NCBI GenBank assembly: GCA_028288405.1
Contig: JAQBNS010000052.1
Location: forward strand, 30,284 to 94,283
Length of the DNA stretch: 64,000 nucleotides
Direction of reading: 5' to 3'
From: Chitinophagaceae bacterium
Lineage (GTDB): Bacteria; Bacteroidota; Bacteroidia; Cytophagales; Cytophagaceae
The translations under genes and the position numbers were made by a program. This document shows, in pieces, positions 1 to 64,000 of this stretch. Each line of letters begins with the position of its first letter. The stretch's first letter is position 1. The notes under the pieces are model-generated. The model was not told the DNA's origin. It was given only the letters and a program-made list of their open reading frames with translations, and did not search any database.

Positions 1-2118
1 CGGTGCCAATTCTACTTTTCTATCGTGAAAAGCACTTTCCTTGCTTCCGGTATACCGGGCATCTACAAAGGTAAGGTTAGAAAAAACAGAAATATTTGAC
101 TTCGCGCTTTCACCTTTGATCAATCTCCAAAGATTAACCTCTACAAACGATTCTACTCCTATATTCAATGAACTGGAGACATTTGTTCTGTAGCGGTACA
201 CATTGAACGTAGCAGTATCTGTTTCCAAAACGGTACCTATACGATTGTTATAATGAATCATAAACAGACTGATGTCATAGTTGATGATGTCAGAAATATT
301 TCCTCTGGATCCAATGTCAGCCGAATAACCCGTCTCATCTTTCAAATTAGGATCGACTTGTAAGTTGGGATTGATGACACGCATGTCATTGAAATTAATG
401 GCTCGGTAATTTTGTGAAACATTAGCGTACAGTTGTAACAGATCACTTTGAATAAAACTCATCCCTACTCCACCGATGATGAAAGAACGGGTATTCTTTC
501 TGTACTCATTCGTGTGAATGACATTGTATACATTTCCTGCCAAATCTCTTTGCGGTAAACCATAAAATCCATCCGCTACGGTTTTAATGGTTTCATAGCG
601 TACGCCAGGAATAACGCTCAGTTTAGGACTTAATTGGAAAATATTCTCGGCAAACAGAGCCAGGTTCTGGTTTGGAAAGGAATAGCTGGAATATTCTAAG
701 TTGCTTTGATTATCCAATTTAAAATCAGAAGAAATACCACTTGATGCAGCATTTCCAACGCCTTGTTTTCTGTCTGTATGTCCGTTGTAATAACGCATAC
801 CTACTAGCAGCGTGGATTCCATCTTGCCTAAATTATAATGCCAAAGTAATCTCGTTTCATTTCCGAAGTTTCTGTATTTATCAATCCAAAGATCTCTGTT
901 TCCTCCATCATCTGCATCTGCAGATGTTTTTAATAAGCCAAGAGCCGAGCGGCTCGCAGCCAATCCAAAAAACCGGGTGTTAATTTTTACCCGTTCATTT
1001 ATCTTGTAATCTAAAGTCACTGCGGCAAGGTTCCAGTCTACTTTAAACCAGTTTCTTCTTCTGGTGGATTGTCTTGGATCTTGCCTGTAACTATCTTCTG
1101 TTAAACCACCGGCTTGCTGAGCCAGGTAATGCATATAGGTGTATTGCACGCCAATCGACAATCTTGGAGTAACAGTATAAGTGGCGGAAGCATACGCCAC
1201 ATTATTATTAAAACCTGAATTCGACCTCCAGCCGTCTCCCTGCTTGTGTTGCAGGAAGCCGTAATAATTTACTTTCTTTACTGTACCGCCAACGCTGTTG
1301 AACGTATTAAAAAATCCCCATGAGCCTGCGGATTGACGGCTCACGACTTCTACCTTTTTATCTGCAGGACCTTTCTTTAATTTGAAATTGACCATGCCGC
1401 CAAACTGTGTACCATATTGAAGAGAAGCCGCACCTCTTACTACTTCTATGCGATCGATGGATTCGCTGGAAGGAGAATAATAACTCTCCGGATACCCCAA
1501 GGCATCCGCACTGATGTCATAACCGTTTTGTCGTGTATTGAAATTAGCGGTACGATTGGGACTTAATCCTCTTCCTCCTATACCCAATTGAATGCCGGCT
1601 CCATCACTTTCCCAAATGTTCAATCCGGCAATCTTAGAGTAAATCTGACGGCTGTTGTTAGTGGCTGTATTGGCTGTGATGTCGCTCATTACTACAACTT
1701 CTGTTTTCTTACCGGCATAAATGGCTGTCCCTTCTACATCTTTCAGGCGCGTGACACCAAATGTTTTTTCTTTTTCTCCAACAACAACAATGGAGTCTAC
1801 TGATGAAACGTGTCCTTTCAATGGTACATCAACAGAAAGATCGTGACCCGCGACAACGATTTCGCGTTCCACTTTTTTATGTCCAAGAGAAGAAATAACC
1901 AGCGTATACTTACCTGATTTTACATTGGTAATGGTATAATGCCCTTGTTCGTCAGTAACTGTATAGTAAGAGCTATGCTTTAACCCAACAGAAATATTGC
2001 CTAGTGATTCTCCCGGTGTTTCTGATGTAATGGTTCCGAATACGTTATACGTTTGCGCCTGAACTTCCATACAAAGACAGCCCACTAGGACAAAAACAGA
2101 AAACAGCATTATTCGCAT
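1..2118 (-). CDS. TonB-dependent outer-membrane receptor, FecA type (C-terminus beyond window)
   Basis: Absent from the ORF track because no stop lies inside the window. Reading the minus strand from ATG 2118 gives a signal peptide (MRIMLFSVFVLVGCLCMEVQA), then a carboxypeptidase-regulatory-like beta domain (about residues 22-105), then a TonB plug with IQLGIGGRGLSPNRTANFNT, then barrel strands running off the left edge; about 706 codons are visible. The start lies 10 bp inside the end of the HTTM gene, so the two are translationally coupled. The family imports ferric chelates or other bulky ligands across the outer membrane using TonB energy. The imelysin and HTTM neighbours suggest iron; the ligand is inference. 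Confidence 0.9.
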   Translation of the reverse strand, partial: MRIMLFSVFVLVGCLCMEVQAQTYNVFGTITSETPGESLGNISVGLKHSSYYTVTDEQGHYTITNVKSGKYTLVISSLGHKKVEREIVVAGHDLSVDVPLKGHVSSVDSIVVVGEKEKTFGVTRLKDVEGTAIYAGKKTEVVVMSDITANTATNNSRQIYSKIAGLNIWESDGAGIQLGIGGRGLSPNRTANFNTRQNGYDISADALGYPESYYSPSSESIDRIEVVRGAASLQYGTQFGGMVNFKLKKGPADKKVEVVSRQSAGSWGFFNTFNSVGGTVKKVNYYGFLQHKQGDGWRSNSGFNNNVAYASATYTVTPRLSIGVQYTYMHYLAQQAGGLTEDSYRQDPRQSTRRRNWFKVDWNLAAVTLDYKINERVKINTRFFGLAASRSALGLLKTSADADDGGNRDLWIDKYRNFGNETRLLWHYNLGKMESTLLVGMRYYNGHTDRKQGVGNAASSGISSDFKLDNQSNLEYSSYSFPNQNLALFAENIFQLSPKLSVIPGVRYETIKTVADGFYGLPQRDLAGNVYNVIHTNEYRKNTRSFIIGGVGMSFIQSDLLQLYANVSQNYRAINFNDMRVINPNLQVDPNLKDETGYSADIGSRGNISDIINYDISLFMIHYNNRIGTVLETDTATFNVYRYRTNVSSSLNIGVESFVEVNLWRLIKGESAKSNISVFSNLTFVDARYTGSKESAFHDRKVELAP

Positions 2119-3515
2119 CTTGCAAATTTAGGATGAACAAAGGGTAGTATCCAAGTTTTATGACGGAAGCTTTCGCTTTCTTTTAGCAGATTTACTTGCT
2201 TATCGATAAAGCGCTGACTGGGAGCTCCATTGAGTGTTACATAACTTTCCACTGTCACAACCGGGTCTTTGATTCCATCTGCCCGATAAATGTCGCCCAG
2301 GAAATGTGCATACTGCAAAATCATATCGGGTTGGGTAGACATCATTTTCTCCTGTAATGGAGTCAGAAAAATCTTATTGTTTACTTCAAGATCTGTTCCT
2401 TTATCCGGATCTTTTACGTGAAAGAAAGTCAACCCAGTTTTTTCCATCAACATGACACGCCAGGAATAACGAAAACCTTCTTCTGTCCAAAACAAATGTC
2501 CCGGATAGATAAAGTAACGTAAAGGCAGTAGCACCTGTAAGAGAAAATAAACGGATAACAAAATCAATACAAACTTGCGGTAGCCTGTTGTGATCAATAA
2601 AGGAATAGTCTGTTCAAATCCTGCCAATTTCTTACCTGCAAGTCTGCGCATTCCATTGATAAAATCTTGATGGTACCGATCCCCAAAGAAGATCAGCGTT
2701 ATACTCATCATGATGTAAGGGAACATGCCGATCTGGAAAAACAAGGCGGTGAACGCATGAAATACAAATACAAAAAAATAAGCGATGTATACCGTTCGTT
2801 TATTGAACAATAAAAAACCAATAAAGAGATCAAAGAGCAAACCTCCCCAACTGAATACATAGGCAATCCATTCTTTCGTAAGCCAAGAGCCTATCCATGG
2901 TAAATGACTGTTGGCCGGCAACCAGAGTCGCAACGGCATCGCTTCAATCAGCCAATCGTAATTAATTTTGGAAAGTCCCGCGAAAAAATAAATTAGAAAA
3001 AGCTGCAGTTTAAAAATCAAAATGCACCAGTTCGGTACAGTGGTTACTTTCAAGGATGATTTTCTTAAAATATCCATAGAGAAATAACGGTTTGCCGGTA
3101 CCCAGATCATGAGAAAAGACACGATACTGACAAAATAATAATGATTGAGGTAAGTAGTTTTATCGATGAGTTCTACATAAGTGAACAACAGAAAAAAAGT
3201 AATGATCGATAGTCTGTAAAATAGTCCGACCGTTACCAATACAGCCGCAATAACCATGGTATAAAAAATCAAAAACATGGTTTGTTCATCGAATGGTCTT
3301 ACCCATTCAAAACCATAGTATGTAAAATGGTAAATGGGTTGTACATAATACTCTACTACCCATCCTTTACTGATGAAACGCAGTGTACTGATAAACATAA
3401 TTGCTCCGAAAGCTATTCTTAAGATAACCAGCGGAGCAATGGATGTTTGTTGAATAAACACGTTGAGAATTTGATCTTTCCAACGCTGAATAAAATTATA
3501 TTTAATCGCCGTCAT
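2109..3515 (-). CDS. HTTM domain membrane protein (vitamin K-dependent gamma-carboxylase-like)
   Basis: Polytopic inner-membrane protein of about 468 residues with many hydrophobic segments, including LRIAFGAIMFISTLRF near the N-terminus, and a soluble C-terminal tail. This matches the HTTM family of four-helix membrane proteins related to the gamma-carboxylase membrane domain; no catalytic role is established for the bacterial members. The ORF track starts at 3530. The ATG at 3515 (MTAIKYNF) gives a shorter 14-bp overlap with the imelysin gene and is preferred, but both are possible. The stop overlaps the receptor start, placing it third in a four-gene operon. A helper role in iron uptake is inferred from context only. 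Confidence 0.8.
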   Translation of the reverse strand: MTAIKYNFIQRWKDQILNVFIQQTSIAPLVILRIAFGAIMFISTLRFISKGWVVEYYVQPIYHFTYYGFEWVRPFDEQTMFLIFYTMVIAAVLVTVGLFYRLSIITFFLLFTYVELIDKTTYLNHYYFVSIVSFLMIWVPANRYFSMDILRKSSLKVTTVPNWCILIFKLQLFLIYFFAGLSKINYDWLIEAMPLRLWLPANSHLPWIGSWLTKEWIAYVFSWGGLLFDLFIGFLLFNKRTVYIAYFFVFVFHAFTALFFQIGMFPYIMMSITLIFFGDRYHQDFINGMRRLAGKKLAGFEQTIPLLITTGYRKFVLILLSVYFLLQVLLPLRYFIYPGHLFWTEEGFRYSWRVMLMEKTGLTFFHVKDPDKGTDLEVNNKIFLTPLQEKMMSTQPDMILQYAHFLGDIYRADGIKDPVVTVESYVTLNGAPSQRFIDKQVNLLKESESFRHKTWILPFVHPKFARCE

Positions 3516-4614
3516 CGTCACCGAATGCAACCAATACGCCCATTGCTGAAGTCATTTGTCTTTTAATCATCGGTATTTGTTTTTGCAATTCCGTATAAGC
3601 GCTATTTACTAAAGCAGGATTGCTACCAATGGTGGCTGAAAGAGGATCACCTACAGTGGCCCATATCGTAAGTGCTGATGTATACTGTGCTTTAATGCTG
3701 TTGTTCAATGTTGATTCACCTATTTGATCCAGGTAATCATCAAATCCAATTCCATCTACACCTGCTCTGCTTTTTCCAAGATAAAGTTCTTGCGAAGCAT
3801 TTGTTGTTAAGATCACTAACTCAGCAGAAATGCCGCTGTAATAAGCTTCTGTCTTTTCAGGATAAGAAGGTACACCTTGCGTGCCCAGAGGAATGAATAC
3901 TTTATAATATTTCCCGTTATCGTAATCCTGTATAAACTGATTGACTACAAGTGAAAGGGAGCTTCCAGCATCTGTACCCGTGCTGGATACGAATTGATTG
4001 ATATAATTCCCGCCACTAGGCAACCAGCCATTTAGCGTACTGGTCACTCTGGTTTTGATATCTGTTACTACATCCGCAAGGTATTGTTTTCTTTTAGCGA
4101 AATTCGTCGTTGTCGTGTATTCCAAAACTCTGGAAGCATTATCCGCTGCTACTCCATACAATAAATAATCTACCGCAGGAAATCCTTTAGCAGACAAATT
4201 TACCGCTGCATCGAGGTTATAAGAACCGGAAGTAACATTAGAAGTCACTTGGGATACCGTTACAGGAAAGGTATTGACATTGGATTTCAAATACACTGCA
4301 GCGGAAGGGCCAAAGTCATAGATTGCACTGTATTGCCAGGCTCTGTATGCATCTTTGAAGAGGACTTGCAGATTTGATAAAGAAGTTTCAGTAGGTGCAG
4401 CATTGAAAGCTGTTGTAGCAGAATCCAATTTATTCACCGCAACAGAAAGCGTCTGGTAATTAGGAATGATGATGTTATTGCCTATGTTTTGTAACAATGG
4501 AGTTTGGTCAAAACTAGCAGTAGGATCTTCGTCCGGTTTCTTGCAAGAACTTATTACAGCCATTGAAACGAGCAAACAAACTCCGGAAGCAATTAATACA
4601 GGATTAAATTTCAT
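3502..4614 (-). CDS. Imelysin-like lipoprotein (iron-regulated protein A family)
   Basis: 370 residues with a lipoprotein signal ending in the lipobox VISSC (Cys about 24). The body matches the imelysin-like fold: RAWQYSAIYDFGPSAA is the usual first helical signature, and KGFPAVDYLLYG stands where classical members carry GxHxxE. Here the His is Pro and the Glu is Asp, as I recall for some Bacteroidota members, so metal binding through that motif is doubtful. Probably anchored in the periplasm or outer membrane. Second gene of the operon, 93 bp after the DUF4856 gene and overlapping the HTTM gene. Members of the family are iron-regulated; a direct iron-binding role here is inference. Confidence 0.85.
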   Translation of the reverse strand: MKFNPVLIASGVCLLVSMAVISSCKKPDEDPTASFDQTPLLQNIGNNIIIPNYQTLSVAVNKLDSATTAFNAAPTETSLSNLQVLFKDAYRAWQYSAIYDFGPSAAVYLKSNVNTFPVTVSQVTSNVTSGSYNLDAAVNLSAKGFPAVDYLLYGVAADNASRVLEYTTTTNFAKRKQYLADVVTDIKTRVTSTLNGWLPSGGNYINQFVSSTGTDAGSSLSLVVNQFIQDYDNGKYYKVFIPLGTQGVPSYPEKTEAYYSGISAELVILTTNASQELYLGKSRAGVDGIGFDDYLDQIGESTLNNSIKAQYTSALTIWATVGDPLSATIGSNPALVNSAYTELQKQIPMIKRQMTSAMGVLVAFGDDDGD

Positions 4615-4629
4615 ACTATTTTAACTAGA

Positions 4630-4663
4630 TATCAGCTGCGCTCTTTTACGAACACAGCTGATA
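4630..4663 (-). other. Hairpin between DUF4856 and imelysin genes
   Basis: Perfect 9-bp arms TATCAGCTG / CAGCTGATA around a 16-nt loop in the 93-bp spacer inside the operon. No T-run follows on the minus strand, so it looks like an mRNA processing or stabilising structure, or an attenuator, rather than a simple terminator. Confidence 0.45.
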
Positions 4664-4707
4664 GATTTGAATGATTAATGATTCAAAAATTTATGTACCT
4701 CTTGAGA

Positions 4708-5904
4708 TTAATCTCCTTTAAAGCCAACTCCGAAAATCACTTTTACCTGATCTCTTACATAATTGATATTGGGTTGTGTAACTTGCCAAATGTTAGTAGA
4801 GCTCAAATGTGTCAACAAATCGTTGATTTGTACATCAGAAATAGTTTTACCGGGAACATACTTCATACCGACAACCATACCGATCATTTCAGATACCAAT
4901 CCGTTGCGAGAAGCTGGATCCGCAAATTTCGCTGGAGTCAATTCATTATATTCCTGAAGGAACATAGCACCTAACATCTTGCGAAGACACGTTTTGATAA
5001 TGTTTATTTGCTGATCTCTGGTTGTATAGTCTTTATTACTGATTGCCACTCTTCCTTTAATGAAGGCTGTTACCAATGTTTTTGTTGCCAACAAATTAGT
5101 GCTGCCATCCGTTTGTCTGGAATAATTAGCCAGGTAAAGAAACTTTGAACTATTGGTTTTAGCCCATCCATTACCAGTAACGGGATCTGCGTCTGTTAAA
5201 CTATCTACCGGATACCTAGGAAATCCAGTATAGCCAAAAGCCTCGTCCCAGGCATGTTCCTGAGCAGTATATGTTTTTCCCGCAACTAATGTCGTATTGT
5301 CGACATCGTTGATCGCGTCCAGACGAGTAATGATCTGATAGATAAATAATGATCCGAATTGAACCTTCTGAATCATTTGAGCATAGTTGATACCATCTGC
5401 GCCCAATAACAAATAAGAACCTGAAGAGTTTTTAAGCAAACCTGCTGTTCCTTCAGTTGCCGTTCCATCCGGAGTAGGTGTAGTACCTACTGTAGGGAAA
5501 CTAGCGGCCTGACTTGCTGTAGCGTATGCATCTAAATAGTCTTGCACCACTGCTGCTGCTGCATTTTCGTCGGAAAGATTATAAGAAGCACCATTCAATC
5601 TTGTAGAATCTAAATAAGGAGATCCTGTATTGGTAAAGTAATTATTCAATGTCGTGTAGTCTACTGAAACACCGGCATAAGTAATTGCAGAGGGTGTTCC
5701 GGCAGCAGTTGGGATAGATTTTTTCAATCTGTTCTCTAATGATTTGAACATCCCTATTCTTCCTATTTCATCAGAATAGCTTGCATTTGAAAAATTATAA
5801 GAAGAAGGAGTATTATCAGAAGGAGCGGGATTGTCTTCTGACTTTTTGCAAGAAGAGAGAACGCTAACAATAGCTAAAGCAGCTAAAAGGAGATGTTTTT
5901 TCAT
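4708..5904 (-). CDS. DUF4856 domain lipoprotein
   Basis: 398 residues; signal peptide MKKHLLLAALAIVSVLSSC with the lipidated Cys at about 19, followed by a Ser/Pro/Asn-rich linker and a helical domain containing AQEHAWDEAFGYTGFPRYPVD, characteristic of DUF4856. First gene of the probable iron operon, with its own promoter and a palindromic operator just upstream. As I recall, DUF4856, imelysin, HTTM and a TonB receptor occur together repeatedly in Bacteroidota, which suggests a four-part surface iron or haem system. Its biochemical role is unknown. Full length, with an unambiguous start. Confidence 0.8.
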   Translation of the reverse strand: MKKHLLLAALAIVSVLSSCKKSEDNPAPSDNTPSSYNFSNASYSDEIGRIGMFKSLENRLKKSIPTAAGTPSAITYAGVSVDYTTLNNYFTNTGSPYLDSTRLNGASYNLSDENAAAAVVQDYLDAYATASQAASFPTVGTTPTPDGTATEGTAGLLKNSSGSYLLLGADGINYAQMIQKVQFGSLFIYQIITRLDAINDVDNTTLVAGKTYTAQEHAWDEAFGYTGFPRYPVDSLTDADPVTGNGWAKTNSSKFLYLANYSRQTDGSTNLLATKTLVTAFIKGRVAISNKDYTTRDQQINIIKTCLRKMLGAMFLQEYNELTPAKFADPASRNGLVSEMIGMVVGMKYVPGKTISDVQINDLLTHLSSTNIWQVTQPNINYVRDQVKVIFGVGFKGD

Positions 5905-5947
5905 GGTTATAGGTGAAATTCTTATTTGGAATTAATCTAAATCAATG

Positions 5948-5978
5948 CAAAAGTAAGCGGCTCAACACCCGAATGCAA
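5948..5978 (-). promoter_or_regulatory. Bacteroidota-type promoter of the DUF4856-imelysin-HTTM-receptor operon
   Basis: On the minus strand GTTG-N20-TACTTTTG matches the primary-sigma consensus TTTG-N19-TAnnTTTG. The -7 box is 5948-5955 and the -33 box 5976-5978, giving a predicted leader of about 35 nt. Confidence 0.65.
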
Positions 5979-5980
5979 CC

Positions 5981-6003
5981 CTATTTAGAATTATTTTAAA
6001 TAG
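5981..6003 (-). promoter_or_regulatory. 23-bp palindrome abutting the -33 box, candidate Fur-family operator
   Basis: CTATTTAGAATTATTTTAAATAG has 10 of 11 complementary pairs about a central base. It starts 2 bp upstream of the -33 TTG of the probable iron operon. Length, AT-richness and position suit a Fur-family or other dimeric repressor site; the identity of the regulator is inference. Confidence 0.5.
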
Positions 6004-6234
6004 CGATTTAAAAAAACACATATCTGACTATGTATCAACTGCTTGTATTTATAAAATACCTTGAAAAGGGTATCACTTATACTATATTACCGGTATTCTC
6101 ACGAAACGTGAAAATCAGCAAGGAAAATCTAAAGACAGTAAAACCGACTCTTAATAATAATTGCAGTGGGTTTTCCGATCTAGTATAATATCCTTTAACT
6201 TGAAATTGTTTAGCAGATCTAACCTTTATACAGA

Positions 6235-7863
6235 GTGGAAAAAAGAATAAAGAATAAAGCCAGCCAAATTAAGATACCTCTATTCATTGCTCTCGCTGTC
6301 ATACTTGGCATTTTTATCGGAGCCGGAGCGGCTAAAAAAGAGAACTCCACCAATATTACAGGCACGTATATGCGCTTCCTGGAAATCATCAATTACATCG
6401 ATCGTGATTATGTAGATACGGTAAACATAGATGACTTAGTCGACTACTCCATTACTCAGATGTTGGAAAAACTAGATCCGCATACTTCTTACATCGCCAA
6501 AAAAGACGTAGACATTGCACGCTCTCAACTGGAAGGTGACTTTGAAGGCATCGGTATAGAATTTAACATCATCAAAGATACTATTTATGTTGTCGCTCCT
6601 ATCAGCGGAGGTCCCTCTGAAGCCGTGGGATTGCAGGCAGGTGATAAAATTGTAAAAGTAGACGGTGAAATCGTGGCAGGAAAAGTCATTACCAATTATG
6701 ATGTCTTTAAAAAACTACGGGGTAAAAAAGGAACGAAGGTTGTCGTAAGCATCAAGCGCAAAGGACAAGCGAAGCTATTGGACTACACCATCATCCGCGA
6801 CAAAATACCTACCTATTCTGTGGATGCCTATTACATGATCGATGATAAATCGGGTTATATCAAAGTCAATCGTTTTGCCGCCAATACGTATAATGAGTTT
6901 AGCGCAGCCATGAAAGAACTGAAAGCCGCCGGTATGCAACAACTCATCCTGGATCTCAAAGACAATCCCGGAGGCTACATGGATAAAGCGATCCGGATGG
7001 CCGATGATTTTCTCGAAGGAAATAGAATGATTGTTTATACGGATGGTAAAGGAGCAAAATACGATTCCGAACATAAGAGCACAGGTGCCGGCGAATTTGA
7101 AAAAGGAGCGGTCATTGTATTGATCAACGAAGGTTCTGCTTCTGCTTCTGAAATTGTAAGCGGTGCCTTGCAAGACAACGACCGCGCCTTGATTGTAGGG
7201 AGAAGGTCTTTCGGTAAAGGTCTGGTACAAATGCCGATTCCTTTGACTGACGGTTCTGAATTGCGCCTGACCATCTCTCGCTATTATACGCCAAGTGGCC
7301 GTTCCATTCAAAAACACTACGACTCCAAGCACAGCGACGAATACAATACGGAGTTGCTGAAACGTTATGAAAAAGGTGAATACTTCCACGCAGACAGTAT
7401 CAAATTTGACGACTCGTTGAAATACAAAACAACTAAGGGACGCGTCGTATACGGTGGCGGAGGTATCATGCCGGATTACTTCGTACCTCGCGATACATCG
7501 GCCTATACACGTTACCTGTCGGACTTGTTTAATCAAAATGTCATTCGCGAGTATACGCTGAATTATTATTCCAATAATAAGGCAAAGCTCTCTAAAATGG
7601 AGTTTGCGGATTACAAGAAAAACTTTCAGATCACAGAGTCTATGATGACGGAATTGAAAGCACTCGCTGCCAAATCCGGAGTGAAACACAATGAGAAAGA
7701 ATACAACATCTCGAAAGAATACATCAAGAATAACGTGAAGGCATACATCGCCCGAAGTGCATGGGGTGCCAAAGGTTTCTATCCGATATACAATGAGACG
7801 GATGAGATCTACATGAAATCATTGGGGTTATTTGATGAAGCCAAAAAAATTATCGGTCAGTAA
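6235..7863 (+). CDS. S41 family C-terminal processing peptidase (Ctp/Prc)
   Basis: 542 residues. The N-terminal segment IPLFIALAVILGIFIGAG is an uncleaved anchor or signal, followed by a PDZ domain (about 95-180) and an S41 serine protease domain. The active-site region GSASASEI (about 300-306) and the general-base Lys in RRSFGKGLVQ (Lys328) are both present, so it should be active. It cleaves C-terminal regions of periplasmic or secreted proteins. The start is GTG: an in-frame TAA lies 15 bp upstream and no ATG precedes the signal segment. Monocistronic, with its own terminator. No AT-rich consensus promoter was found in the 330-bp divergent spacer on this strand. Confidence 0.9.
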   Translation: MEKRIKNKASQIKIPLFIALAVILGIFIGAGAAKKENSTNITGTYMRFLEIINYIDRDYVDTVNIDDLVDYSITQMLEKLDPHTSYIAKKDVDIARSQLEGDFEGIGIEFNIIKDTIYVVAPISGGPSEAVGLQAGDKIVKVDGEIVAGKVITNYDVFKKLRGKKGTKVVVSIKRKGQAKLLDYTIIRDKIPTYSVDAYYMIDDKSGYIKVNRFAANTYNEFSAAMKELKAAGMQQLILDLKDNPGGYMDKAIRMADDFLEGNRMIVYTDGKGAKYDSEHKSTGAGEFEKGAVIVLINEGSASASEIVSGALQDNDRALIVGRRSFGKGLVQMPIPLTDGSELRLTISRYYTPSGRSIQKHYDSKHSDEYNTELLKRYEKGEYFHADSIKFDDSLKYKTTKGRVVYGGGGIMPDYFVPRDTSAYTRYLSDLFNQNVIREYTLNYYSNNKAKLSKMEFADYKKNFQITESMMTELKALAAKSGVKHNEKEYNISKEYIKNNVKAYIARSAWGAKGFYPIYNETDEIYMKSLGLFDEAKKIIGQ

Positions 7864-7882
7864 AAATAGAGTATAGAAACAG

Positions 7883-7920
7883 AGCGGAGAGCAAATACTA
7901 GTATTCGCTCTCCGCTTTTT
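7883..7920. terminator. Bidirectional intrinsic terminator
   Basis: AGCGGAGAGC...GCTCTCCGCT stem followed by TTTTT on the plus strand. It lies between the convergent protease and folate genes, whose stops flank it. Confidence 0.8.
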
Positions 7921-7924
7921 CTTT

Positions 7925-8512
7925 TTATGCTTTCTTATAGATAACAAACGTTCCTTCTGCACTTACCAGACGGTGCAAAGGTTCGTCCCATTGGTCTTTG
8001 GGTAAATCATGATTGACGATTGGAAAAAAATTAATGCCGGTACGTATTACAGAAGAAGAACAACCAGCAAAGAAACGATCGTAAAATCCTTTCCCATAGC
8101 CCAACCGGTAGCCTGCTGAATCCATCGCCAAAAGAGGCGTTAAGACTTCCTGAATTTCTTTTTCCGGAAAAATGATACGCGTTGTAGGTTCCGGTATGCC
8201 CCAACTATTTAAAGCGAGTGGAGTATCCATACGTACTTCAATTGTCAGGAGAGATACCTGATCTTCTGCAATGACAGATGTAACCGTTTTGACATTAGGA
8301 TACTCCTGATTCATTCTTTGTAAGATAAAGCGTGTATCGACTTCCGCTTTGGCAGGCATCGACAAAAAAAGATGAACAACATCAGGACGCTCTGTTTCAA
8401 AAAGGTTGAAATAATGTTCCGCGATCGATTGACTTTTTTTAATTCTTTCTTCTATCGTCAACGCGCGGCGCTGTCCCATATAATGTGCACGCCATTCTTT
8501 TTTAGTCTTCAT
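7925..8512 (-). CDS. 5-formyltetrahydrofolate cyclo-ligase
   Basis: About 195 residues. Converts 5-formyl-THF to 5,10-methenyl-THF with ATP, returning a stored inhibitory folate to the one-carbon pool in the cytoplasm. The family signature GYGKGFYDRFF is near residue 145, and the N-terminal helix KKEWRAHYMGQRRAL is typical. The ATG at 8512 (MKTKKEW) gives an 11-bp overlap with bshC; the track start at 8521 (MCSMKTK) is an alternative. Translationally coupled to bshC upstream. Confidence 0.9.
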   Translation of the reverse strand: MKTKKEWRAHYMGQRRALTIEERIKKSQSIAEHYFNLFETERPDVVHLFLSMPAKAEVDTRFILQRMNQEYPNVKTVTSVIAEDQVSLLTIEVRMDTPLALNSWGIPEPTTRIIFPEKEIQEVLTPLLAMDSAGYRLGYGKGFYDRFFAGCSSSVIRTGINFFPIVNHDLPKDQWDEPLHRLVSAEGTFVIYKKA

Positions 8513-10070
8513 ACTGCACAATATTGAAACGAAAATCTAACGGATCAAACAAAGGAATGATGTCGTCGATAAAGTTCGGGTCATTGATGAGAAAAGAAAG
8601 GAAAGAATCCGAACGTTCCTGTAAGCCTCCTCCGGGTAATAATTTTTCTTTTAACGTAGACAACTGTTTCATTTCCTGTTCCAGTTTTTGTTCATAGGTT
8701 TTAGCCACACGTTTCTCTATGTTTTCCAATTGCTTTTGCACCTTATGTTTTTCCGCTGCCAGCCAGTCTTTTAAATTCGCATCCGCTTTCAGTGATTTCT
8801 CTTCTACACCAAGCCAGAGCTTATCCAGCTCTGCTGCTACATCATTCCATTCCGGGATCACATGATTTTTTTCTGAAAGAAAAAACTGTTTCAATTCTTC
8901 TTCCGGTAAAAAAACAGATTCAGGTTGCAATCCTAATTTGTGTAGTTTACCCAATTGTTGTTTGCCTACTACCATGGCAAAGTTTCTAGGTAGCACGACA
9001 GGCATGTGCAAATGCAGTACTTCAAAAACTTTTTGCAATTGAAGCCAATAGGCCACTTCCGCGGGTCCACCGATGTAAGCGATATTGGGTAAAATATATT
9101 CCTGATACACCGGACGCAATACGACATTAGGGCTGAATGATTCAGGATGTGCATGCAATTCTTTTAAAAGACTTTCTTTGTCAAATACAAAATCAGTATT
9201 CAATACCGAATAGGTACCCTCTTCATACGTAATGCGATGTCGCCCTTCCGATGAAATGTAAAACACATTAATTTCCCTTGGGAAGATTTGACTTTTATAG
9301 CCTTGTTGTTCTAAGGCCTCTGTTTGCTTACGTACTGCATCAATAGAGATGCCTTCTATTATTTCTTTTTCTAAAACAGGAATAAACTGTTGCTTCAGTT
9401 TCGCATGATCTGCATCCAACACCACCAAACCATGCTTGCCAAACAATTCATTGAGCCAATAGTGTGTGGCTTGAGAAAGGTTATTGTACTGACTATATGC
9501 TTTTTTAAACACCTCCGGAATATCCGGTAAGCTTTCGATCCATTCTGATAATCCCTCGGTAGACACTCTACCGGCAGGGCCCTTCCCTTTTAATTCCGCC
9601 TGGTAACGCTTTCCAAAAATACTCAGGTGATCGATTTCTTCCAGGTCATGATCTTCCGAAGCCATCCAGAAAAGCGGTACAAAATGTTTGTCCGGCATCA
9701 GCTGTTTGCAAGCCGCAGCCAATTGTATCGTGCTGGCAATTTTATACAAGACATACAAAGGTCCTCCCAGCACGTGAATCTGCTGACCGGTAGTGATAAA
9801 GAAGGTTTCCGGTGAAGAGATACTTTCCAAATGTTCTTGCACAGCAGGAGACACCTGAAGTTGGCTATACTCCTCTTTCAACACTTCCTGCAACACCAAT
9901 CTCCGTTCCATAGGAAACGAACAATCGGCCAGGCATTTTTGCAAGCCTTCCGCAGAAGAAGCATAATGAATGAAAGAGGTAATCTTATCGTTTTGAGAGA
10001 TATAATCAGAAAGCAAAGAGGAAAAAGCTCTGGTTTGCTCGAGAGGGATTTTATGGATTGATTTTTTCAT
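8502..10070 (-). CDS. bshC: BshC, putative cysteine-adding enzyme of bacillithiol biosynthesis
   Basis: 522 residues, the normal family length. Recognisable landmarks are FITTGQQIHVLGGPLYVLYK (about 90-110), FVPLFWMASEDHDLEEI and YIGGPAEVAYWLQL, all diagnostic of BshC, followed by a coiled-coil segment (about 400-470). It adds cysteine to GlcN-malate in the last step of making the low-molecular-weight thiol bacillithiol. The cysE-cysM cysteine operon lies divergently about 320 bp away, which fits substrate supply. Overlaps the folate ligase at its 3' end. Confidence 0.92.
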   Translation of the reverse strand: MKKSIHKIPLEQTRAFSSLLSDYISQNDKITSFIHYASSAEGLQKCLADCSFPMERRLVLQEVLKEEYSQLQVSPAVQEHLESISSPETFFITTGQQIHVLGGPLYVLYKIASTIQLAAACKQLMPDKHFVPLFWMASEDHDLEEIDHLSIFGKRYQAELKGKGPAGRVSTEGLSEWIESLPDIPEVFKKAYSQYNNLSQATHYWLNELFGKHGLVVLDADHAKLKQQFIPVLEKEIIEGISIDAVRKQTEALEQQGYKSQIFPREINVFYISSEGRHRITYEEGTYSVLNTDFVFDKESLLKELHAHPESFSPNVVLRPVYQEYILPNIAYIGGPAEVAYWLQLQKVFEVLHLHMPVVLPRNFAMVVGKQQLGKLHKLGLQPESVFLPEEELKQFFLSEKNHVIPEWNDVAAELDKLWLGVEEKSLKADANLKDWLAAEKHKVQKQLENIEKRVAKTYEQKLEQEMKQLSTLKEKLLPGGGLQERSDSFLSFLINDPNFIDDIIPLFDPLDFRFNIVQYED

Positions 10071-10082
10071 TTAAAATAAGTA

Positions 10083-10254
10083 GTGGCAAGTTGTAAGTGG
10101 TAAGTTGTAAGTCTTTGATAAAGCGTCACAGATTTCTATTTCACCACTTCCTTTTAAATTTACTTAATAACAAGCGCTTATGGGTTATAAAGCGAAAAGC
10201 CGTATTTATAAGTCTTATTTATCACTTACAACTTACCACTTATCACTTACAACT
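10083..10254. repeat. Heptad-repeat inverted element, class AAGTGGT/AAGTTGT, copy 1
   Basis: The left arm (10083-10112) runs GTGGCAAGTTGTAAGTGGTA... and the right arm (10223-10254) is its approximate reverse complement. Both arms are 7-bp words, AAGTGGT or AAGTTGT, in tandem. A unique AT-rich core of about 110 bp separates them. It fills most of the bshC/cysE divergent spacer. Related copies are at 12085 and 62054. It is not simply a terminator, because both flanking genes point away from it. Confidence 0.85.
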
Positions 10255-10330
10255 GTCCATTAATTTTGTATATTTTTATCCGATGACCTTCCTATAATTA
10301 AATAAAAGAATGTATTTTCGAATCTTTCAG

Positions 10331-10342
10331 GCCCCTTTGGGG
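10331..10342 (+). other. GCCCCTTTGGGG mini-hairpin upstream of cysE
   Basis: Short GC-rich palindrome 48 bp before the cysE start. A near-identical GCCCCTTTTGGGGC lies 26 bp before rocD (22431). Function unknown; possibly leader structures. Confidence 0.3.
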
Positions 10343-10389
10343 TTGAATGAAAACAGAACACCTAGTCGCACCAAATAATTCAGTTTTAC

Positions 10390-11196
10390 ATGAGCAACAA
10401 CACATTTGCGCAGACCTTATTCGAAAGACATCAAAAAACGGATACCGCTCCTTCCACTTCCAGTGTATGCAAGCTCTTTACGCGTATTTTGCTGATGTTA
10501 TTTCCGGAACAGTCTCCTAAAAAATACCGTTCAGCAACCATCATCAAAGACCGTTTGGATATATACAACTCTGAGTTTAAAGAACTTTTGAATGTCATGC
10601 AGAAGCAGTTGGACAAAGATCCGGGCGTTATTTCGGCGGCTTTCATGGCTCAGCTTCCCAAGATTTACGAATTGTTGTGCGACGATATCAAGGCAACTTT
10701 AGCGGGTGATCCTGCGGCGAAAAGTGAGTATGAAGTGATTAGAACCTATCCTGGCTTTTACGCAATTGCCTTTCACCGCATGGCTCATACCTTGTATGAA
10801 TTGAATGTTCCTTTATTGCCCAGAATCCTTTCTGAATATGCCCATTCTAAAACAGGCATTGACATCCATCCGGGTGCACAAATTGGATCTAGCTTTTTCA
10901 TAGACCATGGCACCGGTGTAGTCATCGGAGAAACAGCCAGTATTGGTAAAAATGTAAAAATATACCAGGGCGTGACACTGGGAGCGCTGAGTGTAACCAA
11001 AGACATGGCTTCCCAAAAACGTCATCCAAGTATTGAAGACGATGTCATCGTATACTCAGGAGCGACGATTTTAGGCGGAGATACCGTCATCGGACACCAC
11101 AGTGTCATCGGTGGTAACGTATGGGTAATCGAAAGTATAGCACCACATTCGAAAGTATACAACCGTGCTCAACCTGAAGTAAGCACTAAAAAATAA
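10390..11196 (+). CDS. cysE: Serine O-acetyltransferase
   Basis: 268 residues. Transfers acetyl from acetyl-CoA to L-serine, giving O-acetylserine for cysteine synthesis. The N-terminal helical domain is about 1-140. The left-handed beta-helix of hexapeptide repeats follows (GIDIHPGAQIGSSFFIDHGT, GVVIGETASIGKNVKIYQGV), with the catalytic His in FIDHGTG and IGHHSVIGGN later. First gene of a two-gene operon: cysM starts 2 bp after its stop. A 57-codon ORF from ATG 10347 overlaps the start in another frame and is judged a shadow. Confidence 0.93.
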   Translation: MSNNTFAQTLFERHQKTDTAPSTSSVCKLFTRILLMLFPEQSPKKYRSATIIKDRLDIYNSEFKELLNVMQKQLDKDPGVISAAFMAQLPKIYELLCDDIKATLAGDPAAKSEYEVIRTYPGFYAIAFHRMAHTLYELNVPLLPRILSEYAHSKTGIDIHPGAQIGSSFFIDHGTGVVIGETASIGKNVKIYQGVTLGALSVTKDMASQKRHPSIEDDVIVYSGATILGGDTVIGHHSVIGGNVWVIESIAPHSKVYNRAQPEVSTKK

Positions 11197-11198
11197 CC

Positions 11199-12080
11199 AT
11201 GGCAGGATTATTAGATTTTATCGGCAACACGCCATTAGTAGAAATCAAACACCTCAACCCTAACCCGGCTGTTAAGATTTACGCAAAACTAGAAGGACAT
11301 AATCCCGGAGGAAGTGTAAAAGACAGAGCCGCTCTATCCCTTATCAAAGGAGCGCTCGAGCGAGGCGAAATAAAACCGGGTGATAAACTGATCGAAGCGA
11401 CAAGCGGCAATACGGGTATTGCCTTAGCGATGATCGCCCGTTTGTTTGACTTGGAAATCGAACTGGTCATGCCAGACAATTCTACCAAAGAACGTGTGTT
11501 GACCATGGAGGCTTTCGGGGCCAAAGTTATTTTAACTCCCGCAGCCATTTCTATGGAAGGAGCAAGAGACTATGCCGAGAACAAAGTCAAGGAAGGTGGT
11601 TACATCATGCTTAATCAATTTGGCAATCCTGACAACTGGAAAGGCCACTATACTTCTACCGGTCCGGAAATATGGAAAGACACCGATGGAAAAATCACAC
11701 ACTTCGTTTCATCTATGGGCACAACCGGAACCATCATGGGTGTATCTCGCTTTCTAAAAGAAAAAAACAAAGACATACAAATAGTCGGCGTTCAACCCGA
11801 TGAAAAGGCACGTATACCGGGCATCCGCAGATGGCCAATTGAGTACTTGCCAAAAATATTCGAAGCGCATCGCGTAGACCGAACCATGGATGTCAGCGAA
11901 ACGGAAGCGATTGAAATGACACGCCTGATGGCAAAGAAAGAAGCCATCTTCGCAGGCATGAGCAGCGGAGGAGCAATGGCTATCGCCATTAAACTAGCTA
12001 AAGAATTAAAAGAAGGAGTCATCGTGAGCATCGTATGCGATCGCGGCGATCGTTATTTATCTTCCGACTTGTTTGGGTAA
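11199..12080 (+). CDS. cysM: Cysteine synthase (O-acetylserine sulfhydrylase), CysM type
   Basis: 293 residues, PLP fold type II. The PLP lysine lies in NPGGSVKDRAAL (about 44), the substrate loop in TSGNTGIAL and the phosphate-binding loop in GTTGTIMG. It replaces the acetyl group of O-acetylserine with sulfide to form cysteine in the cytoplasm. The IGNTPLVEIKHLNP start and the short length (under 300) favour CysM over CysK. Starts 2 bp after cysE, so the two are co-translated. The sulfide source is not in the window: no sulfite reductase was seen. Confidence 0.92.
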   Translation: MAGLLDFIGNTPLVEIKHLNPNPAVKIYAKLEGHNPGGSVKDRAALSLIKGALERGEIKPGDKLIEATSGNTGIALAMIARLFDLEIELVMPDNSTKERVLTMEAFGAKVILTPAAISMEGARDYAENKVKEGGYIMLNQFGNPDNWKGHYTSTGPEIWKDTDGKITHFVSSMGTTGTIMGVSRFLKEKNKDIQIVGVQPDEKARIPGIRRWPIEYLPKIFEAHRVDRTMDVSETEAIEMTRLMAKKEAIFAGMSSGGAMAIAIKLAKELKEGVIVSIVCDRGDRYLSSDLFG

Positions 12081-12084
12081 TTTA

Positions 12085-12214
12085 AAGTTGTAAGTGGTAA
12101 GTAAGCATTGCACATGCTTCTTATAAAAAATAATGCAACATCATTTAAACTATTCATTTTGTTTAAAGTGAAAGTATAGACCCTACTTGCCACTTACAAC
12201 TTATCACTTACAAC
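12085..12214. repeat. Heptad-repeat inverted element, class AAGTGGT/AAGTTGT, copy 2
   Basis: The left arm AAGTTGTAAGTGGTAAGTAAG (12085-12105) begins 4 bp after the cysM stop. The right arm (12183-12214) is CTACTTGCCACTTACAACTTATCACTTACAACT. The core is about 77 bp and AT-rich. The right arm ends 9 bp before the haem-protein start codon. Confidence 0.85.
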
Positions 12215-12223
12215 TATTTCATT

Positions 12224-12673
12224 ATGATAAAAAAGCTAATCCTTGGTCTTGCCGTCCTGCTAATTTTGATCCAATTCATCCGCATCGACAAAACAAATCC
12301 TCCACTTGACAAAACCAAAGACTTCATCACACTCACACACCCTTCTGATGAAATAAAAGGTATTCTTGTTACGTCTTGTTACGACTGTCACTCTAATGAA
12401 ACAACTTATCCATGGTACAGCAATGTAGCTCCCATATCCTGGTGGTTAAAAGATCACATCAACGAAGGACGCGAGCATCTCAATTTTTCTGTGTGGGGCA
12501 CTTATACAGAGAAACGTCAACAACATAAATTGGATGAATGCATAGAAGAAGTACACGAAGGCGAAATGCCCTTATCTACTTATACTTCTCTGCACAAAGA
12601 AGCAAAGCTATCTCCTGAGCAACAGGAAAAAATAAATACCTGGATTGCGACATTGATTAAGAAGAAACAGTAA
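12224..12673 (+). CDS. Haem-binding domain protein (cytochrome c-like, single CxxCH)
   Basis: 149 residues. An N-terminal hydrophobic anchor (LILGLAVLLILIQFI) is followed by a small periplasmic domain with one c-type haem motif CYDCH (about 50-54) and the downstream block YPWYSNVAPISWWLKDHI, typical of the Bacteroidota haem-binding domain family (often annotated Haem_bd). Probably a membrane-tethered electron carrier or haem sensor; its partner is unknown. The short leader holds the arm of the upstream heptad element and no clear SD sequence. Confidence 0.85.
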   Translation: MIKKLILGLAVLLILIQFIRIDKTNPPLDKTKDFITLTHPSDEIKGILVTSCYDCHSNETTYPWYSNVAPISWWLKDHINEGREHLNFSVWGTYTEKRQQHKLDECIEEVHEGEMPLSTYTSLHKEAKLSPEQQEKINTWIATLIKKKQ

Positions 12674-12722
12674 TTTTTATCAAACAGACTTACCTCTAAA
12701 GGGGACTTGGCTTAAACTGTAA

Positions 12723-12765
12723 AATAAAAAGCTCATCGTATGTAATATGCAATGAGCTTTTTATT
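12723..12765. terminator. Bidirectional intrinsic terminator
   Basis: AATAAAAAGCTCAT / ATGAGCTTTTTATT: a 14-bp stem around a 15-nt loop, with A and T runs at the outer ends. It serves the haem gene and possibly the minus-strand gene. Confidence 0.75.
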
Positions 12766-12814
12766 TTGTATCCTTCAGAGGATTCAGGGACAAGACTACT
12801 GTCTCACAACTGGA

Positions 12815-12840
12815 ACAAAAAAACCTGCTGTTGGGCAGGT
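12815..12840 (-). terminator. Intrinsic terminator of the response-regulator gene
   Basis: On the minus strand ACCTGCC-CAACA-GCAGGT is followed by a T7 run, 30 bp past the stop of the receiver-domain gene. Confidence 0.8.
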
Positions 12841-12870
12841 TCGTAAGTATTATAATCAAAAAGCTTTTGC

Positions 12871-13275
12871 TTATTCGTCGTCTTTATTTCTAAAAAACTT
12901 TTTCACTACACTACTGAAAGCATTTTTTGTCAATGGCTTCACTACATAGTCTTTTATCTGATCATTTTTTTCTGCTTTTTCTTTATCAGATGAATCATTA
13001 GAAGAAGTCAATACTACGACTTCAATATCCAATCCTATCTTTTTAAACTCTGCCATGAAATCCCAACCGTTCATTACGGGCATGTTCAAATCAAGAAAAA
13101 TCACTTCTGGCTTTTGATTCTTCTCCTCTTTCAAATCAATTAAAGCATCCTCTGCCTTAGTAAATGTTTTAATCTCTACATCAGGATGTATCTTACGAAT
13201 CAACATGGTGTTGAACTTATTTGACAATGGATCATCATCGATAAAAAATACCATTGGTTTAGCCGAAGTAGTCAT
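12871..13275 (-). CDS. Single-domain response regulator (CheY-like)
   Basis: 134 residues, receiver domain only. The acidic pair is in FIDDDPLS, the phosphorylated Asp in VIFLDLNMPVMNGW (about 63), Thr/Ser in VVLTSSND and Lys in YVVKPL. No output domain, so it acts by protein contact or as a phosphate shuttle. It starts 7 bp after the end of the histidine kinase on the same strand, and the two almost certainly form a pair. Confidence 0.9.
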   Translation of the reverse strand: MTTSAKPMVFFIDDDPLSNKFNTMLIRKIHPDVEIKTFTKAEDALIDLKEEKNQKPEVIFLDLNMPVMNGWDFMAEFKKIGLDIEVVVLTSSNDSSDKEKAEKNDQIKDYVVKPLTKNAFSSVVKKFFRNKDDE

Positions 13276-13282
13276 AGTATTA

Positions 13283-14629
13283 CTAATTTTTAAATTGAAT
13301 TATAAACGTTGTGCCTTCATTTATTTTACTTTCAACGGATATGCGCCCTCCCAACATTTCTACATTGGACCTTACCAAAAACAATCCGATGCCTCGTCCT
13401 TCTGTCTTCTCTCCAAAAGTATGATAAAGCATAAAAACTCTATCATTATATTTCTCTAAGTCAATACCAGCGCCGTTATCACTGACTCTGATTTCTGTGT
13501 ACTCTTCTGTTTTACTTGCCGTCACTATAATTTCCGGATACCTATCGGATTTGCTATAGCGTATTGAATTTTGAAACAGATTAAATAGAATACTATGCAA
13601 TATCGTCTTTATCGTAACCAAATTCAAATCTCTTTCGAATTCTTCTTTGATGATTGCACCCGAGTGCTGAATTTCAGCAGCCAAAGAAACACCAACATTC
13701 TGAATGGCACCAGAAAGACTTACCACTCTTTTATTCTCTAACAATAAGTTTTTAGCGCTTAAAAGCACATTCAGATCCATGACGATCTCGTCCAGCTGTT
13801 CGGCAGATTCCTTTATACTCTCTATGACATGATCGTTCTGAACACCGTGTTCATTGGCTTCATAGAGGCTCACAAAACCTTTGATATTGGACAAAGGAGA
13901 TCTGATATTGTGTGATACGATATAACTGAATTGTTCCAGATTTTTATAACTGACCGATAAATCTTTGAATAGTTTACTTGTATATTCTTCCGACTTAATA
14001 CGCTTTATAGCCTCTTCCTCCAGTCTTTCTTGTTTCTGTACAAGGCTGTCAGTAAGGAGTTGGTAATATTTGGTATAATTATAAAACAATAGAAATATGA
14101 GGAATAAGTTAAAACTCATATTCAAATAATAGATGTCTAAACTTCCAACTTGCTCCCATGAATAAGGCGCAACAGTATATGCTTTGGCAAAAAAAACCAT
14201 CACGACAAATACCAACTCTAAAGCTATCGCATAAGCAATTAATTTCTTTTGATCTAAATCGAAAATCCAAAATATGAAAAGAGGGCCTGTTAAAAAATAC
14301 AAATGAAAGCCAGAATCAAAACCAATAAAATAAGACATCCCCAAAATACCCATGTTCGTTCCAAAGATGAGCAGGTAGTTGCCGGCGCTATAATACTTGA
14401 AGTAGTTAAGAACTATAACAATGAAAAAGGACACGTGAAAAAGAAAAACAACGATTACCGGATACCATAAACCGGCCATTGAAAAAATAAAATAATAGGG
14501 AGAGATAATCAGGATACCAATGATGCAAAGTAAATTCATTGATTTAAGCCTGTATTGTTTTTCAAAAGCTATAGCTTCTGTAACTCCAGCATGAGTGATC
14601 TCAGCAACAATTTTCTTTAAATTCCACAT
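13283..14629 (-). CDS. Membrane histidine kinase
   Basis: 448 residues. About six to seven N-terminal membrane helices (residues 30-195, e.g. MNLLCIIGILIISPYYFIF) and a short coiled coil precede a HisKA domain with phospho-acceptor FSYIVSHNIRSPLSNIKGF (His about 241). The ATPase domain has N-box LFNLFQNSIRYS, G1 DNGAGID and G2 GRGIGLFLV. There is no large periplasmic loop, so it probably senses within the membrane. Co-directional with the single-domain regulator 7 bp downstream. The 587-bp AT-rich region upstream holds no other gene; the signal is unknown. Confidence 0.88.
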   Translation of the reverse strand: MWNLKKIVAEITHAGVTEAIAFEKQYRLKSMNLLCIIGILIISPYYFIFSMAGLWYPVIVVFLFHVSFFIVIVLNYFKYYSAGNYLLIFGTNMGILGMSYFIGFDSGFHLYFLTGPLFIFWIFDLDQKKLIAYAIALELVFVVMVFFAKAYTVAPYSWEQVGSLDIYYLNMSFNLFLIFLLFYNYTKYYQLLTDSLVQKQERLEEEAIKRIKSEEYTSKLFKDLSVSYKNLEQFSYIVSHNIRSPLSNIKGFVSLYEANEHGVQNDHVIESIKESAEQLDEIVMDLNVLLSAKNLLLENKRVVSLSGAIQNVGVSLAAEIQHSGAIIKEEFERDLNLVTIKTILHSILFNLFQNSIRYSKSDRYPEIIVTASKTEEYTEIRVSDNGAGIDLEKYNDRVFMLYHTFGEKTEGRGIGLFLVRSNVEMLGGRISVESKINEGTTFIIQFKN

Positions 14630-15216
14630 GCCTAGGTTATGTACTATTATATTGACTTACCACGAATTAACCCTGGCTCAACACCCCAAAATCTCAAATT
14701 GGTCTGCTTGTATACGTGAAGCATCTGCTGACGGTTTCTTATATCAGATGTAATCCTCTCAAATTTTCACCCTTCTCATAATTTCCTATCCTCCATATAG
14801 AATCCTGTTCCACCTTAATAAAAGCTAATTATCTCGGTTTAAAGTCAACATTTTCCAAAAAATGTGACCCCTTAAACATCAAACCTTATACGAACGAATA
14901 TTTAAGCCTTCTAGAAGGAGCAGCAACCTGTAGAAATAATACACACTTGTTTTTTGGCAATAAAAAATATCTATCAACAACACTTTAAAGAAAACGAATA
15001 CCTCAAAAACGCAGATAAATACTATAACACAACCTGTCTACATCAACTATAAAAACATAAGCAACAATTCACAAAGTCAGTAATGACAGGCATTACAGCG
15101 CTAAATTCATACTATTGAATTCTTCTCTTTAGTTATTAAAAACAACTCTAAAGTCATAATTTTGCTGTCGATCCTGTGGACATATTATAATACTTTAGTA
15201 TATTTGATCTAACGAG
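14630..15216. other. Gene-free AT-rich spacer (587 bp)
   Basis: Divergent spacer between the histidine kinase and the arylsulfotransferase-like gene. I find no ORF of plausible composition and no tRNA-like fold. TATATTTG at 15199-15206 matches a -7 box but has no TTG at the right distance and would leave almost no leader before ATG 15217. Confidence 0.4.
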
Positions 15217-16551
15217 ATGAAAAGACCCATTAGAAATATTGCCATAGGACTGAGCACCCTTGTCCTGTTCTTTTTTATTTTATCTTATTACAGCCACCTG
15301 GTCTACAATGCCGCTTTAGATGGAAAAAATTCAGGTTTCATCGCGCATCATTTGACTAATTTTGCGAATTATCCAAATAAGATTGAAGAAGTCCTCACGT
15401 CAACAGAATTAGCTGGCATTCCTTCGACATACCTTAAACTGGACGCCAATTTTAAAGAGGTCAATACTCTTTCTTACAATTTATATGCAGTAAATTCTTT
15501 CTGGAACACGGATGGAGGCTACTGGGATATCAAATTATTTAACCTGCGCCAAGATTCCGTTTTATACAATTGGAAACTAAAAAAAAATGGATTGAATTTC
15601 GAAACGACTCATTGGGTATTTTCCAATGCGGTACCTCGAAGCTGCCTTATACTCCCAGACAAGTCTCTTATTTTAAGTGCAGATGAAAGTGCTAATCTGA
15701 TGAGATTAGATGCTCAATCAAATGTTATGTGGATCAATCACGATCTCATATTCCATCACACCATGAATTTTGGTGAAGACAGCACCATATGGACCTGTAC
15801 ATCTGATCCAGAGATAAAAGGTAATATACCTGTTAAAGGCATTCAAAATTTTAATGGAAATATCTACCGCTACAGAGAAAACTATATTACTCAACTTGAC
15901 AAGAACACGGGAAAAATTATTTTTCATAAAGGCGTTTCTGATATCTTAAAAGAAAATCATTACAAAAACTTCTTATGCGGGGTAAGTGATCCCGATAAAT
16001 ATCCTTATGATCCAATGCACTTAAATGATATTCAACCTTTACTAAAAGATTCCAAGCACTGGAAAAAAGGTGACTTATTGCTTAGTCTAAGAGATCGCTC
16101 ATTGATTCTACTTTACAGACCTTCAACCAATAAAATTATCAGACTTATCTTTGGCGAATTTCTTAATCAGCATGATCCTAACGTAATTTCTGATGATGAA
16201 ATTTCCATTTTCAATAATAATTATATCCAACATGAAAATGACACGTTAGATAATGTATGTATTATAACGGATACATTGTGTGCTTCTGAAATCATGATCT
16301 ACAATTTTAATGATTCAACTTTTACCAGGCTTTTAAATAATCATTTAATAAAAGAAAAAATTTGGACTGAAACCCAAGGAGTACATAGGATACTAAAGAA
16401 TGGAGATATCTTCATTGAATCTCAAAATAAAGGGAAACTCTATATCCTTAATAAATCAGGATTCGTATACAAAAAAATGTTGCATGCTCCGTTAGAAAAT
16501 TACGCCTATCATACTAATTGGATAAGAATCTACGAACAAATACCCTACTAA
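15217..16551 (+). CDS. Arylsulfotransferase (ASST)-like protein, membrane-anchored
   Basis: 444 residues. An N-terminal signal anchor (IAIGLSTLVLFFFILSYY) is followed by a beta-propeller-like body. Blocks resembling arylsulfotransferases are FHHTMNFGEDSTIW, YDPMHLNDIQPL, KGDLLLSLRDRSLILLYR and LNQHDPN, with conserved-looking His residues. The family moves sulfate between phenolic donors and acceptors in the periplasm without PAPS, but many relatives are uncharacterised. First gene of a tight three-gene unit: a 54-residue membrane protein follows after 6 bp, then a sulfotransferase. The neighbour supports a sulfation theme; the substrate is unknown. Confidence 0.6.
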   Translation: MKRPIRNIAIGLSTLVLFFFILSYYSHLVYNAALDGKNSGFIAHHLTNFANYPNKIEEVLTSTELAGIPSTYLKLDANFKEVNTLSYNLYAVNSFWNTDGGYWDIKLFNLRQDSVLYNWKLKKNGLNFETTHWVFSNAVPRSCLILPDKSLILSADESANLMRLDAQSNVMWINHDLIFHHTMNFGEDSTIWTCTSDPEIKGNIPVKGIQNFNGNIYRYRENYITQLDKNTGKIIFHKGVSDILKENHYKNFLCGVSDPDKYPYDPMHLNDIQPLLKDSKHWKKGDLLLSLRDRSLILLYRPSTNKIIRLIFGEFLNQHDPNVISDDEISIFNNNYIQHENDTLDNVCIITDTLCASEIMIYNFNDSTFTRLLNNHLIKEKIWTETQGVHRILKNGDIFIESQNKGKLYILNKSGFVYKKMLHAPLENYAYHTNWIRIYEQIPY

Positions 16552-16557
16552 TATCAT

Positions 16558-16722
16558 ATGTTGAGCACCTTATTATACATTGGACCAGGTCTAGGTATTG
16601 GAACCATATTGCTAGTTCTTATTATCTTGTTAATTGTTGCGGTAAGCTTTGGCTTAATTTTGTGGATTCCTATTAAAAACTTCTTTAAATGGATATTCTC
16701 TACTAAGTCGTCCAGCAAATGA
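16558..16722 (+). CDS. Small single-pass membrane protein (54 aa), below the ORF-track cut-off
   Basis: MLSTLLYIGPGLGIGTILLV then a continuous hydrophobic stretch to LILWIPIKNFFKWIF and a basic/Ser tail. It begins 6 bp after the ASST-like stop, and its TGA overlaps the sulfotransferase ATG as ATGA, so translation is coupled on the downstream side. The length, one long helix and positive C-terminal end are typical of a small membrane subunit. No family recognised. Confidence 0.7.
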   Translation: MLSTLLYIGPGLGIGTILLVLIILLIVAVSFGLILWIPIKNFFKWIFSTKSSSK

Positions 16723-18110
16723 TTTTAGGACTGCTAATCCTCTTTTCTTCCTTATTACTTTCTACGGGATTAGTTATTTGCAGGACTTCATTTTTCCGCA
16801 TGGCACGTCACACCATGGCCATGCTCAATACCATTATTGACACACAGTCCGACGACACAGTCAAACAGAAATTATTGATTCGCAACTTAAGCAATCTGAT
16901 CCTCTCTTTATTCCTCTTTTCTTTTTTGATTACTTGCATTTTTGCGCTATCACTGCTTCCACTTTTAGTCTATGCCAACTTTAATTGGATTGCACTAACA
17001 AACTTAGACTGGAGTTATTTTTCTTACGGTGCATTGCTTATTGGAAGCTCTATTCCATTTGTATTGCTTGCACTAAAAAAAGAAAGGGGAGATTATTCAG
17101 AGTGGTCCATGCTGCTGCACCGCATGATTTTAGACAATGAAAATATTGCAAAACAACTCTTTGCCTTTGAGAAAAAACTATTCGCATCAAAAATCAAACA
17201 GCCCAAATCACATTTTGTAATCGTCTCAGGCCTTGCCAGATCAGGCACCAGCGCTTTAACTACTTTATTGCACGAGTCAGGAATTTTTCATTCTTTGAGC
17301 TATGCCAATATGCCATTTTTACTAAGTCCCAACAGTTGGAAAAAAGTTTATGATCCCACAAGTAAACATTTAAAGGAGCGTGCACATGGAGACAAAGTAC
17401 TGTTTGGATACACGACAATAGAAGCGTTGGAAGAATACTTTTTCAAAGCACACCTGCACAATAGTTTTATTCATGAGAAAACATTGAGTGAACATACTGT
17501 AGATGAAAAAACATACCAAAGCTATTTGCAGTATCAACAATTATTACAAAAAAACAATACGACCACATACCTGGCGAAGAATAACAATTTTATTCTCCGT
17601 TACCGCTCCTTGCGTGAGCTAAACAAAGATTTCAAAGTTATTTTCATTTTTAGAAATCCTATAGAACATGCTTATTCTTTATTTAAGCAACACCAGCGAT
17701 TTAAAGTATTACACAAGGAAGATCCTTTCTCTTTAGAATACATGAACTGGCTCGGGCATCATGAGTTCGGAGCGAACCTTAAACACTTTCAATTTGTCAC
17801 AACTAGTATTCCGGAAAATGCAGATCCTGATTCCATGGATTATTGGCTGCATACCTGGATCAACTATTATACAATGATTCTAAATCTGGAAGACGATCCA
17901 AACAGGATGTTATTGCAGTACGAAGATTTTTTGCATGAGCCACGCAAAACTGTTCATGTGTTGTCTGATTTTATTGGGTTATCGATTCCAATTCATAAAC
18001 TGGAGCCGTTTAAAAATGACAACTCGTACACAGGAGAGTTGAACCCATCGCTGAAACAGCAATGCCTCGACTTGTATGTAAAGTTGATGGCGAGGAAAGC
18101 AAGTATATAA
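16719..18110 (+). CDS. Membrane-anchored PAPS-type sulfotransferase
   Basis: 463 residues. Two or three N-terminal helices (1-22, 65-90, 105-125) precede a cytoplasmic sulfotransferase domain from about 165. The 5'-phosphosulfate loop resembles FVIVSGLARSGTSALTTLLH and the 3'-phosphate motif VIFIFRNPIEHAYSLFKQH. The family transfers sulfate from PAPS to carbohydrates or other hydroxyls. ATGA coupling to the small membrane protein and proximity to an ASST-like protein suggest sulfation of a cell-envelope molecule. cysC-cysD-cysN and cysQ, which make PAPS and remove PAP, lie about 10-13 kb away. Confidence 0.8.
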   Translation: MILGLLILFSSLLLSTGLVICRTSFFRMARHTMAMLNTIIDTQSDDTVKQKLLIRNLSNLILSLFLFSFLITCIFALSLLPLLVYANFNWIALTNLDWSYFSYGALLIGSSIPFVLLALKKERGDYSEWSMLLHRMILDNENIAKQLFAFEKKLFASKIKQPKSHFVIVSGLARSGTSALTTLLHESGIFHSLSYANMPFLLSPNSWKKVYDPTSKHLKERAHGDKVLFGYTTIEALEEYFFKAHLHNSFIHEKTLSEHTVDEKTYQSYLQYQQLLQKNNTTTYLAKNNNFILRYRSLRELNKDFKVIFIFRNPIEHAYSLFKQHQRFKVLHKEDPFSLEYMNWLGHHEFGANLKHFQFVTTSIPENADPDSMDYWLHTWINYYTMILNLEDDPNRMLLQYEDFLHEPRKTVHVLSDFIGLSIPIHKLEPFKNDNSYTGELNPSLKQQCLDLYVKLMARKASI

Positions 18111-18115
18111 AAAAT

Positions 18116-18652
18116 CTAATGAATTTGAACAGCTGGTTTTTGAGTATAGTCCATGATTTCTATACCATTCAACAAACCGGAAACAGTTCTTGCTTTTTTT
18201 ACGATATCACTGTAGCTGCCGTTAGCAATAACAATTTTCTTATAGTTATCTTTCTTCAGGTTAAGATTCACATTGCCGCTGTATGAGTAGGTCTGAGCCC
18301 CGCCCATAGCCAGATTATTTGAAAACATTTTACCTGATGATGTAATCGTAATGGTTTTACATTCAAATAGTTTTTTCCATTCTCCCACTTTTACACCGAA
18401 GGTAGAAGTATATTCTCTGTAAACTGAATTTTCGAAATCTATACTGATTCTCTTTGTCGTAGTTAAAAATAACAAGGCTGCCAATAATAAAATAAAGCCT
18501 ATAATCAGACCCGCTATAGACAAAGAGAGCATGAATAAAAGCGACAGGATCACTACGCCATAGCACAATACTTTAGAAACAGGAGAAACCAATTCTTCTG
18601 TTTTTGCATCGTACAGCTTAAGGTTGCCGCTATCTAAAGTAGCTGTTGTCAT
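18116..18652 (-). CDS. Conserved-looking small membrane protein, function unknown
   Basis: 178 residues. Two close hydrophobic helices (about 25-70, VLCYGVVILSLLFMLSLS and IAGLIIGFILLLAALLFL) precede a soluble domain of beta character (RISIDFENSVYREY, ITITSSGKMFSNNL) resembling bacterial PH-like membrane proteins by layout only. Convergent with the sulfotransferase, whose stop is 5 bp away, and not coupled to rimO. No family assigned. Confidence 0.6.
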   Translation of the reverse strand: MTTATLDSGNLKLYDAKTEELVSPVSKVLCYGVVILSLLFMLSLSIAGLIIGFILLLAALLFLTTTKRISIDFENSVYREYTSTFGVKVGEWKKLFECKTITITSSGKMFSNNLAMGGAQTYSYSGNVNLNLKKDNYKKIVIANGSYSDIVKKARTVSGLLNGIEIMDYTQKPAVQIH

Positions 18653-18691
18653 ACTCTTACTTTAAAAATCAAATAACTTATTGCAAAACAA

Positions 18692-20005
18692 TTATTGTAT
18701 AACACTCGCATACAAATCAAACTCCGTTGCATCGTCAACGACCACCGTTACAAAATCACCCAAACGTAAATACACATCTTTGGCTTCAATCAACACTTCG
18801 TTGTCCACCTCCGGTGAATCGTGCTCTGTACGACCAATAAAATATCCACCTTCTTTACGATCGATCAAGACTTTGTAAGTCTTTCCAATTTTTTCCTGAT
18901 TAAGCGCTGTAGAAATAGCTTCTTGTATTTCCATGATGACATCGGCACGACGCTGTTTCTCTTCCGCAGGGATACTGTCTTCTAAGGAGAAAGCATGCGT
19001 GTTTTCTTCGTGTGAATATTGAAAAACACCGAGACGCTCAAAACGTTGTTCTTTTACAAAATCACACAACTGTTGAAATTGTTCTTCCGTTTCTCCAGGA
19101 TGACCTACAATCAATGTGGTACGAATCGCAATGCCAGGCACTTCTTTTCTAATCGTTGCCAGCAATTCTTCCGTACGATGGCGGCTGATGCCACGACGCA
19201 TGATCTTCAGCATGTCCGTGGACGCATGCTGTAACGGCATGTCCAGGTAATTGCAAATATTAGCACGCTCTTTCATGATCGGAAGAATTTCTTCCGGAAA
19301 CTGAGAAGGATAAGCATATTGTAAACGGATCCATTCCAAACCCGGTACGTCAGAAAGAGCTGTCAGCAAGTCCGCTAATCTTCTTTCGCCATAATTATCC
19401 AAACCGTAATAGGTAAGATCCTGCGCGATCAGAATAACTTCTTTCGTTCCGTTCTTCACGTGGTTAGTGGCCTCCGTCACCAATTCTTCAATGGCACGGG
19501 AGACATTCTTTCCTCTCATCAATGGGATGGCACAGAAAGAACAAGGACGATCACAGCCTTCCGCGATTTTCATGTAAGCGAAATGCTTGGGTGTAGTGAT
19601 AAATCGCTCGCCTACTAGTTCATGTTTATAATCGGCTTTGAATCTTTTCAATAAAGAAGCCAATTCATTGGTACCGAAAAAAGCATCTACTGTCGGCATT
19701 TCTTTTTCCAACTCATCTTTGTAACGGTGCGACAAACAGCCCGTCACATAAAGCTTATCGATCACACCTTGTTCCTTCGCATCTACATAACGCAGGATTG
19801 TGTCGATCGATTCCTGTTTGGCATTATCAATGAAGCCGCAGGTATTGACAATAACTACATTAGACTGATCATTCTTCGCTTCGTGAGAAACATCAATGCC
19901 ATTGCCACGCAGCTGAGTAAATATATTTTCAGAATCCACTAAGTTTTTAGAACAACCCAGAGTGACGATATTTACTTTTACTTTCTTATTGCCTTTTGCT
20001 TTCAT
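18692..20005 (-). CDS. rimO: Ribosomal protein S12 methylthiotransferase
   Basis: 437 residues from ATG 20005 (MKAKGNKKVKV). The track start at 20038 adds 11 residues and would overlap the upstream lipoprotein, whereas 20005 leaves a 10-bp spacer. Domains are UPF0004 (NIVTLGCSKNLVDSE, about 10-130), radical SAM with the cluster motif CDRPCSFC (about 145) and a C-terminal TRAM domain. It methylthiolates the conserved Asp of S12 using two 4Fe-4S clusters and SAM. Downstream of ftsY and a lipoprotein gene in one minus-strand unit. Confidence 0.93.
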   Translation of the reverse strand: MKAKGNKKVKVNIVTLGCSKNLVDSENIFTQLRGNGIDVSHEAKNDQSNVVIVNTCGFIDNAKQESIDTILRYVDAKEQGVIDKLYVTGCLSHRYKDELEKEMPTVDAFFGTNELASLLKRFKADYKHELVGERFITTPKHFAYMKIAEGCDRPCSFCAIPLMRGKNVSRAIEELVTEATNHVKNGTKEVILIAQDLTYYGLDNYGERRLADLLTALSDVPGLEWIRLQYAYPSQFPEEILPIMKERANICNYLDMPLQHASTDMLKIMRRGISRHRTEELLATIRKEVPGIAIRTTLIVGHPGETEEQFQQLCDFVKEQRFERLGVFQYSHEENTHAFSLEDSIPAEEKQRRADVIMEIQEAISTALNQEKIGKTYKVLIDRKEGGYFIGRTEHDSPEVDNEVLIEAKDVYLRLGDFVTVVVDDATEFDLYASVIQ

Positions 20006-20015
20006 GACGTAGTGT

Positions 20016-20522
20016 TTAATACACAGCCTTATAATCAATTTCTAATTTCACCGTAGATACAGAATCCTTATTTACCGTTACCGGAAAATAAAATCCTTCT
20101 TCATCCATCTTTGAATACAGTCTGTTGTTTTCCAAAATGAACAAAGAGTATTTACCAGGTTTTATTTTTCTCTCAAAATAACCCTCCGGATTTGATTCCA
20201 TAGAGTCTATCAATTGCTCGTATACATTATTGACGAAATCTCCTTCGGCTATGTCAACTGCACGAATATTGGTCTGTGTGTAAATGTATATTTTCCGCTG
20301 CACACCGTACAATACTCCTTCTTCACTCCTCAATTTATCGGTGGCATCAAACTCACCTTGTTTGAAGATGACAGAACCGGCAATGCCTTCCGATATAGAA
20401 ATGGGAATTAATTTTTCACGCGAGCCTTGCCCTCCTTTTTTGGAAGAAGAGCAAGCCATTAAAAAAAATAACGAAGCAGTAAGTAAACTACGAACGTTTA
20501 AATAATGATTCCACGAAAGCAT
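20016..20522 (-). CDS. Small lipoprotein, function unknown
   Basis: 168 residues from ATG 20522. The signal sequence VRSLLTASLFFLMAC ends in a lipobox Cys, followed by SSSKKGGQG. The rest is beta-rich (GSVIFKQGEFDATD, GKYSLFILENNRLYSK) and resembles the carboxypeptidase-regulatory-like or transthyretin-like fold only loosely. It overlaps the end of ftsY by 35 bp, so it is coupled to it. The track start at 20558 would put 12 non-signal residues in front. No family assigned. Confidence 0.65.
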   Translation of the reverse strand: MLSWNHYLNVRSLLTASLFFLMACSSSKKGGQGSREKLIPISISEGIAGSVIFKQGEFDATDKLRSEEGVLYGVQRKIYIYTQTNIRAVDIAEGDFVNNVYEQLIDSMESNPEGYFERKIKPGKYSLFILENNRLYSKMDEEGFYFPVTVNKDSVSTVKLEIDYKAVY

Positions 20523-21444
20523 GTTTATTGAAAACCTGTATGTCGTCTGTCTTTTCACCTACTCCTATATACTTGACAGGAATTTGCAACTGGTCTGAAA
20601 TACCAATCACTACGCCGCCTTTGGCTGTGCCATCAAGCTTGGTAATGGCTAATGCCGTGACTTCTGTTGCTTTTGTAAATTCCTTCGCTTGATTCAATGC
20701 ATTTTGTCCGGTACTTCCGTCTAATACCAGTAAGACTTCATGCGGTGCTTCCGGTATAAATTTCTGGATGACGCGTTTGATCTTTGACAACTCATCCATC
20801 AGACCGACTTTGTTGTGCAATCTTCCTGCAGTATCAATGATCACAACATCCGCTTGCATCTCTACTCCTTGCTTCACCGCATCGAAAGCGACAGAGGCCG
20901 GATCGGTATTCATACCGTGTGATACAACCGGCACACCGGCACGTTCACCCCAGCGTTTCAATTGATCTACTGCAGCAGCGCGAAAGGTATCTCCGGCACC
21001 AAGTAATACTTTCTTTCCTCGCTTTTGAAACTGTGTAGCGAGTTTACCAATGGTGGTCGTTTTACCTGCACCATTCACACCCACGACCATGATCACATAA
21101 GGACCATTTACTTTAGGAATATCGAAGTCACCGTTGCCGGCATCGTCCGCATCTTTCAATAAAGCAGCGATTTCTTCTTTTAAAATTTTATCCAATTCAG
21201 CCGTACCTGAATACTTATCGTTGGCTACGCGCTGCTCAATGCTTGCAATAATTTTTAATGTAGTCTCAATACCGACATCAGACGTTACCAGTACTTCCTC
21301 CAGGTTATCCAATACTTCCTCGTCTACTTTGGATTTGCCCAAAACAGCTTTGTTCAGCTTTCCGAAAAAACTTTCCCTCGTCTGGGCAAGTCCTTGATCC
21401 AGCGATTCTTTTTTTTCCTTAGAAAAGAAATCGAATAACCCCAT
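20488..21444 (-). CDS. ftsY: Signal recognition particle receptor
   Basis: 318 residues: a short N-terminal extension, the four-helix N domain (about 15-95) and the GTPase G domain with G1 GVNGAGKTTTIGKLA, DTFRAAAVDQL, DTAGR and TKLDGTAKGG. It docks SRP-ribosome complexes at the inner membrane and directs membrane proteins to SecYEG. The acidic A domain of the E. coli protein is absent, as is common in Bacteroidota. Separated from the ribosomal-protein cluster upstream by a terminator, so probably transcribed from its own promoter. Confidence 0.95.
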   Translation of the reverse strand: MGLFDFFSKEKKESLDQGLAQTRESFFGKLNKAVLGKSKVDEEVLDNLEEVLVTSDVGIETTLKIIASIEQRVANDKYSGTAELDKILKEEIAALLKDADDAGNGDFDIPKVNGPYVIMVVGVNGAGKTTTIGKLATQFQKRGKKVLLGAGDTFRAAAVDQLKRWGERAGVPVVSHGMNTDPASVAFDAVKQGVEMQADVVIIDTAGRLHNKVGLMDELSKIKRVIQKFIPEAPHEVLLVLDGSTGQNALNQAKEFTKATEVTALAITKLDGTAKGGVVIGISDQLQIPVKYIGVGEKTDDIQVFNKHAFVESLFKRS

Positions 21445-21484
21445 ATTAAATTCTTATTCTTTAGACCATAAGTATCATGTAAAT

Positions 21485-21508
21485 CCTACCAATCATTTGA
21501 TTGATAGG
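21485..21508. other. Palindrome upstream of ftsY
   Basis: CCTACCAATCATTTGATTGATAGG: 11-bp arms with one mismatch and a 2-bp centre, 40 bp before the ftsY start. It could be an operator or a leader hairpin. A second dyad, CAGATTA...TAATCTG, lies at about 21529-21552. Confidence 0.35.
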
Positions 21509-21577
21509 AGAGACGATTAATTGAATCAGATTATTCTAATGTATAATCTGAGTTAAAAACCGTTTCCCTCTTTACAA

Positions 21578-21602
21578 AAAAAGTCCCAATAAGGGACTTT
21601 TT
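21578..21602. terminator. Intrinsic terminator after rpmB-rpmG-DUF4295
   Basis: AAAAAGTCCC-AATAA-GGGACTTTTT, symmetrical with U-tracts on both strands. It separates the ribosomal cluster from ftsY. Confidence 0.85.
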
Positions 21603-21624
21603 ATATACTTACCTTAATGTAAGA

Positions 21625-21780
21625 CTATCTTTTTAACGCTTCCTGAACTTCAGTCACAGGAACCATTTCTTCTTTAAACGTGTAAGCACCTGTTTTATCA
21701 GATCTTACCGCTCTAATGATCTTCGCAAAACCTTTGTTCGGATCTGTACTTTTCAGCGTTGCAACTACCTTCTTAGCCAT
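21625..21780 (-). CDS. DUF4295 small protein (51 aa), below the ORF-track cut-off
   Basis: MAKKVVATLKSTDPNKGFAK followed by a basic helix and EEMVPVTEVQEALKR. It starts 2 bp after the L33 stop in the order rpmB, rpmG, DUF4295, the usual Bacteroidota arrangement as I recall. Its size, basic composition and location suggest a ribosome-associated protein; function is not established. Confidence 0.88.
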   Translation of the reverse strand: MAKKVVATLKSTDPNKGFAKIIRAVRSDKTGAYTFKEEMVPVTEVQEALKR

Positions 21781-21782
21781 AA

Positions 21783-21965
21783 CTATTTAATTTCTTTATG
21801 AACAGTATATTTTTTCAAAACAGCGTTGAATTTTTTCAACTCTAATCTTTCCGTTGTGTTTTTTCTATTCTTAGTAGAAATGTAACGGCTAGTGCCCGGA
21901 AGACCAGTATTTTTGTGTTCAGTACATTCTAGGATGACCTGTACTCTATTCTTATTTTTTGCCAT
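21783..21965 (-). CDS. rpmG: 50S ribosomal protein L33
   Basis: 60 residues: [20 protein letters not shown] and the conserved [19 protein letters not shown] block. The zinc-binding CxxC pairs of the other L33 paralogue are missing (one Cys only), so this is a zinc-independent form. Lies 26 bp after rpmB and 2 bp before the DUF4295 gene. A component of the large-subunit E-site region. Confidence 0.96.
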
Positions 21966-21991
21966 GATTGCAGCGATTATCTATTGTAATA

Positions 21992-22219
21992 CTATAATAA
22001 TACCCCAGCGTCTTTCAACACTGCAGAAATACCTTTTTTGTTGATTGTTTTGATCGCTTTCGTAGAGACTTTCAACGTGATCCAACCATTTTCTTCCGGA
22101 ACAAAGAATTTCTTCGTTTGAAGATTTGGGTAGAATTTACGTTTCGTTCTATTATTAGCGTGAGAAACATTATTCCCTACTCTTGTTCTTTTTCCTGTTA
22201 ATTGACAAACTCTTGCCAT
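21992..22219 (-). CDS. rpmB: 50S ribosomal protein L28
   Basis: 75 residues. [20 protein letters not shown] is the L28 N-terminal signature, followed by [12 protein letters not shown] and the basic C-terminal half. First gene of the three-gene ribosomal unit; a promoter lies about 50 bp upstream. An essential large-subunit protein near the L1 stalk. Confidence 0.96.
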
Positions 22220-22263
22220 GATCTTCTAGCGATTAATGTATTCCAAAATAAATTAATGGGTTG

Positions 22264-22295
22264 CAAATATCATCAAAGAAAATACAATTCGCAAA
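22264..22295 (-). promoter_or_regulatory. Candidate promoter of rpmB-rpmG-DUF4295
   Basis: On the minus strand TTTG-N20-GATATTTG: a perfect -33 box and a -7 box with one mismatch to TAnnTTTG. The start codon is about 45 bp downstream of the -7 box. Confidence 0.5.
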
Positions 22296-22430
22296 CATAT
22301 ACCCTTTATTTTTATCAATTCTTCCGGTATAGCTAACCTCGTAGAAAAAGGGAATTTGCTTATAATCTTCTATTTAAGAGCCTCAAAATACACTCCGCCT
22401 TAATTTTTTTTAGTAAATTGCACCCCAATT

Positions 22431-22444
22431 GCCCCTTTTGGGGC
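22431..22444 (+). other. GCCCCTTTTGGGGC hairpin in the rocD leader
   Basis: Five-bp GC stem 26 bp before the rocD start. It resembles the GCCCCTTTGGGG preceding cysE. No T-run follows, so it is not a terminator. Confidence 0.3.
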
Positions 22445-22469
22445 CTTTAAAATTTATACAAATACGAAA

Positions 22470-23705
22470 ATGATTGACACTTTGAATGCCACGGAAAAAA
22501 ACATTGCCTTAGAAGAACGATATGGAGCGCACAATTACCATCCCTTGCCTGTTGTATTGGCAAAAGGAGAAGGAGTATTTGTATGGGACGTGGAAGGCAA
22601 ACGGTATTTTGATTTCTTATCCGCCTATAGTGCTGTCAATCAAGGTCACTGTCACCCTGCTATCATTAAGGCATTGACAGACCAGGCACAAACGCTTACC
22701 CTGACTTCCAGAGCTTTTCATAACGACAAGTTAGGGGTGACGGAAAAATACCTGTGCGAATATTTTGGTTATGACAAGGTATTGATGATGAACTCAGGAG
22801 TTGAAGGAGTAGAAACTGCCATCAAACTGGCCCGCAAATGGGGATATACTAAAAAAGGGATTCCTACGGACCGTGCGGTAATTGTAGCAGTAGAGCGCAA
22901 TTTTCATGGAAGAACCCTGGGGATTATCTCCGCTTCTACCGATCCTGATTCCAGAAATAATTTCGGTCCCTTTATGCCGGGCTATCATATTATACCTTAC
23001 GATAACGTACAGGCATTGGAAGAGGCGTTGCAAAATCCTAATGTATGCGGATTGTTGATTGAACCAATCCAGGGAGAAGCAGGTGTATATGTTCCTCAGG
23101 AAGGCTATTTAAAAAAGGCGCAGGAATTGTGTAAAAAACACAATGTAATCCTCATGATCGATGAAATACAAACGGGCATTGCTCGTACGGGTAAACTGCT
23201 GGCTTCTGATCATGAAGGCGTACATCCTGATTTATTGATCCTCGGAAAAGCCTTATCTGGCGGTACTTATCCGGTATCTGCCGTATTGACCAGTGATGAA
23301 ATCATGTTGACCATCAAACCAGGTGAACACGGTTCTACCTTCGGAGGAAACCCTATGGCTTGTGCCGTAGCAGTAGCCGCATTGGAAGTGGTAAAGAATG
23401 AAAAGTTGGCCGAAAATGCGGACAAACTTGGCAAACTTTTCCGCAGCCGCATGCAAGCTCTTGTCGGTAAAAGCAGCATCGTCACGCTCGTAAGAGGAAA
23501 AGGATTGCTGAATGCTATCGTGATCAAACCGACAAAAGACGGAAAGACCGCATGGGATGTATGTGTTCGCCTGAAAGAAAATGGCTTACTGGCCAAACCT
23601 ACTCACGGTGATATCATTCGCTTTGCGCCTCCATTGGTCATTACAGAAGCGCAGATCAACGAATGCTGCGATATCATCGAACAAACTATTCAGTCATTTG
23701 AATAG
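22470..23705 (+). CDS. rocD: Ornithine aminotransferase
   Basis: 411 residues, class III PLP aminotransferase. The N-terminus [20 protein letters not shown] is the specific signature of ornithine-oxoacid transaminase. Further landmarks are [15 protein letters not shown], the PLP-stacking [20 protein letters not shown] and the Schiff-base Lys in [10 protein letters not shown]. It converts ornithine plus 2-oxoglutarate to glutamate semialdehyde, linking arginine breakdown and proline synthesis. Monocistronic; a repeat element and hemB follow. Confidence 0.93.
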
Positions 23706-23779
23706 TAGAATGAATTTGGGAATAAGTAAATAAGATAGGTATAGTATTGTTCATAGAAGGAGTTTGGTGAGTTGAATTT

Positions 23780-23892
23780 GGGCGTGCCCCTGCGGGTCGG
23801 GCTATCCGCTGCAAGTCCTCGCTCGAAACAATCTTAGATCATAACCATTACTTACTGGCTCGCTGTGGGCTTTACGCTCCTATCCCTCACGC
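23780..23892 (+). repeat. GGGCGTG...TCACGC intergenic element, copy 1
   Basis: It starts GGGCGTGCCCCTGCGGGTCG and ends with CTCGCTGTGGGCTTTACGCT then CCTATCCCTCACGC. The termini GCGTG and CACGC are complementary, and a GGGCT.T.CGCT motif occurs twice inside. Copy 2 at 37973 shares both ends and the CAAGTCCTCGCTCG core. Length is about 113 bp. It sits between rocD and hemB, both on the plus strand, and has no plausible ORF. Confidence 0.85.
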
Positions 23893-23943
23893 GAACTGCA
23901 CTCATACCTTAGAGCAATAATTGAATTTATAAATTTCGTCTTA

Positions 23944-24921
23944 ATGAGAAGACCTAGAAGAAATAGAAAGTCAGAAACCATTCGCTCTTTGGTAAGAGAA
24001 CACCAGGTCACTGTCAATGACCTGGTGTTTCCACTCTTCGTGACCGATGGACAAAACGTTCGCCACGAGGTTTCCTCTATGCCTGGTATTTTCAGGCTAT
24101 CCAAAGACCTCATCGTGAAAGAGGTGGGAGAATGCATCGCGCTGGGACTAAAAACATTTATACTCTTTCCTCATGTCAATGAATCCGTTAAAGATTCGCT
24201 GGCTACGGAAAGTTACAATCCCAATAGCACCTATATCCAAACCATCAGAGCCATCAAGTCCGCCTATCCGGAATGCTGTCTCATTACGGATGTAGCGATG
24301 GATCCTTATAGCTCTGACGGTCATGACGGCATTGTACAGGACGGTGAAATATTGAACGATGAAACCCTGGAAGTATTAGGAAAGATGGCCATTGCACAGG
24401 CCGTGGCAGGCGCCGACATCATCGGACCATCTGACATGATGGACGGCAGAGTCGGATATTTGCGCGATGCCTTGGATCAGCACGGTTTTGAACGCGTTTC
24501 CATCATGTCTTATACAGCCAAATACGCCAGTGCTTTTTATGGTCCTTTCCGCGATGCGCTGGATTCTGCACCCAAATCAGGCGATAAGAAAACCTATCAA
24601 ATGGATCCCGCCAACAGCACAGAAGCTTTATTGGAAGCTGAACTGGATTTCGCGGAAGGTGCGGACATGCTGATGGTCAAGCCTGCGGGAGCTTACCTGG
24701 ATATTATCAAGACACTCTATGATGAATTTGAAATACCCATCGTAGCCTATCAGGTAAGCGGAGAATATGCGATGATCAAAGCGGCTGCTTTAAAAGGATG
24801 GTTGGATAATGATAAAGTAAGGGATGAAAGTCTTTTGGCCATAAAAAGGGCCGGAGCCAAGATCATTATCACTTACTTCGCGAAGGAATTTGCAGAAAAT
24901 CAAAACTTTAGGGTATCTTAG
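23944..24921 (+). CDS. hemB: Porphobilinogen synthase (delta-aminolevulinate dehydratase)
   Basis: 325 residues. It condenses two 5-aminolevulinates to porphobilinogen in tetrapyrrole synthesis. Catalytic lysines are in SYTAKYASAFYGPFRDA (about 200) and MLMVKPAGAYLDII (about 250). The metal loop reads DVAMDPYSSDGHDG, with Ala/Asp/Asp where zinc enzymes have three Cys, so this is a zinc-independent, Mg/K-type enzyme like those of pseudomonads. Starts about 50 bp after the repeat element. Confidence 0.95.
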   Translation: MRRPRRNRKSETIRSLVREHQVTVNDLVFPLFVTDGQNVRHEVSSMPGIFRLSKDLIVKEVGECIALGLKTFILFPHVNESVKDSLATESYNPNSTYIQTIRAIKSAYPECCLITDVAMDPYSSDGHDGIVQDGEILNDETLEVLGKMAIAQAVAGADIIGPSDMMDGRVGYLRDALDQHGFERVSIMSYTAKYASAFYGPFRDALDSAPKSGDKKTYQMDPANSTEALLEAELDFAEGADMLMVKPAGAYLDIIKTLYDEFEIPIVAYQVSGEYAMIKAAALKGWLDNDKVRDESLLAIKRAGAKIIITYFAKEFAENQNFRVS

Positions 24922-24994
24922 GGATTAAGTTAAATCTTTATTAAATCATATTCGTATACCCTTTAGTACAAAAACTGGGGATGAATTTTAGCTT

Positions 24995-26929
24995 ATGCGG
25001 TTGTTGTTGCTTTGTGTGTTTTTGAATCTCAGTCTTGCTTTTGTAGGAACTGCACAAAGCTTTTTGAAAAAAAAATCAAAAGACGACACCGAACAAATTG
25101 TTCCTATCTCCGACATAGAGAAGCATGATTTATTAATTGCCTATAAAGAAGCCGGCAAGAAAAAGAATGCCCTGAGAAAAATCTTGCAACACTCCATTGA
25201 CGAAGGATACGATTCACTAACGAGCGTCATTTATGAAAGCCTTTCCGTTGTTCAGGTAGAAGAGGAAAAATACGACAATGCTTTGGAAAGCATTACTCAG
25301 GCCATTCACTACAATGATCATTCCGTTCAAAAGAAACGCACCGCCAACTTGTACAATCAGGCTGGACACATCTGTCAGTACTTGAAGAAATTTGACAAGT
25401 CCATCAGTTATTATAATCAAGCCCTTAAGTTTTACGAAGACCTCGGAGACCAGGTAGAAGTAGCCAATGCATATGTCAACATTGGTAACACCTATTATAA
25501 GACAGGTCGTGTAGAAGAATCTAAGGAAAGTCTCATCAAGGCTTCCAAGACATTTGAAAACCCCTCTGTTGTCAACAGCAATAAGAAAGAATCCGCTAAA
25601 GGCTTGGCGGATTTGGGAAAAGCATACGATGACATCGGAGATTTTACAAAAGCATTAAACCTGCTGGAAAACTCACTGGTTATTTTTGAAAGCAATGAGG
25701 ATTATGAAGGCTTGGCTTCTACCCTTGCCTCTTTAGGTCATGTGCAATTAAATCTCAAACGCTATGAGGATGCGGAAAAATCATTCCTGCGTTCTTTAGA
25801 AATCAGTCAGCAGTACAATTATAAGCTCTCTCTGATGGAGAGTTACAAAGGCATGTCTCAGATCCTGAGCATTAAAAAAGAATACAAAGAAGCATTGGGG
25901 ATGTACGATTCTTATATCCTGATGAAAGATTCCATTTATCTGGAAGAGAAAAAAGCGGCTGTAGCTGCCGCCACTTCTCAGCTCAATCTTAAAATCAACG
26001 AACAAGAGTTGATGCTCTCTCACAAAAGAGCGGAGCTCTCAACGATACTGGATAAGAAAAACGATCAATTGCTGATCAGTATGATTCTTGCGTTTGTATT
26101 GACCTCTCTGGTTATTATTTTCTTGTTTAGAAAATACCAAAATAAAAAACGTGTGTCAGAAAACTTACAAAAAGAAAATTCATCGTTGATTAAAACGAAT
26201 GTAGATCTTTCTCAAAGTCAGGAATTTTTGGAAAAGACCAACGCAGCAAAAGATAAATTGTTTTCTATCGTTGCTCACGACTTGAAAAGCCCGATCGCTT
26301 CTATCAAAGGATTCACGGAGCTTCTGGCCACCAATCCGGATGCATTTACACTAGCGGAAATTTCAGATCTCGGCAAGAAAATGAACGCCTCGTTAGGTAA
26401 CCTGAATCAATTACTGGATAACTTACTGAAGTGGGCCATGAGCCAAAGTGGGTTGATGGAATTTCATCCCCAGGAAATACTGTGTGCTGATTTCATTGAG
26501 TCTAATATCCAGATCTATCAACCCATCGCCGAGAAAAAAGCGATCACACTGAGAGCGCCAACTGATAATTGTGATGTGACACTTTATGGAGATGTCAACA
26601 TGCTCAATTTCGTATTGCGAAACATCATCCACAATGCCGTGAAATTTACAGATCACAAAGGAAGCATCCATGTTTCGAGCAAGGTATCCAGCGGAAAGTT
26701 AAAAATCACTGTCAGCGATACGGGTGTAGGGATGAGCCCTGAAGCCTTGGAAAATATTTTCAATATCGACAGACGCAAAAAGTCTTTAGGCACGCTGCAT
26801 GAAAAAGGCACCGGCCTCGGGTTGGTATTGAGTAAAGAATTTATGGATAAAAACGGAGGACATGTTGACGTGTCCAGTGAATTGGGAAAAGGTACGACTT
26901 TTACTTTGTATTTCCCTTTAGCTAAATAA
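24995..26929 (+). CDS. TPR-containing membrane histidine kinase
   Basis: 644 residues. A signal peptide (LLLLCVFLNLSLAFVGTAQS) leads into a periplasmic tetratricopeptide array (about 50-320; YNQAGHICQYLKKFDKSISY and similar repeats), then one transmembrane helix (SMILAFVLTSLVIIFLF, about 365) and a cytoplasmic coiled coil. HisKA has FSIVAHDLKSPIASIKGF (His about 428), and the ATPase domain has N-box NIIHNAVKF, G1 DTGVGM and G2 GTGLGLVL. No cognate regulator is adjacent. The design is common in Bacteroidota; the signal is unknown. Confidence 0.9.
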   Translation: MRLLLLCVFLNLSLAFVGTAQSFLKKKSKDDTEQIVPISDIEKHDLLIAYKEAGKKKNALRKILQHSIDEGYDSLTSVIYESLSVVQVEEEKYDNALESITQAIHYNDHSVQKKRTANLYNQAGHICQYLKKFDKSISYYNQALKFYEDLGDQVEVANAYVNIGNTYYKTGRVEESKESLIKASKTFENPSVVNSNKKESAKGLADLGKAYDDIGDFTKALNLLENSLVIFESNEDYEGLASTLASLGHVQLNLKRYEDAEKSFLRSLEISQQYNYKLSLMESYKGMSQILSIKKEYKEALGMYDSYILMKDSIYLEEKKAAVAAATSQLNLKINEQELMLSHKRAELSTILDKKNDQLLISMILAFVLTSLVIIFLFRKYQNKKRVSENLQKENSSLIKTNVDLSQSQEFLEKTNAAKDKLFSIVAHDLKSPIASIKGFTELLATNPDAFTLAEISDLGKKMNASLGNLNQLLDNLLKWAMSQSGLMEFHPQEILCADFIESNIQIYQPIAEKKAITLRAPTDNCDVTLYGDVNMLNFVLRNIIHNAVKFTDHKGSIHVSSKVSSGKLKITVSDTGVGMSPEALENIFNIDRRKKSLGTLHEKGTGLGLVLSKEFMDKNGGHVDVSSELGKGTTFTLYFPLAK

Positions 26930-27000
26930 GCTAGGGAGCTAGGAGGGACGAGCCAGGTATCTATATTCCTAGCTCGTCCCTCCTAGCTCCTAGCTTATTT
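26924..27000. repeat. Long heptad-like hairpin, class GAGCTAG/GAGGGAC
   Basis: AAATAAGCTAGG...GACGAGC and its inverse GCTCGTC...CTAGCTTATTT pair over about 32 bp with one bulge and one mismatch, around a loop of about 10 nt. The arms are approximate 7-bp tandem words. The histidine kinase TAA lies inside the left arm, and the convergent mnmD stop begins 2 bp after the right arm. It probably ends both transcripts, although no classic U-tract is present. Confidence 0.85.
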
Positions 27001-27001
27001 A

Positions 27002-27667
27002 TCATCTCACCGCAACAATCATATCCTTCTTACCCGGCGGTCCTTTCACCAATCCTGCTTCAAATCCCACTGTTATCAAGTCTCTCCGCAATTGAGCTTT
27101 TGCCGTATAAGTAACTAATCGTGCACCGGGTTTCATGGCTTGATACAACTTTTTCAAATTACTGACACCCCATAGTTCTGCCTGTTTTCTGGGAGCAAAG
27201 CCATCGAAGTAAACCACATCGTAATAGGCATCAGGCAGCAGCACATCTTCCAGTTTCACTTTATCTTTTAATAAAGTAAAGAGCGCCGTGAGTTTTTGTT
27301 TTTCATTCCACTGCGCTTCATTGAGTTGATTCCACAAGGGTTCTTCAGCCAGCAATTGCCCGTAATTCAGTGCCGACCAAATCTCTTTCGACAAGGGATA
27401 AGGTTCTAAACTATGGTATTCTGTTTCTTGTCCCCGGCTTTGCGCTTCTATCGCGGTAAGCAGCGCATTCAATCCGGTGCCGTAACCAATTTCAAGTACC
27501 TTCAATAATCCCGGTTTTAGCACCGGTAGAAAACCGTTGTTCAGGTATACATGCACCGACTCGGGTATCGCGCCGCGTGTGGAATGATACGTTTCATTGA
27601 GTGCAGGTAAAAAAATAGTATGTGACCCGTCCTCACACAAAATCAGCTGAGGCTCTTGTTGTTCCAT
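27002..27667 (-). CDS. mnmD: tRNA 5-methylaminomethyl-2-thiouridine-forming methyltransferase MnmD
   Basis: 221 residues. Stand-alone form of the N-terminal half of E. coli MnmC. The SAM-binding loop is LEIGYGTGLNALLTAIEA (about 60-77), and VVYFDGFAPRKQAELW (about 150) is the family signature. It methylates nm5s2U34 to mnm5s2U in the wobble position of certain tRNAs. The FAD-dependent MnmC half is absent, as usual outside Proteobacteria. Its ATG overlaps the cysQ stop by one base (TAATG), so the two are coupled. Confidence 0.88.
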   Translation of the reverse strand: MEQQEPQLILCEDGSHTIFLPALNETYHSTRGAIPESVHVYLNNGFLPVLKPGLLKVLEIGYGTGLNALLTAIEAQSRGQETEYHSLEPYPLSKEIWSALNYGQLLAEEPLWNQLNEAQWNEKQKLTALFTLLKDKVKLEDVLLPDAYYDVVYFDGFAPRKQAELWGVSNLKKLYQAMKPGARLVTYTAKAQLRRDLITVGFEAGLVKGPPGKKDMIVAVR

Positions 27668-28437
27668 TAGTTGAGAAAAGGGATTTGTCCTAAACAGTAA
27701 AAAGAACTGTTCAATAAATTTTCTTTATTGTAACGGAAACGCTTTCCATCGGGCAGCAACACCTTGCCTCCTGCAGCTTCTACTACCGCCTGTCCTGCGG
27801 CAGTATCCCACTCCATGGTAGGACCATGGCGGTAATACAAATCGGCTGAACCCTCTGCTATCATGCAAAACTTCAGTGAACTTCCAACGGCTATCGTCTC
27901 TTCCACTTTGTATTTTGCCATCACATCTGCTTCTTCCTGCGAGCTGTGAGAACGGCTGCCAACAGCTGTAATGTGTGTATGGGTATTCTTTACGTGAATA
28001 GAAGTTTCTATCCCGTCAATAATTTTTACCGCTCCTTGAGCATCGCCCCAATACAAAACCTTTTGAACCGGTACATACACCAGGCCCAATACCGGATAAC
28101 CATTCTCCATCAAAGCAATGTTCACGGTAAACTGCCCGTTGCGTTTGATGAACTCACGCGTACCGTCCAAGGGATCAACAAGCCAGAACTTCGTCCACTC
28201 TTTACGTTCGGTATAATCTGTATGTTTTCCTTCTTCGGAAAGCACAGGAATATCGGACCAAAGACCCTTTAAAGCCTCATCAATAACAATATGGGCCGCT
28301 TTATCAGCCTTCGTCAAAGGAGAATGATCTGCCTTAAAATCTATACTCGCGTGGAAATCGTCGTGAAGGTATATCTCCATGATCTTTTCCCCCGCTTTCA
28401 AGGCAATCTCGATCAATTCCTGTTTCATCGTTTTCAT
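27667..28437 (-). CDS. cysQ: 3'(2'),5'-bisphosphate nucleotidase
   Basis: About 256 residues. It hydrolyses PAP, the by-product of PAPS use, to AMP. Metal-binding signatures are LVDPLDGTREFIKRNGQF (about 90) and EWDTAAGQAVVEAAGG (about 208). The track start at 28635 adds 66 residues of non-conserved sequence and lies upstream of a TATTTTTG promoter box; MKTMKQEL at 28437 (or MKQEL at 28428) fits the family and the promoter. Divergent from cysC-cysD-cysN, matching a PAPS-cycle role. Confidence 0.9.
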   Translation of the reverse strand: MKTMKQELIEIALKAGEKIMEIYLHDDFHASIDFKADHSPLTKADKAAHIVIDEALKGLWSDIPVLSEEGKHTDYTERKEWTKFWLVDPLDGTREFIKRNGQFTVNIALMENGYPVLGLVYVPVQKVLYWGDAQGAVKIIDGIETSIHVKNTHTHITAVGSRSHSSQEEADVMAKYKVEETIAVGSSLKFCMIAEGSADLYYRHGPTMEWDTAAGQAVVEAAGGKVLLPDGKRFRYNKENLLNSSFYCLGQIPFLN

Positions 28438-28443
28438 AGGCTT

Positions 28444-28451
28444 CAAAAATA
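28444..28451 (-). promoter_or_regulatory. -7 box for cysQ-mnmD
   Basis: TATTTTTG on the minus strand matches TAnnTTTG exactly, but no TTG lies 19-21 bp upstream. It would place the transcript start within a few bases of the cysQ start codon, implying a near-leaderless mRNA. Confidence 0.45.
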
Positions 28452-28664
28452 CAGAATTCCCAAGAAAAAGGACTGAAGAAAAGGAATTTAACATTCGGCA
28501 AAAAAGCCAATTGTTAGAATTATGTTTCTGTGATTCAGCGGAAGTCAAACATTCGCTTGTTGATTCCCTGCAGAAGTGCAATTTTCTTTGGCAGAGGGCT
28601 TTCAGTATGAATCTTTTAAGTAATGAAAGCACCAAATTTTATTCGCTTATTAAGAGAAAAATTG

Positions 28665-28672
28665 TATTTTTG
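28665..28672 (+). promoter_or_regulatory. -7 box for cysC-cysD-cysN
   Basis: TATTTTTG followed by CAG, 16 bp before the cysC ATG. It matches TAnnTTTG; the -33 region reads TTCG rather than TTTG. A leader of about 10 nt is predicted. Confidence 0.5.
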
Positions 28673-28688
28673 CAGTCCTTAAGTACAC

Positions 28689-29279
28689 ATGGAAAACATC
28701 CACCCTATATTTGACCAGGTTTTAGCAAGGACTTCAAAAGAAGCCATGCTGCATCAGAAAGGCATTGTATTGTGGTTCGTAGGACTCTCCGGATCAGGTA
28801 AAAGTACCATTGCCAAAGCGCTTGAACGAGATTTGCATCAAGCGGGTAAACTCACCATGTTATTGGATGGTGACAATTTGAGAACAGGCATCAATAACAA
28901 CTTAGGTTTCTCTGAAGCGGACCGCAAAGAAAACATCCGACGTGCCGCCGAGGTAGCCAAGCTCTTTGCTGATAATGGCATCATTACCATTTGTTCGCTG
29001 ATCAGTCCAACCGAAGAAATCCGCAACATGGCGAAAGAAATCATTGGGAAAGACTATTTCGAAGTATTCATCAACTGTCCTTTGGAAATATGCGAACAGC
29101 GCGATGTAAAAGGATTGTATCAAAAAGCGCGTAAAGGAGAAATCAAAAACTTTACCGGCATTGATTCTCCTTTCGAACATCCAGTGCATCCATCCATTGA
29201 AGTGCGCACAGACCTTACGTCTTTAGACGAGTGCAAAGACAACATCTTGCGCGCCGTTACACCACTCATTACTCAATAA
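28689..29279 (+). CDS. cysC: Adenylylsulfate kinase
   Basis: 196 residues. It phosphorylates APS at the 3' position to PAPS. The Walker A motif is GLSGSGKSTIAKAL (about 32-45), followed by LDGDNLRTGINNNLGFSEADR and the ENIRRAAEVAKLF and ICSLISP blocks. First gene of cysC-cysD-cysN, 13 bp before cysD. A free-standing kinase, not fused to CysN. Confidence 0.94.
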   Translation: MENIHPIFDQVLARTSKEAMLHQKGIVLWFVGLSGSGKSTIAKALERDLHQAGKLTMLLDGDNLRTGINNNLGFSEADRKENIRRAAEVAKLFADNGIITICSLISPTEEIRNMAKEIIGKDYFEVFINCPLEICEQRDVKGLYQKARKGEIKNFTGIDSPFEHPVHPSIEVRTDLTSLDECKDNILRAVTPLITQ

Positions 29280-29292
29280 GAAATCTACACAC

Positions 29293-30198
29293 ATGGCATC
29301 TTATAATCTTACACACCTTAAACAACTGGAAGCAGAAGCGATCTTCATCATGCGCGAAGTGGCTGCTCAGTTTGAAAAACCGGTCTTGCTTTTTTCAGGA
29401 GGTAAAGACTCTATCGTTATGGTTCGCCTGGCGCAGAAAGCCTTTTCTCCGGCAAAGTTTCCTTTCCCTTTGATGCACATCGATACCGGACACAACTTTG
29501 TTGAAGCCATCGACTTCCGTGATGACATGGTCGCTAAGTTAGGAGCCAACCTGATTGTGCGTTATGTACAAGACTCTATCGACAAAGGTCGTGCGCAGGA
29601 CGAGAAAGGTCCTAACCCTAGTCGCAACGGTTTGCAAACGATTACACTGTTAGATGCGATTGAAGAATTTAAATTCGATGCCGCATTTGGTGGAGCAAGA
29701 AGAGACGAAGAAAAAGCACGTGCAAAAGAACGTTTCTTTTCACACAGAGATGAATTCGGACAATGGGATCCTAAAAACCAACGTCCCGAATTATGGAACT
29801 TGTTCAACGGAAGAAAAAATCCGGGAGAACATTTCCGCGTCTTCCCATTGAGCAACTGGACAGAGATGGATGTATGGCAATACATCGCCAGCGAAAAACT
29901 GGACATACCAAACATCTACTTTACACACAAAAGAGAAATCGTAGTTCGTGACGGTGCATTACTCGCCAAATCTGATTTCATTACCTTATTGAACGGCGAG
30001 AAATACGAAGAAAGAATCGTGCGTTTCCGTACCGTTGGAGATATGACGTGTACAGGAGCAGTAGAGTCGACAGCAGACAACCTGGATGACATCATTCAGG
30101 AAGTAGCGTCAGCGCGTCAGACAGAGCGTGGTACCAGAGCCGATGACAAACGTTCAGAGGCGGCTATGGAAGACCGCAAGAAACAAGGTTACTTTTAA
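29293..30198 (+). CDS. cysD: Sulfate adenylyltransferase subunit 2
   Basis: 301 residues, of the ATP pyrophosphatase (PAPS-reductase-like) superfamily. The P-loop is PVLLFSGGKDSIVMVRLA (about 33-50), with FGGARRDEEKARAKER and the C-terminal RTVGDMTCTGAVES and ERGTRADDKRSEAAMEDRKK blocks diagnostic of CysD. With CysN it makes APS from ATP and sulfate. Middle gene of the operon; the cysN start is 30 bp downstream. Confidence 0.95.
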   Translation: MASYNLTHLKQLEAEAIFIMREVAAQFEKPVLLFSGGKDSIVMVRLAQKAFSPAKFPFPLMHIDTGHNFVEAIDFRDDMVAKLGANLIVRYVQDSIDKGRAQDEKGPNPSRNGLQTITLLDAIEEFKFDAAFGGARRDEEKARAKERFFSHRDEFGQWDPKNQRPELWNLFNGRKNPGEHFRVFPLSNWTEMDVWQYIASEKLDIPNIYFTHKREIVVRDGALLAKSDFITLLNGEKYEERIVRFRTVGDMTCTGAVESTADNLDDIIQEVASARQTERGTRADDKRSEAAMEDRKKQGYF

Positions 30199-30227
30199 TT
30201 GATACTTATTAAGAAGCATTACCGATC

Positions 30228-31517
30228 ATGAATACTGAAATTGAAGAAAAAATAGATTCGCAAAAATACCTTGAAATGGACCTGCTGCGCTTCACTACCG
30301 CTGGTAGTGTCGACGATGGAAAGAGTACACTCATCGGTCGTTTGCTTTATGATAGCAAAGCTATTTTTGAAGATCAAATGGATGCCATTGAAGAAGTCAG
30401 CAACCGCAAAGGCAAAGGTTATGTGGATCTTTCTCTATTAACGGACGGCTTGCGTGCAGAACGCGAACAAGGTATTACCATTGATGTGGCCTACCGTTAC
30501 TTCGCTACACCAAAAAGAAAATTCATCATCTCCGATACACCCGGTCATATCCAATATACCCGCAACATGGTGACCGGTGCATCCACTGCTAATCTGGCTA
30601 TCATCTTAGTCGATGCTCGCAAGGGAGTGATTGAACAAACTTGTCGCCACAGCTTCATTGCTTCCTTGTTGCAAATCAAACACGTGATCGTTTGTATCAA
30701 CAAAATGGATCTTGTGGATTTCAAACAAGAGGTGTTTGAAAAAATACAACAAGACTACAAAGACTTCGCTTCTAAATTGTCGATACCTGATATTCGTTTC
30801 ATTCCGATCTCTGCCTTGTTGGGAGATAACGTCGTGGACCGTTCGGAGAACATGACCTGGTATGAAGGCAGCACTTTGTTGCATACCCTGGAAAATGTAA
30901 ACATCAGCAGCGATCAGAATTTTGTGGATGCACGTTTCCCTGTACAATATGTGATTCGTCCTCAAAGTGATGAGTTCCATGATTTCAGAGGTTATGCAGG
31001 ACGTATAGAAGGTGGAGTATTCAAACCGGGTGACGAAGTGATTGCACTTCCTTCCGGGTTCTCTTCTAAAATCAAAACCATCGAAACCATCGACGGTCAA
31101 TTGGCAGAGGCTTTCCCTCCCATGTCCGTTACCATTACGTTGGAAACAGAAATTGACATCAGCCGTGGAGACATGCTGGTGAAAGCCAATAACCAACCTC
31201 AAAACAGTCAGGATGTAGAACTGATGATCTGCTGGTTGAACGAAAAGAAATTGGTACCCAACGGCAAGTACGTCATTCGTCATACGACGAAAGAAGCACG
31301 CTGCATTGTAAAAGAGGTACGTTATAAAATGAACATCAACACGCTTCACCGCGTGGAAGACGATACGACGATAGGATTGAACGATATAGGACGTATTCTG
31401 ATTCGCACTACTGCTCCATTGTTCTATGACAGCTATACCAAAAACCGTTTCACCGGCAGCGTCATCTTAATTGATGAATTTACCAATGAGACTGTCGGAG
31501 CCGGTATGATCATCTAA
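30228..31517 (+). CDS. cysN: Sulfate adenylyltransferase subunit 1 (GTPase)
   Basis: 429 residues, EF-Tu-like GTPase. G1 is AGSVDDGKSTLIGRLL, with switch DGLRAEREQGITIDVAYRYF, SDTPGH, NKMDLVD and two beta-barrel domains. GTP hydrolysis drives APS synthesis by CysD. Length is that of CysN alone; there is no C-terminal CysC fusion, consistent with a separate cysC. No APS/PAPS reductase or sulfite reductase follows, as it would in an assimilation operon. A terminator ends the unit 30 bp downstream. Confidence 0.95.
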   Translation: MNTEIEEKIDSQKYLEMDLLRFTTAGSVDDGKSTLIGRLLYDSKAIFEDQMDAIEEVSNRKGKGYVDLSLLTDGLRAEREQGITIDVAYRYFATPKRKFIISDTPGHIQYTRNMVTGASTANLAIILVDARKGVIEQTCRHSFIASLLQIKHVIVCINKMDLVDFKQEVFEKIQQDYKDFASKLSIPDIRFIPISALLGDNVVDRSENMTWYEGSTLLHTLENVNISSDQNFVDARFPVQYVIRPQSDEFHDFRGYAGRIEGGVFKPGDEVIALPSGFSSKIKTIETIDGQLAEAFPPMSVTITLETEIDISRGDMLVKANNQPQNSQDVELMICWLNEKKLVPNGKYVIRHTTKEARCIVKEVRYKMNINTLHRVEDDTTIGLNDIGRILIRTTAPLFYDSYTKNRFTGSVILIDEFTNETVGAGMII

Positions 31518-31547
31518 GTAACAACAGACTTCATCAATAGGATTCAG

Positions 31548-31579
31548 AAGACCATCGAATACGATGGTCTTCTTTTTTT
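31548..31579 (+). terminator. Intrinsic terminator of cysC-cysD-cysN
   Basis: AAGACCATCG-AATA-CGATGGTCTT, 10-bp perfect stem followed by C and T7. Confidence 0.9.
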
Positions 31580-31697
31580 GTATCCCGTTAAACTCTTCAC
31601 GTAGACGTTGTCTTAGAGGATGTGGAAAAACAGTGGAAAAGTTTTTCTTTTTACCTCACAAATCGTATATTAATCATAACGACTTAAACTAAAGAGT

Positions 31698-34223
31698 ATG
31701 AGATCTTTATACACTATCCTTTTTTGCCTACTTTTTTCCTTTGTTGGACTGGCACAAAAAGCCCCTTCCGCCAAAAAAATTGAAGCATCGGCTGATGAGC
31801 ATTATAGAATCGACGACTTTCCGAATGCGTTGAGACTCTACCATCAGCTAGACAGCATGCAGCCCAATGTAGGTAAAACCAATTATCGAATCGGTTACTG
31901 CATTTTCAACACGGAGCAAAAAACAAAGTCACTTCCCTACTTTCAAAAAGCAAAGAAAGCAGACTATGACGGTCCGGACATAGATCTTTACCTTGCACGC
32001 TCCCTGCACCTCAACCACCGATTCGATGAAGCCATCGCTGCTTACAAACAATATGCTCCCGATAGTACAAAGAAAAAGAAAGTCGAAGAAGACGAGGAAC
32101 AAAAAACCGCAGGACAACTGGAAATGGAAGACATCAAAGAAGACGTCAACCGCTACATCACCATGTGTGAAACCGGAAAGCAACTCGTCTCTGACTCCTT
32201 GACTTTGGTGATAGAAAACATGGGACCTATAGTCAACTCAAAATATCCTGACTATGTACCCGTTGTATCAGAGGATGAGAGGGAATTGATTTTTACTTCC
32301 CGCAGACCCAATACCACAGGGGGTAAAAAAGATCCGAAAGACAACCATTACTTTGAAGATGTATACATTTCTATCAAAGATACAGTAACCGGTCAATGGA
32401 CCGCACCAAGAGATCTTGGAACGCAGGTGAACTCTCCTGAACACGATGCCAGCGTAGGCCTTTCACCCGATGGGAAAAAACTTTTTATCTACCGTGCAGA
32501 ATTTTCCCGTAAACAATCCGGAGACATTTACCTCAGTACCTTAGGAAGCGATGGCTGGTCAAAACCTAAACGCATGGAAAGCCCGATCAATACCGAGTAT
32601 TGGGAACCCAGTGCTTCCTTGACCAATGATGAAAAAACCATTTTTGTATCCAGCAACAGACCTGGTGGATTCGGAGGAACAGATATTTATGTCATCAAAA
32701 GAAAAGACGACAGTACCTGGGGAGAAGCCATCAACCTTGGACCAAAAGTAAATACAGAGTTTGACGAAGATGCGCCCTACATTCATCCGGATAAAAAAAC
32801 ATTGTTCTTCAGTTCAAGGGGACACAATACCATGGGAGGTTATGACATTTTCACTTCAACCTTAACAAAACTGACTGATACCACAGACGAATGGGCGGCT
32901 CCTATCAATGCCGGGTATCCGATCAATACGGCGGACGATGACATTTATTTCGTTTGGTCTGCCGATGGATCGAAAGGTTATTTCTCTTCCTGGAGAGATG
33001 ACTCCTATGGAGAAAAAGATCTGTACGTCATACGCAAAGCCAATCAGGTATTGTTATTGGGAAATGTCTTCGATGAAGAAACACGCTTGCCTTTGAAGTC
33101 TACCATTACGGTGAAAGACATGGACAAGAACGAACTGATTGGTGTGTTTACAACTGACTCTACCGGTTATTACGAATTGAAATTACCAAACGGTACCAAC
33201 TACTCGATTACCGCAGAGTCTGAAGGTCACCTCTTCCAATCAACCAGCGTACACATCGATCCTAAAATCGCTAGTCAGGAAGTACGCAAAGACATTTATT
33301 TAAAGCCTGTGAAAGAAGGTTTGTCTGTCGTGCTGAACAATATCTTCTTTGATTTTGACAAAGCTACTTTAAGAAGTGAGTCTGATGCTGAGTTGGAAAA
33401 CTTGTATGCTTTCCTGATCAAATATCCTGAATTGAAAGTAGAATTGTCAGGACATACCGATGCCTTCGGCAGCGACCGCTATAACCAAAGACTTTCTGAT
33501 AAAAGAGCCAAAGCAGTCGTAGCCTACCTGATCAAAAAAGGAATGGATAAGAAAAGACTGGTAGCGAAAGGTTATGGAGAAAGCAAACCCATCGAAAGCA
33601 ATGACACAGATGAAGGAAGACAGCTTAACCGCAGAACGGAATTAAAAATTATCGATGATAATTTTAATGTATTGACAACTTACAAAAATACAAGCATCCA
33701 ATATAAAAACGAATTCACCGGAGAAATTACCGCCAGTGGTCGCACCGGTAAAAAACAAAAATTTAAAAAACTACCGAAAGAAGAGTCCATCGGTAATGTC
33801 CCTTCTCAGGACACTCGCACGTCCTTCTATTCCGGTGTAGAATACAGAAGAGGCGATAAATTTTATCTTCCTATTCAACAGCCTAAAACAGAAGCCTTGT
33901 TGAAACCGAAAGTTCACTTCATCGTTCATGTAACGAATAAACTTACCTTATACTCTACACAACGTGTGATGGAAATGGTGGAGATTCTTCAAGCTTATCC
34001 TTCCACGAAAATAAAACTGGTAGCCTATGCAGATTTAAGCGGCTCTTCTTATCTTACCAAAGAAATAGCCGAACAACGGTTGGCAACGGTTCAACAACTA
34101 TTGACACAACAAGGCATTGACGCCGGCAGGTTGTCGACAGAAGTGAAAGGTTTGGAGGGTACAGGTTCAGATCCTGAATCTGACATTCATAATAGAAGAG
34201 TAGAATTTATCACCACAGAGTAA
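31698..34223 (+). CDS. OmpA family outer-membrane protein with TPR, PD40 repeats and two OmpA-like domains
   Basis: 841 residues. A signal peptide (IPFLF-like core ending FVGLAQ) precedes a TPR-like segment (about 25-125), WD40/PD40 beta-propeller repeats (about 175-445, e.g. ELIFTSRRPNTTGG, KTIFVSSNRPGGFGGTD), a carboxypeptidase-regulatory-like domain (about 455-535) and OmpA domain 1 (about 545-650, with LSGHTDAFGSDRYNQRLSDK). A second, weaker OmpA-like domain lies at the C-terminus (about 735-841, VAYADLSGSSYLTKEIAEQR). OmpA domains bind peptidoglycan. This architecture is common in Bacteroidota, including gliding/T9SS-associated proteins, but the tandem OmpA end is unusual. Confidence 0.88.
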   Translation: MRSLYTILFCLLFSFVGLAQKAPSAKKIEASADEHYRIDDFPNALRLYHQLDSMQPNVGKTNYRIGYCIFNTEQKTKSLPYFQKAKKADYDGPDIDLYLARSLHLNHRFDEAIAAYKQYAPDSTKKKKVEEDEEQKTAGQLEMEDIKEDVNRYITMCETGKQLVSDSLTLVIENMGPIVNSKYPDYVPVVSEDERELIFTSRRPNTTGGKKDPKDNHYFEDVYISIKDTVTGQWTAPRDLGTQVNSPEHDASVGLSPDGKKLFIYRAEFSRKQSGDIYLSTLGSDGWSKPKRMESPINTEYWEPSASLTNDEKTIFVSSNRPGGFGGTDIYVIKRKDDSTWGEAINLGPKVNTEFDEDAPYIHPDKKTLFFSSRGHNTMGGYDIFTSTLTKLTDTTDEWAAPINAGYPINTADDDIYFVWSADGSKGYFSSWRDDSYGEKDLYVIRKANQVLLLGNVFDEETRLPLKSTITVKDMDKNELIGVFTTDSTGYYELKLPNGTNYSITAESEGHLFQSTSVHIDPKIASQEVRKDIYLKPVKEGLSVVLNNIFFDFDKATLRSESDAELENLYAFLIKYPELKVELSGHTDAFGSDRYNQRLSDKRAKAVVAYLIKKGMDKKRLVAKGYGESKPIESNDTDEGRQLNRRTELKIIDDNFNVLTTYKNTSIQYKNEFTGEITASGRTGKKQKFKKLPKEESIGNVPSQDTRTSFYSGVEYRRGDKFYLPIQQPKTEALLKPKVHFIVHVTNKLTLYSTQRVMEMVEILQAYPSTKIKLVAYADLSGSSYLTKEIAEQRLATVQQLLTQQGIDAGRLSTEVKGLEGTGSDPESDIHNRRVEFITTE

Positions 34224-34230
34224 TTTATAG

Positions 34231-35034
34231 ATGAAACAATTATTAGTTGCAGTATTACTTGTAGTATGCTTGAGCACGAAAAGCCTTTCGCAAACTTATG
34301 AAGGTTATATTAAGTACTCATTCGCACTTGACATGGGAACAGCCAACAATACGAAGATGGCAGAAGCCAATGCCAAAATGAATACGCCGGAAATGAAGGC
34401 ACAGATGGAAGCCTTGAAAGCAAAAATGAATGATCCGGAATTCAAAAAAATGATGGAATCCAATCCTCAGCTCAAAGCACAAATGGAAGCCATGATGGCG
34501 GCATCGCAAAATAACGGTGGTGCTGTCAGCAACTACCTTCCGAAAGATGCTACGATAGAATTCAAGAATGGCAACAGCCTTTACAAAATGAACGGAGGCA
34601 CAGCAGCTATAACCGGTGATATTCTTTACTTAAAAGACAAAGATCAATCTTACCATATTTTCAGAGAGCGCAAGACTTATAAAGTGGTAAAGAAAGAAGA
34701 AAAAAAGCCAAGCACTGCTACGGTAACCAAAACGGCAGAGACTCAAAAAATATTGGGGCATACTTGTACCAAATACCTTGTCAAAGACGGAGAAGCCACA
34801 TTGAATATTTGGGCGACTACAGAGTTGAAAAGCATGTATGATCAACTAAAAAAAATGTCGGTAAGTAAAGAACGAAATTTATACATGGATCAGGTAGAAG
34901 GTATACCTTTGAAAGTCGAAAGCAGTCGTAAAGAAATTCACTTTACAATGGAAGCCATAGAGTTGAAAGAACAGGCTCAACCTGCAGCAGACTTTGTGAT
35001 TCCCGCAGGATTTACAGAAGAAAAAGCAAAATAA
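34231..35034 (+). CDS. DUF4412 domain protein, secreted
   Basis: 267 residues. A signal peptide (LLVAVLLVVCLSTKSLSQ) precedes YEGYIKYSF, the DUF4412 beginning. A Met/Lys-rich helical insert (KMNTPEMKAQMEALKAKMND, about 45-90) resembles the NP/DP-type STI1 pattern. Beta strands continue to KILGHTCTKYLVKDGEATLN, the family core. It lies 7 bp after the OmpA gene and 13 bp before the methyltransferase, so the three form an operon. Probably periplasmic or outer-membrane associated; function unknown. Confidence 0.8.
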   Translation: MKQLLVAVLLVVCLSTKSLSQTYEGYIKYSFALDMGTANNTKMAEANAKMNTPEMKAQMEALKAKMNDPEFKKMMESNPQLKAQMEAMMAASQNNGGAVSNYLPKDATIEFKNGNSLYKMNGGTAAITGDILYLKDKDQSYHIFRERKTYKVVKKEEKKPSTATVTKTAETQKILGHTCTKYLVKDGEATLNIWATTELKSMYDQLKKMSVSKERNLYMDQVEGIPLKVESSRKEIHFTMEAIELKEQAQPAADFVIPAGFTEEKAK

Positions 35035-35047
35035 GAACAGCAGCATA

Positions 35048-35668
35048 ATGATCAAAAAATTACTGAGACCGGCTTATTTCATTTATAGAAAAAATCAAGA
35101 ATTCAGACGGTTCAAAAAAGCATTAAAGTCTACTACCGGAGATCTCAAAGTTGTTGTTGGTAGTTCGGACATTTTCGAACCCGGATGGATTCCTTCCGAA
35201 TGGCACTTCCTCAACTTACTCAAAGAACAAGAATGGTTGACTTATTTCAAAGAAGATTCGATCTCCAATATTTTAGCGGAACATGTCTGGGAACACCTCA
35301 CACCGGCAGACGGTCAAGTAGCGGTGCGCACCTGTTATCGTTTCCTGAAAAAAGGTGGCAGATTACGCATCGCAGTACCGGATGGATTTCATCCTGATCC
35401 TGTTTACATCGACAATGTAAAGCCCGGTGGAAAAGGAGCCGGCGCAGACGACCACAAAATTCTATATAACTATAAAATCATGACCGCTATCCTGGAACAA
35501 ACGGGATACAAGGTAGAGCTTGTAGAATACTTTGATGAATCCGGTGTATTCCATCACAATGCCTGGGATGCCAAAGACGGTTACATTCATCGTTCCATGA
35601 AAAACGACAGGCGCAATGCAGATGGCAAACCGAATTATACGAGTTTGATTGTTGACGCTATAAAATGA
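35048..35668 (+). CDS. Predicted SAM-dependent methyltransferase (class I-like)
   Basis: 206 residues. It lacks the classical glycine-rich motif I at the expected place but retains later motifs: SNILAEHVWEHLTPAD (motif II region), YRFLKKGGRLRIAVPDG (motif III) and HKILYNYKIMTAILEQTGY. The form resembles the short glycosyltransferase-cluster methyltransferases that begin VVVGSSDIFEPGWIPSEW. Cytoplasmic. Third gene after OmpA and DUF4412. Substrate unknown. Its TGA is directly followed by a heptad hairpin. Confidence 0.72.
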   Translation: MIKKLLRPAYFIYRKNQEFRRFKKALKSTTGDLKVVVGSSDIFEPGWIPSEWHFLNLLKEQEWLTYFKEDSISNILAEHVWEHLTPADGQVAVRTCYRFLKKGGRLRIAVPDGFHPDPVYIDNVKPGGKGAGADDHKILYNYKIMTAILEQTGYKVELVEYFDESGVFHHNAWDAKDGYIHRSMKNDRRNADGKPNYTSLIVDAIK

Positions 35669-35676
35669 GAAAACTG

Positions 35677-35731
35677 AGATCTGAAAACAGAAAACTGATT
35701 TTTATGATCTCAATTTTCTGTTTTCAGATCT
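35677..35731. repeat. Heptad hairpin, class CTGAAAA/CAGAAAA, copy 1
   Basis: AGATCTGAAAACAGAAAACTGA / TCAATTTTCTGTTTTCAGATCT: 22-bp arms with one mismatch and an 11-nt loop, starting 9 bp after the methyltransferase stop. Related to the hairpin at 62928. A separate GC-rich terminator lies just downstream, so termination need not depend on it. Confidence 0.85.
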
Positions 35732-35768
35732 CTTATTGATAATAACCCGATAGGATTAAAAATAAAAA

Positions 35769-35795
35769 AGGCGTTCGATATAAATCGAAACGCCT
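35769..35795. terminator. Bidirectional terminator between methyltransferase and tRNA-Arg
   Basis: AGGCGTTCGAT...ATCGAAACGCCT stem (one bulge) flanked by A- and T-runs. It lies 10 bp beyond the tRNA 3' end on the minus strand. Confidence 0.85.
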
Positions 35796-35804
35796 CTTTT
35801 TTTG

Positions 35805-35878
35805 TGACCTCGTCAGGATTCAAACCTGAAACCTCTTGAGCCGTAATCAAGTGCTCTATTCAATTGAGCTACGGGGCC
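35805..35878 (-). tRNA. tRNA-Arg(ACG) with A19-U56 in place of G19-C56
   Basis: 74 nt, folded by eye: acceptor GGCCCCG/CGAGGTC with one C5-A68 mismatch and a G2-U71 wobble, D-stem GCTC/GAGC, anticodon stem CTTGA/TCAAG with loop TTACGGC (anticodon ACG), variable AGGTT and T-stem TCAGG/CCTGA. The D-loop reads AATTGAATA (G18-A19) and the T-loop TTTGAAT (U56), so the conserved tertiary pair is swapped but still complementary. CCA is not encoded. A promoter box lies upstream and a terminator downstream. Confidence 0.9.
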
Positions 35879-35897
35879 AAATCCCTTAGGAATGGTG

Positions 35898-35905
35898 CAA
35901 AGATA
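35898..35905 (-). promoter_or_regulatory. -7 promoter box of tRNA-Arg
   Basis: TATCTTTG on the minus strand, an exact TAnnTTTG, followed by CACC. It is 20 bp before the tRNA 5' end. No exact -33 TTTG was seen. Confidence 0.6.
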
Positions 35906-35922
35906 GTATTTTCGTTTAATAA

Positions 35923-36975
35923 TTAAAACCCTTTCATCATTTTTGAATTGGCGGCCTGCTTAATCAGCACTTTCAAGCTGGTTTTTACAATGGCTCCCAT
36001 GTTTGTACAAGTCAAAAAATCAGGGTCTTTGTAATATTTAGCAAGCTCTTTTTTCAATAATTCCACATTTTCCGGAGGGGCAATATTATCTTTCATAACG
36101 GCATCTCCCAGCTCTTTTATCCGGTATCGGGCAGCTCTCAGACGAGTTGCCATCATGGAACGTTCTTCCTTTTGGTACTGACGTACACTTTCCGGCGACA
36201 ATACTTCGCTGCAAATATCCACTATCGGCCGGTTTGAATCAAAATACTGTGGCATGTACACAAACTTTCTGCCGTCATATGATTGCTGGTCAAAGTCTAT
36301 GGCTCTGATCCGATAATGTACTTCTTCAAAATCAGGTGTCACCTCTACCACAAAATTGGACGAGTGCATGTCACCCAATAAACGAACAAAAGAACGTTCA
36401 TTGAATTTCACGAACTCTTTCGCCAATCTTCGTTTGTTGATGGTGCCGGAGTTGAGGTACGTCTTCATAAACATATCACCCGGAATACCGATGATGTGTT
36501 CCTCAATCAGTGTGTCTCCATCGACAATATAACTGATGCTGTTGGGAGACAAAATATGTTCCAGCTCTAAACCATATACCCTGGAGGCATCGGCACGCTT
36601 GATGTAGAAGTAGTCAAAGTTATCGTTGAGTTTGTTGACGATGCGCACACGGTAAGGCTTACTGTTTCCGTATACACACAAATCAATACGATCGATGTAC
36701 AAATCTTCCATAACAGACAAGTCACCATCCGTTTTCAAAATCGAATAGGTCTTCTTGAGGTTATTGTAAACGGTAAACATATCGTCCTGGGAATAGTAAA
36801 CTGTTTCCCATAACGTATCCCGATCGTTTTCATCACGCAAAGAAACAGAATGCTGATGACGCACCAGGTCAAAATAAGAAATCGGCATTTTACGTTCGCG
36901 ATCATAGCCAAACAAATACTTTCGCAAGTACTTGCTGATGCCATAATGTTGCTTTTTCTTGCTGATGCGTATCAT
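35923..36975 (-). CDS. Uncharacterised protein with kinase-like (APH/HipA-type) motifs
   Basis: 350 residues, soluble and basic at the N-terminus. RSFVRLLGDMHSSNFVVEV (about 200) resembles the catalytic loop H-x-x-x-N of aminoglycoside-phosphotransferase-like kinases, and YRIRAIDFDQQSYDG (about 225) the metal-binding Asp loop. Upstream YFYIKRADASRVYGLE could carry the ATP-binding Lys and KEEEH-like TLIEEHIIGIPGDMF a hinge. These matches are by motif only; the fold is inferred. As I recall, homologues occur across Bacteroidota without assigned function. It ends 18 bp before the tRNA promoter box. Confidence 0.6.
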   Translation of the reverse strand: MIRISKKKQHYGISKYLRKYLFGYDRERKMPISYFDLVRHQHSVSLRDENDRDTLWETVYYSQDDMFTVYNNLKKTYSILKTDGDLSVMEDLYIDRIDLCVYGNSKPYRVRIVNKLNDNFDYFYIKRADASRVYGLELEHILSPNSISYIVDGDTLIEEHIIGIPGDMFMKTYLNSGTINKRRLAKEFVKFNERSFVRLLGDMHSSNFVVEVTPDFEEVHYRIRAIDFDQQSYDGRKFVYMPQYFDSNRPIVDICSEVLSPESVRQYQKEERSMMATRLRAARYRIKELGDAVMKDNIAPPENVELLKKELAKYYKDPDFLTCTNMGAIVKTSLKVLIKQAANSKMMKGF

Positions 36976-37023
36976 AGGAAGAGATAATAGTATAAATTTA
37001 TCAATTATTCATTTACATACAGC

Positions 37024-37890
37024 ATGTCGGTCATAACCTTTATTATAAATCCTACTTCAGGAACGGGCAAAAGCAAGAGCATACCTGCTTTGATTCACTC
37101 TTATTTCCCTACGACCGGTCATACCTATCGCATACGTTTTACAGAGTATGCAGGACATGCTAAAATGATTGTCAATGAAGAGATTGCCAACGGGACACGT
37201 GTCATCGTTGCAGTAGGCGGAGATGGCACCGTAAACGAAGTCGCGTCCGGTTTGCTACACAGTCAGGCAGCCCTAGGCATCGTACCTACAGGTTCAGGCA
37301 ATGGATTGGCCCGTCATCTTAAAATTCCAATGAATGCAGCCAAAGCACTGAAAGTAATAGCCGATAACTATGTCATTACAATAGATTCCGGTGAGGTCAA
37401 TGGAAAACCTTTTTTCTGTACATCGGGCATAGGCTTTGATGCTACGGTAGCCGAGCGTTTCGCCACCATCAAAGGACGTGGCTTCATCAATTACATCAAA
37501 GCCTGCCTCAATGAATACAAAACCTTCCGACCTGAAACGATAACAGACAACGAGGGAACAACTTACAAAGGATTTTTATTGACCGTTTGCAATGCCAATC
37601 AATACGGCAACAATGCTTTCATTTGTCCAACCGCTTCCCTAAGCGACGGTAAGCTTGACCTGGTGCAGGTTCCAACGATTCCTGTTTACAAACTGTTTTC
37701 TTTCCTCATTCAATTGATGAATCAAACACTGGATCAAAATAAATCCTGTACGAGAAAATCATTTTCTGAGCTTATTTTAAAAAGGAAAATTGCCGGCCCT
37801 TTACACATCGATGGAGATCCGGTGGCCCATGCGGCTGAACTTTCCTTCCGATGCGTTCCTAAAAGTTTAAATGTGTTGGCACCGCTCTAA
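37024..37890 (+). CDS. Diacylglycerol kinase family lipid kinase (YegS/BmrU type)
   Basis: 288 residues. The catalytic-domain motif VIVAVGGDGTVNEVASGLL (about 60-78) and VPTGSGNGLARHL (about 92) are diagnostic. N-terminal FIINPTSGTGKSKS is the usual lead-in, and the C-terminal beta domain carries HIDGDPVAH. It phosphorylates diacylglycerol or a related lipid at the cytoplasmic face of the membrane. Divergent from the kinase-like gene, with a 48-bp spacer. Confidence 0.9.
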   Translation: MSVITFIINPTSGTGKSKSIPALIHSYFPTTGHTYRIRFTEYAGHAKMIVNEEIANGTRVIVAVGGDGTVNEVASGLLHSQAALGIVPTGSGNGLARHLKIPMNAAKALKVIADNYVITIDSGEVNGKPFFCTSGIGFDATVAERFATIKGRGFINYIKACLNEYKTFRPETITDNEGTTYKGFLLTVCNANQYGNNAFICPTASLSDGKLDLVQVPTIPVYKLFSFLIQLMNQTLDQNKSCTRKSFSELILKRKIAGPLHIDGDPVAHAAELSFRCVPKSLNVLAPL

Positions 37891-37972
37891 TTCAGGATAT
37901 AGAATGCGTTATTTGCTTTGAGTAGTTAAAGAGAATAAAAATTACAGATAAGTGCATGGCAGCAATGATCTT

Positions 37973-38120
37973 GGGCGTGTCCCTTCGGGTCGGGTGAGCT
38001 AACGCTCGCAATCTTCGCACTCTCGTGCTCGATTGTGCTACAAGTCCTCGCTCGGATCAATCTAAGTTGGTTAACTATCATCTCTGCTCGCTGTGGGCTT
38101 TCCGCTACTATCCCTCACGC
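37973..38120 (+). repeat. GGGCGTG...TCACGC intergenic element, copy 2
   Basis: It has the same ends as the 23780 copy (GGGCGTGTCCCTTCGGGTCG at the start; CTCGCTGTGGGCTTTCCGCT and CTATCCCTCACGC at the end) plus the shared CAAGTCCTCGCTCG core. A roughly 40-bp addition contains the hairpin AATCTTCGCAC-TCTC-GTGCTCGATT and a smaller GAGC-TAAC-GCTC. Length 148 bp. Confidence 0.85.
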
Positions 38121-38754
38121 AATTCATAGATCCTTTTCTCATATCCCATAAGCTAAACCTTGCAGAAATAGTTACGTTATACTTTTTAGGCATATAGCCA
38201 AACCGATATACCGCTTCATTGGAAGACATGCTTTTCCATCTGGGTTTATTTTTAAACCTGTTTATAGCATAAACCTCAATTATTCTAAAAATAGCATTCA
38301 CATTACATCCATTTAAATTCAAATAATAACACTCTATAAAGAAATTGCATTGATTTTTAATGAGATTATTAGAGATCACTAAACTCATTAGGAGCAAATA
38401 CATAAAAAGCGGCAGAAAATAATTAAAAAAAAATAAAAATAATTTCGCTTCCTTATTAAGGCTTTTACATTCAAAAAATACTAAAAACAGCCTTTTAACA
38501 AGTGTTGTTTAAAAGTAAACTTCCCAAAAAAATACGGTTCAAAGATTCATTTAAGTATCCGTAAAGTTTTCTAAGCGTACGTCTATTACTTTTTATGAGT
38601 ATGGAATAATATAATTTTAGAATGGAGACCTTTACCCCAAAGCATACGTATACCGTTCATTACCTTTGTGCTACGACTTGTATTTAGAATTAGAACTCCT
38701 TTATTTGTACAAAAAACAATAAAACAATACACCAAACCTAGCTATCAAAACCGT
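38121..38754. other. AT-rich spacer upstream of the lectin gene
   Basis: No credible gene. The 110-codon minus-strand ORF (38071-38403) runs into the repeat element and matches nothing I know. An inverted repeat CTTTTAACAAGTGTTGTTTAAAAG lies at 38492-38515. TACCTTTG (38661-38668) is an exact -7 box, about 85 bp before the chosen start codon and without a -33 TTG. Confidence 0.45.
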
Positions 38755-40647
38755 ATGAAAATCTGGTTAACGCTTATTCTTACAATTGTCCTATTTATTG
38801 AAAATGGCTACGCGCAGCAGTTTCAATTGAATGGTGACGGATTAGCATTGGGTGGAAATGCTTACAGGTTGACATTAGATGACTACAACCGGGCAGGTTC
38901 CATGTGGTACAAATTGGATCATGACCTCAATAAGCCTTTTAGTATAACAGGACAATTATTATTTGGAGGTAGAGATGTCTTTGGAGCGGATGGAATAGCA
39001 TTTGTATTTCAAAACGGTTGTTTGAACGCCGGAACTGCAGGTGGAGGAATTGGCTATTCCGCTATGCCAGGAAAATCTTTCGCTGTTGAATTTGATACGT
39101 TTGAAAACTCCGCCGCAACAGGATCCTTTGAAAATCATGACCCTGCTTATGATCATATCGCAGTAGAGAAAATGGGTAATGTAGATCATGCCAATGCTAC
39201 TGATAACTTATTTGGTCCTGTACAAGCAAGTGCTGCCAAAGCGAATATTGAAGACAGTCTTTGGTACGACTTTACTATTTCTTACGATCCGGTCTCTCAT
39301 TTATTTCAGGTATATTTCGACGGTACCTTAAGAGTATCGATGACCTATGATATCTATGCCAACATTTTTGCACCTGATCCTTACGTATACTGGGGTTTCA
39401 CCTCATCTACAGGCGGACAATACAACTACCAGGCTGTCTACATCAATAAAAATCTAACCACTTACGCACTTCCCGATAAAGCGATTTGCCCTGGTGGCTC
39501 TGTTTCTGTATCATTGCCTCCTATCAGTAGATTCTCTGGTAGAAATGTAGCTTTAGGTAAAGCTACCTTAGCATCAAGTATGATCAGCAGCCCTTCAGAA
39601 GCGGTAGATGGTAATGTCAATAGCCGTTGGGAAAGTATACAAGCCCACGATCCGGAATGGATGTACGTTGACCTGGGCTCTCCCCATGATATTGACAGCA
39701 TCAAACTCGATTGGGAAACGGCGTATGCTTCCTTATATCATATTGATGTGTCCAGCGACGCTGTCACATGGACTACGATATATAATGAAACAGATCCTAC
39801 ACGATTGAGTGCATACGTACAACCCAATCTGATTGACACGATCATTGTTTCCGCTAGTAATGTACGATATGTAAGGATGTATGGCACAGCCAGGGCAACA
39901 CCTTACGGGTATTCTATTCATGAATTTCAAATCTTCGGAAAACCAAAATATGTCTGGTCTCCTAACGATGGTTCTATTAGTCCCGATATCAACAGTGCTA
40001 ATCCTACCTTCACACCGGCAGTTACCACGACTTATTCTCTCGTCTATCCGGACTTCTGTACAGGCGCCGTCATCTATAACATGACCATTACAGTAGACTG
40101 TACATTACCGCTAGAGCTGACTTCATTCGATGTCATCAAAGTCGGTAACAAAGGTCACTTGACATGGACTACTTCACTCGAAGAAAATACGCATCATTTC
40201 ACCATCATGAAATCGCTGGATGGTATCAACTTCACGCCTCTTGGTCGTGTAGCAGCAGCGGGTAATAGTCATTCCTTAAGAAACTATTATTTTGATGACA
40301 CTGATTTGCCGGCCAGCGGGACCGTTTATTACCAACTCGTAACAACAGACATTGACGGCAGCAGCAACAATAGTCCTATCCGATTATTGAATCTAAAAGA
40401 AGAAAACCTATACATTTCAAGTCCTGTATTTGACGAAGAGACTTCTCTCATCCTACCAGGCGAAACAAAATCACTGCAACTAACAGTGGTTGATGCTGTC
40501 GGAAGAGTATTATTAGAAGAATACCACACAGATGTAACGAGTCCGGTTTATTTTGGAAAATCACTTCCTCCTACGGTCGGCTTCTACGTCGTGATTGTTC
40601 AGACAGAGACGTTGAATAAAACGTTTAAGGTGGTGAAAAGGAAATAA
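38755..40647 (+). CDS. Secreted L-type lectin / discoidin-domain protein with T9SS-type C-terminus
   Basis: About 630 residues. The ATG at 38755 begins a signal peptide (MKIWLTLILTIVLFIENGYA); the track start at 38668 adds 29 residues and overlaps the promoter box. Domains are an L-type (legume-like) lectin (about 25-235: FGADGIAFVFQN, FAVEFDTFEN), an F5/8 type C/discoidin domain (about 265-400: ALGKATLASSM, DGNVNSRWES, YSIHEFQIFG), a PKD/Ig-like part, then LELTSFDVIKVGNKGHLTW. The C-terminus GFYVVIVQTETLNKTFKVVK has the form of a type A T9SS sorting domain. Probably a carbohydrate-binding cell-surface or secreted protein. Confidence 0.82.
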   Translation: MKIWLTLILTIVLFIENGYAQQFQLNGDGLALGGNAYRLTLDDYNRAGSMWYKLDHDLNKPFSITGQLLFGGRDVFGADGIAFVFQNGCLNAGTAGGGIGYSAMPGKSFAVEFDTFENSAATGSFENHDPAYDHIAVEKMGNVDHANATDNLFGPVQASAAKANIEDSLWYDFTISYDPVSHLFQVYFDGTLRVSMTYDIYANIFAPDPYVYWGFTSSTGGQYNYQAVYINKNLTTYALPDKAICPGGSVSVSLPPISRFSGRNVALGKATLASSMISSPSEAVDGNVNSRWESIQAHDPEWMYVDLGSPHDIDSIKLDWETAYASLYHIDVSSDAVTWTTIYNETDPTRLSAYVQPNLIDTIIVSASNVRYVRMYGTARATPYGYSIHEFQIFGKPKYVWSPNDGSISPDINSANPTFTPAVTTTYSLVYPDFCTGAVIYNMTITVDCTLPLELTSFDVIKVGNKGHLTWTTSLEENTHHFTIMKSLDGINFTPLGRVAAAGNSHSLRNYYFDDTDLPASGTVYYQLVTTDIDGSSNNSPIRLLNLKEENLYISSPVFDEETSLILPGETKSLQLTVVDAVGRVLLEEYHTDVTSPVYFGKSLPPTVGFYVVIVQTETLNKTFKVVKRK

Positions 40648-40648
40648 G

Positions 40649-40706
40649 TAAGCGGTGAAGAGTGAAGAGTAAACAGAAATGCTCACTGTTCACTCTTCAC
40701 CGTTTA
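40649..40706. repeat. Heptad hairpin, class GTGAAGA/GTGAACA, copy 1
   Basis: TAAGCGGTGAAGAGTGAAGA and its inverse TTCACTCTTCACCGTTTA form a stem of about 26 bp with few mismatches and a 6-nt loop, starting 2 bp after the lectin stop. The track ORF at 40679 reads through the right arm, giving a spurious N-terminus MLTVHSSPF. Confidence 0.85.
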
Positions 40707-40747
40707 CAAAAAATAAGTATCTTACATCGCAACAGAATCTCCTTGCG

Positions 40748-41242
40748 ATGAAATTCATATCCACCATTTATCGGCTCGATTACCTCAACACACATTACAT
40801 TGAAATCCCAGTAGCAATCGTAAAAAAACTGGGCGGCAAATTTAATGTACGTCTCTTATGCACACTCAACAATCAGTTGACTTTTCAGTGCGGCATTGTA
40901 GCCTTAGGAGAAGGCAAAGGGTACATCAGTCTCAATGCCAAACGACTTGCAACATTACATCTAAAAAAAGGTGACAAAGTAGAAGTCCTGTTGAAAAAAG
41001 ACGACAGTGAATTCGGTGTGGAAGTTCCGGAAGAACTCGCCGAAGTCTTTGCACAGGATCAAGAAGGCTTCCAACGATTTGAAAAGTTAGTAGCAGGAAA
41101 ACAACGTTTCATCATCCGTCATGTGACAGCTGTTAAAAGCAGTCAGCTTAAAATAGAGCGAGCACTTAACCTGATTAATAACCTGAAAAAACTTCCGCCA
41201 GGCAAAGAAACATTTAAGGGAATGATGGGGATTAAAGATTAA
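40748..41242 (+). CDS. DUF1905/YdeI-like protein
   Basis: 164 residues from ATG 40748 (MKFISTIYRLDYLN). The track start at 40679 is rejected because its first 23 codons lie in a heptad repeat and spacer. The N-terminal beta domain (about 1-95) matches DUF1905 (IPVAIVKKLGG, LNAKRLATLHLKKGDKVEVLL). The C-terminal helical region (EELAEVFAQDQEGFQRFEKL) resembles the YdeI/OmpD-associated bacteriocin-protection family. Function not established; a cytoplasmic protein 42 bp before the NtrC-type regulator. Confidence 0.75.
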   Translation: MKFISTIYRLDYLNTHYIEIPVAIVKKLGGKFNVRLLCTLNNQLTFQCGIVALGEGKGYISLNAKRLATLHLKKGDKVEVLLKKDDSEFGVEVPEELAEVFAQDQEGFQRFEKLVAGKQRFIIRHVTAVKSSQLKIERALNLINNLKKLPPGKETFKGMMGIKD

Positions 41243-41284
41243 TTTCTACTTTTAAATCAACCAATCACATCCTAGCTGATACTC

Positions 41285-42628
41285 GTGAACAAAGTTTTGA
41301 TCATTGACGACGAAGAAAAACTGCGGCACCTGCTGAGCAGAATCATTACGCTGGAAGGTTACGAAGTACAGGAAGCTCCCAATTGTAAAACTGCTTTAAA
41401 AAAACTACAGCAGTCTGATATAGATGTTGTGCTCTGTGACGTCAAATTACCCGACGGCAACGGAGTGGATTTGGTCAAGGAAATCAAAAAGAATTACCCG
41501 CTCTCCGAAGTCATCCTGATGACGGCCTACGGAAACATTACCGATGGTGTACAAGCCATGAAGAACGGGGCTTTTGACTACCTAACCAAAGGCGATGACA
41601 ACAACAAAATCATCCCTCTTCTTGCCAGAGCGATCGATAAAGTAACATTACAAAAAAGGATTCATTCCCTGGAAAAACAAGTAAGCAAAAAATATTCCTT
41701 TAACGAAATCATCGGAAAGTCCAAAATCATTTTACAAGCTATAGAACTGGCTAAAAAAGTTGCACCGACAGATACCACTGTTTTATTATTAGGAGAAACA
41801 GGAACAGGTAAAGAAGTTTTTGCACAAGCCATTCATTTTGAAAGTCCTCGCAAAGACAAATCATTTGTCGCTATTAATTGCGCAGCTTTTGGAAAAGAGA
41901 TTTTAGAAAGCGAATTGTTCGGCTATAAAGCAGGGGCTTTTACGGGTGCAACAAAAGACAAGAAGGGATTGTTTGAAGAGGCCAACAATGGTACCATCTT
42001 TTTAGATGAACTGGGAGAAATGAGTTTGGAACTACAAGCCAAACTGTTGCGTGTGCTGGAAACGAATGAATTCATAAAAGTCGGCGATACCAAATCTACC
42101 AAAGTCAATGTTCGCGTCATTGCCGCTACACATAAAGACCTCTTGAAAGAAGCGGATGCCGGGCATTTCAGAAGTGATTTATATTATCGCCTTTCTGTTT
42201 TTCAAATTGTATTGCCTGCTTTAAAAGAAAGATTGAATGATATTGAATTATTAGCACAGCATTTTTTAAACATCTATACCAAGAAAGCCAATAAAAAAAT
42301 AAATGGTATTAGTGAAGTCTATATAGAGCAACTTAAACTCCACAATTGGCCAGGCAATATCAGAGAACTCAAAAACATCATTGAGCGAAGTGTCATTCTT
42401 GATACAACAGGAGAACTAACTGTCGACTCTTTACCTTTAGAAATTTTGCAGCAGGCAGCTACTACTACAGGAAAATCAATGTCCGCTTTTGACTTATCCA
42501 GTGCAGAGAAATTGCACATTCAAAAAGTGATGAACTATACGAATGGAAATAAAACAGAAGCAGCGCGTCTATTAAATATCGCGTTGACTACCCTCTATAG
42601 AAAGCTGGAAGAATATAAAATCAGTTGA
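41285..42628 (+). CDS. Sigma-54-dependent response regulator (NtrC family), probable kdp regulator
   Basis: 447 residues, GTG start. Receiver domain (IIDDEEKLRHLL; phospho-Asp in VVLCDVKLPDGNGV, about 53), AAA+ domain with Walker A GETGTGKEVF, the sigma-54 contact loop GAFTGA and Walker B GTIFLDELGEM, and a C-terminal Fis-type HTH (NGNKTEAARLLNIALTTLYR). Immediately upstream of the kdp operon, which has no KdpE; the operon ends in a histidine kinase without a regulator. It is therefore the likely partner and activates through the -24/-12 sequence at 42749 (inference). Confidence 0.92.
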   Translation: MNKVLIIDDEEKLRHLLSRIITLEGYEVQEAPNCKTALKKLQQSDIDVVLCDVKLPDGNGVDLVKEIKKNYPLSEVILMTAYGNITDGVQAMKNGAFDYLTKGDDNNKIIPLLARAIDKVTLQKRIHSLEKQVSKKYSFNEIIGKSKIILQAIELAKKVAPTDTTVLLLGETGTGKEVFAQAIHFESPRKDKSFVAINCAAFGKEILESELFGYKAGAFTGATKDKKGLFEEANNGTIFLDELGEMSLELQAKLLRVLETNEFIKVGDTKSTKVNVRVIAATHKDLLKEADAGHFRSDLYYRLSVFQIVLPALKERLNDIELLAQHFLNIYTKKANKKINGISEVYIEQLKLHNWPGNIRELKNIIERSVILDTTGELTVDSLPLEILQQAATTTGKSMSAFDLSSAEKLHIQKVMNYTNGNKTEAARLLNIALTTLYRKLEEYKIS

Positions 42629-42632
42629 GTTC

Positions 42633-42680
42633 ACCCTTTCAAAATACTAGGCCTACCCTTTCAAAATGAAAGGGTTTTTT
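42633..42680 (+). promoter_or_regulatory. Phased direct repeats ACCCTTTCAAAAT, with overlapping terminator-like hairpin
   Basis: ACCCTTTCAAAAT occurs at 42633 and 42655, exactly 22 bp apart (about two helical turns). The second copy is part of the palindrome ACCCTTTCA-AAA-TGAAAGGGT followed by T6, a good intrinsic terminator for the regulator gene. The copies lie about 95-115 bp upstream of the -24/-12 promoter, the normal distance for NtrC-type activator sites. Confidence 0.55.
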
Positions 42681-42748
42681 TATGTCCAAATCTAACTTCA
42701 CAAAACGATCATGCTCTTCCCCAATGCATTAGTATGCTTTTATAAAAG

Positions 42749-42765
42749 TTGGGCCGGCAATTGGT
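42749..42765 (+). promoter_or_regulatory. Candidate sigma-54 promoter of the kdp operon
   Basis: TTGGGCCGGCAATTGGT compared with consensus YTGGCACGrnnnTTGCW: the -24 TTGG, CG-G and -12 TTG..W match, and GC at -12 is GG. The predicted start is about 18 bp before the first small ORF. Confidence 0.42.
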
Positions 42766-42793
42766 ATGTACCTGTCAAACATCATTAAAACCT

Positions 42794-42877
42794 ATGACAA
42801 CTATCCTATTAATCGCTGCCGGATTGCTTTGCTTCTGGCTCTTTTATAAGTGTATTCATTACTTCGAAAAAATTTAA
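42794..42877 (+). CDS. 27-residue membrane peptide preceding kdpF
   Basis: MTTILLIAAGLLCFWLFYKC then IHYFEKI and stop: one hydrophobic helix, 4 bp before kdpF. It is the first start codon after the candidate sigma-54 promoter. Its resemblance in size and pattern to KdpF suggests a second tiny KdpFABC-associated subunit or a leader peptide; no family recognised. Confidence 0.5.
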   Translation: MTTILLIAAGLLCFWLFYKCIHYFEKI

Positions 42878-42881
42878 TCTT

Positions 42882-42959
42882 ATGGCCGTCTTATTCCTTA
42901 TCGCAATACTGGTATTTGTATACATGTGCTATGTATTATTAAAACCCGAAAAATTTTAA
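42882..42959 (+). CDS. kdpF: Potassium-transporting ATPase subunit F
   Basis: 25 residues, MAVLFLIAILVFVYMCYVLL then KPEKF. The hydrophobic helix ending in (K/R)PEKF is the KdpF signature. It stabilises the KdpABC complex in the membrane. Too short for the ORF track. 11 bp before kdpA. Confidence 0.88.
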   Translation: MAVLFLIAILVFVYMCYVLLKPEKF

Positions 42960-42970
42960 CAAGATCATTT

Positions 42971-44671
42971 ATGTCGTACACAGAACTATTAGGAGTATTA
43001 CTCTTTTTCTTCGCCACTTTCCTATTGGCGATTCCCTTGGGCAAATACATTGCAAAGATATATGCCGGTGAGAAAACGCTATTGGATCCCATTTTCAATC
43101 CGATAGAAAGAACGTTTTTCAAATGGAGCGGAATCGATGCCACGAAACAGATGAACTGGAAACAGCATCTGTCGGCGATGCTAACCATCAACATGGTTTG
43201 GTTTTTAATGGCCCTATTTATTTTAATGAACCAGTCGTGGTTACCATGGAATCCGGATGGCAATCCAAACATGACCGCTGACCTGGCTTTTAATACCTCC
43301 ATTTCTTTCCTTGTGAACTGCAACCTGCAGCATTACTCGGGAGAGTCAGGTGTATCGTATTTCTCACAGATCTTTGCCTTGATGTTTCTACAATTCGTAT
43401 CCGCAGCTACAGGTATGGCAGCAGCGGCTGTGCTCTTCAATGCCTTGAGAGAACGAATTTCAGATCAACTGGGTAACTTCTACAACTACTTCCTTAAAAG
43501 TGCCACCCGCATCTTGCTTCCATTATGTATTATCGTATCGGTCATCCTATTGTTCAGAGGAACACCTATGACGATGGAAGGCAAAGACACCATGATCTCC
43601 ATGGAAGGTGATACAATACATGTATCACGTGGTCCTGCTGCGGCGTTCATTGCCATCAAGCACTTAGGCACAAATGGCGGCGGATTCTTCGGTGTCAACT
43701 CTGCACATCCTTTTGAAAATCCTGATTACTTCACCAACATCGTGGAAATGGTAGCGCAAACTATCATTCCTTTCGCTATGATTTTCGCACTAGGGTTTTA
43801 CCTGAAACGAAGGAAACTAGCCTGGATGATTTTTGGTGTCATGACGCTTGAATTCGTGTTGTTGGTGGTACCCGCCATTATCAGTGAAGTACAAGGTAAC
43901 CCCGCCATACAGGCCATGGGCATAGACCAATCGCAGGGAGCGATGGAAGGGAAAGAAGTACGCTTTGGCGCTGCCGCCTCAGGTTATTGGAGCATCATCA
44001 CCACTGTTATTTCTACCGGTTCTGTCAATGCCATGCACGACAGTAGCATGCCCATCTCCGGATTAACACAATTGCTATCCATGATGGTCAATGCAATTTA
44101 CGGAGGTTGCGGTGTAGGTATATTAAACTTTTATGTATTCATCATACTCGCCGTATTCATCAGCGGATTAATGGTAGGGCGCACACCTGAATTCATGGGT
44201 AAAAAGATCGAAGCACGTGAAGTGAAAATCTCTATGATCGTCGCCCTCTTCCATGGTTTCTTAATTCTTGTCAGTACAGCCTTAGCGTCCTCCATCTTCA
44301 TCAACAACCCTGAAATTGGCTGGCTGAATAATCCCGGTTTCCATGGATTCAGCGAAATGCTGTACGAATACACTTCTTCTTCGGCCAACAACGGCAGTGG
44401 ATTTGAAGGGTTAGGAGACAACACGCCTTGGTGGAATATTTCAACAGGAATTGTTTTACTGCTTTCCCGCTTCATCCCGATCATCGGACCGATTGCGATT
44501 GCAGGAATTCTTGCCAATAAAAAATACATTCCGGAAAGTGCAGGTACCTTGAAAACAGACACCGCTACTTTTGGACTGATGGTCTTCGCAGTCATTGTCA
44601 TCACGGCTGCTTTGTCTTTCTTTCCTGCCTTAACGCTAGGGCCTATTGCAGAGTATTTCTCAATGAGGTGA
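42971..44671 (+). CDS. kdpA: Potassium-transporting ATPase subunit A
   Basis: 566 residues from ATG 42971 (MSYTELLGVL); the track start at 42926 lies inside kdpF. Channel-like subunit with about ten membrane helices. The four selectivity-filter segments are present: NLQHYSGESG, GTNGGGFFGVNSAHPFENP, NAIYGGCGVG and SSANNGSGFEGLGDN. It binds and conducts K+ for KdpFABC. The last codons (ATG AGG TGA) run into a heptad repeat that adjoins an antisense gene, an unusual break between kdpA and kdpB. Confidence 0.96.
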   Translation: MSYTELLGVLLFFFATFLLAIPLGKYIAKIYAGEKTLLDPIFNPIERTFFKWSGIDATKQMNWKQHLSAMLTINMVWFLMALFILMNQSWLPWNPDGNPNMTADLAFNTSISFLVNCNLQHYSGESGVSYFSQIFALMFLQFVSAATGMAAAAVLFNALRERISDQLGNFYNYFLKSATRILLPLCIIVSVILLFRGTPMTMEGKDTMISMEGDTIHVSRGPAAAFIAIKHLGTNGGGFFGVNSAHPFENPDYFTNIVEMVAQTIIPFAMIFALGFYLKRRKLAWMIFGVMTLEFVLLVVPAIISEVQGNPAIQAMGIDQSQGAMEGKEVRFGAAASGYWSIITTVISTGSVNAMHDSSMPISGLTQLLSMMVNAIYGGCGVGILNFYVFIILAVFISGLMVGRTPEFMGKKIEAREVKISMIVALFHGFLILVSTALASSIFINNPEIGWLNNPGFHGFSEMLYEYTSSSANNGSGFEGLGDNTPWWNISTGIVLLLSRFIPIIGPIAIAGILANKKYIPESAGTLKTDTATFGLMVFAVIVITAALSFFPALTLGPIAEYFSMR

Positions 44672-44726
44672 AGAGTGAGTAGCGAAGAGTGAATAGGGCT
44701 CTTGACTGCTCGCTCACTCTCACAGC
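44667..44726. repeat. Heptad hairpin, class GTGAAGA/GTGAGCA, copy 2, between kdpA and an antisense gene
   Basis: GGTGAAGAGTGAGTAGCGAA and its imperfect inverse GCTCGCTCACTCTCACAGC, with a loop around GGGCTC. It contains the stop codons of both kdpA (plus) and the four-helix-bundle gene (minus), so both reading frames end inside the repeat. Confidence 0.82.
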
Positions 44727-45079
44727 TTTGTCCTAACAGAATTTATCAACCCACTTAACAACTTAGAGATGAAATCTAGTAACCGATTAAGCTCATCATA
44801 TCTTTCAATTGAAATGTACTTTAATCTCCTAGCGATGATAAGTAAAGTGTCTACTTCTGACAATGAACCTCTCGAAATAAAGAGAAAGTGTAAAAACTCT
44901 TTGGAAGTATTTCTCCCGGCACCTTCAGCAATATTATTCGGGATAGATACTGACGCTCTTCTTAACTGTGCAGTCAGCCCAAATACCTCATGTTTAGGGA
45001 ATTCTTCTGTCACTGCATAAATACGAATTGTAAATTCAATTCCCTTTTTCCAGGCATCCAATCTTTGATGGGGTTTCAT
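44720..45079 (-). CDS. Four-helix-bundle protein (S23/intervening-sequence protein family)
   Basis: 119 residues from ATG 45079 ([20 protein letters not shown]). The track start at 45178 would run 33 codons into kdpB on the other strand. [35 protein letters not shown] and [12 protein letters not shown] are hallmarks of the family first seen in 23S rRNA intervening sequences; the cellular role is unknown. It lies antisense between kdpA and kdpB, whose start is only 14 bp from its own, and its stop lies in a heptad hairpin, suggesting a secondary insertion. Confidence 0.88.
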
Positions 45080-45092
45080 AAAATTTAAAAAA

Positions 45093-47144
45093 ATGAAAAA
45101 AAATAAACTATTTGATCGCAAGATAATAAAAGATTCGATTGTACAATCATTTGTCAAATTGAATCCCAGGTATCTCATAAAAAACCCAGTAATGTTCGTA
45201 GTAGAAGTATGTACAGCAGTAATGTTGGTGGAAACACTCTATTCACTGCTCACTGCTCACTCTTCACCGTCATATAACCTTATAATATTCATCACGCTGC
45301 TTTTCACGCTCCTCTTCGCTAATTTTGCAGAAGCCATTGCGGAAGCACGTGGTAAAGCACAAGCAAATAGCTTAAGAAAAACCAGAGAAGAAACTCCGGC
45401 TAAAAAAGTGCAAGCCATAGGAGAAATGTATTTCGATGAAATCATCGTTGTATCTTCTTCGCATCTAAAAAAGGGCGATGTATTCGTTTGTGAAACCGGA
45501 GATGTGATACCAATGGATGGAGAGATCGTAGAAGGCATAGCGACCATCGATGAAAGTGCCATCACAGGAGAAAGTGCGCCGGTAATCAGAGAAGCAGGTG
45601 GAGACAAAAGTTCGGTAACGGGTGGAACAAAAGTCTTGTCAGATAAAATCAAAGTCAAAGTGACCACCGAACCGGGAGAAAGTTTCTTGGATAAAATGAT
45701 TGCTCTTGTTGAAGGTGCAAGCCGACAAAAAACACCGAATGAAATTGCATTGACTATTTTGTTGGCTGGGTTTACGTTGATATTTATACTCGTGACCATC
45801 ACGCTCAAACCCTTTGCAGATTATGCCAATACGCCGATCACGATCGCGTCTTTCATCGCGTTGTTTGTTTGCCTTATTCCTACCACCATCGGCGGGCTGT
45901 TATCCGCTATAGGCATTGCCGGTATGGACAGAGCGCTTCGTGCCAATGTGGTTACGAAATCCGGTAAAGCTGTCGAAACAGCAGGAGACATTGACGTATT
46001 GCTGTTGGATAAAACGGGTACCATAACCATTGGCAATAGAAAAGCGACTCACTTCTATCCTGCACATGGAACAGATGAACAAAGTTTTTTACAAGCCTGT
46101 ATGCTCTCTTCTTTAGCCGATGAAACTCCGGAAGGAAAATCTATTGTGGAATTGTGTAAACAGTTAGGAGTAAAGAGTGAAGAGAACCATTCACTACTCA
46201 CTCTTCACTCTTCACACACCTTAGTCAAATTCACCGCCGAAACCAGAAGCAGTGGAATAGACATGGATGGCATAAGAATTCGCAAAGGTGCTACGGATGC
46301 GATACGCAAATTATCTGAAAAGGCTGGTCACATTTTCCCGAAAGAAATCGAAGAGAAAGCCAAGAAGATCGCCAGCGGCGGTGGCACACCGTTGGTTGTT
46401 TCTGAAAATGAAAAAATCATTGGTGTGATCGAACTTCAGGACATCATTAAAGAAGGCATGAAAGAACGTTTTGAACGCCTGAGAAAAATGGGTGTAAAAA
46501 CGGTGATGGTGACTGGTGACAATCCGCTTACGGCAAAATATATTGCGCAGAAAGCAGGTGTGGATGATTTCATCGCAGAAGCAAAACCGGAAGATAAAAT
46601 GGAATACATCCGCAAAGAACAACAAGCGGGAAAACTGGTGGCCATGATGGGTGACGGTACCAACGATGCACCGGCCTTAGCTCAGGCTGATGTGGGAGTG
46701 GCCATGAACAGCGGTACACAAGCAGCTAAAGAAGCGGGCAACATGGTTGATTTAGATAACGATCCTACTAAACTGATCGAGATCATAGAGATTGGAAAAC
46801 AATTGCTGATGACCAGAGGAACGCTAACGACGTTTAGTATTGCCAATGACGTCGCCAAATACTTCGCCATCGTACCCGCTTTGTTTGTCACTTCTATACC
46901 TGCTTTACAGGGATTGAACATCATGAAGCTGAGCAGTCCGGAAAGTGCCATTCTCTCCGCGATCATCTTCAATGCAATCATTATTCCTGCATTGATTCCC
47001 TTAGCGCTAAAAGGCGTAAGCTATAAACCCATTGGTGCATCCGCATTACTGAGAAGGAATCTTTTCATCTACGGTCTCGGAGGTATTATTATCCCGTTTA
47101 TTGGCATCAAAATTATTGATGTGCTTATTTCCCTTGTATTTTAA
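45093..47144 (+). CDS. kdpB: Potassium-transporting ATPase subunit B (P-type ATPase)
   Basis: 683 residues. The catalytic subunit has [14 protein letters not shown] (actuator), the phosphorylated Asp in [16 protein letters not shown] (about 309), [19 protein letters not shown] (hinge) and the usual membrane helices. ATP hydrolysis drives K+ movement through KdpA. Two segments, [11 protein letters not shown] (about 49-59) and [10 protein letters not shown] (about 368-377), are translated GTGAAGA-class heptad repeats. The first is in the TM1-TM2 loop; the second is in the nucleotide-binding domain before [11 protein letters not shown]. All core motifs are intact, so it is probably functional. 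Confidence 0.95.
45238..45271 (+). repeat. Heptad repeat arm inside kdpB (single arm)
   Basis: CTATTCACTGCTCACTGCTC then ACTCTTCACCGTCA: four tandem 7-bp words of the GTGAAGA class (complement orientation), with no inverted partner nearby. It stays in frame, coding [10 protein letters not shown] in the TM1-TM2 loop. Confidence 0.8.
46169..46217 (+). repeat. Heptad hairpin inside kdpB
   Basis: AAGAGTGAAGAG and CTCTTCACTCTT form a perfect 12-bp stem around a 16-nt loop, extended by CACTACT words. It is read through in frame as [17 protein letters not shown] in the variable region before [11 protein letters not shown]. Confidence 0.82.
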
Positions 47145-47154
47145 TTTTACGATT

Positions 47155-47712
47155 ATGAAAGAACATCTCTTACCTGCCATCAAACTGACGTTGATTTCTC
47201 TTGTCTTTTTCTGCGTCATCTACCCCGCCCTGATAGGGGGCATTGCACAAGTCTCTCCCAATAAAGGAAAAGGATTTCTAGTGGAGCAAAAAGGAAAAGT
47301 GTATTATGAAAACATCGGACAAGCCTTTTACTCTGACCAGTACTTCTGGAGTCGGCCTTCTGCTGTATCATACAACGCAGCCGGTTCTTGCGGTAGTAAT
47401 AAAGGCCCATCCAATCCTGATTATCTGGTTTTAGTGCAACAAAGGATCGATACCTTTATGGTACACAATCCGGGAGTGAAAAAGTCTGACATCCCGGCTG
47501 ACTTAATCACAGCAAGTGGAAGCGGCCTCGATCCGCACATTTCTCCCAAAGCAGCCGCAGTACAAATAAAACGCATCGCAAAAAGTAGAAACCTGTCAGA
47601 AGCAAAAGTTACAGAACTCGTTAATCAAAGTATTGAAAAACCATTCCTGGGATTGTTTGGACCTGAATCAGTGAATGTATTGCAATTGAATCTAAAACTA
47701 GAAAAACTTTAA
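47155..47712 (+). CDS. kdpC: Potassium-transporting ATPase subunit C
   Basis: 185 residues from ATG 47155 (MKEHLLPAIKL); the track start at 47101 lies inside kdpB. One N-terminal helix (LTLISLVFFCVIYPALIGG) and a periplasmic domain with YFWSRPSAVSYNAAGSCGSN and ASGSGLDPHISPKAA, the KdpC signatures. It assists K+ delivery and ATP coupling in KdpFABC. 10 bp after kdpB and 12 bp before the porin gene. Confidence 0.95.
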   Translation: MKEHLLPAIKLTLISLVFFCVIYPALIGGIAQVSPNKGKGFLVEQKGKVYYENIGQAFYSDQYFWSRPSAVSYNAAGSCGSNKGPSNPDYLVLVQQRIDTFMVHNPGVKKSDIPADLITASGSGLDPHISPKAAAVQIKRIAKSRNLSEAKVTELVNQSIEKPFLGLFGPESVNVLQLNLKLEKL

Positions 47713-47724
47713 TACCTTAATCTC

Positions 47725-48834
47725 ATGAAAAAAATAGTAGCATCGCTTTCGTTGTTATCTTTACTTTCCATAAACACATTGGCTCAAACAGACAGTAGTC
47801 AAACACCAACAGTTGCGCAAGCTCCTGCATCAGCGATTACAATTACCGGTTATGTAGAAGCCTACTATTCCTATGATTTCAGTAATCCGGCAAATCATAC
47901 GCGTCCAGGTTTCGTTTATTCTCATAACCGACATAATGAAGTCAGTTTGAACTTAGGCTTTGTAAAAGCATCCTATCAAACAGAATTTGTAAGGGCAAAC
48001 CTTGCGCTGATGGCCGGTAGTTATGCCAATGCCAACTTAGCCGCAGAACCCGGTGTATTGAAAAATGTTTACGAAGCCAATGCCGGTTTCAAGTTGTCCA
48101 AAAAGAAAAACTTATGGTTGGATGCGGGTATCTTCGCTTCTCATATAGGGTTTGAAAGTGCAATAGGAAAAGATTGCTGGAACGTTACCAGAAGCCTCCT
48201 GGCAGATAACTCTCCTTACTATGAAAGCGGAGTAAAATTAGGTTATAAATCCGACAACGGTAAGTGGTTCATAAGTTTACTATACCTTAACGGCTGGCAG
48301 CGCATGCAAAGACCGGATCAATATAACACGCCGGCTTTTGGACATCAACTCACCTATACGCCAAACAGTAATGTAACATTGAACAGTAGTTCTTTTGTAG
48401 GCAGCGACACACCGGACTCCACCAACAGAATGCGTTACTTCCATAACTTCTATGGTATCTTCCAGGTACATCCCCGGATTGGTATCACGGCAGGCTTTGA
48501 CATCGGTGCCCAACAAACAGGCAAAGACAGCAGCAATTATTATGTATGGTATAGTCCTGTATTGATCGTCAGAGTCAAAGCAACCGATAAAATTTCTATT
48601 GCAGCGCGCGGTGAATATTACTATGATGAGAACGGTATCATCATCGCGACAGGAACTCCCAATGGATTTCAAACTTTTGGTTATTCCTTAAACCTGGATT
48701 ATGCAGTGCGAGACAACATCGTATGGAGAATAGAAGGCAGAACGTTAAACAGCAAAGACAAAATATTCACATTAAATGACAAGGCCAGTAATGAAAATTA
48801 TTTCATCACCACAGCCTTAGCCATTTCATTTTAA
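47725..48834 (+). CDS. Outer-membrane beta-barrel porin (BBP2-like) in the kdp operon
   Basis: 369 residues. A signal peptide (IVASLSLLSLLSINTLAQ) and a short linker precede ITITGYVEAYYSYDFSNPA and repeated amphipathic strands, ending in the aromatic-type C-terminus FFITTALAISF-like pattern (YFITTALAISF). This matches the putative porins annotated as BBP2 or OmpL-like. Its position 12 bp after kdpC suggests a low-selectivity outer-membrane entry route for K+ co-induced with the pump; this is inference. Confidence 0.8.
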   Translation: MKKIVASLSLLSLLSINTLAQTDSSQTPTVAQAPASAITITGYVEAYYSYDFSNPANHTRPGFVYSHNRHNEVSLNLGFVKASYQTEFVRANLALMAGSYANANLAAEPGVLKNVYEANAGFKLSKKKNLWLDAGIFASHIGFESAIGKDCWNVTRSLLADNSPYYESGVKLGYKSDNGKWFISLLYLNGWQRMQRPDQYNTPAFGHQLTYTPNSNVTLNSSSFVGSDTPDSTNRMRYFHNFYGIFQVHPRIGITAGFDIGAQQTGKDSSNYYVWYSPVLIVRVKATDKISIAARGEYYYDENGIIIATGTPNGFQTFGYSLNLDYAVRDNIVWRIEGRTLNSKDKIFTLNDKASNENYFITTALAISF

Positions 48835-48864
48835 CATTATATTTATAGCGATCGCTATCTCCTG

Positions 48865-49989
48865 ATGACAGAGAAAGAGCAAAACGTACAACATTTTCTT
48901 GACCTCATTAAAAAATCGAGAAAAGGAAAATTTAAGATCTACATCGGTATGAGCGCAGGTGTAGGAAAGACGTATCGAATGTTGCAAGAAGCAAATTCTT
49001 TGTTGAAAAACGGAATCGATGTTAAAATAGGATTTATAGAAACACACAACAGAAAAGAAACGGTAGCCCAGCTGGAAGGGTTACCGGTTATTCCCAGAAG
49101 AAAACTATTTTACAAAGGAAAAGAATTAGAAGAGCTGGATGTACAGGCCATCATCAACTTGCGTCCGGAAGTGGTGATCGTCGACGAACTCGCTCATACC
49201 AATATAGAAGGGAGTAAAAATGAAAAACGTTGGCAAGATGTCGTTGAAATACTGGAAGCCGGTATCAATGTTATCAGTGCAGTCAATATTCAACACATAG
49301 AAAGTTTAAATGAAGAAGTAAAATTGATTACGGGCATTGAAGTAAAGGAACGTATTCCAGACCGCGTACTTCAACTGGCCGATGAAGTTGTAAATATTGA
49401 CTTGACCTCTGATGAACTAATTACCCGTTTGAAAGAAGGCAAAATCTATGTGCCGGACAAAGTACAAACCGCACTCAATAATTTCTTTAAATCAGAACAT
49501 ATTTTACAACTTCGTGAGCTCGCTTTGAAAGAAGTCGCCAGTCAGGTGGAACGCAAAGTCGACAATGAAGTGACACGCCATATCGCACTGCGTCATGAAA
49601 AGCTATTGGCTTGCATCAGCAGCAATGAAACAACGGCTAAGCACATCATCCGAAAGACAGCTCGTCTTGCCAGTTATTACAACAGCAAATGGTACGTTTT
49701 GTATGTACAAACGCCGAAAGAAAACAGCGATAGAATACCATTGGACAAGCAACGTCACCTCATCAACAATTTCAAACTGGCAACGGAATTAGGGGCAGAA
49801 GTGATTCGAAGAGAAAGCGCCAATGTGGCGGATTCCATTGTTGAAGTGGCAGAACAACATAAGATAACAATTCTTTGTATTGGAAAACCTCATTTAAATT
49901 TATTCAGAGTCATTTTATCTACTACTTTATTCAATAAATTGTTAAAGAAATTATCTTCATCAGAAACTGATCTTGTTATCCTTTCATAA
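48865..49989 (+). CDS. kdpD: Stand-alone KdpD N-terminal sensor protein
   Basis: 374 residues. The KdpD domain has FKIYIGMSAGVGKTYRML (Walker A, about 28-45), IGFIETHNRKETVAQLEGL and VIVDELAHTN (Walker B). A universal-stress-protein domain follows (about 245-374, LLACISSNETTAKHIIR). The transmembrane and kinase parts of full KdpD are missing; instead a separate histidine kinase begins at the next base. The sensory ATP- and c-di-AMP-responsive half is therefore supplied in trans (inference from KdpD biology). Confidence 0.88.
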   Translation: MTEKEQNVQHFLDLIKKSRKGKFKIYIGMSAGVGKTYRMLQEANSLLKNGIDVKIGFIETHNRKETVAQLEGLPVIPRRKLFYKGKELEELDVQAIINLRPEVVIVDELAHTNIEGSKNEKRWQDVVEILEAGINVISAVNIQHIESLNEEVKLITGIEVKERIPDRVLQLADEVVNIDLTSDELITRLKEGKIYVPDKVQTALNNFFKSEHILQLRELALKEVASQVERKVDNEVTRHIALRHEKLLACISSNETTAKHIIRKTARLASYYNSKWYVLYVQTPKENSDRIPLDKQRHLINNFKLATELGAEVIRRESANVADSIVEVAEQHKITILCIGKPHLNLFRVILSTTLFNKLLKKLSSSETDLVILS

Positions 49990-51726
49990 ATGAAAATTAA
50001 ATCAAAATTAACTTTAGGCGTTGGTCTGCTTTTCTTCCTGATCGTTTTGCTCTCCTTTATGGGAGCCTGGTACATCAATGCGTTAAAGAAAGACACAGAA
50101 AATATTCTGGCAGCCAATTACAATACATTGGAATACTCCAGATCAATGCTGTTGGCGTTGGATGAAATAGATCAAGACACAACCGCTATTAAACGATTTG
50201 AAGAAAGTTTATTCAGACAAAAAATAAACATCAGTGAAATCGGTGAAAAAGAAACTACGCAAAAAGTAGCGGACCACTTTCAACGATTAAAGACCAATGT
50301 CAATGATCGCATGACACAAAAAACAATACGCGCAGACATTTCTGAAATCATGCGACTCAATATGCAAGCCATCCAGCGAAAAAGTCAGATTGCAGAAAAA
50401 ACGGCTGAAGCTGCCACTTTCTGGATCGCTATTGCAGGAACGTTATGTTTTCTGATTGCTTTTATACTACTAGTAAATCTACCCGGTAACATTGCCAATC
50501 CCATAGAAGAACTCACAGAAAGCATCCGACAAATTGCCGATCAAAACTATACACAGCGCGTACATTTCCAAGACCATAATGAATATGGTGAATTGGCGAG
50601 CGCTTTTAATAAGATGGCTAAAAAGTTAGAGGAATATAACAACAGCAATCTATCGCAATTGCTCTTTGAAAAAAAGAGAATAGAAACACTCATTAATAAC
50701 ATGACCGATCCTGTGATCGGATTGGATGAAAACAAAAATATTTTGTTCGCCAATCATGAAGCATTAAAAATAATAGGCACTACGCAGGCAAACCTTATCG
50801 GTAAAAATGCATTGGAACTTTCTGTCACCAATGATTTAATGCGCTCTTTGCTGAGCGACCTTATGCAGCATGATAAAAGTAAAGACAATCAAAAACCATT
50901 TGAAAAAATTTATGCCAATGGCAAAGAAAGTTACTTTGAAAAAGAGCTACTCGACATCGCTATTACACCAACCGGAGAAAGTAATACTTTACTTATCGGA
51001 CATGTCGTTATTCTCAAGAACATTACTTCTTTTAAAGAATTAGACACTGCGAAAACAAATTTTATCTCTACCGTTTCTCACGAATTGAAAACTCCCATCG
51101 CTTCTATTGGCATGAGTTTGCAACTGATGGCCAATCAAAAAACAGGAACACTCAACAAAGAACAAGAACAATTATTGGAGAGTATACAAGACGACACCAG
51201 CAGATTGCTTAAAATAACGGGAGAACTTTTAAACATCACCCAACTGGAAAGTGGCAAAATCCAGCTCAGCATAAAACCGGAAAATCCTTTGGACGTTTTG
51301 AAATATGCAGTCAATGCAAATAAAACACAGGCAGATCAAAAACACATCAAGATAGGAATAACACATCCATCAACACTTCCTGATGTCATTACAGATGCCG
51401 AGAAGACAGCCTGGGTTATTACTAATCTGCTCTCGAATGCCATACGCTATTCACACGAACACTCTTCCGTTTATTTGAGCATTGAATATAAAGAAGGCAA
51501 GATATATTATATCGTGAAAGATAATGGCCAGGGAATTGCTCCTCAGTACAAAGAAAAAATATTTGACCGCTACTTTAGAATTCCAGGTTCTCAAACAGAA
51601 GGTACCGGTCTGGGATTAGCAATCAGCAAAGAATTTATAGAGGCACAAGGCGGAGAGATCAGTATTGAATCTGAATTTGGCGTGGGCAGTACTTTTCTCA
51701 TCGCATTAAATGCTGTCCAGTCTTAA
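49990..51726 (+). CDS. HAMP-PAS histidine kinase, partner of KdpD N-terminal protein
   Basis: 578 residues. TM1 LGVGLLFFLIVLLSFMGAWY, a periplasmic domain (about 30-135), TM2 (about 138-160), HAMP (about 162-215) and PAS (about 235-340). HisKA has ISTVSHELKTPIASIGM (His about 363), and the ATPase domain has N-box NLLSNAIRYS, DNGQGI and GTGLGLAIS. It directly follows the truncated KdpD with no spacer, so the two reconstruct a split KdpD. The likely output is the NtrC-type regulator upstream of kdpF. Ends inside a strong terminator. Confidence 0.9.
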   Translation: MKIKSKLTLGVGLLFFLIVLLSFMGAWYINALKKDTENILAANYNTLEYSRSMLLALDEIDQDTTAIKRFEESLFRQKINISEIGEKETTQKVADHFQRLKTNVNDRMTQKTIRADISEIMRLNMQAIQRKSQIAEKTAEAATFWIAIAGTLCFLIAFILLVNLPGNIANPIEELTESIRQIADQNYTQRVHFQDHNEYGELASAFNKMAKKLEEYNNSNLSQLLFEKKRIETLINNMTDPVIGLDENKNILFANHEALKIIGTTQANLIGKNALELSVTNDLMRSLLSDLMQHDKSKDNQKPFEKIYANGKESYFEKELLDIAITPTGESNTLLIGHVVILKNITSFKELDTAKTNFISTVSHELKTPIASIGMSLQLMANQKTGTLNKEQEQLLESIQDDTSRLLKITGELLNITQLESGKIQLSIKPENPLDVLKYAVNANKTQADQKHIKIGITHPSTLPDVITDAEKTAWVITNLLSNAIRYSHEHSSVYLSIEYKEGKIYYIVKDNGQGIAPQYKEKIFDRYFRIPGSQTEGTGLGLAISKEFIEAQGGEISIESEFGVGSTFLIALNAVQS

Positions 51727-51744
51727 ACGACTGGACAGCATTTA
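51707..51744. terminator. Bidirectional terminator at the end of the kdp operon
   Basis: TAAATGCTGTCCAGTC / GACTGGACAGCATTTA, a 16-bp perfect stem with the kinase TAA in the loop. It also lies just after the DUF4249 stop on the other strand. Confidence 0.8.
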
Positions 51745-51747
51745 AAA

Positions 51748-52566
51748 CTATGGTACGATAGTCAAACTTTCTGTTTCTCTACTAGCACCCAAAAATACTC
51801 CTACAGCACCATTACTAAAGTTAGTACTGGTATTCGCAGGAGGGGTAGAGAAAAATCCACCATCATTGTTGAGTTGAGCAGATAGCTCATTGTAAAAATT
51901 ATATCCTTCTTTTGTAATTCTATAAATGTCAATTCGAGCCACATCTCCTAGTTGGTATTCATAAGGAGTCTCGTAACCATCGATTTCCGTTCCAATGAAT
52001 TTACTGTCTGAAATGAATATATCGTCTTCAGCTCCTTCCGGAACATACAAGCTGTCGTTTTTATAATACTTAAATAAATAATAAGAATCGCCTGGAGGAA
52101 GAGTAGTCTTAATGGTAGGATAATAACCCTCCTTATGAAAGCGATTGGCTTCTGTTGCACTTACATAATTTCTTCCGGTAATGACAAAGGATACTCCCGT
52201 CGGAATAGTAGTAGTCGCCGTATATACTTTCCCGTCTGCATCTACAGATAAATTATATACACGTGCTGTATTACCAACAATGATATCACCCTTGTAGTAA
52301 CCATCCCCAATATGATCCAATGTATCCTTTGCGCCTAAATCATCAGAGATGACGATGAAAGCGTTTGTAATAATTGGTGTCGGTGAGTTTTCAAGATATG
52401 GAGCCGTTTTGGTAACGCGCACCAGAGCAAAAGAATCTGTCAATATCTCTGCCTGAATAACCGTCTTCACCGGTACATCTTTCAAATTCATATCAATTAC
52501 TTTTGTACATGATGCAGTAACTATTACTGTCATGATCACAAATACGAGTGTTATACTATTCTTCAT
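51748..52566 (-). CDS. DUF4249 family lipoprotein
   Basis: 272 residues. The signal peptide ITLVFVIMTVIVTASC has its lipobox Cys at about 20, followed by TKVIDMNLKDVPVKTVIQAE, the family opening. The rest is beta-rich. DUF4249 proteins are usually encoded with a TonB-dependent receptor, as here (5 bp after it), and are presumed surface partners of that receptor, like SusD in sugar systems, although the fold differs. Substrate unknown. Confidence 0.88.
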   Translation of the reverse strand: MKNSITLVFVIMTVIVTASCTKVIDMNLKDVPVKTVIQAEILTDSFALVRVTKTAPYLENSPTPIITNAFIVISDDLGAKDTLDHIGDGYYKGDIIVGNTARVYNLSVDADGKVYTATTTIPTGVSFVITGRNYVSATEANRFHKEGYYPTIKTTLPPGDSYYLFKYYKNDSLYVPEGAEDDIFISDSKFIGTEIDGYETPYEYQLGDVARIDIYRITKEGYNFYNELSAQLNNDGGFFSTPPANTSTNFSNGAVGVFLGASRETESLTIVP

Positions 52567-52571
52567 AACGA

Positions 52572-54911
52572 TTAGAAAGTAAAGTTATAAGTTACCGAAG
52601 GAATGGGCGCAGGGAAATAAATCATGGTCAGTTCCTGATTACCGGTATCTTTATTGGTAGTAGTCAATACTGTCCATGGATTTTTGCTAGCGTATACGTT
52701 GTAGATAGAGAAGTTCCAACTGCCTTTCCATTTTCTTGTTTTGTTTTTTCGAGGAGTGATTGTAAACGAAATATCCATTCGATTATAAGCTTTTAAACGA
52801 ACGGAGTTACGCGCCGGGTATACAGCACCTACATAACCATCATATTCAAAGCGTGCTCCAGGCAATCCCACAGGGCGTCCTGTACCATACACGAAGTTTG
52901 CAGACAAACTATATCGATCGCTGAACTCATGCAATACAACTAAATTGAAATTATGTCTTCTGTCATAACTGGCGTAATACGTTTCACCATTATTAATACC
53001 TGGAATCTGACGTTGTGTTTTTGACCAGGTATAAGAAACCCATCCGGTTGTTTTACCCGTTTTCTTTTTCAAAAATAATTCTAAACCATAAGACCAGGCT
53101 CTACCAGACTTTACTTGTGTTTCAATTTGAGGATTCAATAATAAATCCGCATTATCTATATAGTCTAACACATTGGTCATGTTTTTATAATAGATTTCCG
53201 CTGAAGCTTCCCACTTGTTCTCTTTAAAATTTCTAAAATATCCTGCTGCAACCTGATCCGCTATGGCTGGTTTGAAGTATTGATTGCTCGGTACCCACAT
53301 GTTGAAAGGTAATGGAGAAAGTGCATTAGAAATTAAGTGTATGTATTGGTAGTTGCGGTTATAACTTACCTTGATAGAACTCTGATCATTGATCAGATAA
53401 CGACCCGATAACCTGGGTTCTAAACCGCCATGTGTTTGTACATTTTGAAAAGAAGAGTACTGCACGGTATCTCTAATATTTTCTTTTTTAATTTCTCCAT
53501 TATAGGTATAAACAGTCCCCGGTCCTACTGTTGCAAAAAGCACATAACGCAAACCTACTTCGACTGTAATACGGTGATTGATCTTGTACTTATCACTGAG
53601 ATACAAAGCTCCTTCAATAGAATTGTAATCCGCTAATTTCGTTTCTTTAAAAATAGAATTGTCGGTAGTCGGTTTAAATGTACCTGGTTTATAATTTCTA
53701 TACGAACCCGCAATACCAAAAGTAACGTCATGTTTGGTACTTGGATAATAAGAGAAGTCCTGTTTTAAAGTAGTCTCCGCAAGCCCTGTAGAATAGTTAA
53801 AGGCTTGCACTCCTCCAAAATTGATGTCTTGTGAATACTTGAAAGAAGAATAAATCAAGGTTGTATTGCTGAATACTTTATCGTTAAAGATGTGGTTCCA
53901 ACGGAAAGTACCTGTCCCATTGCCCCAACCCATTTTGAAATTATCCTGAAACTTAAATAAATCACGACCAAAGTAACCGGCGAAGAAAATACGGTTATTA
54001 TCGTTTAACTTAAAATTCAGCTTGGCATTCACATCGTAGAAATACAATTGATTATTGCGCGTCTTTTCATCAGGAGAAAGTTTGAGAAAAAGATCGGCAT
54101 ATGTTCGGCGTCCTGAAATCAGGAAAGAAGATTTGTCTTTTTGTATCGGTCCTTCCAGGGTCAAACGAGAAGAAATTAAACCAATACCTCCTGTCGCACT
54201 GTACTTCTTCATGTTTCCATCGCGGGTACGAATATCCAATAGAGAAGATAGTCGTCCTCCGTATTGAGCCGGGATACCGGCTTTGTACAGCTCCGCACTT
54301 TTTAAGGCATCTGAATTAAATACAGAAAATATACCCAATAAGTGAGAGGCATTGAACACCGGTGCTTCATCAATTAAAATCAGGTTTTGATCAGATCCCC
54401 CACCTCGTACATAAAGTCCCGTATTTCCTTCACCGGCAATGGCAACACCAGGAAGTGTTTGAATATTTTTGATGACATCGACTTCACCAAATAACGCAGG
54501 CAACTTCTTTATTTGTTCAGCGGTCAATGTTTGAGCACTCATTTTGGTATCGGTCACGTTTTTATCTTCGCGCTCACCCGTCACAATGACTTCAATATCC
54601 TCTGATTCCTCCTCCATCTCGAAAGGCAGTCTTACATTTTCTGTCAGCTGAACTTCCTTTTCAATCTTACCGAAGCCCAGGTAAGAAATAACCAACGTAT
54701 AACTTCCTTCAGGCAAGGTGAGGGAGAAAAATCCATACTCATTGGTCACAGCACCCTCGCTTGTTCCCTTCACCATGATAACCGCACCAATCAAGTCTTC
54801 GCCTGTTTTACCGGCCTTAATGTTACCACTGATTGTATGTTTTTTTTGCTGGGCCAATACTCCGGTTATACTTAACCAGAAACCGACAGATAAAAGAATT
54901 AAAAAACGCAT
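52572..54911 (-). CDS. TonB-dependent receptor with carboxypeptidase-regulatory-like domain (DUF4249 partner)
   Basis: 779 residues. A signal peptide (ILLSVGFWLSITGVLAQ), a CarboxypepD_reg-like domain (about 25-105: HTISGNIKAGKTGEDLIG), a plug (about 125-230: LPALFGEVDVIKNIQTLPGV, GLYVRGGGSDQNLILIDEAP) and a 22-strand barrel ending TYNFTF with the usual terminal Phe. Complete. It imports an unknown ligand with the DUF4249 lipoprotein. No FecR/ECF-sigma regulators are nearby; an inverted repeat lies about 65 bp upstream of the start. Confidence 0.92.
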   Translation of the reverse strand: MRFLILLSVGFWLSITGVLAQQKKHTISGNIKAGKTGEDLIGAVIMVKGTSEGAVTNEYGFFSLTLPEGSYTLVISYLGFGKIEKEVQLTENVRLPFEMEEESEDIEVIVTGEREDKNVTDTKMSAQTLTAEQIKKLPALFGEVDVIKNIQTLPGVAIAGEGNTGLYVRGGGSDQNLILIDEAPVFNASHLLGIFSVFNSDALKSAELYKAGIPAQYGGRLSSLLDIRTRDGNMKKYSATGGIGLISSRLTLEGPIQKDKSSFLISGRRTYADLFLKLSPDEKTRNNQLYFYDVNAKLNFKLNDNNRIFFAGYFGRDLFKFQDNFKMGWGNGTGTFRWNHIFNDKVFSNTTLIYSSFKYSQDINFGGVQAFNYSTGLAETTLKQDFSYYPSTKHDVTFGIAGSYRNYKPGTFKPTTDNSIFKETKLADYNSIEGALYLSDKYKINHRITVEVGLRYVLFATVGPGTVYTYNGEIKKENIRDTVQYSSFQNVQTHGGLEPRLSGRYLINDQSSIKVSYNRNYQYIHLISNALSPLPFNMWVPSNQYFKPAIADQVAAGYFRNFKENKWEASAEIYYKNMTNVLDYIDNADLLLNPQIETQVKSGRAWSYGLELFLKKKTGKTTGWVSYTWSKTQRQIPGINNGETYYASYDRRHNFNLVVLHEFSDRYSLSANFVYGTGRPVGLPGARFEYDGYVGAVYPARNSVRLKAYNRMDISFTITPRKNKTRKWKGSWNFSIYNVYASKNPWTVLTTTNKDTGNQELTMIYFPAPIPSVTYNFTF

Positions 54912-54974
54912 AAAGACAATTGTTAAAAGTCAACGCCTCTCCAGATACAGAGATGACTAGTGGAGGTAAAGCTA

Positions 54975-55004
54975 AGGAAACTTTAAATCTTTTAAAAGTT
55001 TCCT
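54975..55004. promoter_or_regulatory. Inverted repeat upstream of the TonB/DUF4249 pair
   Basis: AGGAAACTTT-N10-AAAGTTTCCT, perfect 10-bp arms, about 64 bp before the receptor start. No U-tract follows, so it is more likely an operator for the receptor than a terminator of the upstream operon. Regulator unknown. Confidence 0.4.
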
Positions 55005-55093
55005 GTAAGTTTAAAGAGGAAAATCAACGGATAACAACGTTAACCTATCGATAACATCACCCAATAGACAGAAAGAACGGTAGAACGTTGCTT

Positions 55094-55891
55094 CTAAAAA
55101 GTATAAACTTTAACATACTTCTGGTGAATAAAAAATGCCTTGTGGTCGTATAGCATGATAAACCGCGTTTTTACAGGCAAAGGAAATCTTTGTTCCTTAA
55201 AGGTATAGAGGTTGTAACGTACAAATTCGTCGCCTTGAGCAAAATATATTTCATCATCCCAGAAAGAAAACCAGGAAACATCAACAAAAGGTAATTTCGT
55301 TTTATAATTGCCCAGGTTATCAAATACCAAAATCCCTGAGTTTTTATCGGCAATGAATAATTGATTTTGATACTCCCGCATAAACGTGATTTCATATTCT
55401 GAAGCATCCAGTATCAAGTCTAATGGTGTATTGAAATCAATTTTATCAAACTGGGTATTAAATTTTTTCAGCGAAAAATCGATATCATCAAACACCCATA
55501 GATTGTTGTCCAATGCGAAAGTAGCGACTCTGGCAAAACCCACTCTCTCTCTTGGCAATTCTAAAGGTTGAGTCTGGCCTAGAAAACGATCAAGTACCAC
55601 ATACTCTTGAAAGTTTTCATAAAACAAAAAAATGTTAATACCTCGCCAGGCATCGATTAAAGAAACCTTACTACTCTTCGGTGGAGAATAAGTAATCTGT
55701 AGTTTACCCAATGAATCGTGCTTGTATAAATTGCCATGCTCATCGGTGATGTACAAATTTTTATAGTAATCCGCAGAAGCCCTGTTAACAGGTGCTTTCA
55801 ACACAAAAGAATCCAAAAACTTCCACTCCTGTCCCTGCACATGGCTGAAACATAAAAAAAGAAGTACAAGCAAAAGAAGTCTATTTTTCAA
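55094..55891 (-). CDS. Secreted beta-propeller-like protein, function unknown
   Basis: 265 residues. A signal peptide (LLLLVLLFLCFSHVQGQ) precedes repeated short strands such as NLYITDEHGNLYKHDSLGKL, NLWVFDDIDFSLKKFN and QLFIADKNSGILVFDNLGNY, the look of a small propeller like those of periplasmic scaffolds. Last gene of a five-gene minus-strand unit (rsfS, ftsH, LUD, lpxH, this), overlapping lpxH by 11 bp. No family assigned. Confidence 0.7.
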   Translation of the reverse strand: MKNRLLLLVLLFLCFSHVQGQEWKFLDSFVLKAPVNRASADYYKNLYITDEHGNLYKHDSLGKLQITYSPPKSSKVSLIDAWRGINIFLFYENFQEYVVLDRFLGQTQPLELPRERVGFARVATFALDNNLWVFDDIDFSLKKFNTQFDKIDFNTPLDLILDASEYEITFMREYQNQLFIADKNSGILVFDNLGNYKTKLPFVDVSWFSFWDDEIYFAQGDEFVRYNLYTFKEQRFPLPVKTRFIMLYDHKAFFIHQKYVKVYTF

Positions 55892-56645
55892 ATTGTTTTA
55901 TTTTAAACGTGTTGCCGTCAAACTCTCCGTATGAATTGTATTGTATCCAGTCACCTAAGTTAAAATAAATACCGCCACTTTGCAGTGTATGTTCCATTAA
56001 GTGGTGACGATGACCAAACAAATAATAATCGAAAGGTATTTGTGCGTCTACTTCCTCACAATACTGAATCAACCACTCTTTCTCACCCCAAAATTTTTCA
56101 TCTTTATTTCCCGCTCTGCTTGTCTTAGACCAGTAATGAGCAATGCCCATACCAATAGATGCGGGCATAATAGAAAACAGCCATTGCGTAAATGAATTTC
56201 TAAAAAACAATTTTAAGAATTTATAGTTGCGATCTCCGGGACCAAGGCCATCACCGTGCCCGATGTGAAAACGTTTATTTCCAATTTGAAAATCGGTAGG
56301 ATGATAATACATCTTCGCACCGAATTCTTCTGTAAAATAAGTGAAGGACCACATGTCGTGATTGCCGACAAAGAAATGAATCGGGATACCGGCATCGTGA
56401 AACTCTGCGAGTTTGCCCAATACCCTGACAAATCCTTTAGGCACTACATATTTATACTCAAACCAAAAATCAAATACATCACCTACTAAAAACAAAGCTG
56501 ACGTCTCTTGTTTGATCGAGTCTAAAAAAGCAACGATGCTCTTTTCTTTTTTTCGATTGACTTCATCGTTAGGATTACCCAAGTGAAAGTCTGATAGAAA
56601 AAAAACTTTTTTATTCGCTTGAATCGGAATATGGAGCATCATCAA
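55881..56645 (-). CDS. lpxH: UDP-2,3-diacylglucosamine diphosphatase (LpxH-type phosphoesterase)
   Basis: 254 residues, calcineurin-like phosphoesterase. Metal-binding motifs are FFLSDFHLGNPND, LVGDVFDFWFEYKY, FVGNHDMW, HIGHGDGLGPGD and FGHRHH. It cleaves UDP-2,3-diacylglucosamine to lipid X in lipid A synthesis at the inner face of the membrane. Either of two nearby ATGs (56645 or 56639) could be the start. Overlaps the LUD gene by 35 bp, so coupled. Confidence 0.85.
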   Translation of the reverse strand: MMMLHIPIQANKKVFFLSDFHLGNPNDEVNRKKEKSIVAFLDSIKQETSALFLVGDVFDFWFEYKYVVPKGFVRVLGKLAEFHDAGIPIHFFVGNHDMWSFTYFTEEFGAKMYYHPTDFQIGNKRFHIGHGDGLGPGDRNYKFLKLFFRNSFTQWLFSIMPASIGMGIAHYWSKTSRAGNKDEKFWGEKEWLIQYCEEVDAQIPFDYYLFGHRHHLMEHTLQSGGIYFNLGDWIQYNSYGEFDGNTFKIKQFEK

Positions 56646-57273
56646 TCAGAAATACAGTTAATTCTTTAGGGCCGTGAGCGCCCAATACAAGAGTTTTTTC
56701 AATATCCGCCGTACGGCTGGGTCCTGTTTCCAGGCATACCATAGAAGGAAAGTTTTTATAGTACTTGATCCTCAAGTTTCTTAATGCATCTTCCAAATCA
56801 TAGACGACCTGTCTGGCATAAGCCACCACAATATGATGAGGAGGATAAATTCCTAAACGGCGACCCGACGCCGTTTGAGAAGTATATAATATAGTACCGG
56901 TGCGAGCTACCAATGAATCGCAGGTGGTGATCCCAACCTGCGCTTGCCCCCAGGATAATTCATTGTTGATGACAGCCAGCGGAACTTCCTTCAATATCTC
57001 TTGCAGTGAAGGCTCCCACACATGCATGTGTTTGAATCCTTTGCTGTGCGAGTAAGCTTGTAACTGCTGAGTAAAATCTTCTTTGTTTTCGCAATAAAAA
57101 AATGCCGCTTTAGTTTTCACTAAATTTTGTGCAAACATTACCAGCAAATCTTCTTCGTCTGGTTTGGCATATATGTCACTAACAAAGTTAGGCTCCGATT
57201 GCGTCGGAGCCTTTCTTATGAGTGCTTGTCTTATTTTTTTTAATATCTCTTCCTTTGCCCTATTCAGTGCCAT
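56611..57273 (-). CDS. LUD domain protein (LutC/YkgG family)
   Basis: 220 residues. VGITTCDSLVARTGTILYTS, GRRLGIYPPHHIVVA and CLETGPSRTADIEKTLVLGA are the LutC/YkgG signatures. In lactate-utilisation operons LutC works with the iron-sulfur proteins LutA and LutB, but here it stands alone between ftsH and lpxH, an arrangement I recall from other Bacteroidota. Cytoplasmic; a role in lactate oxidation is not supported by the neighbours. Confidence 0.88.
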   Translation of the reverse strand: MALNRAKEEILKKIRQALIRKAPTQSEPNFVSDIYAKPDEEDLLVMFAQNLVKTKAAFFYCENKEDFTQQLQAYSHSKGFKHMHVWEPSLQEILKEVPLAVINNELSWGQAQVGITTCDSLVARTGTILYTSQTASGRRLGIYPPHHIVVAYARQVVYDLEDALRNLRIKYYKNFPSMVCLETGPSRTADIEKTLVLGAHGPKELTVFLIDDAPYSDSSE

Positions 57274-57281
57274 AGCATCAA

Positions 57282-59327
57282 TTATTCATTATCGGGCTTT
57301 GCAGTAATATCAATCTGATCTTCCGGAATGATTTCCGGAATGGTGCTCGGAGTAGGAGCATCTGCACGGCCATTGGTATAGGCGGCATAAGTCGTCTCTT
57401 TTTCAAAAGGTCTTTTTCCGATCAAGCCTTCCAGATCCGATTGGAAAATAATTTCTTTTTTCAACAACTCCTGCGCGATGATTTCCAATTCTTTCTTCTT
57501 ATCCGATAACAATTGCTTGCTGCGTTGGTAAGCCGTTTCAATAATCAATCTTACTTCCTGATCAATGATCTGAGCCGTTGCTTCTGAATATGGTTTTTGG
57601 AATGAATAATCGGAAGAAGATTTTGAATCGTAGAAAGAAACGTTTCCGATCTTACTGTTGAAACCGTAAATGGTAACCATGCCATAAGCCAGCTTCGTTA
57701 TTCTTTCCAAATCACTCAAGGCACCGGTGGATACTTTACCGAAGATGATTTCTTCCGCTGCTCTACCACCCAATGTCATGCACATCTCATCACCCAATTG
57801 TTCTTGTGTATAGAGGAATTGTTCTTTCGGCAAGTACTGCGCATAACCCAAAGCGGCAACACCACGAGGTACTATACTTACTTTCACCAAAGGATCTGCA
57901 TGCTCCAGGAACCAACCTGCCACTGCGTGGCCTGCTTCATGGTAAGCAACAATTTTCTTTTCTTCCGGAGAAATGATTTTGTTTTTCTTTTCCAAACCTC
58001 CAATGACACGGTCAATGGCATCGTGGAAGTCTTGCATGTCTACTGCTTCTTTGTTGTGACGCGCCGCGATCAGGGCGGCTTCGTTACAAACGTTGGCAAT
58101 TTCCGCACCGGCAAAACCAGGTGTTTGTGCCGCTAATTTTTTAGGATCTACAGAGTCTGCCATTTTCAAAGGTTTCAAATGCACTTTGAAAATTTGCTCT
58201 CTTCCTACGATATCCGGTTTGTCAATGCTGATCTGACGATCGAAACGACCTGGTCTTAACAACGCTGAATCCAATACATCCGGACGGTTAGTGGCAGCGA
58301 GGATAATTACTCCTGAGTCTGTCCCAAATCCATCCATCTCTACCAATAGAGAGTTCAATGTATTTTCTCTTTCATCGTTTCCACCAGGCATTGCACCTTT
58401 ACCTCTTGAACGACCGATCGCATCAATCTCATCAATGAAGATGATACACGGCGCTTTCTCTTTCGCTTGTTTAAATAAATCTCTTACACGTGCAGCACCT
58501 ACTCCGACAAACATTTCCACGAAGTCAGAACCTGACAAAGAGAAGAATGGAACACCTGCTTCACCTGCCACTGCTTTTGCCAATAGGGTTTTACCCGTCC
58601 CCGGTGAACCTACAAGCAATGCACCTTTTGGAATTTTGCCACCTAACTTTGTAAACTTAGAAGGTGTTCTTAAGAACTCTACAATTTCTTTGATTTCCTC
58701 TTTCGCTTCATCCAAACCCGCCACATCAGCAAATGTAATTTTTACTTTATTGTCTGCATCAAATAACGCGGCTTTAGATTTACCGATGTTGAAAATCTGT
58801 CCACCCGCTCCGCCTGAAGCCATGCGTCGCATGAAATACCAGAAACCAACAAACAATAAGATCAAAATACCCCAGCTGATGAGTTGATTAGACATCTCAC
58901 TGCGGTTATTTTCAACGTCTATTCCCACACGATTTTCTTCCGCAACTTTATTGGTTGTATTTACTTTATCGAAATACGTTTCAAAGCTCTCTGCAGAACT
59001 TACTTCAAATTGCATGTGCGGACCCTGAGTACCAAAAGGGGTTTTAGTATCAGACACTCCTTCGTATCGTTTGCTTTCAACTGCTTCTTTATTTAAAGTC
59101 ACTTCAACAGTTGTACCATTAACAATCAGAATTTTTTGTACATCATGTTTTAGGTATGCTTTTTCAAATTCTTTCTTTGTGATCTCTTTCACTCCGCCTG
59201 TGCGGGAGAAATAAGCGATAGCAAAAACCATTGCCATCAGCGAAACAATCATCCAGATTTGTGCATTTGATTTAGGATTGGGACCAGGCATAATTTTTTT
59301 ATTTTTTTTCTTTGGTTGCTCTGTCAT
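57282..59327 (-). CDS. ftsH: ATP-dependent zinc metalloprotease FtsH
   Basis: 681 residues. Two membrane helices (about 22-40 and 145-165) flank a periplasmic domain. The AAA domain has Walker [15 protein letters not shown] (about 235), Walker [12 protein letters not shown] and the second region of homology [17 protein letters not shown]. The M41 protease has HEAGH (about 455). A membrane-anchored hexamer that degrades membrane and regulatory proteins. 9 bp upstream of the LUD gene and 35 bp after rsfS. Confidence 0.96.
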
Positions 59328-59361
59328 ATGACTCCTTTTCTACTCTTAATCTTACGCTTCT

Positions 59362-59760
59362 TTATTCTAATTCTTTAATATACTCTATTTCTGCATCGCC
59401 CCACAAATCTTCCAAGGCATAATGTCCTCTTTTGCTTTTTTGAAAAACATGCGCCACTACATCTACATAATCTACCAATACCCATTCGGCGGTATCATAA
59501 CCTTCCGTATGTCTTGGCGACTCTTTGGATTCTTTATACACCATGTGGTCGATAGAATCTGCGATAGATTCTACATGTGTATTGGAAGTACCTGAACATA
59601 CCACAAAAAAATCTGCGATAGCATTCTTATGAGACCTTAGATCAATCACGGCGATATCCTGCGCTTTTTTATCCTGCATACCCAATACCACTAAATTTTT
59701 CAGGGTATCTTCTTTCGCGGACTTTTTACTTTTGACTTTCGTCGTAACTTTAGCTTTCAA
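59362..59760 (-). CDS. rsfS: Ribosomal silencing factor RsfS
   Basis: 132 residues. It binds L14 and blocks subunit joining in starvation. The family core is DIAVIDLRSHKNAIADFFVV (about 37-56), SNTHVESIADSIDHMV and EWVLVDYVDVVAHVFQ near the C-terminus. A basic N-terminal extension (KAKVTTKVKSKKSAKED) precedes it. First gene of the minus-strand unit leading into ftsH; divergent from birA by 43 bp. Confidence 0.94.
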   Translation of the reverse strand: MKAKVTTKVKSKKSAKEDTLKNLVVLGMQDKKAQDIAVIDLRSHKNAIADFFVVCSGTSNTHVESIADSIDHMVYKESKESPRHTEGYDTAEWVLVDYVDVVAHVFQKSKRGHYALEDLWGDAEIEYIKELE

Positions 59761-59803
59761 TGTTATTTATTCAGGTTAATTTAGCTCGTAAAATTACGAA
59801 ATC

Positions 59804-60595
59804 TTGTACAATTATTCTGCCAATACACAATATATAGGCAAACAGTTCTTATACCTGACAACCTGTCACTCTACTAATGATCTTGCGAAAACCCTTAACA
59901 GTAGCGGGCTTTGCAAAAGTGGAATGGTAATCTTTGCAGAAAACCAAACCAAAGGCAGAGGTCAACAGGGAACAAGCTGGGTCTCTGAGCCGGGGCAAAA
60001 TCTAACATTTAGCATCGTACTCCGACTTTCTCAACTGCCACTGGCCAGTCAGTTTCTGTTCAATAAAGCACTTTCTATCCATTTATTAGGCTTTTTCAGG
60101 ACATATTTTTCAAATCCTCCGGATACCTTCCACATCAAGTGGCCAAATGATGTATACCTCAACGGAAAGAAAATTGCGGGCCTTCTGCTCGAAAACTCTT
60201 TATCCCGAGGCTACATTTCCTCCTCTGTTGTAGGCATTGGGCTCAATGTAAATCAGCAAACTTTTGAGTTCCCTACCGCTTCCTCTCTTTCCATAGCCTT
60301 CCATCGGACAATAGACCGGTATGAATTATTGAATAGTCTGTTGCAATACCTCGATGAAAATCTGTCGTTGAACTTTGAGTCCTTGAATACGGCCGAAATA
60401 CAAACCATCCATAAGGTCTATGACGCCACACTATGGGGACTCCATCAGCAACGCTGGTATCAAGCTGCAGCCGATCCCTTTATTGCTACCCTTAAAGGGG
60501 TAGACGAACAAGGTCTGTTAATATTGGAAACAAATGAAGGTATTGAACGGTTCGAAATAAAAAGTGTCCAATTTCTCAACCATCCGGTGGATTAG
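59804..60595 (+). CDS. birA: Biotin-[acetyl-CoA-carboxylase] ligase
   Basis: 263 residues, TTG start: an in-frame TAA lies 15 bp upstream and the first ATG is past the N-terminal signature. Catalytic-domain features are LTTCHSTNDLAKTL, the biotinyl-AMP loop KGRGQQGTSWVSEPGQNLTF, IKWPNDVYLNGKKIAGLL and VVGIGLNVNQ. There is no N-terminal HTH, so it does not act as a repressor. It attaches biotin to carboxyl carrier proteins in the cytoplasm. Confidence 0.93.
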   Translation: MYNYSANTQYIGKQFLYLTTCHSTNDLAKTLNSSGLCKSGMVIFAENQTKGRGQQGTSWVSEPGQNLTFSIVLRLSQLPLASQFLFNKALSIHLLGFFRTYFSNPPDTFHIKWPNDVYLNGKKIAGLLLENSLSRGYISSSVVGIGLNVNQQTFEFPTASSLSIAFHRTIDRYELLNSLLQYLDENLSLNFESLNTAEIQTIHKVYDATLWGLHQQRWYQAAADPFIATLKGVDEQGLLILETNEGIERFEIKSVQFLNHPVD

Positions 60596-60652
60596 TTGTT
60601 ACGTAAATAATGCTATCTAATAAAAAAAGCAGTATATTTACCCCCCTAAAGT

Positions 60653-61990
60653 ATGGATAACACATCTAATCTACAAGACATTATGGTTGACACATTTGTG
60701 AAACACAAAGTAAAAGACATGTCCCTGGCTGAATGGGGAAGAAAAGAAATTGAATTGGCAGAAGCTGAAATGCCAGGTTTGATGTCCATCCGTCAGGAAT
60801 TCGGACCTTCAAAACCATTGAAAGGTGCTCGTGTGGCGGGTTGTCTACACATGACCATCCAAACTGCTGTATTGATAGAAACATTAGTTGAACTTGGAGC
60901 GGAAGTAACCTGGTCTTCTTGCAATATTTTCTCTACTCAAGATCACGCTGCTGCTGCAATTGCTGCTGCTGGTATTTCTGTGTATGCCTGGAAAGGTTTG
61001 AACGAAGAAGAGTTTGACTGGTGCATCGAAAAAACATTATACTTCGGTCCGGATAGAAAACCATTGAACATGATTTTGGACGATGGCGGTGATTTGACCA
61101 ACATGGTATTGGATCGTTTTCCTGAATTGGCAAAAGACATCAAAGGAATCTCTGAAGAAACAACAACAGGTGTATTGCGTTTGAAAGACAGAGAAAGAGC
61201 AGGTACCTTGACTCTTCCTGCGATCAACATCAACGATGCGGTAACTAAATCTAAATTTGACAACAAATACGGTTGCAAAGAATCTTTAGTAGACAGTATC
61301 CGTCGTGCCACAGACATCATGATGGCTGGTAAAGTAGCGGTAGTAGCCGGTTATGGTGATGTAGGAAAAGGATCTGCTGCTTCATTGGCAGGTGCCGGTG
61401 CTCGTGTCATCGTTACTGAAATCGATCCGATCTGTGCTCTACAAGCAGCAATGGACGGTTTTGAAGTAAGAAAGATGGACGATGCGGTAAAACGCGCTGA
61501 TATCATTGTGACTACTACTGGTAACAAAGACATCGTAGTAGGTCGTCATTTCGAAAACATGAAAGACAAAGCGATCGTTTGTAACATCGGTCACTTCGAT
61601 ACAGAAATTGACATGGCATGGTTGAACAAAACACATGGCAAGAGCAAAGTGAACATCAAACCTCAGGTAGACAAATACACCATCAACGGTAAAGACCTTA
61701 TCGTATTGGCCGAAGGTCGTTTGGTAAACTTAGGTTGTGCCACTGGTCACCCGTCATTTGTTATGTCCAACTCTTTCTCCAACCAGGTATTGGCTCAATT
61801 GGAACTTTGGAAAAATTCTGCCAAATACGAAAACAAAGTATACGTTCTTCCTCGTCACCTGGATGAAAAAGTAGCTCGTTTGCACTTGGCTAAGATTGGT
61901 GTAGAACTAGATGTATTGAATGCGGAACAAGCAAAATACATCAACGTTTCAGTAGAAGGACCATTTAAGTCTGATGAATACAGATATTAA
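60653..61990 (+). CDS. ahcY: Adenosylhomocysteinase
   Basis: 445 residues. It hydrolyses S-adenosylhomocysteine to adenosine and homocysteine, relieving methyltransferase inhibition. Landmarks are [20 protein letters not shown], the NAD-binding [18 protein letters not shown] (about 225) and [14 protein letters not shown], ending in the conserved C-terminal [17 protein letters not shown] at about 60637, close to TAnnTTTG, may be the -7 box. A strong terminator follows. Confidence 0.96.
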
Positions 61991-62020
61991 TAGTTGTGCT
62001 ATCTGATACTATAAAATAAC

Positions 62021-62052
62021 AAACCCCGGTGATGAACCGGGGTTTTGTTTTT
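62021..62052 (+). terminator. Intrinsic terminator of ahcY
   Basis: AAACCCCGG-N7-CCGGGGTTT followed by TGTTTTTT. A heptad element begins directly after it. Confidence 0.9.
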
Positions 62053-62053
62053 T

Positions 62054-62185
62054 AAGTGGTAAGTGGTAAGTTGTAAGTGGTAAGTCAAAAAATCTAATCC
62101 ATTTTCACGCCATATTAATTATGCGTTACTTTGTACTAAGTTGAAGGTAAACCTACTTACCACTTACAACTTATCACTTACAACT
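62054..62185. repeat. Heptad-repeat inverted element, class AAGTGGT/AAGTTGT, copy 3
   Basis: The left arm AAGTGGTAAGTGGTAAGTTG continues to 62085; the right arm ACTTACCACTTACAACTTAT continues to 62185. The AT-rich core is about 69 bp. The right arm ends at the base before the glycosyltransferase ATG, so any ribosome contact region lies in the repeat. Because a terminator precedes it, the promoter of the next gene must lie inside the element; TTACTTTG (62126-62133) is one mismatch from a -7 box. Confidence 0.87.
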
Positions 62186-62950
62186 ATGATTTCCGCTGTC
62201 ATCATTACCAAAAATGAAGAATCACACATTGCGCGATGTATTCAATCGCTGTTGCCTCTTACGGATGATATTATCATCATTGACTCAGGAAGTACAGACA
62301 ATACGGCAGGTGTATGCAAACAATTTCCGGTTACATTTGAAGTAAAAGCATGGCAGGGATTTTCTTCTGCCAAAAACTATGGTAATAGTTTAGCGAAATA
62401 TAATTATATCTTATCCATTGATGGTGACGAAGAATTGTCAAAAGACATGCAGCAGGCCATTGCTGAATTGATGAAGCAACCTGCTCACCAGGCTTATGAT
62501 TTGCCTTTCCTTACCAACTTCTGCGGCAAATGGATCAGACACGGCGCCTGGTATCCTGAATCACACATTCGCATCTTCGATAAAACCCTGGTGAAATGGG
62601 AAGGTGATATCCATGAAAAGCTGATCATTCCTGCCACTGCGACGCTAGGAAAATTGAAGAAGGGATATATTCATCACTATACGATCAGCAACCTGAAAGA
62701 ATACATCGAAAAAATTAATCACTATACTTCCCTGCACGCAGAGGATATGTTCAAGCGTGGGAAAAAAGCCAGTTTCATTAAACTTTTCATCGCTCCCTGC
62801 TTTAGTTTTTTCAGAGATTATATCATCAAGCTCGGTATACTCGATGGATACCACGGTTACACGATTGCCAAGCAAAGTGCAAACTATGTTTTTTTAAAGT
62901 ATATGAAGTTGAAAATGATGGAGGCGAGAGAGCTGAAAACAGAGAACTGA
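62186..62950 (+). CDS. Glycosyltransferase family 2 (WaaE/KdtX-like)
   Basis: 254 residues from ATG 62186 (MISAVIITKNEE). The track start at 62141 reads 15 codons of repeat sequence (NLLTTYNLSLTT) and is rejected. The GT-A core has SAVIITKNEESHIARCIQSL, IIDSGSTDN and the metal site LSIDGDEELSKDM. The C-terminal part (IRIFDKTLVKWEGDIHEKL, YTSLHAEDMFKRGKKAS) resembles LPS core beta-glucosyl/heptosyl-type transferases. The final residues RELKTEN are coded by a heptad hairpin. Probably involved in cell-surface glycan assembly. Confidence 0.88.
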   Translation: MISAVIITKNEESHIARCIQSLLPLTDDIIIIDSGSTDNTAGVCKQFPVTFEVKAWQGFSSAKNYGNSLAKYNYILSIDGDEELSKDMQQAIAELMKQPAHQAYDLPFLTNFCGKWIRHGAWYPESHIRIFDKTLVKWEGDIHEKLIIPATATLGKLKKGYIHHYTISNLKEYIEKINHYTSLHAEDMFKRGKKASFIKLFIAPCFSFFRDYIIKLGILDGYHGYTIAKQSANYVFLKYMKLKMMEARELKTEN

Positions 62951-63001
62951 AAACTGGAAAAATTCTGTTCTCTGTTCTCTGTTTTCAGCTCTCTGTTCTC
63001 T
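62928..63001. repeat. Heptad hairpin, class CTGAAAA/CAGAGAA, copy 2
   Basis: GAGAGCTGAAAACAGAGAAC / GTTCTCTGTTTTCAGCTCTC, a perfect 20-bp stem (62928-62947 with 62974-62993), extended by further CTGTTCT words. It contains the last codons and stop of the glycosyltransferase and ends 6 bp before the stop of the convergent deacetylase. Related to the hairpin at 35677. Confidence 0.87.
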
Positions 63002-63006
63002 CAAGA

Positions 63007-64000
63007 TCAGCTGACCAACGAATAAATCCAAGATGTGAAACTGTTCGATGTAATTGAGAGCAGACGTTTTAACTTCTTCATCGACGGATCTCTTAACTCT
63101 ACCCGTTTCAAATTCATCCAATCCGGCTTCAATCCTATTCCTCCTTTTCGGGTAGAAACAAAACCCGCGATTCCTTGCTGACGCATGATGTCTCTGCCCC
63201 AAGCAGATTGATGTCCCCAGGTCCAGGCGAAAAAATTGACTTCTTTTCCTGTGATGTGCTGCAGCTGTTCTTTATTAGTTTGAATCTCTCTAATCACTCT
63301 TTCTTTTGCCTCTTGTTCTGAATAAGCTGTAAGCAAAGAATGCTGTGTGATATAAGCTTTTCCTTTTGCTAATGCCTCTGCCGGAGGCAAATCTTTCCAA
63401 TGCTTTCTCCACTGCATTGCAAACTCTTTAGCCGCAGTCAAGTCCAGCTTATAACCGGCCGTCACCATGTTACTCCTGCTTTTGAATACCGGATAACCCT
63501 CTTCTACTTTACCCTGGTATAAATGAATGGGAGATGAGTCTGAATGTTCACCGCTTCTAAAACCTGTCAACTCAGTGGAAATAAAAACCGGTGCATGGGT
63601 ATGCGTGTGTGCCTGAAAGTCACACAAGCCAGAAGCTACCATTTCCTTCATTTCAGCGCTCGTCATGTACTGATCGCTGGAGCCATCGCCGGTAGCATAG
63701 TAGCGAAGCAATGCTTTACTATTTGCCAACTCACCTACTTCAAAGTCGGTATGTTGTTGTCGAGTTCCCGTTGGGATAAATAAAGTATTGATAAAAAAAG
63801 TAGCTTTCAGTTCATACTTTTTAAGTAATGGAAAAACCACTTTATAATTATCGTAATACCCGTCATCGAATGTAATCAATAAACTATTGGGAGGTAGCTT
63901 GCCATGAGTCTTCACATAGTTGTGGGCTTCCCTGTAGGTAAAGGTTTCATAACGGGCGGCAATGTATTTTAAGTGTTCTTCAAATAAGTCCGGTGTTACG
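63007..64000 (-). CDS. Polysaccharide deacetylase family protein (N-terminus beyond window)
   Basis: The NodB-type domain is SLLITFDDGYYDNYKVVFPL followed by LKKYELKATFFINTLFIPTG; a later FQAHTHTHAPV supplies metal-binding His residues and NFFAWTWGHQSAWGRDIM the C-terminal part. The track places the start at 63915, but that GTG is an internal Val codon: the frame stays open to the window edge and reads VTPDLFEEHLKYIAARYETF, typical pre-domain sequence. The true start is therefore outside the window. It removes N- or O-acetyl groups from cell-surface glycans. Convergent with the glycosyltransferase. Confidence 0.88.
   Translation of the reverse strand, partial: VTPDLFEEHLKYIAARYETFTYREAHNYVKTHGKLPPNSLLITFDDGYYDNYKVVFPLLKKYELKATFFINTLFIPTGTRQQHTDFEVGELANSKALLRYYATGDGSSDQYMTSAEMKEMVASGLCDFQAHTHTHAPVFISTELTGFRSGEHSDSSPIHLYQGKVEEGYPVFKSRSNMVTAGYKLDLTAAKEFAMQWRKHWKDLPPAEALAKGKAYITQHSLLTAYSEQEAKERVIREIQTNKEQLQHITGKEVNFFAWTWGHQSAWGRDIMRQQGIAGFVSTRKGGIGLKPDWMNLKRVELRDPSMKKLKRLLSITSNSFTSWIYSLVS

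Follow-up and report, generated by a model that had tools for sequence, protein, structure and literature searches.

Heptad-armed mobile units with an IVP/S23 gene as sole open reading frame, and a probable atypical copy between kdpA and kdpB of a Chitinophagaceae bacterium

The kdpA and kdpB genes of a Chitinophagaceae bacterium are separated by an antisense gene of the S23/IVP family, bordered by tandem seven-base (heptad) repeats. We regard this insert as probably an aberrant version of a compact mobile element composed of a heptad arm, a leader, the IVP gene and a second arm, with the IVP protein as its putative mobility factor. Units of this kind insert whole at operon junctions. The two arms of an element are complementary to each other, while those of different elements are unrelated except for a short common core. 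The phenomenon is both real and general: a known kind of element, the intervening sequence (IVS) of rRNA genes, is extended here to a class of mobile units that occur genome-wide. Coordinates below refer to the window, that is, the whole stretch of 64,000 nucleotides that was analyzed.

The kdpA gene (42926..44671, plus strand; PF03814, 763 bits; TIGR00680) ends in ATG AGG TGA inside a heptad array, (GTGARKA)4, which occupies 44668..44696 of the plus strand, 3' of the IVP gene, and reads GTGAAGA GTGAGTA GCGAAGA GTGAATA G; no run of this heptad occurs in shuffled windows. The array pairs with an opposing arm on the minus strand (44699..44723) to form a hairpin of -29.4 kcal/mol, the stability of which exceeds that expected from composition only modestly (z -2.4). 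The IVP gene (44720..45079, minus strand) starts with ATG and encodes a four-helix-bundle protein of 119 amino acids, which matches PF05635 (131.4 bits against a curated cut-off of 33.8; E-value 1.9e-38), TIGR02436 (127.4 bits against 24) and PDB entry 2GSC (E-value 1.6e-31). Its stop codon (44720-44722) falls in the opposing arm, and its start lies 13 bp from that of kdpB (45093..47144, plus strand; TIGR01497). An earlier note on this DNA had described the S23-family gene and the placement of both stop codons in a heptad hairpin, and these observations hold; the near adjacency to kdpB that it reported, given there as 14 bp, also stands. The GTGAAGA-class hairpin that it named is present at kdp, but GTGAAGA is one of many heptads: in the genome, sampled in 20-kb pieces, strong period-7 arrays of several sequences occur about once per 13 kb.

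Many heptad hairpins carry no gene. In the window these include a hairpin with the same heptad as the kdp array (40655..40700), inverted heptad pairs enclosing 111 bp (10082..10254, AAGTTGT / ACTTACA) and 69 bp (62053..62185), and a hairpin of another family (62935..63000, GAGAACT / TCTGTTC). Within kdpB itself there are an in-frame hairpin (46162..46215), absent from the two related genomes G001 and G002, and an in-frame array on the minus strand (45239..45267), encoding SLLTAHSSP, which is a candidate displaced 5' arm. A match to MIR529 at 40641-40714, far below the gathering score, was dismissed as an artefact of the hairpin.

In general, the IVP gene is flanked on both sides by arms that form an inverted pair. 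Tandem heptads follow IVP stop codons at many loci in the family, their sequence differing from locus to locus; these 3' repeats are specific to period 7, and a complementary array stands 5' of the gene. A search for GTGAAGA alone missed this pattern, which was revealed by a period-7 score independent of sequence. Scored in this way, matched inverted arms flank 28 of the 52 IVP genes of the bacterium's own family and 5 of 241 control genes; in a phylum-wide and named sample the figures are 68/96 and 5/148. The enrichment of repeats beside S23 genes that the earlier note had proposed to look for is thus found. In the pooled set, which leaves out mraY-linked genes, complementary ends resembling those of an IVS stem are present at 99 of 155 IVPs (23/43 once the genes are clustered at 50% identity), the kdp copy having them only via a distant partner in kdpB, compared with 40 of 975 controls and 18 of 351 controls with noncoding flanks. 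When arms are swapped between elements, a match is obtained in only 7.2% (own family) and 4.4% (wider set) of cases; each element has a heptad sequence of its own. Most arms have period 7, and about one third of the IVPs lack arms at the threshold used. Arms of period 8 were seen on some IVP elements (loci L146, L240, L265, L269 and L270). A conserved IVP-like gene without arms lies just upstream of mraY in several genera (seven cases, assigned by eye: L082, L083, L084, L148, L150, L151 and L154).

Armed IVP genes were found in about twelve phyla: Bacteroidota, Cyanobacteriota, Firmicutes (Natroniella), Acidobacteria, Gemmatimonadetes, Nitrospirae, Armatimonadetes, Chloroflexota (Herpetosiphon), Proteobacteria (Gallionella), Cloacimonadota, Kiritimatiellae and TA06. 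S23/IVP genes are present in 90 of 118 sampled genomes of the phylum, and across 19 genomes their number correlates with that of heptad arrays (rho 0.70, p 0.0008).

Despite their variety, the arms share a core. The 5'-arm heptads of 76 period-7 elements align to TNNTNAG (G 82%, A 73%), with an information content of 1.915 against 1.506 ± 0.033 for column-permuted heptads. Since it makes no sense to orient the arms of an inverted repeat by the direction of the gene, we read polarity as the order of strands: in 68 of the 76 elements (68:7) the AG strand is the first and the CT strand the last. The same order holds for 16 of the 17 inverted heptad pairs that were detected blind to IVP genes (16:1). 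Among blind pairs from random samples with an interior of 348-421 bp, three of four contain an IVP gene. Further, stop codons in all three frames are read inward from 48% of the arms, compared with 35 ± 3% when heptads are permuted and with 28% in the outward direction. Such stops would soften insertion into operons, and this fits the termination of both kdpA and the IVP gene within the repeat.

Direct evidence that the unit moves comes from filled and empty sites on cyanobacterial plasmids. Plasmid C of Trichormus variabilis carries a 428-bp arm-IVP-arm insert that is absent from plasmids of Nostoc linckia and Tolypothrix; between Trichormus or Scytonema and these two, the flanks are 97.7-99.7% identical and the insert measures 414-428 bp. 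In Trichormus the flank ends in AAAAAGTAAT, the insert begins with AAATCAGAATTCAG and, beyond the IVP gene, closes with GAGTTCTTCTTT, after which the flank resumes with GTAATTAACAAA; GTAAT is duplicated. At a site in Nostoc C052/ATCC 53789 an insert of 419 bp is accompanied by duplication of TTCTA. A 5-bp target duplication is indicated by these two sites, the only clean ones, other sites being ambiguous and too diverged to read; for orthologous IVPs in genus g64 no empty site was close enough to read the ends. Over their whole length, arms included, the elements at both duplication sites share about 80% identity with each other and with an element of Aulosira; their flanks are unrelated, and homology stops at the arms. 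As judged from the substitution ratios, the IVP protein is under purifying selection in these copies at unrelated loci (dN/dS 0.10-0.15; 0.03-0.15 across all IVP comparisons). On another plasmid the element at the same place has been cut down internally to a relic (L359). In Nostoc edaphicum an antisense IVP gene stands between nrdB and nrdA in the geometry seen at kdp, and one relative is empty. IVP genes also occupy the cas6-cas4 and cas10-cmr3 intervals of CRISPR operons on cyanobacterial plasmids (L361, L362) and are missing from close relatives; these are likely insertions and not Cas accessories. The units thus show the marks of a transposable element, namely occurrence at unrelated loci, exact empty sites and target duplication, the last clean at two sites only. 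They do not encode the transposase of an insertion sequence: no transposase lies inside the unit, and the IVP is the sole open reading frame of what is inserted. The proposal of the earlier note that these genes and heptad repeats travel together is borne out by the exact ends of the plasmid insertions.

The kdp copy is atypical and not an intact unit. The earlier note had pictured a small insertion made of a hairpin and a four-helix gene without a transposase; the last point is correct, but the unit has arms on both sides, and at kdp no arm stands directly 5' of the IVP gene, where the flanks score like controls (the usual position is about 20-110 nt before the conserved IVP domain). The best partner of the array at 44668-44696 is the in-frame kdpB array at 45239-45267, inverted and matching at 25 of 29 positions, and the same layout is found in the closest relative, G001, whose kdpB is 92% identical. 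There an IVP gene occupies the same place and orientation beside a longer one-way heptad array. The empty junctions that the earlier note had suggested seeking in relatives do exist: in G002, of the same genus, kdpA and kdpB are 25 bp apart without an IVP gene, which is likewise missing from the junctions of G010, G014, G008 and G026. In G034 the junction holds a different repeat hairpin, and in G028 a 680-bp stretch with small antisense genes (loci L044 and L042); given these contents, the kdpA-kdpB junction is a recurrent insertion spot.

The IVP proteins of the window and G001 are 67% identical (dN/dS 0.09). Their synonymous divergence (pS 0.73) is higher than that of kdpA (0.57) and kdpB (0.55), and since they are more diverged than their flanks, at least one of the two copies was probably replaced or arrived separately. 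The first 60 codons of kdpB (45093-45270), corresponding approximately to the segment between the IVP gene and the in-frame array, are 45% identical to G002, compared with 85% elsewhere in the gene, the window and G001 both being diverged. This 5' end is 39-57% identical to all of the 292 genomes of the order except G001, and no closer foreign donor was found among them. The element may have entered before the window and G001 lineages split, or it may have entered twice, and the adjacent 5' arm would then have been lost. The array in the kdpB loop could be the displaced 5' arm of the kdp element or a separate solo insertion.

In the bacterium's own genus, the site behind a given stop codon may be taken by one or another of several unrelated repeats that form stems. 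One such family, CCCCTAAATCCCCTAAAGGGGACTT ... AAGTCCCCTTTAGGGGATTTAGGGG, occupies in G001/G002 the post-stop site where an IVP element would otherwise stand; in the bacterium's own genome it is nested in a heptad pair (L196; L197, site C; L162, 19480-19780). A dispersed repeat of 113 bp (G000:C50, L155, 5752-5864) has copies about 80% identical at well over 50 places in G001-G003. Heptad arrays are seen at rearrangement breakpoints, an A-C inversion in G003 and an A-B inversion in G002 (L155 compared with L197, L198 and L199). At site A of G002 and G003, heptad arms surround a hairpin resembling an intrinsic terminator, with no gene (L197, 3415-3570; L199, 2290-2470).

We propose that the element, of about 415-480 bp, consists of a heptad arm, a short leader, the IVP gene and a complementary heptad arm, and that the ring-forming IVP protein could be its own mobility factor. 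Because the arms vary in sequence yet stay complementary and heptad-periodic, we infer that the stem rather than fixed termini is recognized. The IVP might bind this stem either as RNA or as extruded DNA, and may recruit a host or trans-acting nuclease for integration. The 7-base period would allow the arms to re-pair in any register after slippage, and the inward stops in several frames could make the effect on an invaded operon milder. Gene-less heptad hairpins may be non-autonomous relatives or relics. Weighing against the proposal are the IVPs and the mraY-linked branch that lack arms, the limited number of clean target duplications (two) and, at kdp, the missing adjacent 5' arm, the control-like flanks and the modest excess stability of the hairpin. 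Self-mobilization is stated here as a supposition since the IVP has no known catalytic domain; profile searches of the protein matched none.

This last result, the lack of a transposase in the unit and the 5-bp duplications at two sites would also agree with a non-autonomous element of the MITE type that depends on a DDE transposase encoded elsewhere, the IVP being a passenger or modulator. Duplications of 5 bp are usual for DDE enzymes. However, such transposases usually need conserved termini, while the core common to all arms is a loose one, and an open reading frame kept at dN/dS 0.03-0.15 in moving copies would be unusual for a passenger; we consider this explanation rather unlikely. Far less credible is a passive gathering of IVP genes and heptad arrays, each separately, at tolerant operon junctions. 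Heptad arrays without IVPs are indeed common in the bacterium's own genome, and the exchange of unrelated stem-forming repeats after the same stops in its genus would suit it, but arms match within and not between elements, the homology of copies at unrelated loci stops at the arms, and the exact insertion of arm, IVP and arm in one piece contradicts it.

Two further explanations involve RNA. A heptad stem would enclose the IVP message, and the kdp IVP weakly matches the Avd and bAvd models, at about 28 bits each (27.8 against a cut-off of 80 and 28.3 against 40), so that an Avd-like IVP might act with a reverse transcriptase copying a stem-loop RNA. No match to PF00078 was found in 11 of 20 IVP-rich genomes, including that of the window; a reverse transcriptase was therefore rejected as a general requirement, and retro-mobility seems quite improbable. 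We also find it unlikely that RNA processing is the main role, with the stem as an RNase III site in operon mRNA, the IVP shielding or tuning the cut, and spread incidental. The Coxiella IVS is indeed a stem with an S23 open reading frame, excised by RNase III (PMC4990558), and armed units lie inside the nrdB-nrdA, cas6-cas4 and cas10-cmr3 operons; against this, the copies at kdp and nrd run antisense to their operons and presence is sporadic among close relatives. Such processing is compatible with a mobile unit and does not exclude it.

The nearest known systems are the rRNA IVSs of Leptospira and Coxiella, stems with an S23 open reading frame that are sporadic, have been called selfish and are sited in 16S/23S rRNA genes; the S23/IVP "four helix bundle protein" has no known function, and its relative 2GSC is a homopentameric ring (PMC4990558). 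The units described here resemble an IVS in length (about 420-450 nt), in complementary stem-forming ends and in the single S23/IVP gene. They differ in intergenic location within protein operons, heptad arms, 5-bp duplication and many copies per genome, and no rRNA was found near the IVP in 40 IVP-related loci, rRNA location being a mark of the IVS. Stem-forming heptad arrays with the class II motif NNTGAGT, of origin left open, are known from P6b of the Nostoc trnL intron (PMC4476775), and this motif fits the rotated arm core, NNTNAGT. TAACTGA-type direct heptad repeats occur in Beggiatoaceae, cyanobacteria and Bacteroidota; their origin was left unresolved, with the speculation that the mobile element could be a protein that binds the repeats (PMC4679880), and they have a CT core, as in IVP arms. 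Both were described without a gene partner, whereas here heptad arrays are the arms of IVP elements. The IVP is a distant sequence relative of the Avd (bAvd) protein of DGRs, but its unit has neither a reverse transcriptase nor a template/variable repeat. REP/RAYT systems and MITEs likewise comprise small elements with inverted repeats, of which many copies lack a gene and one form carries it; unlike them, the IVP unit has no tyrosine or DDE transposase and its arm sequence is not fixed. RAYT-like genes are present in the bacterium's own genus. No paper linking IVP genes with heptad repeats was found in a literature search that covered few subscription journals.

The IVP unit is apparently a widespread and previously unrecognized kind of tiny mobile element. 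Tentatively, and as a possibility rather than an expectation, IVP/S23 could define a new class of autonomous elements whose mobility is driven by the ring protein, with gene-less hairpins, including the in-frame ones of kdpB, as their offspring and the rRNA IVS as a ribosomal branch. As the sole gene of a heptad-armed mobile unit, S23 links the rRNA IVSs, the heptad repeats of cyanobacteria, Beggiatoaceae and Bacteroidota, and orphan genes in the kdp, nrd and CRISPR operons, and its function becomes directly testable.
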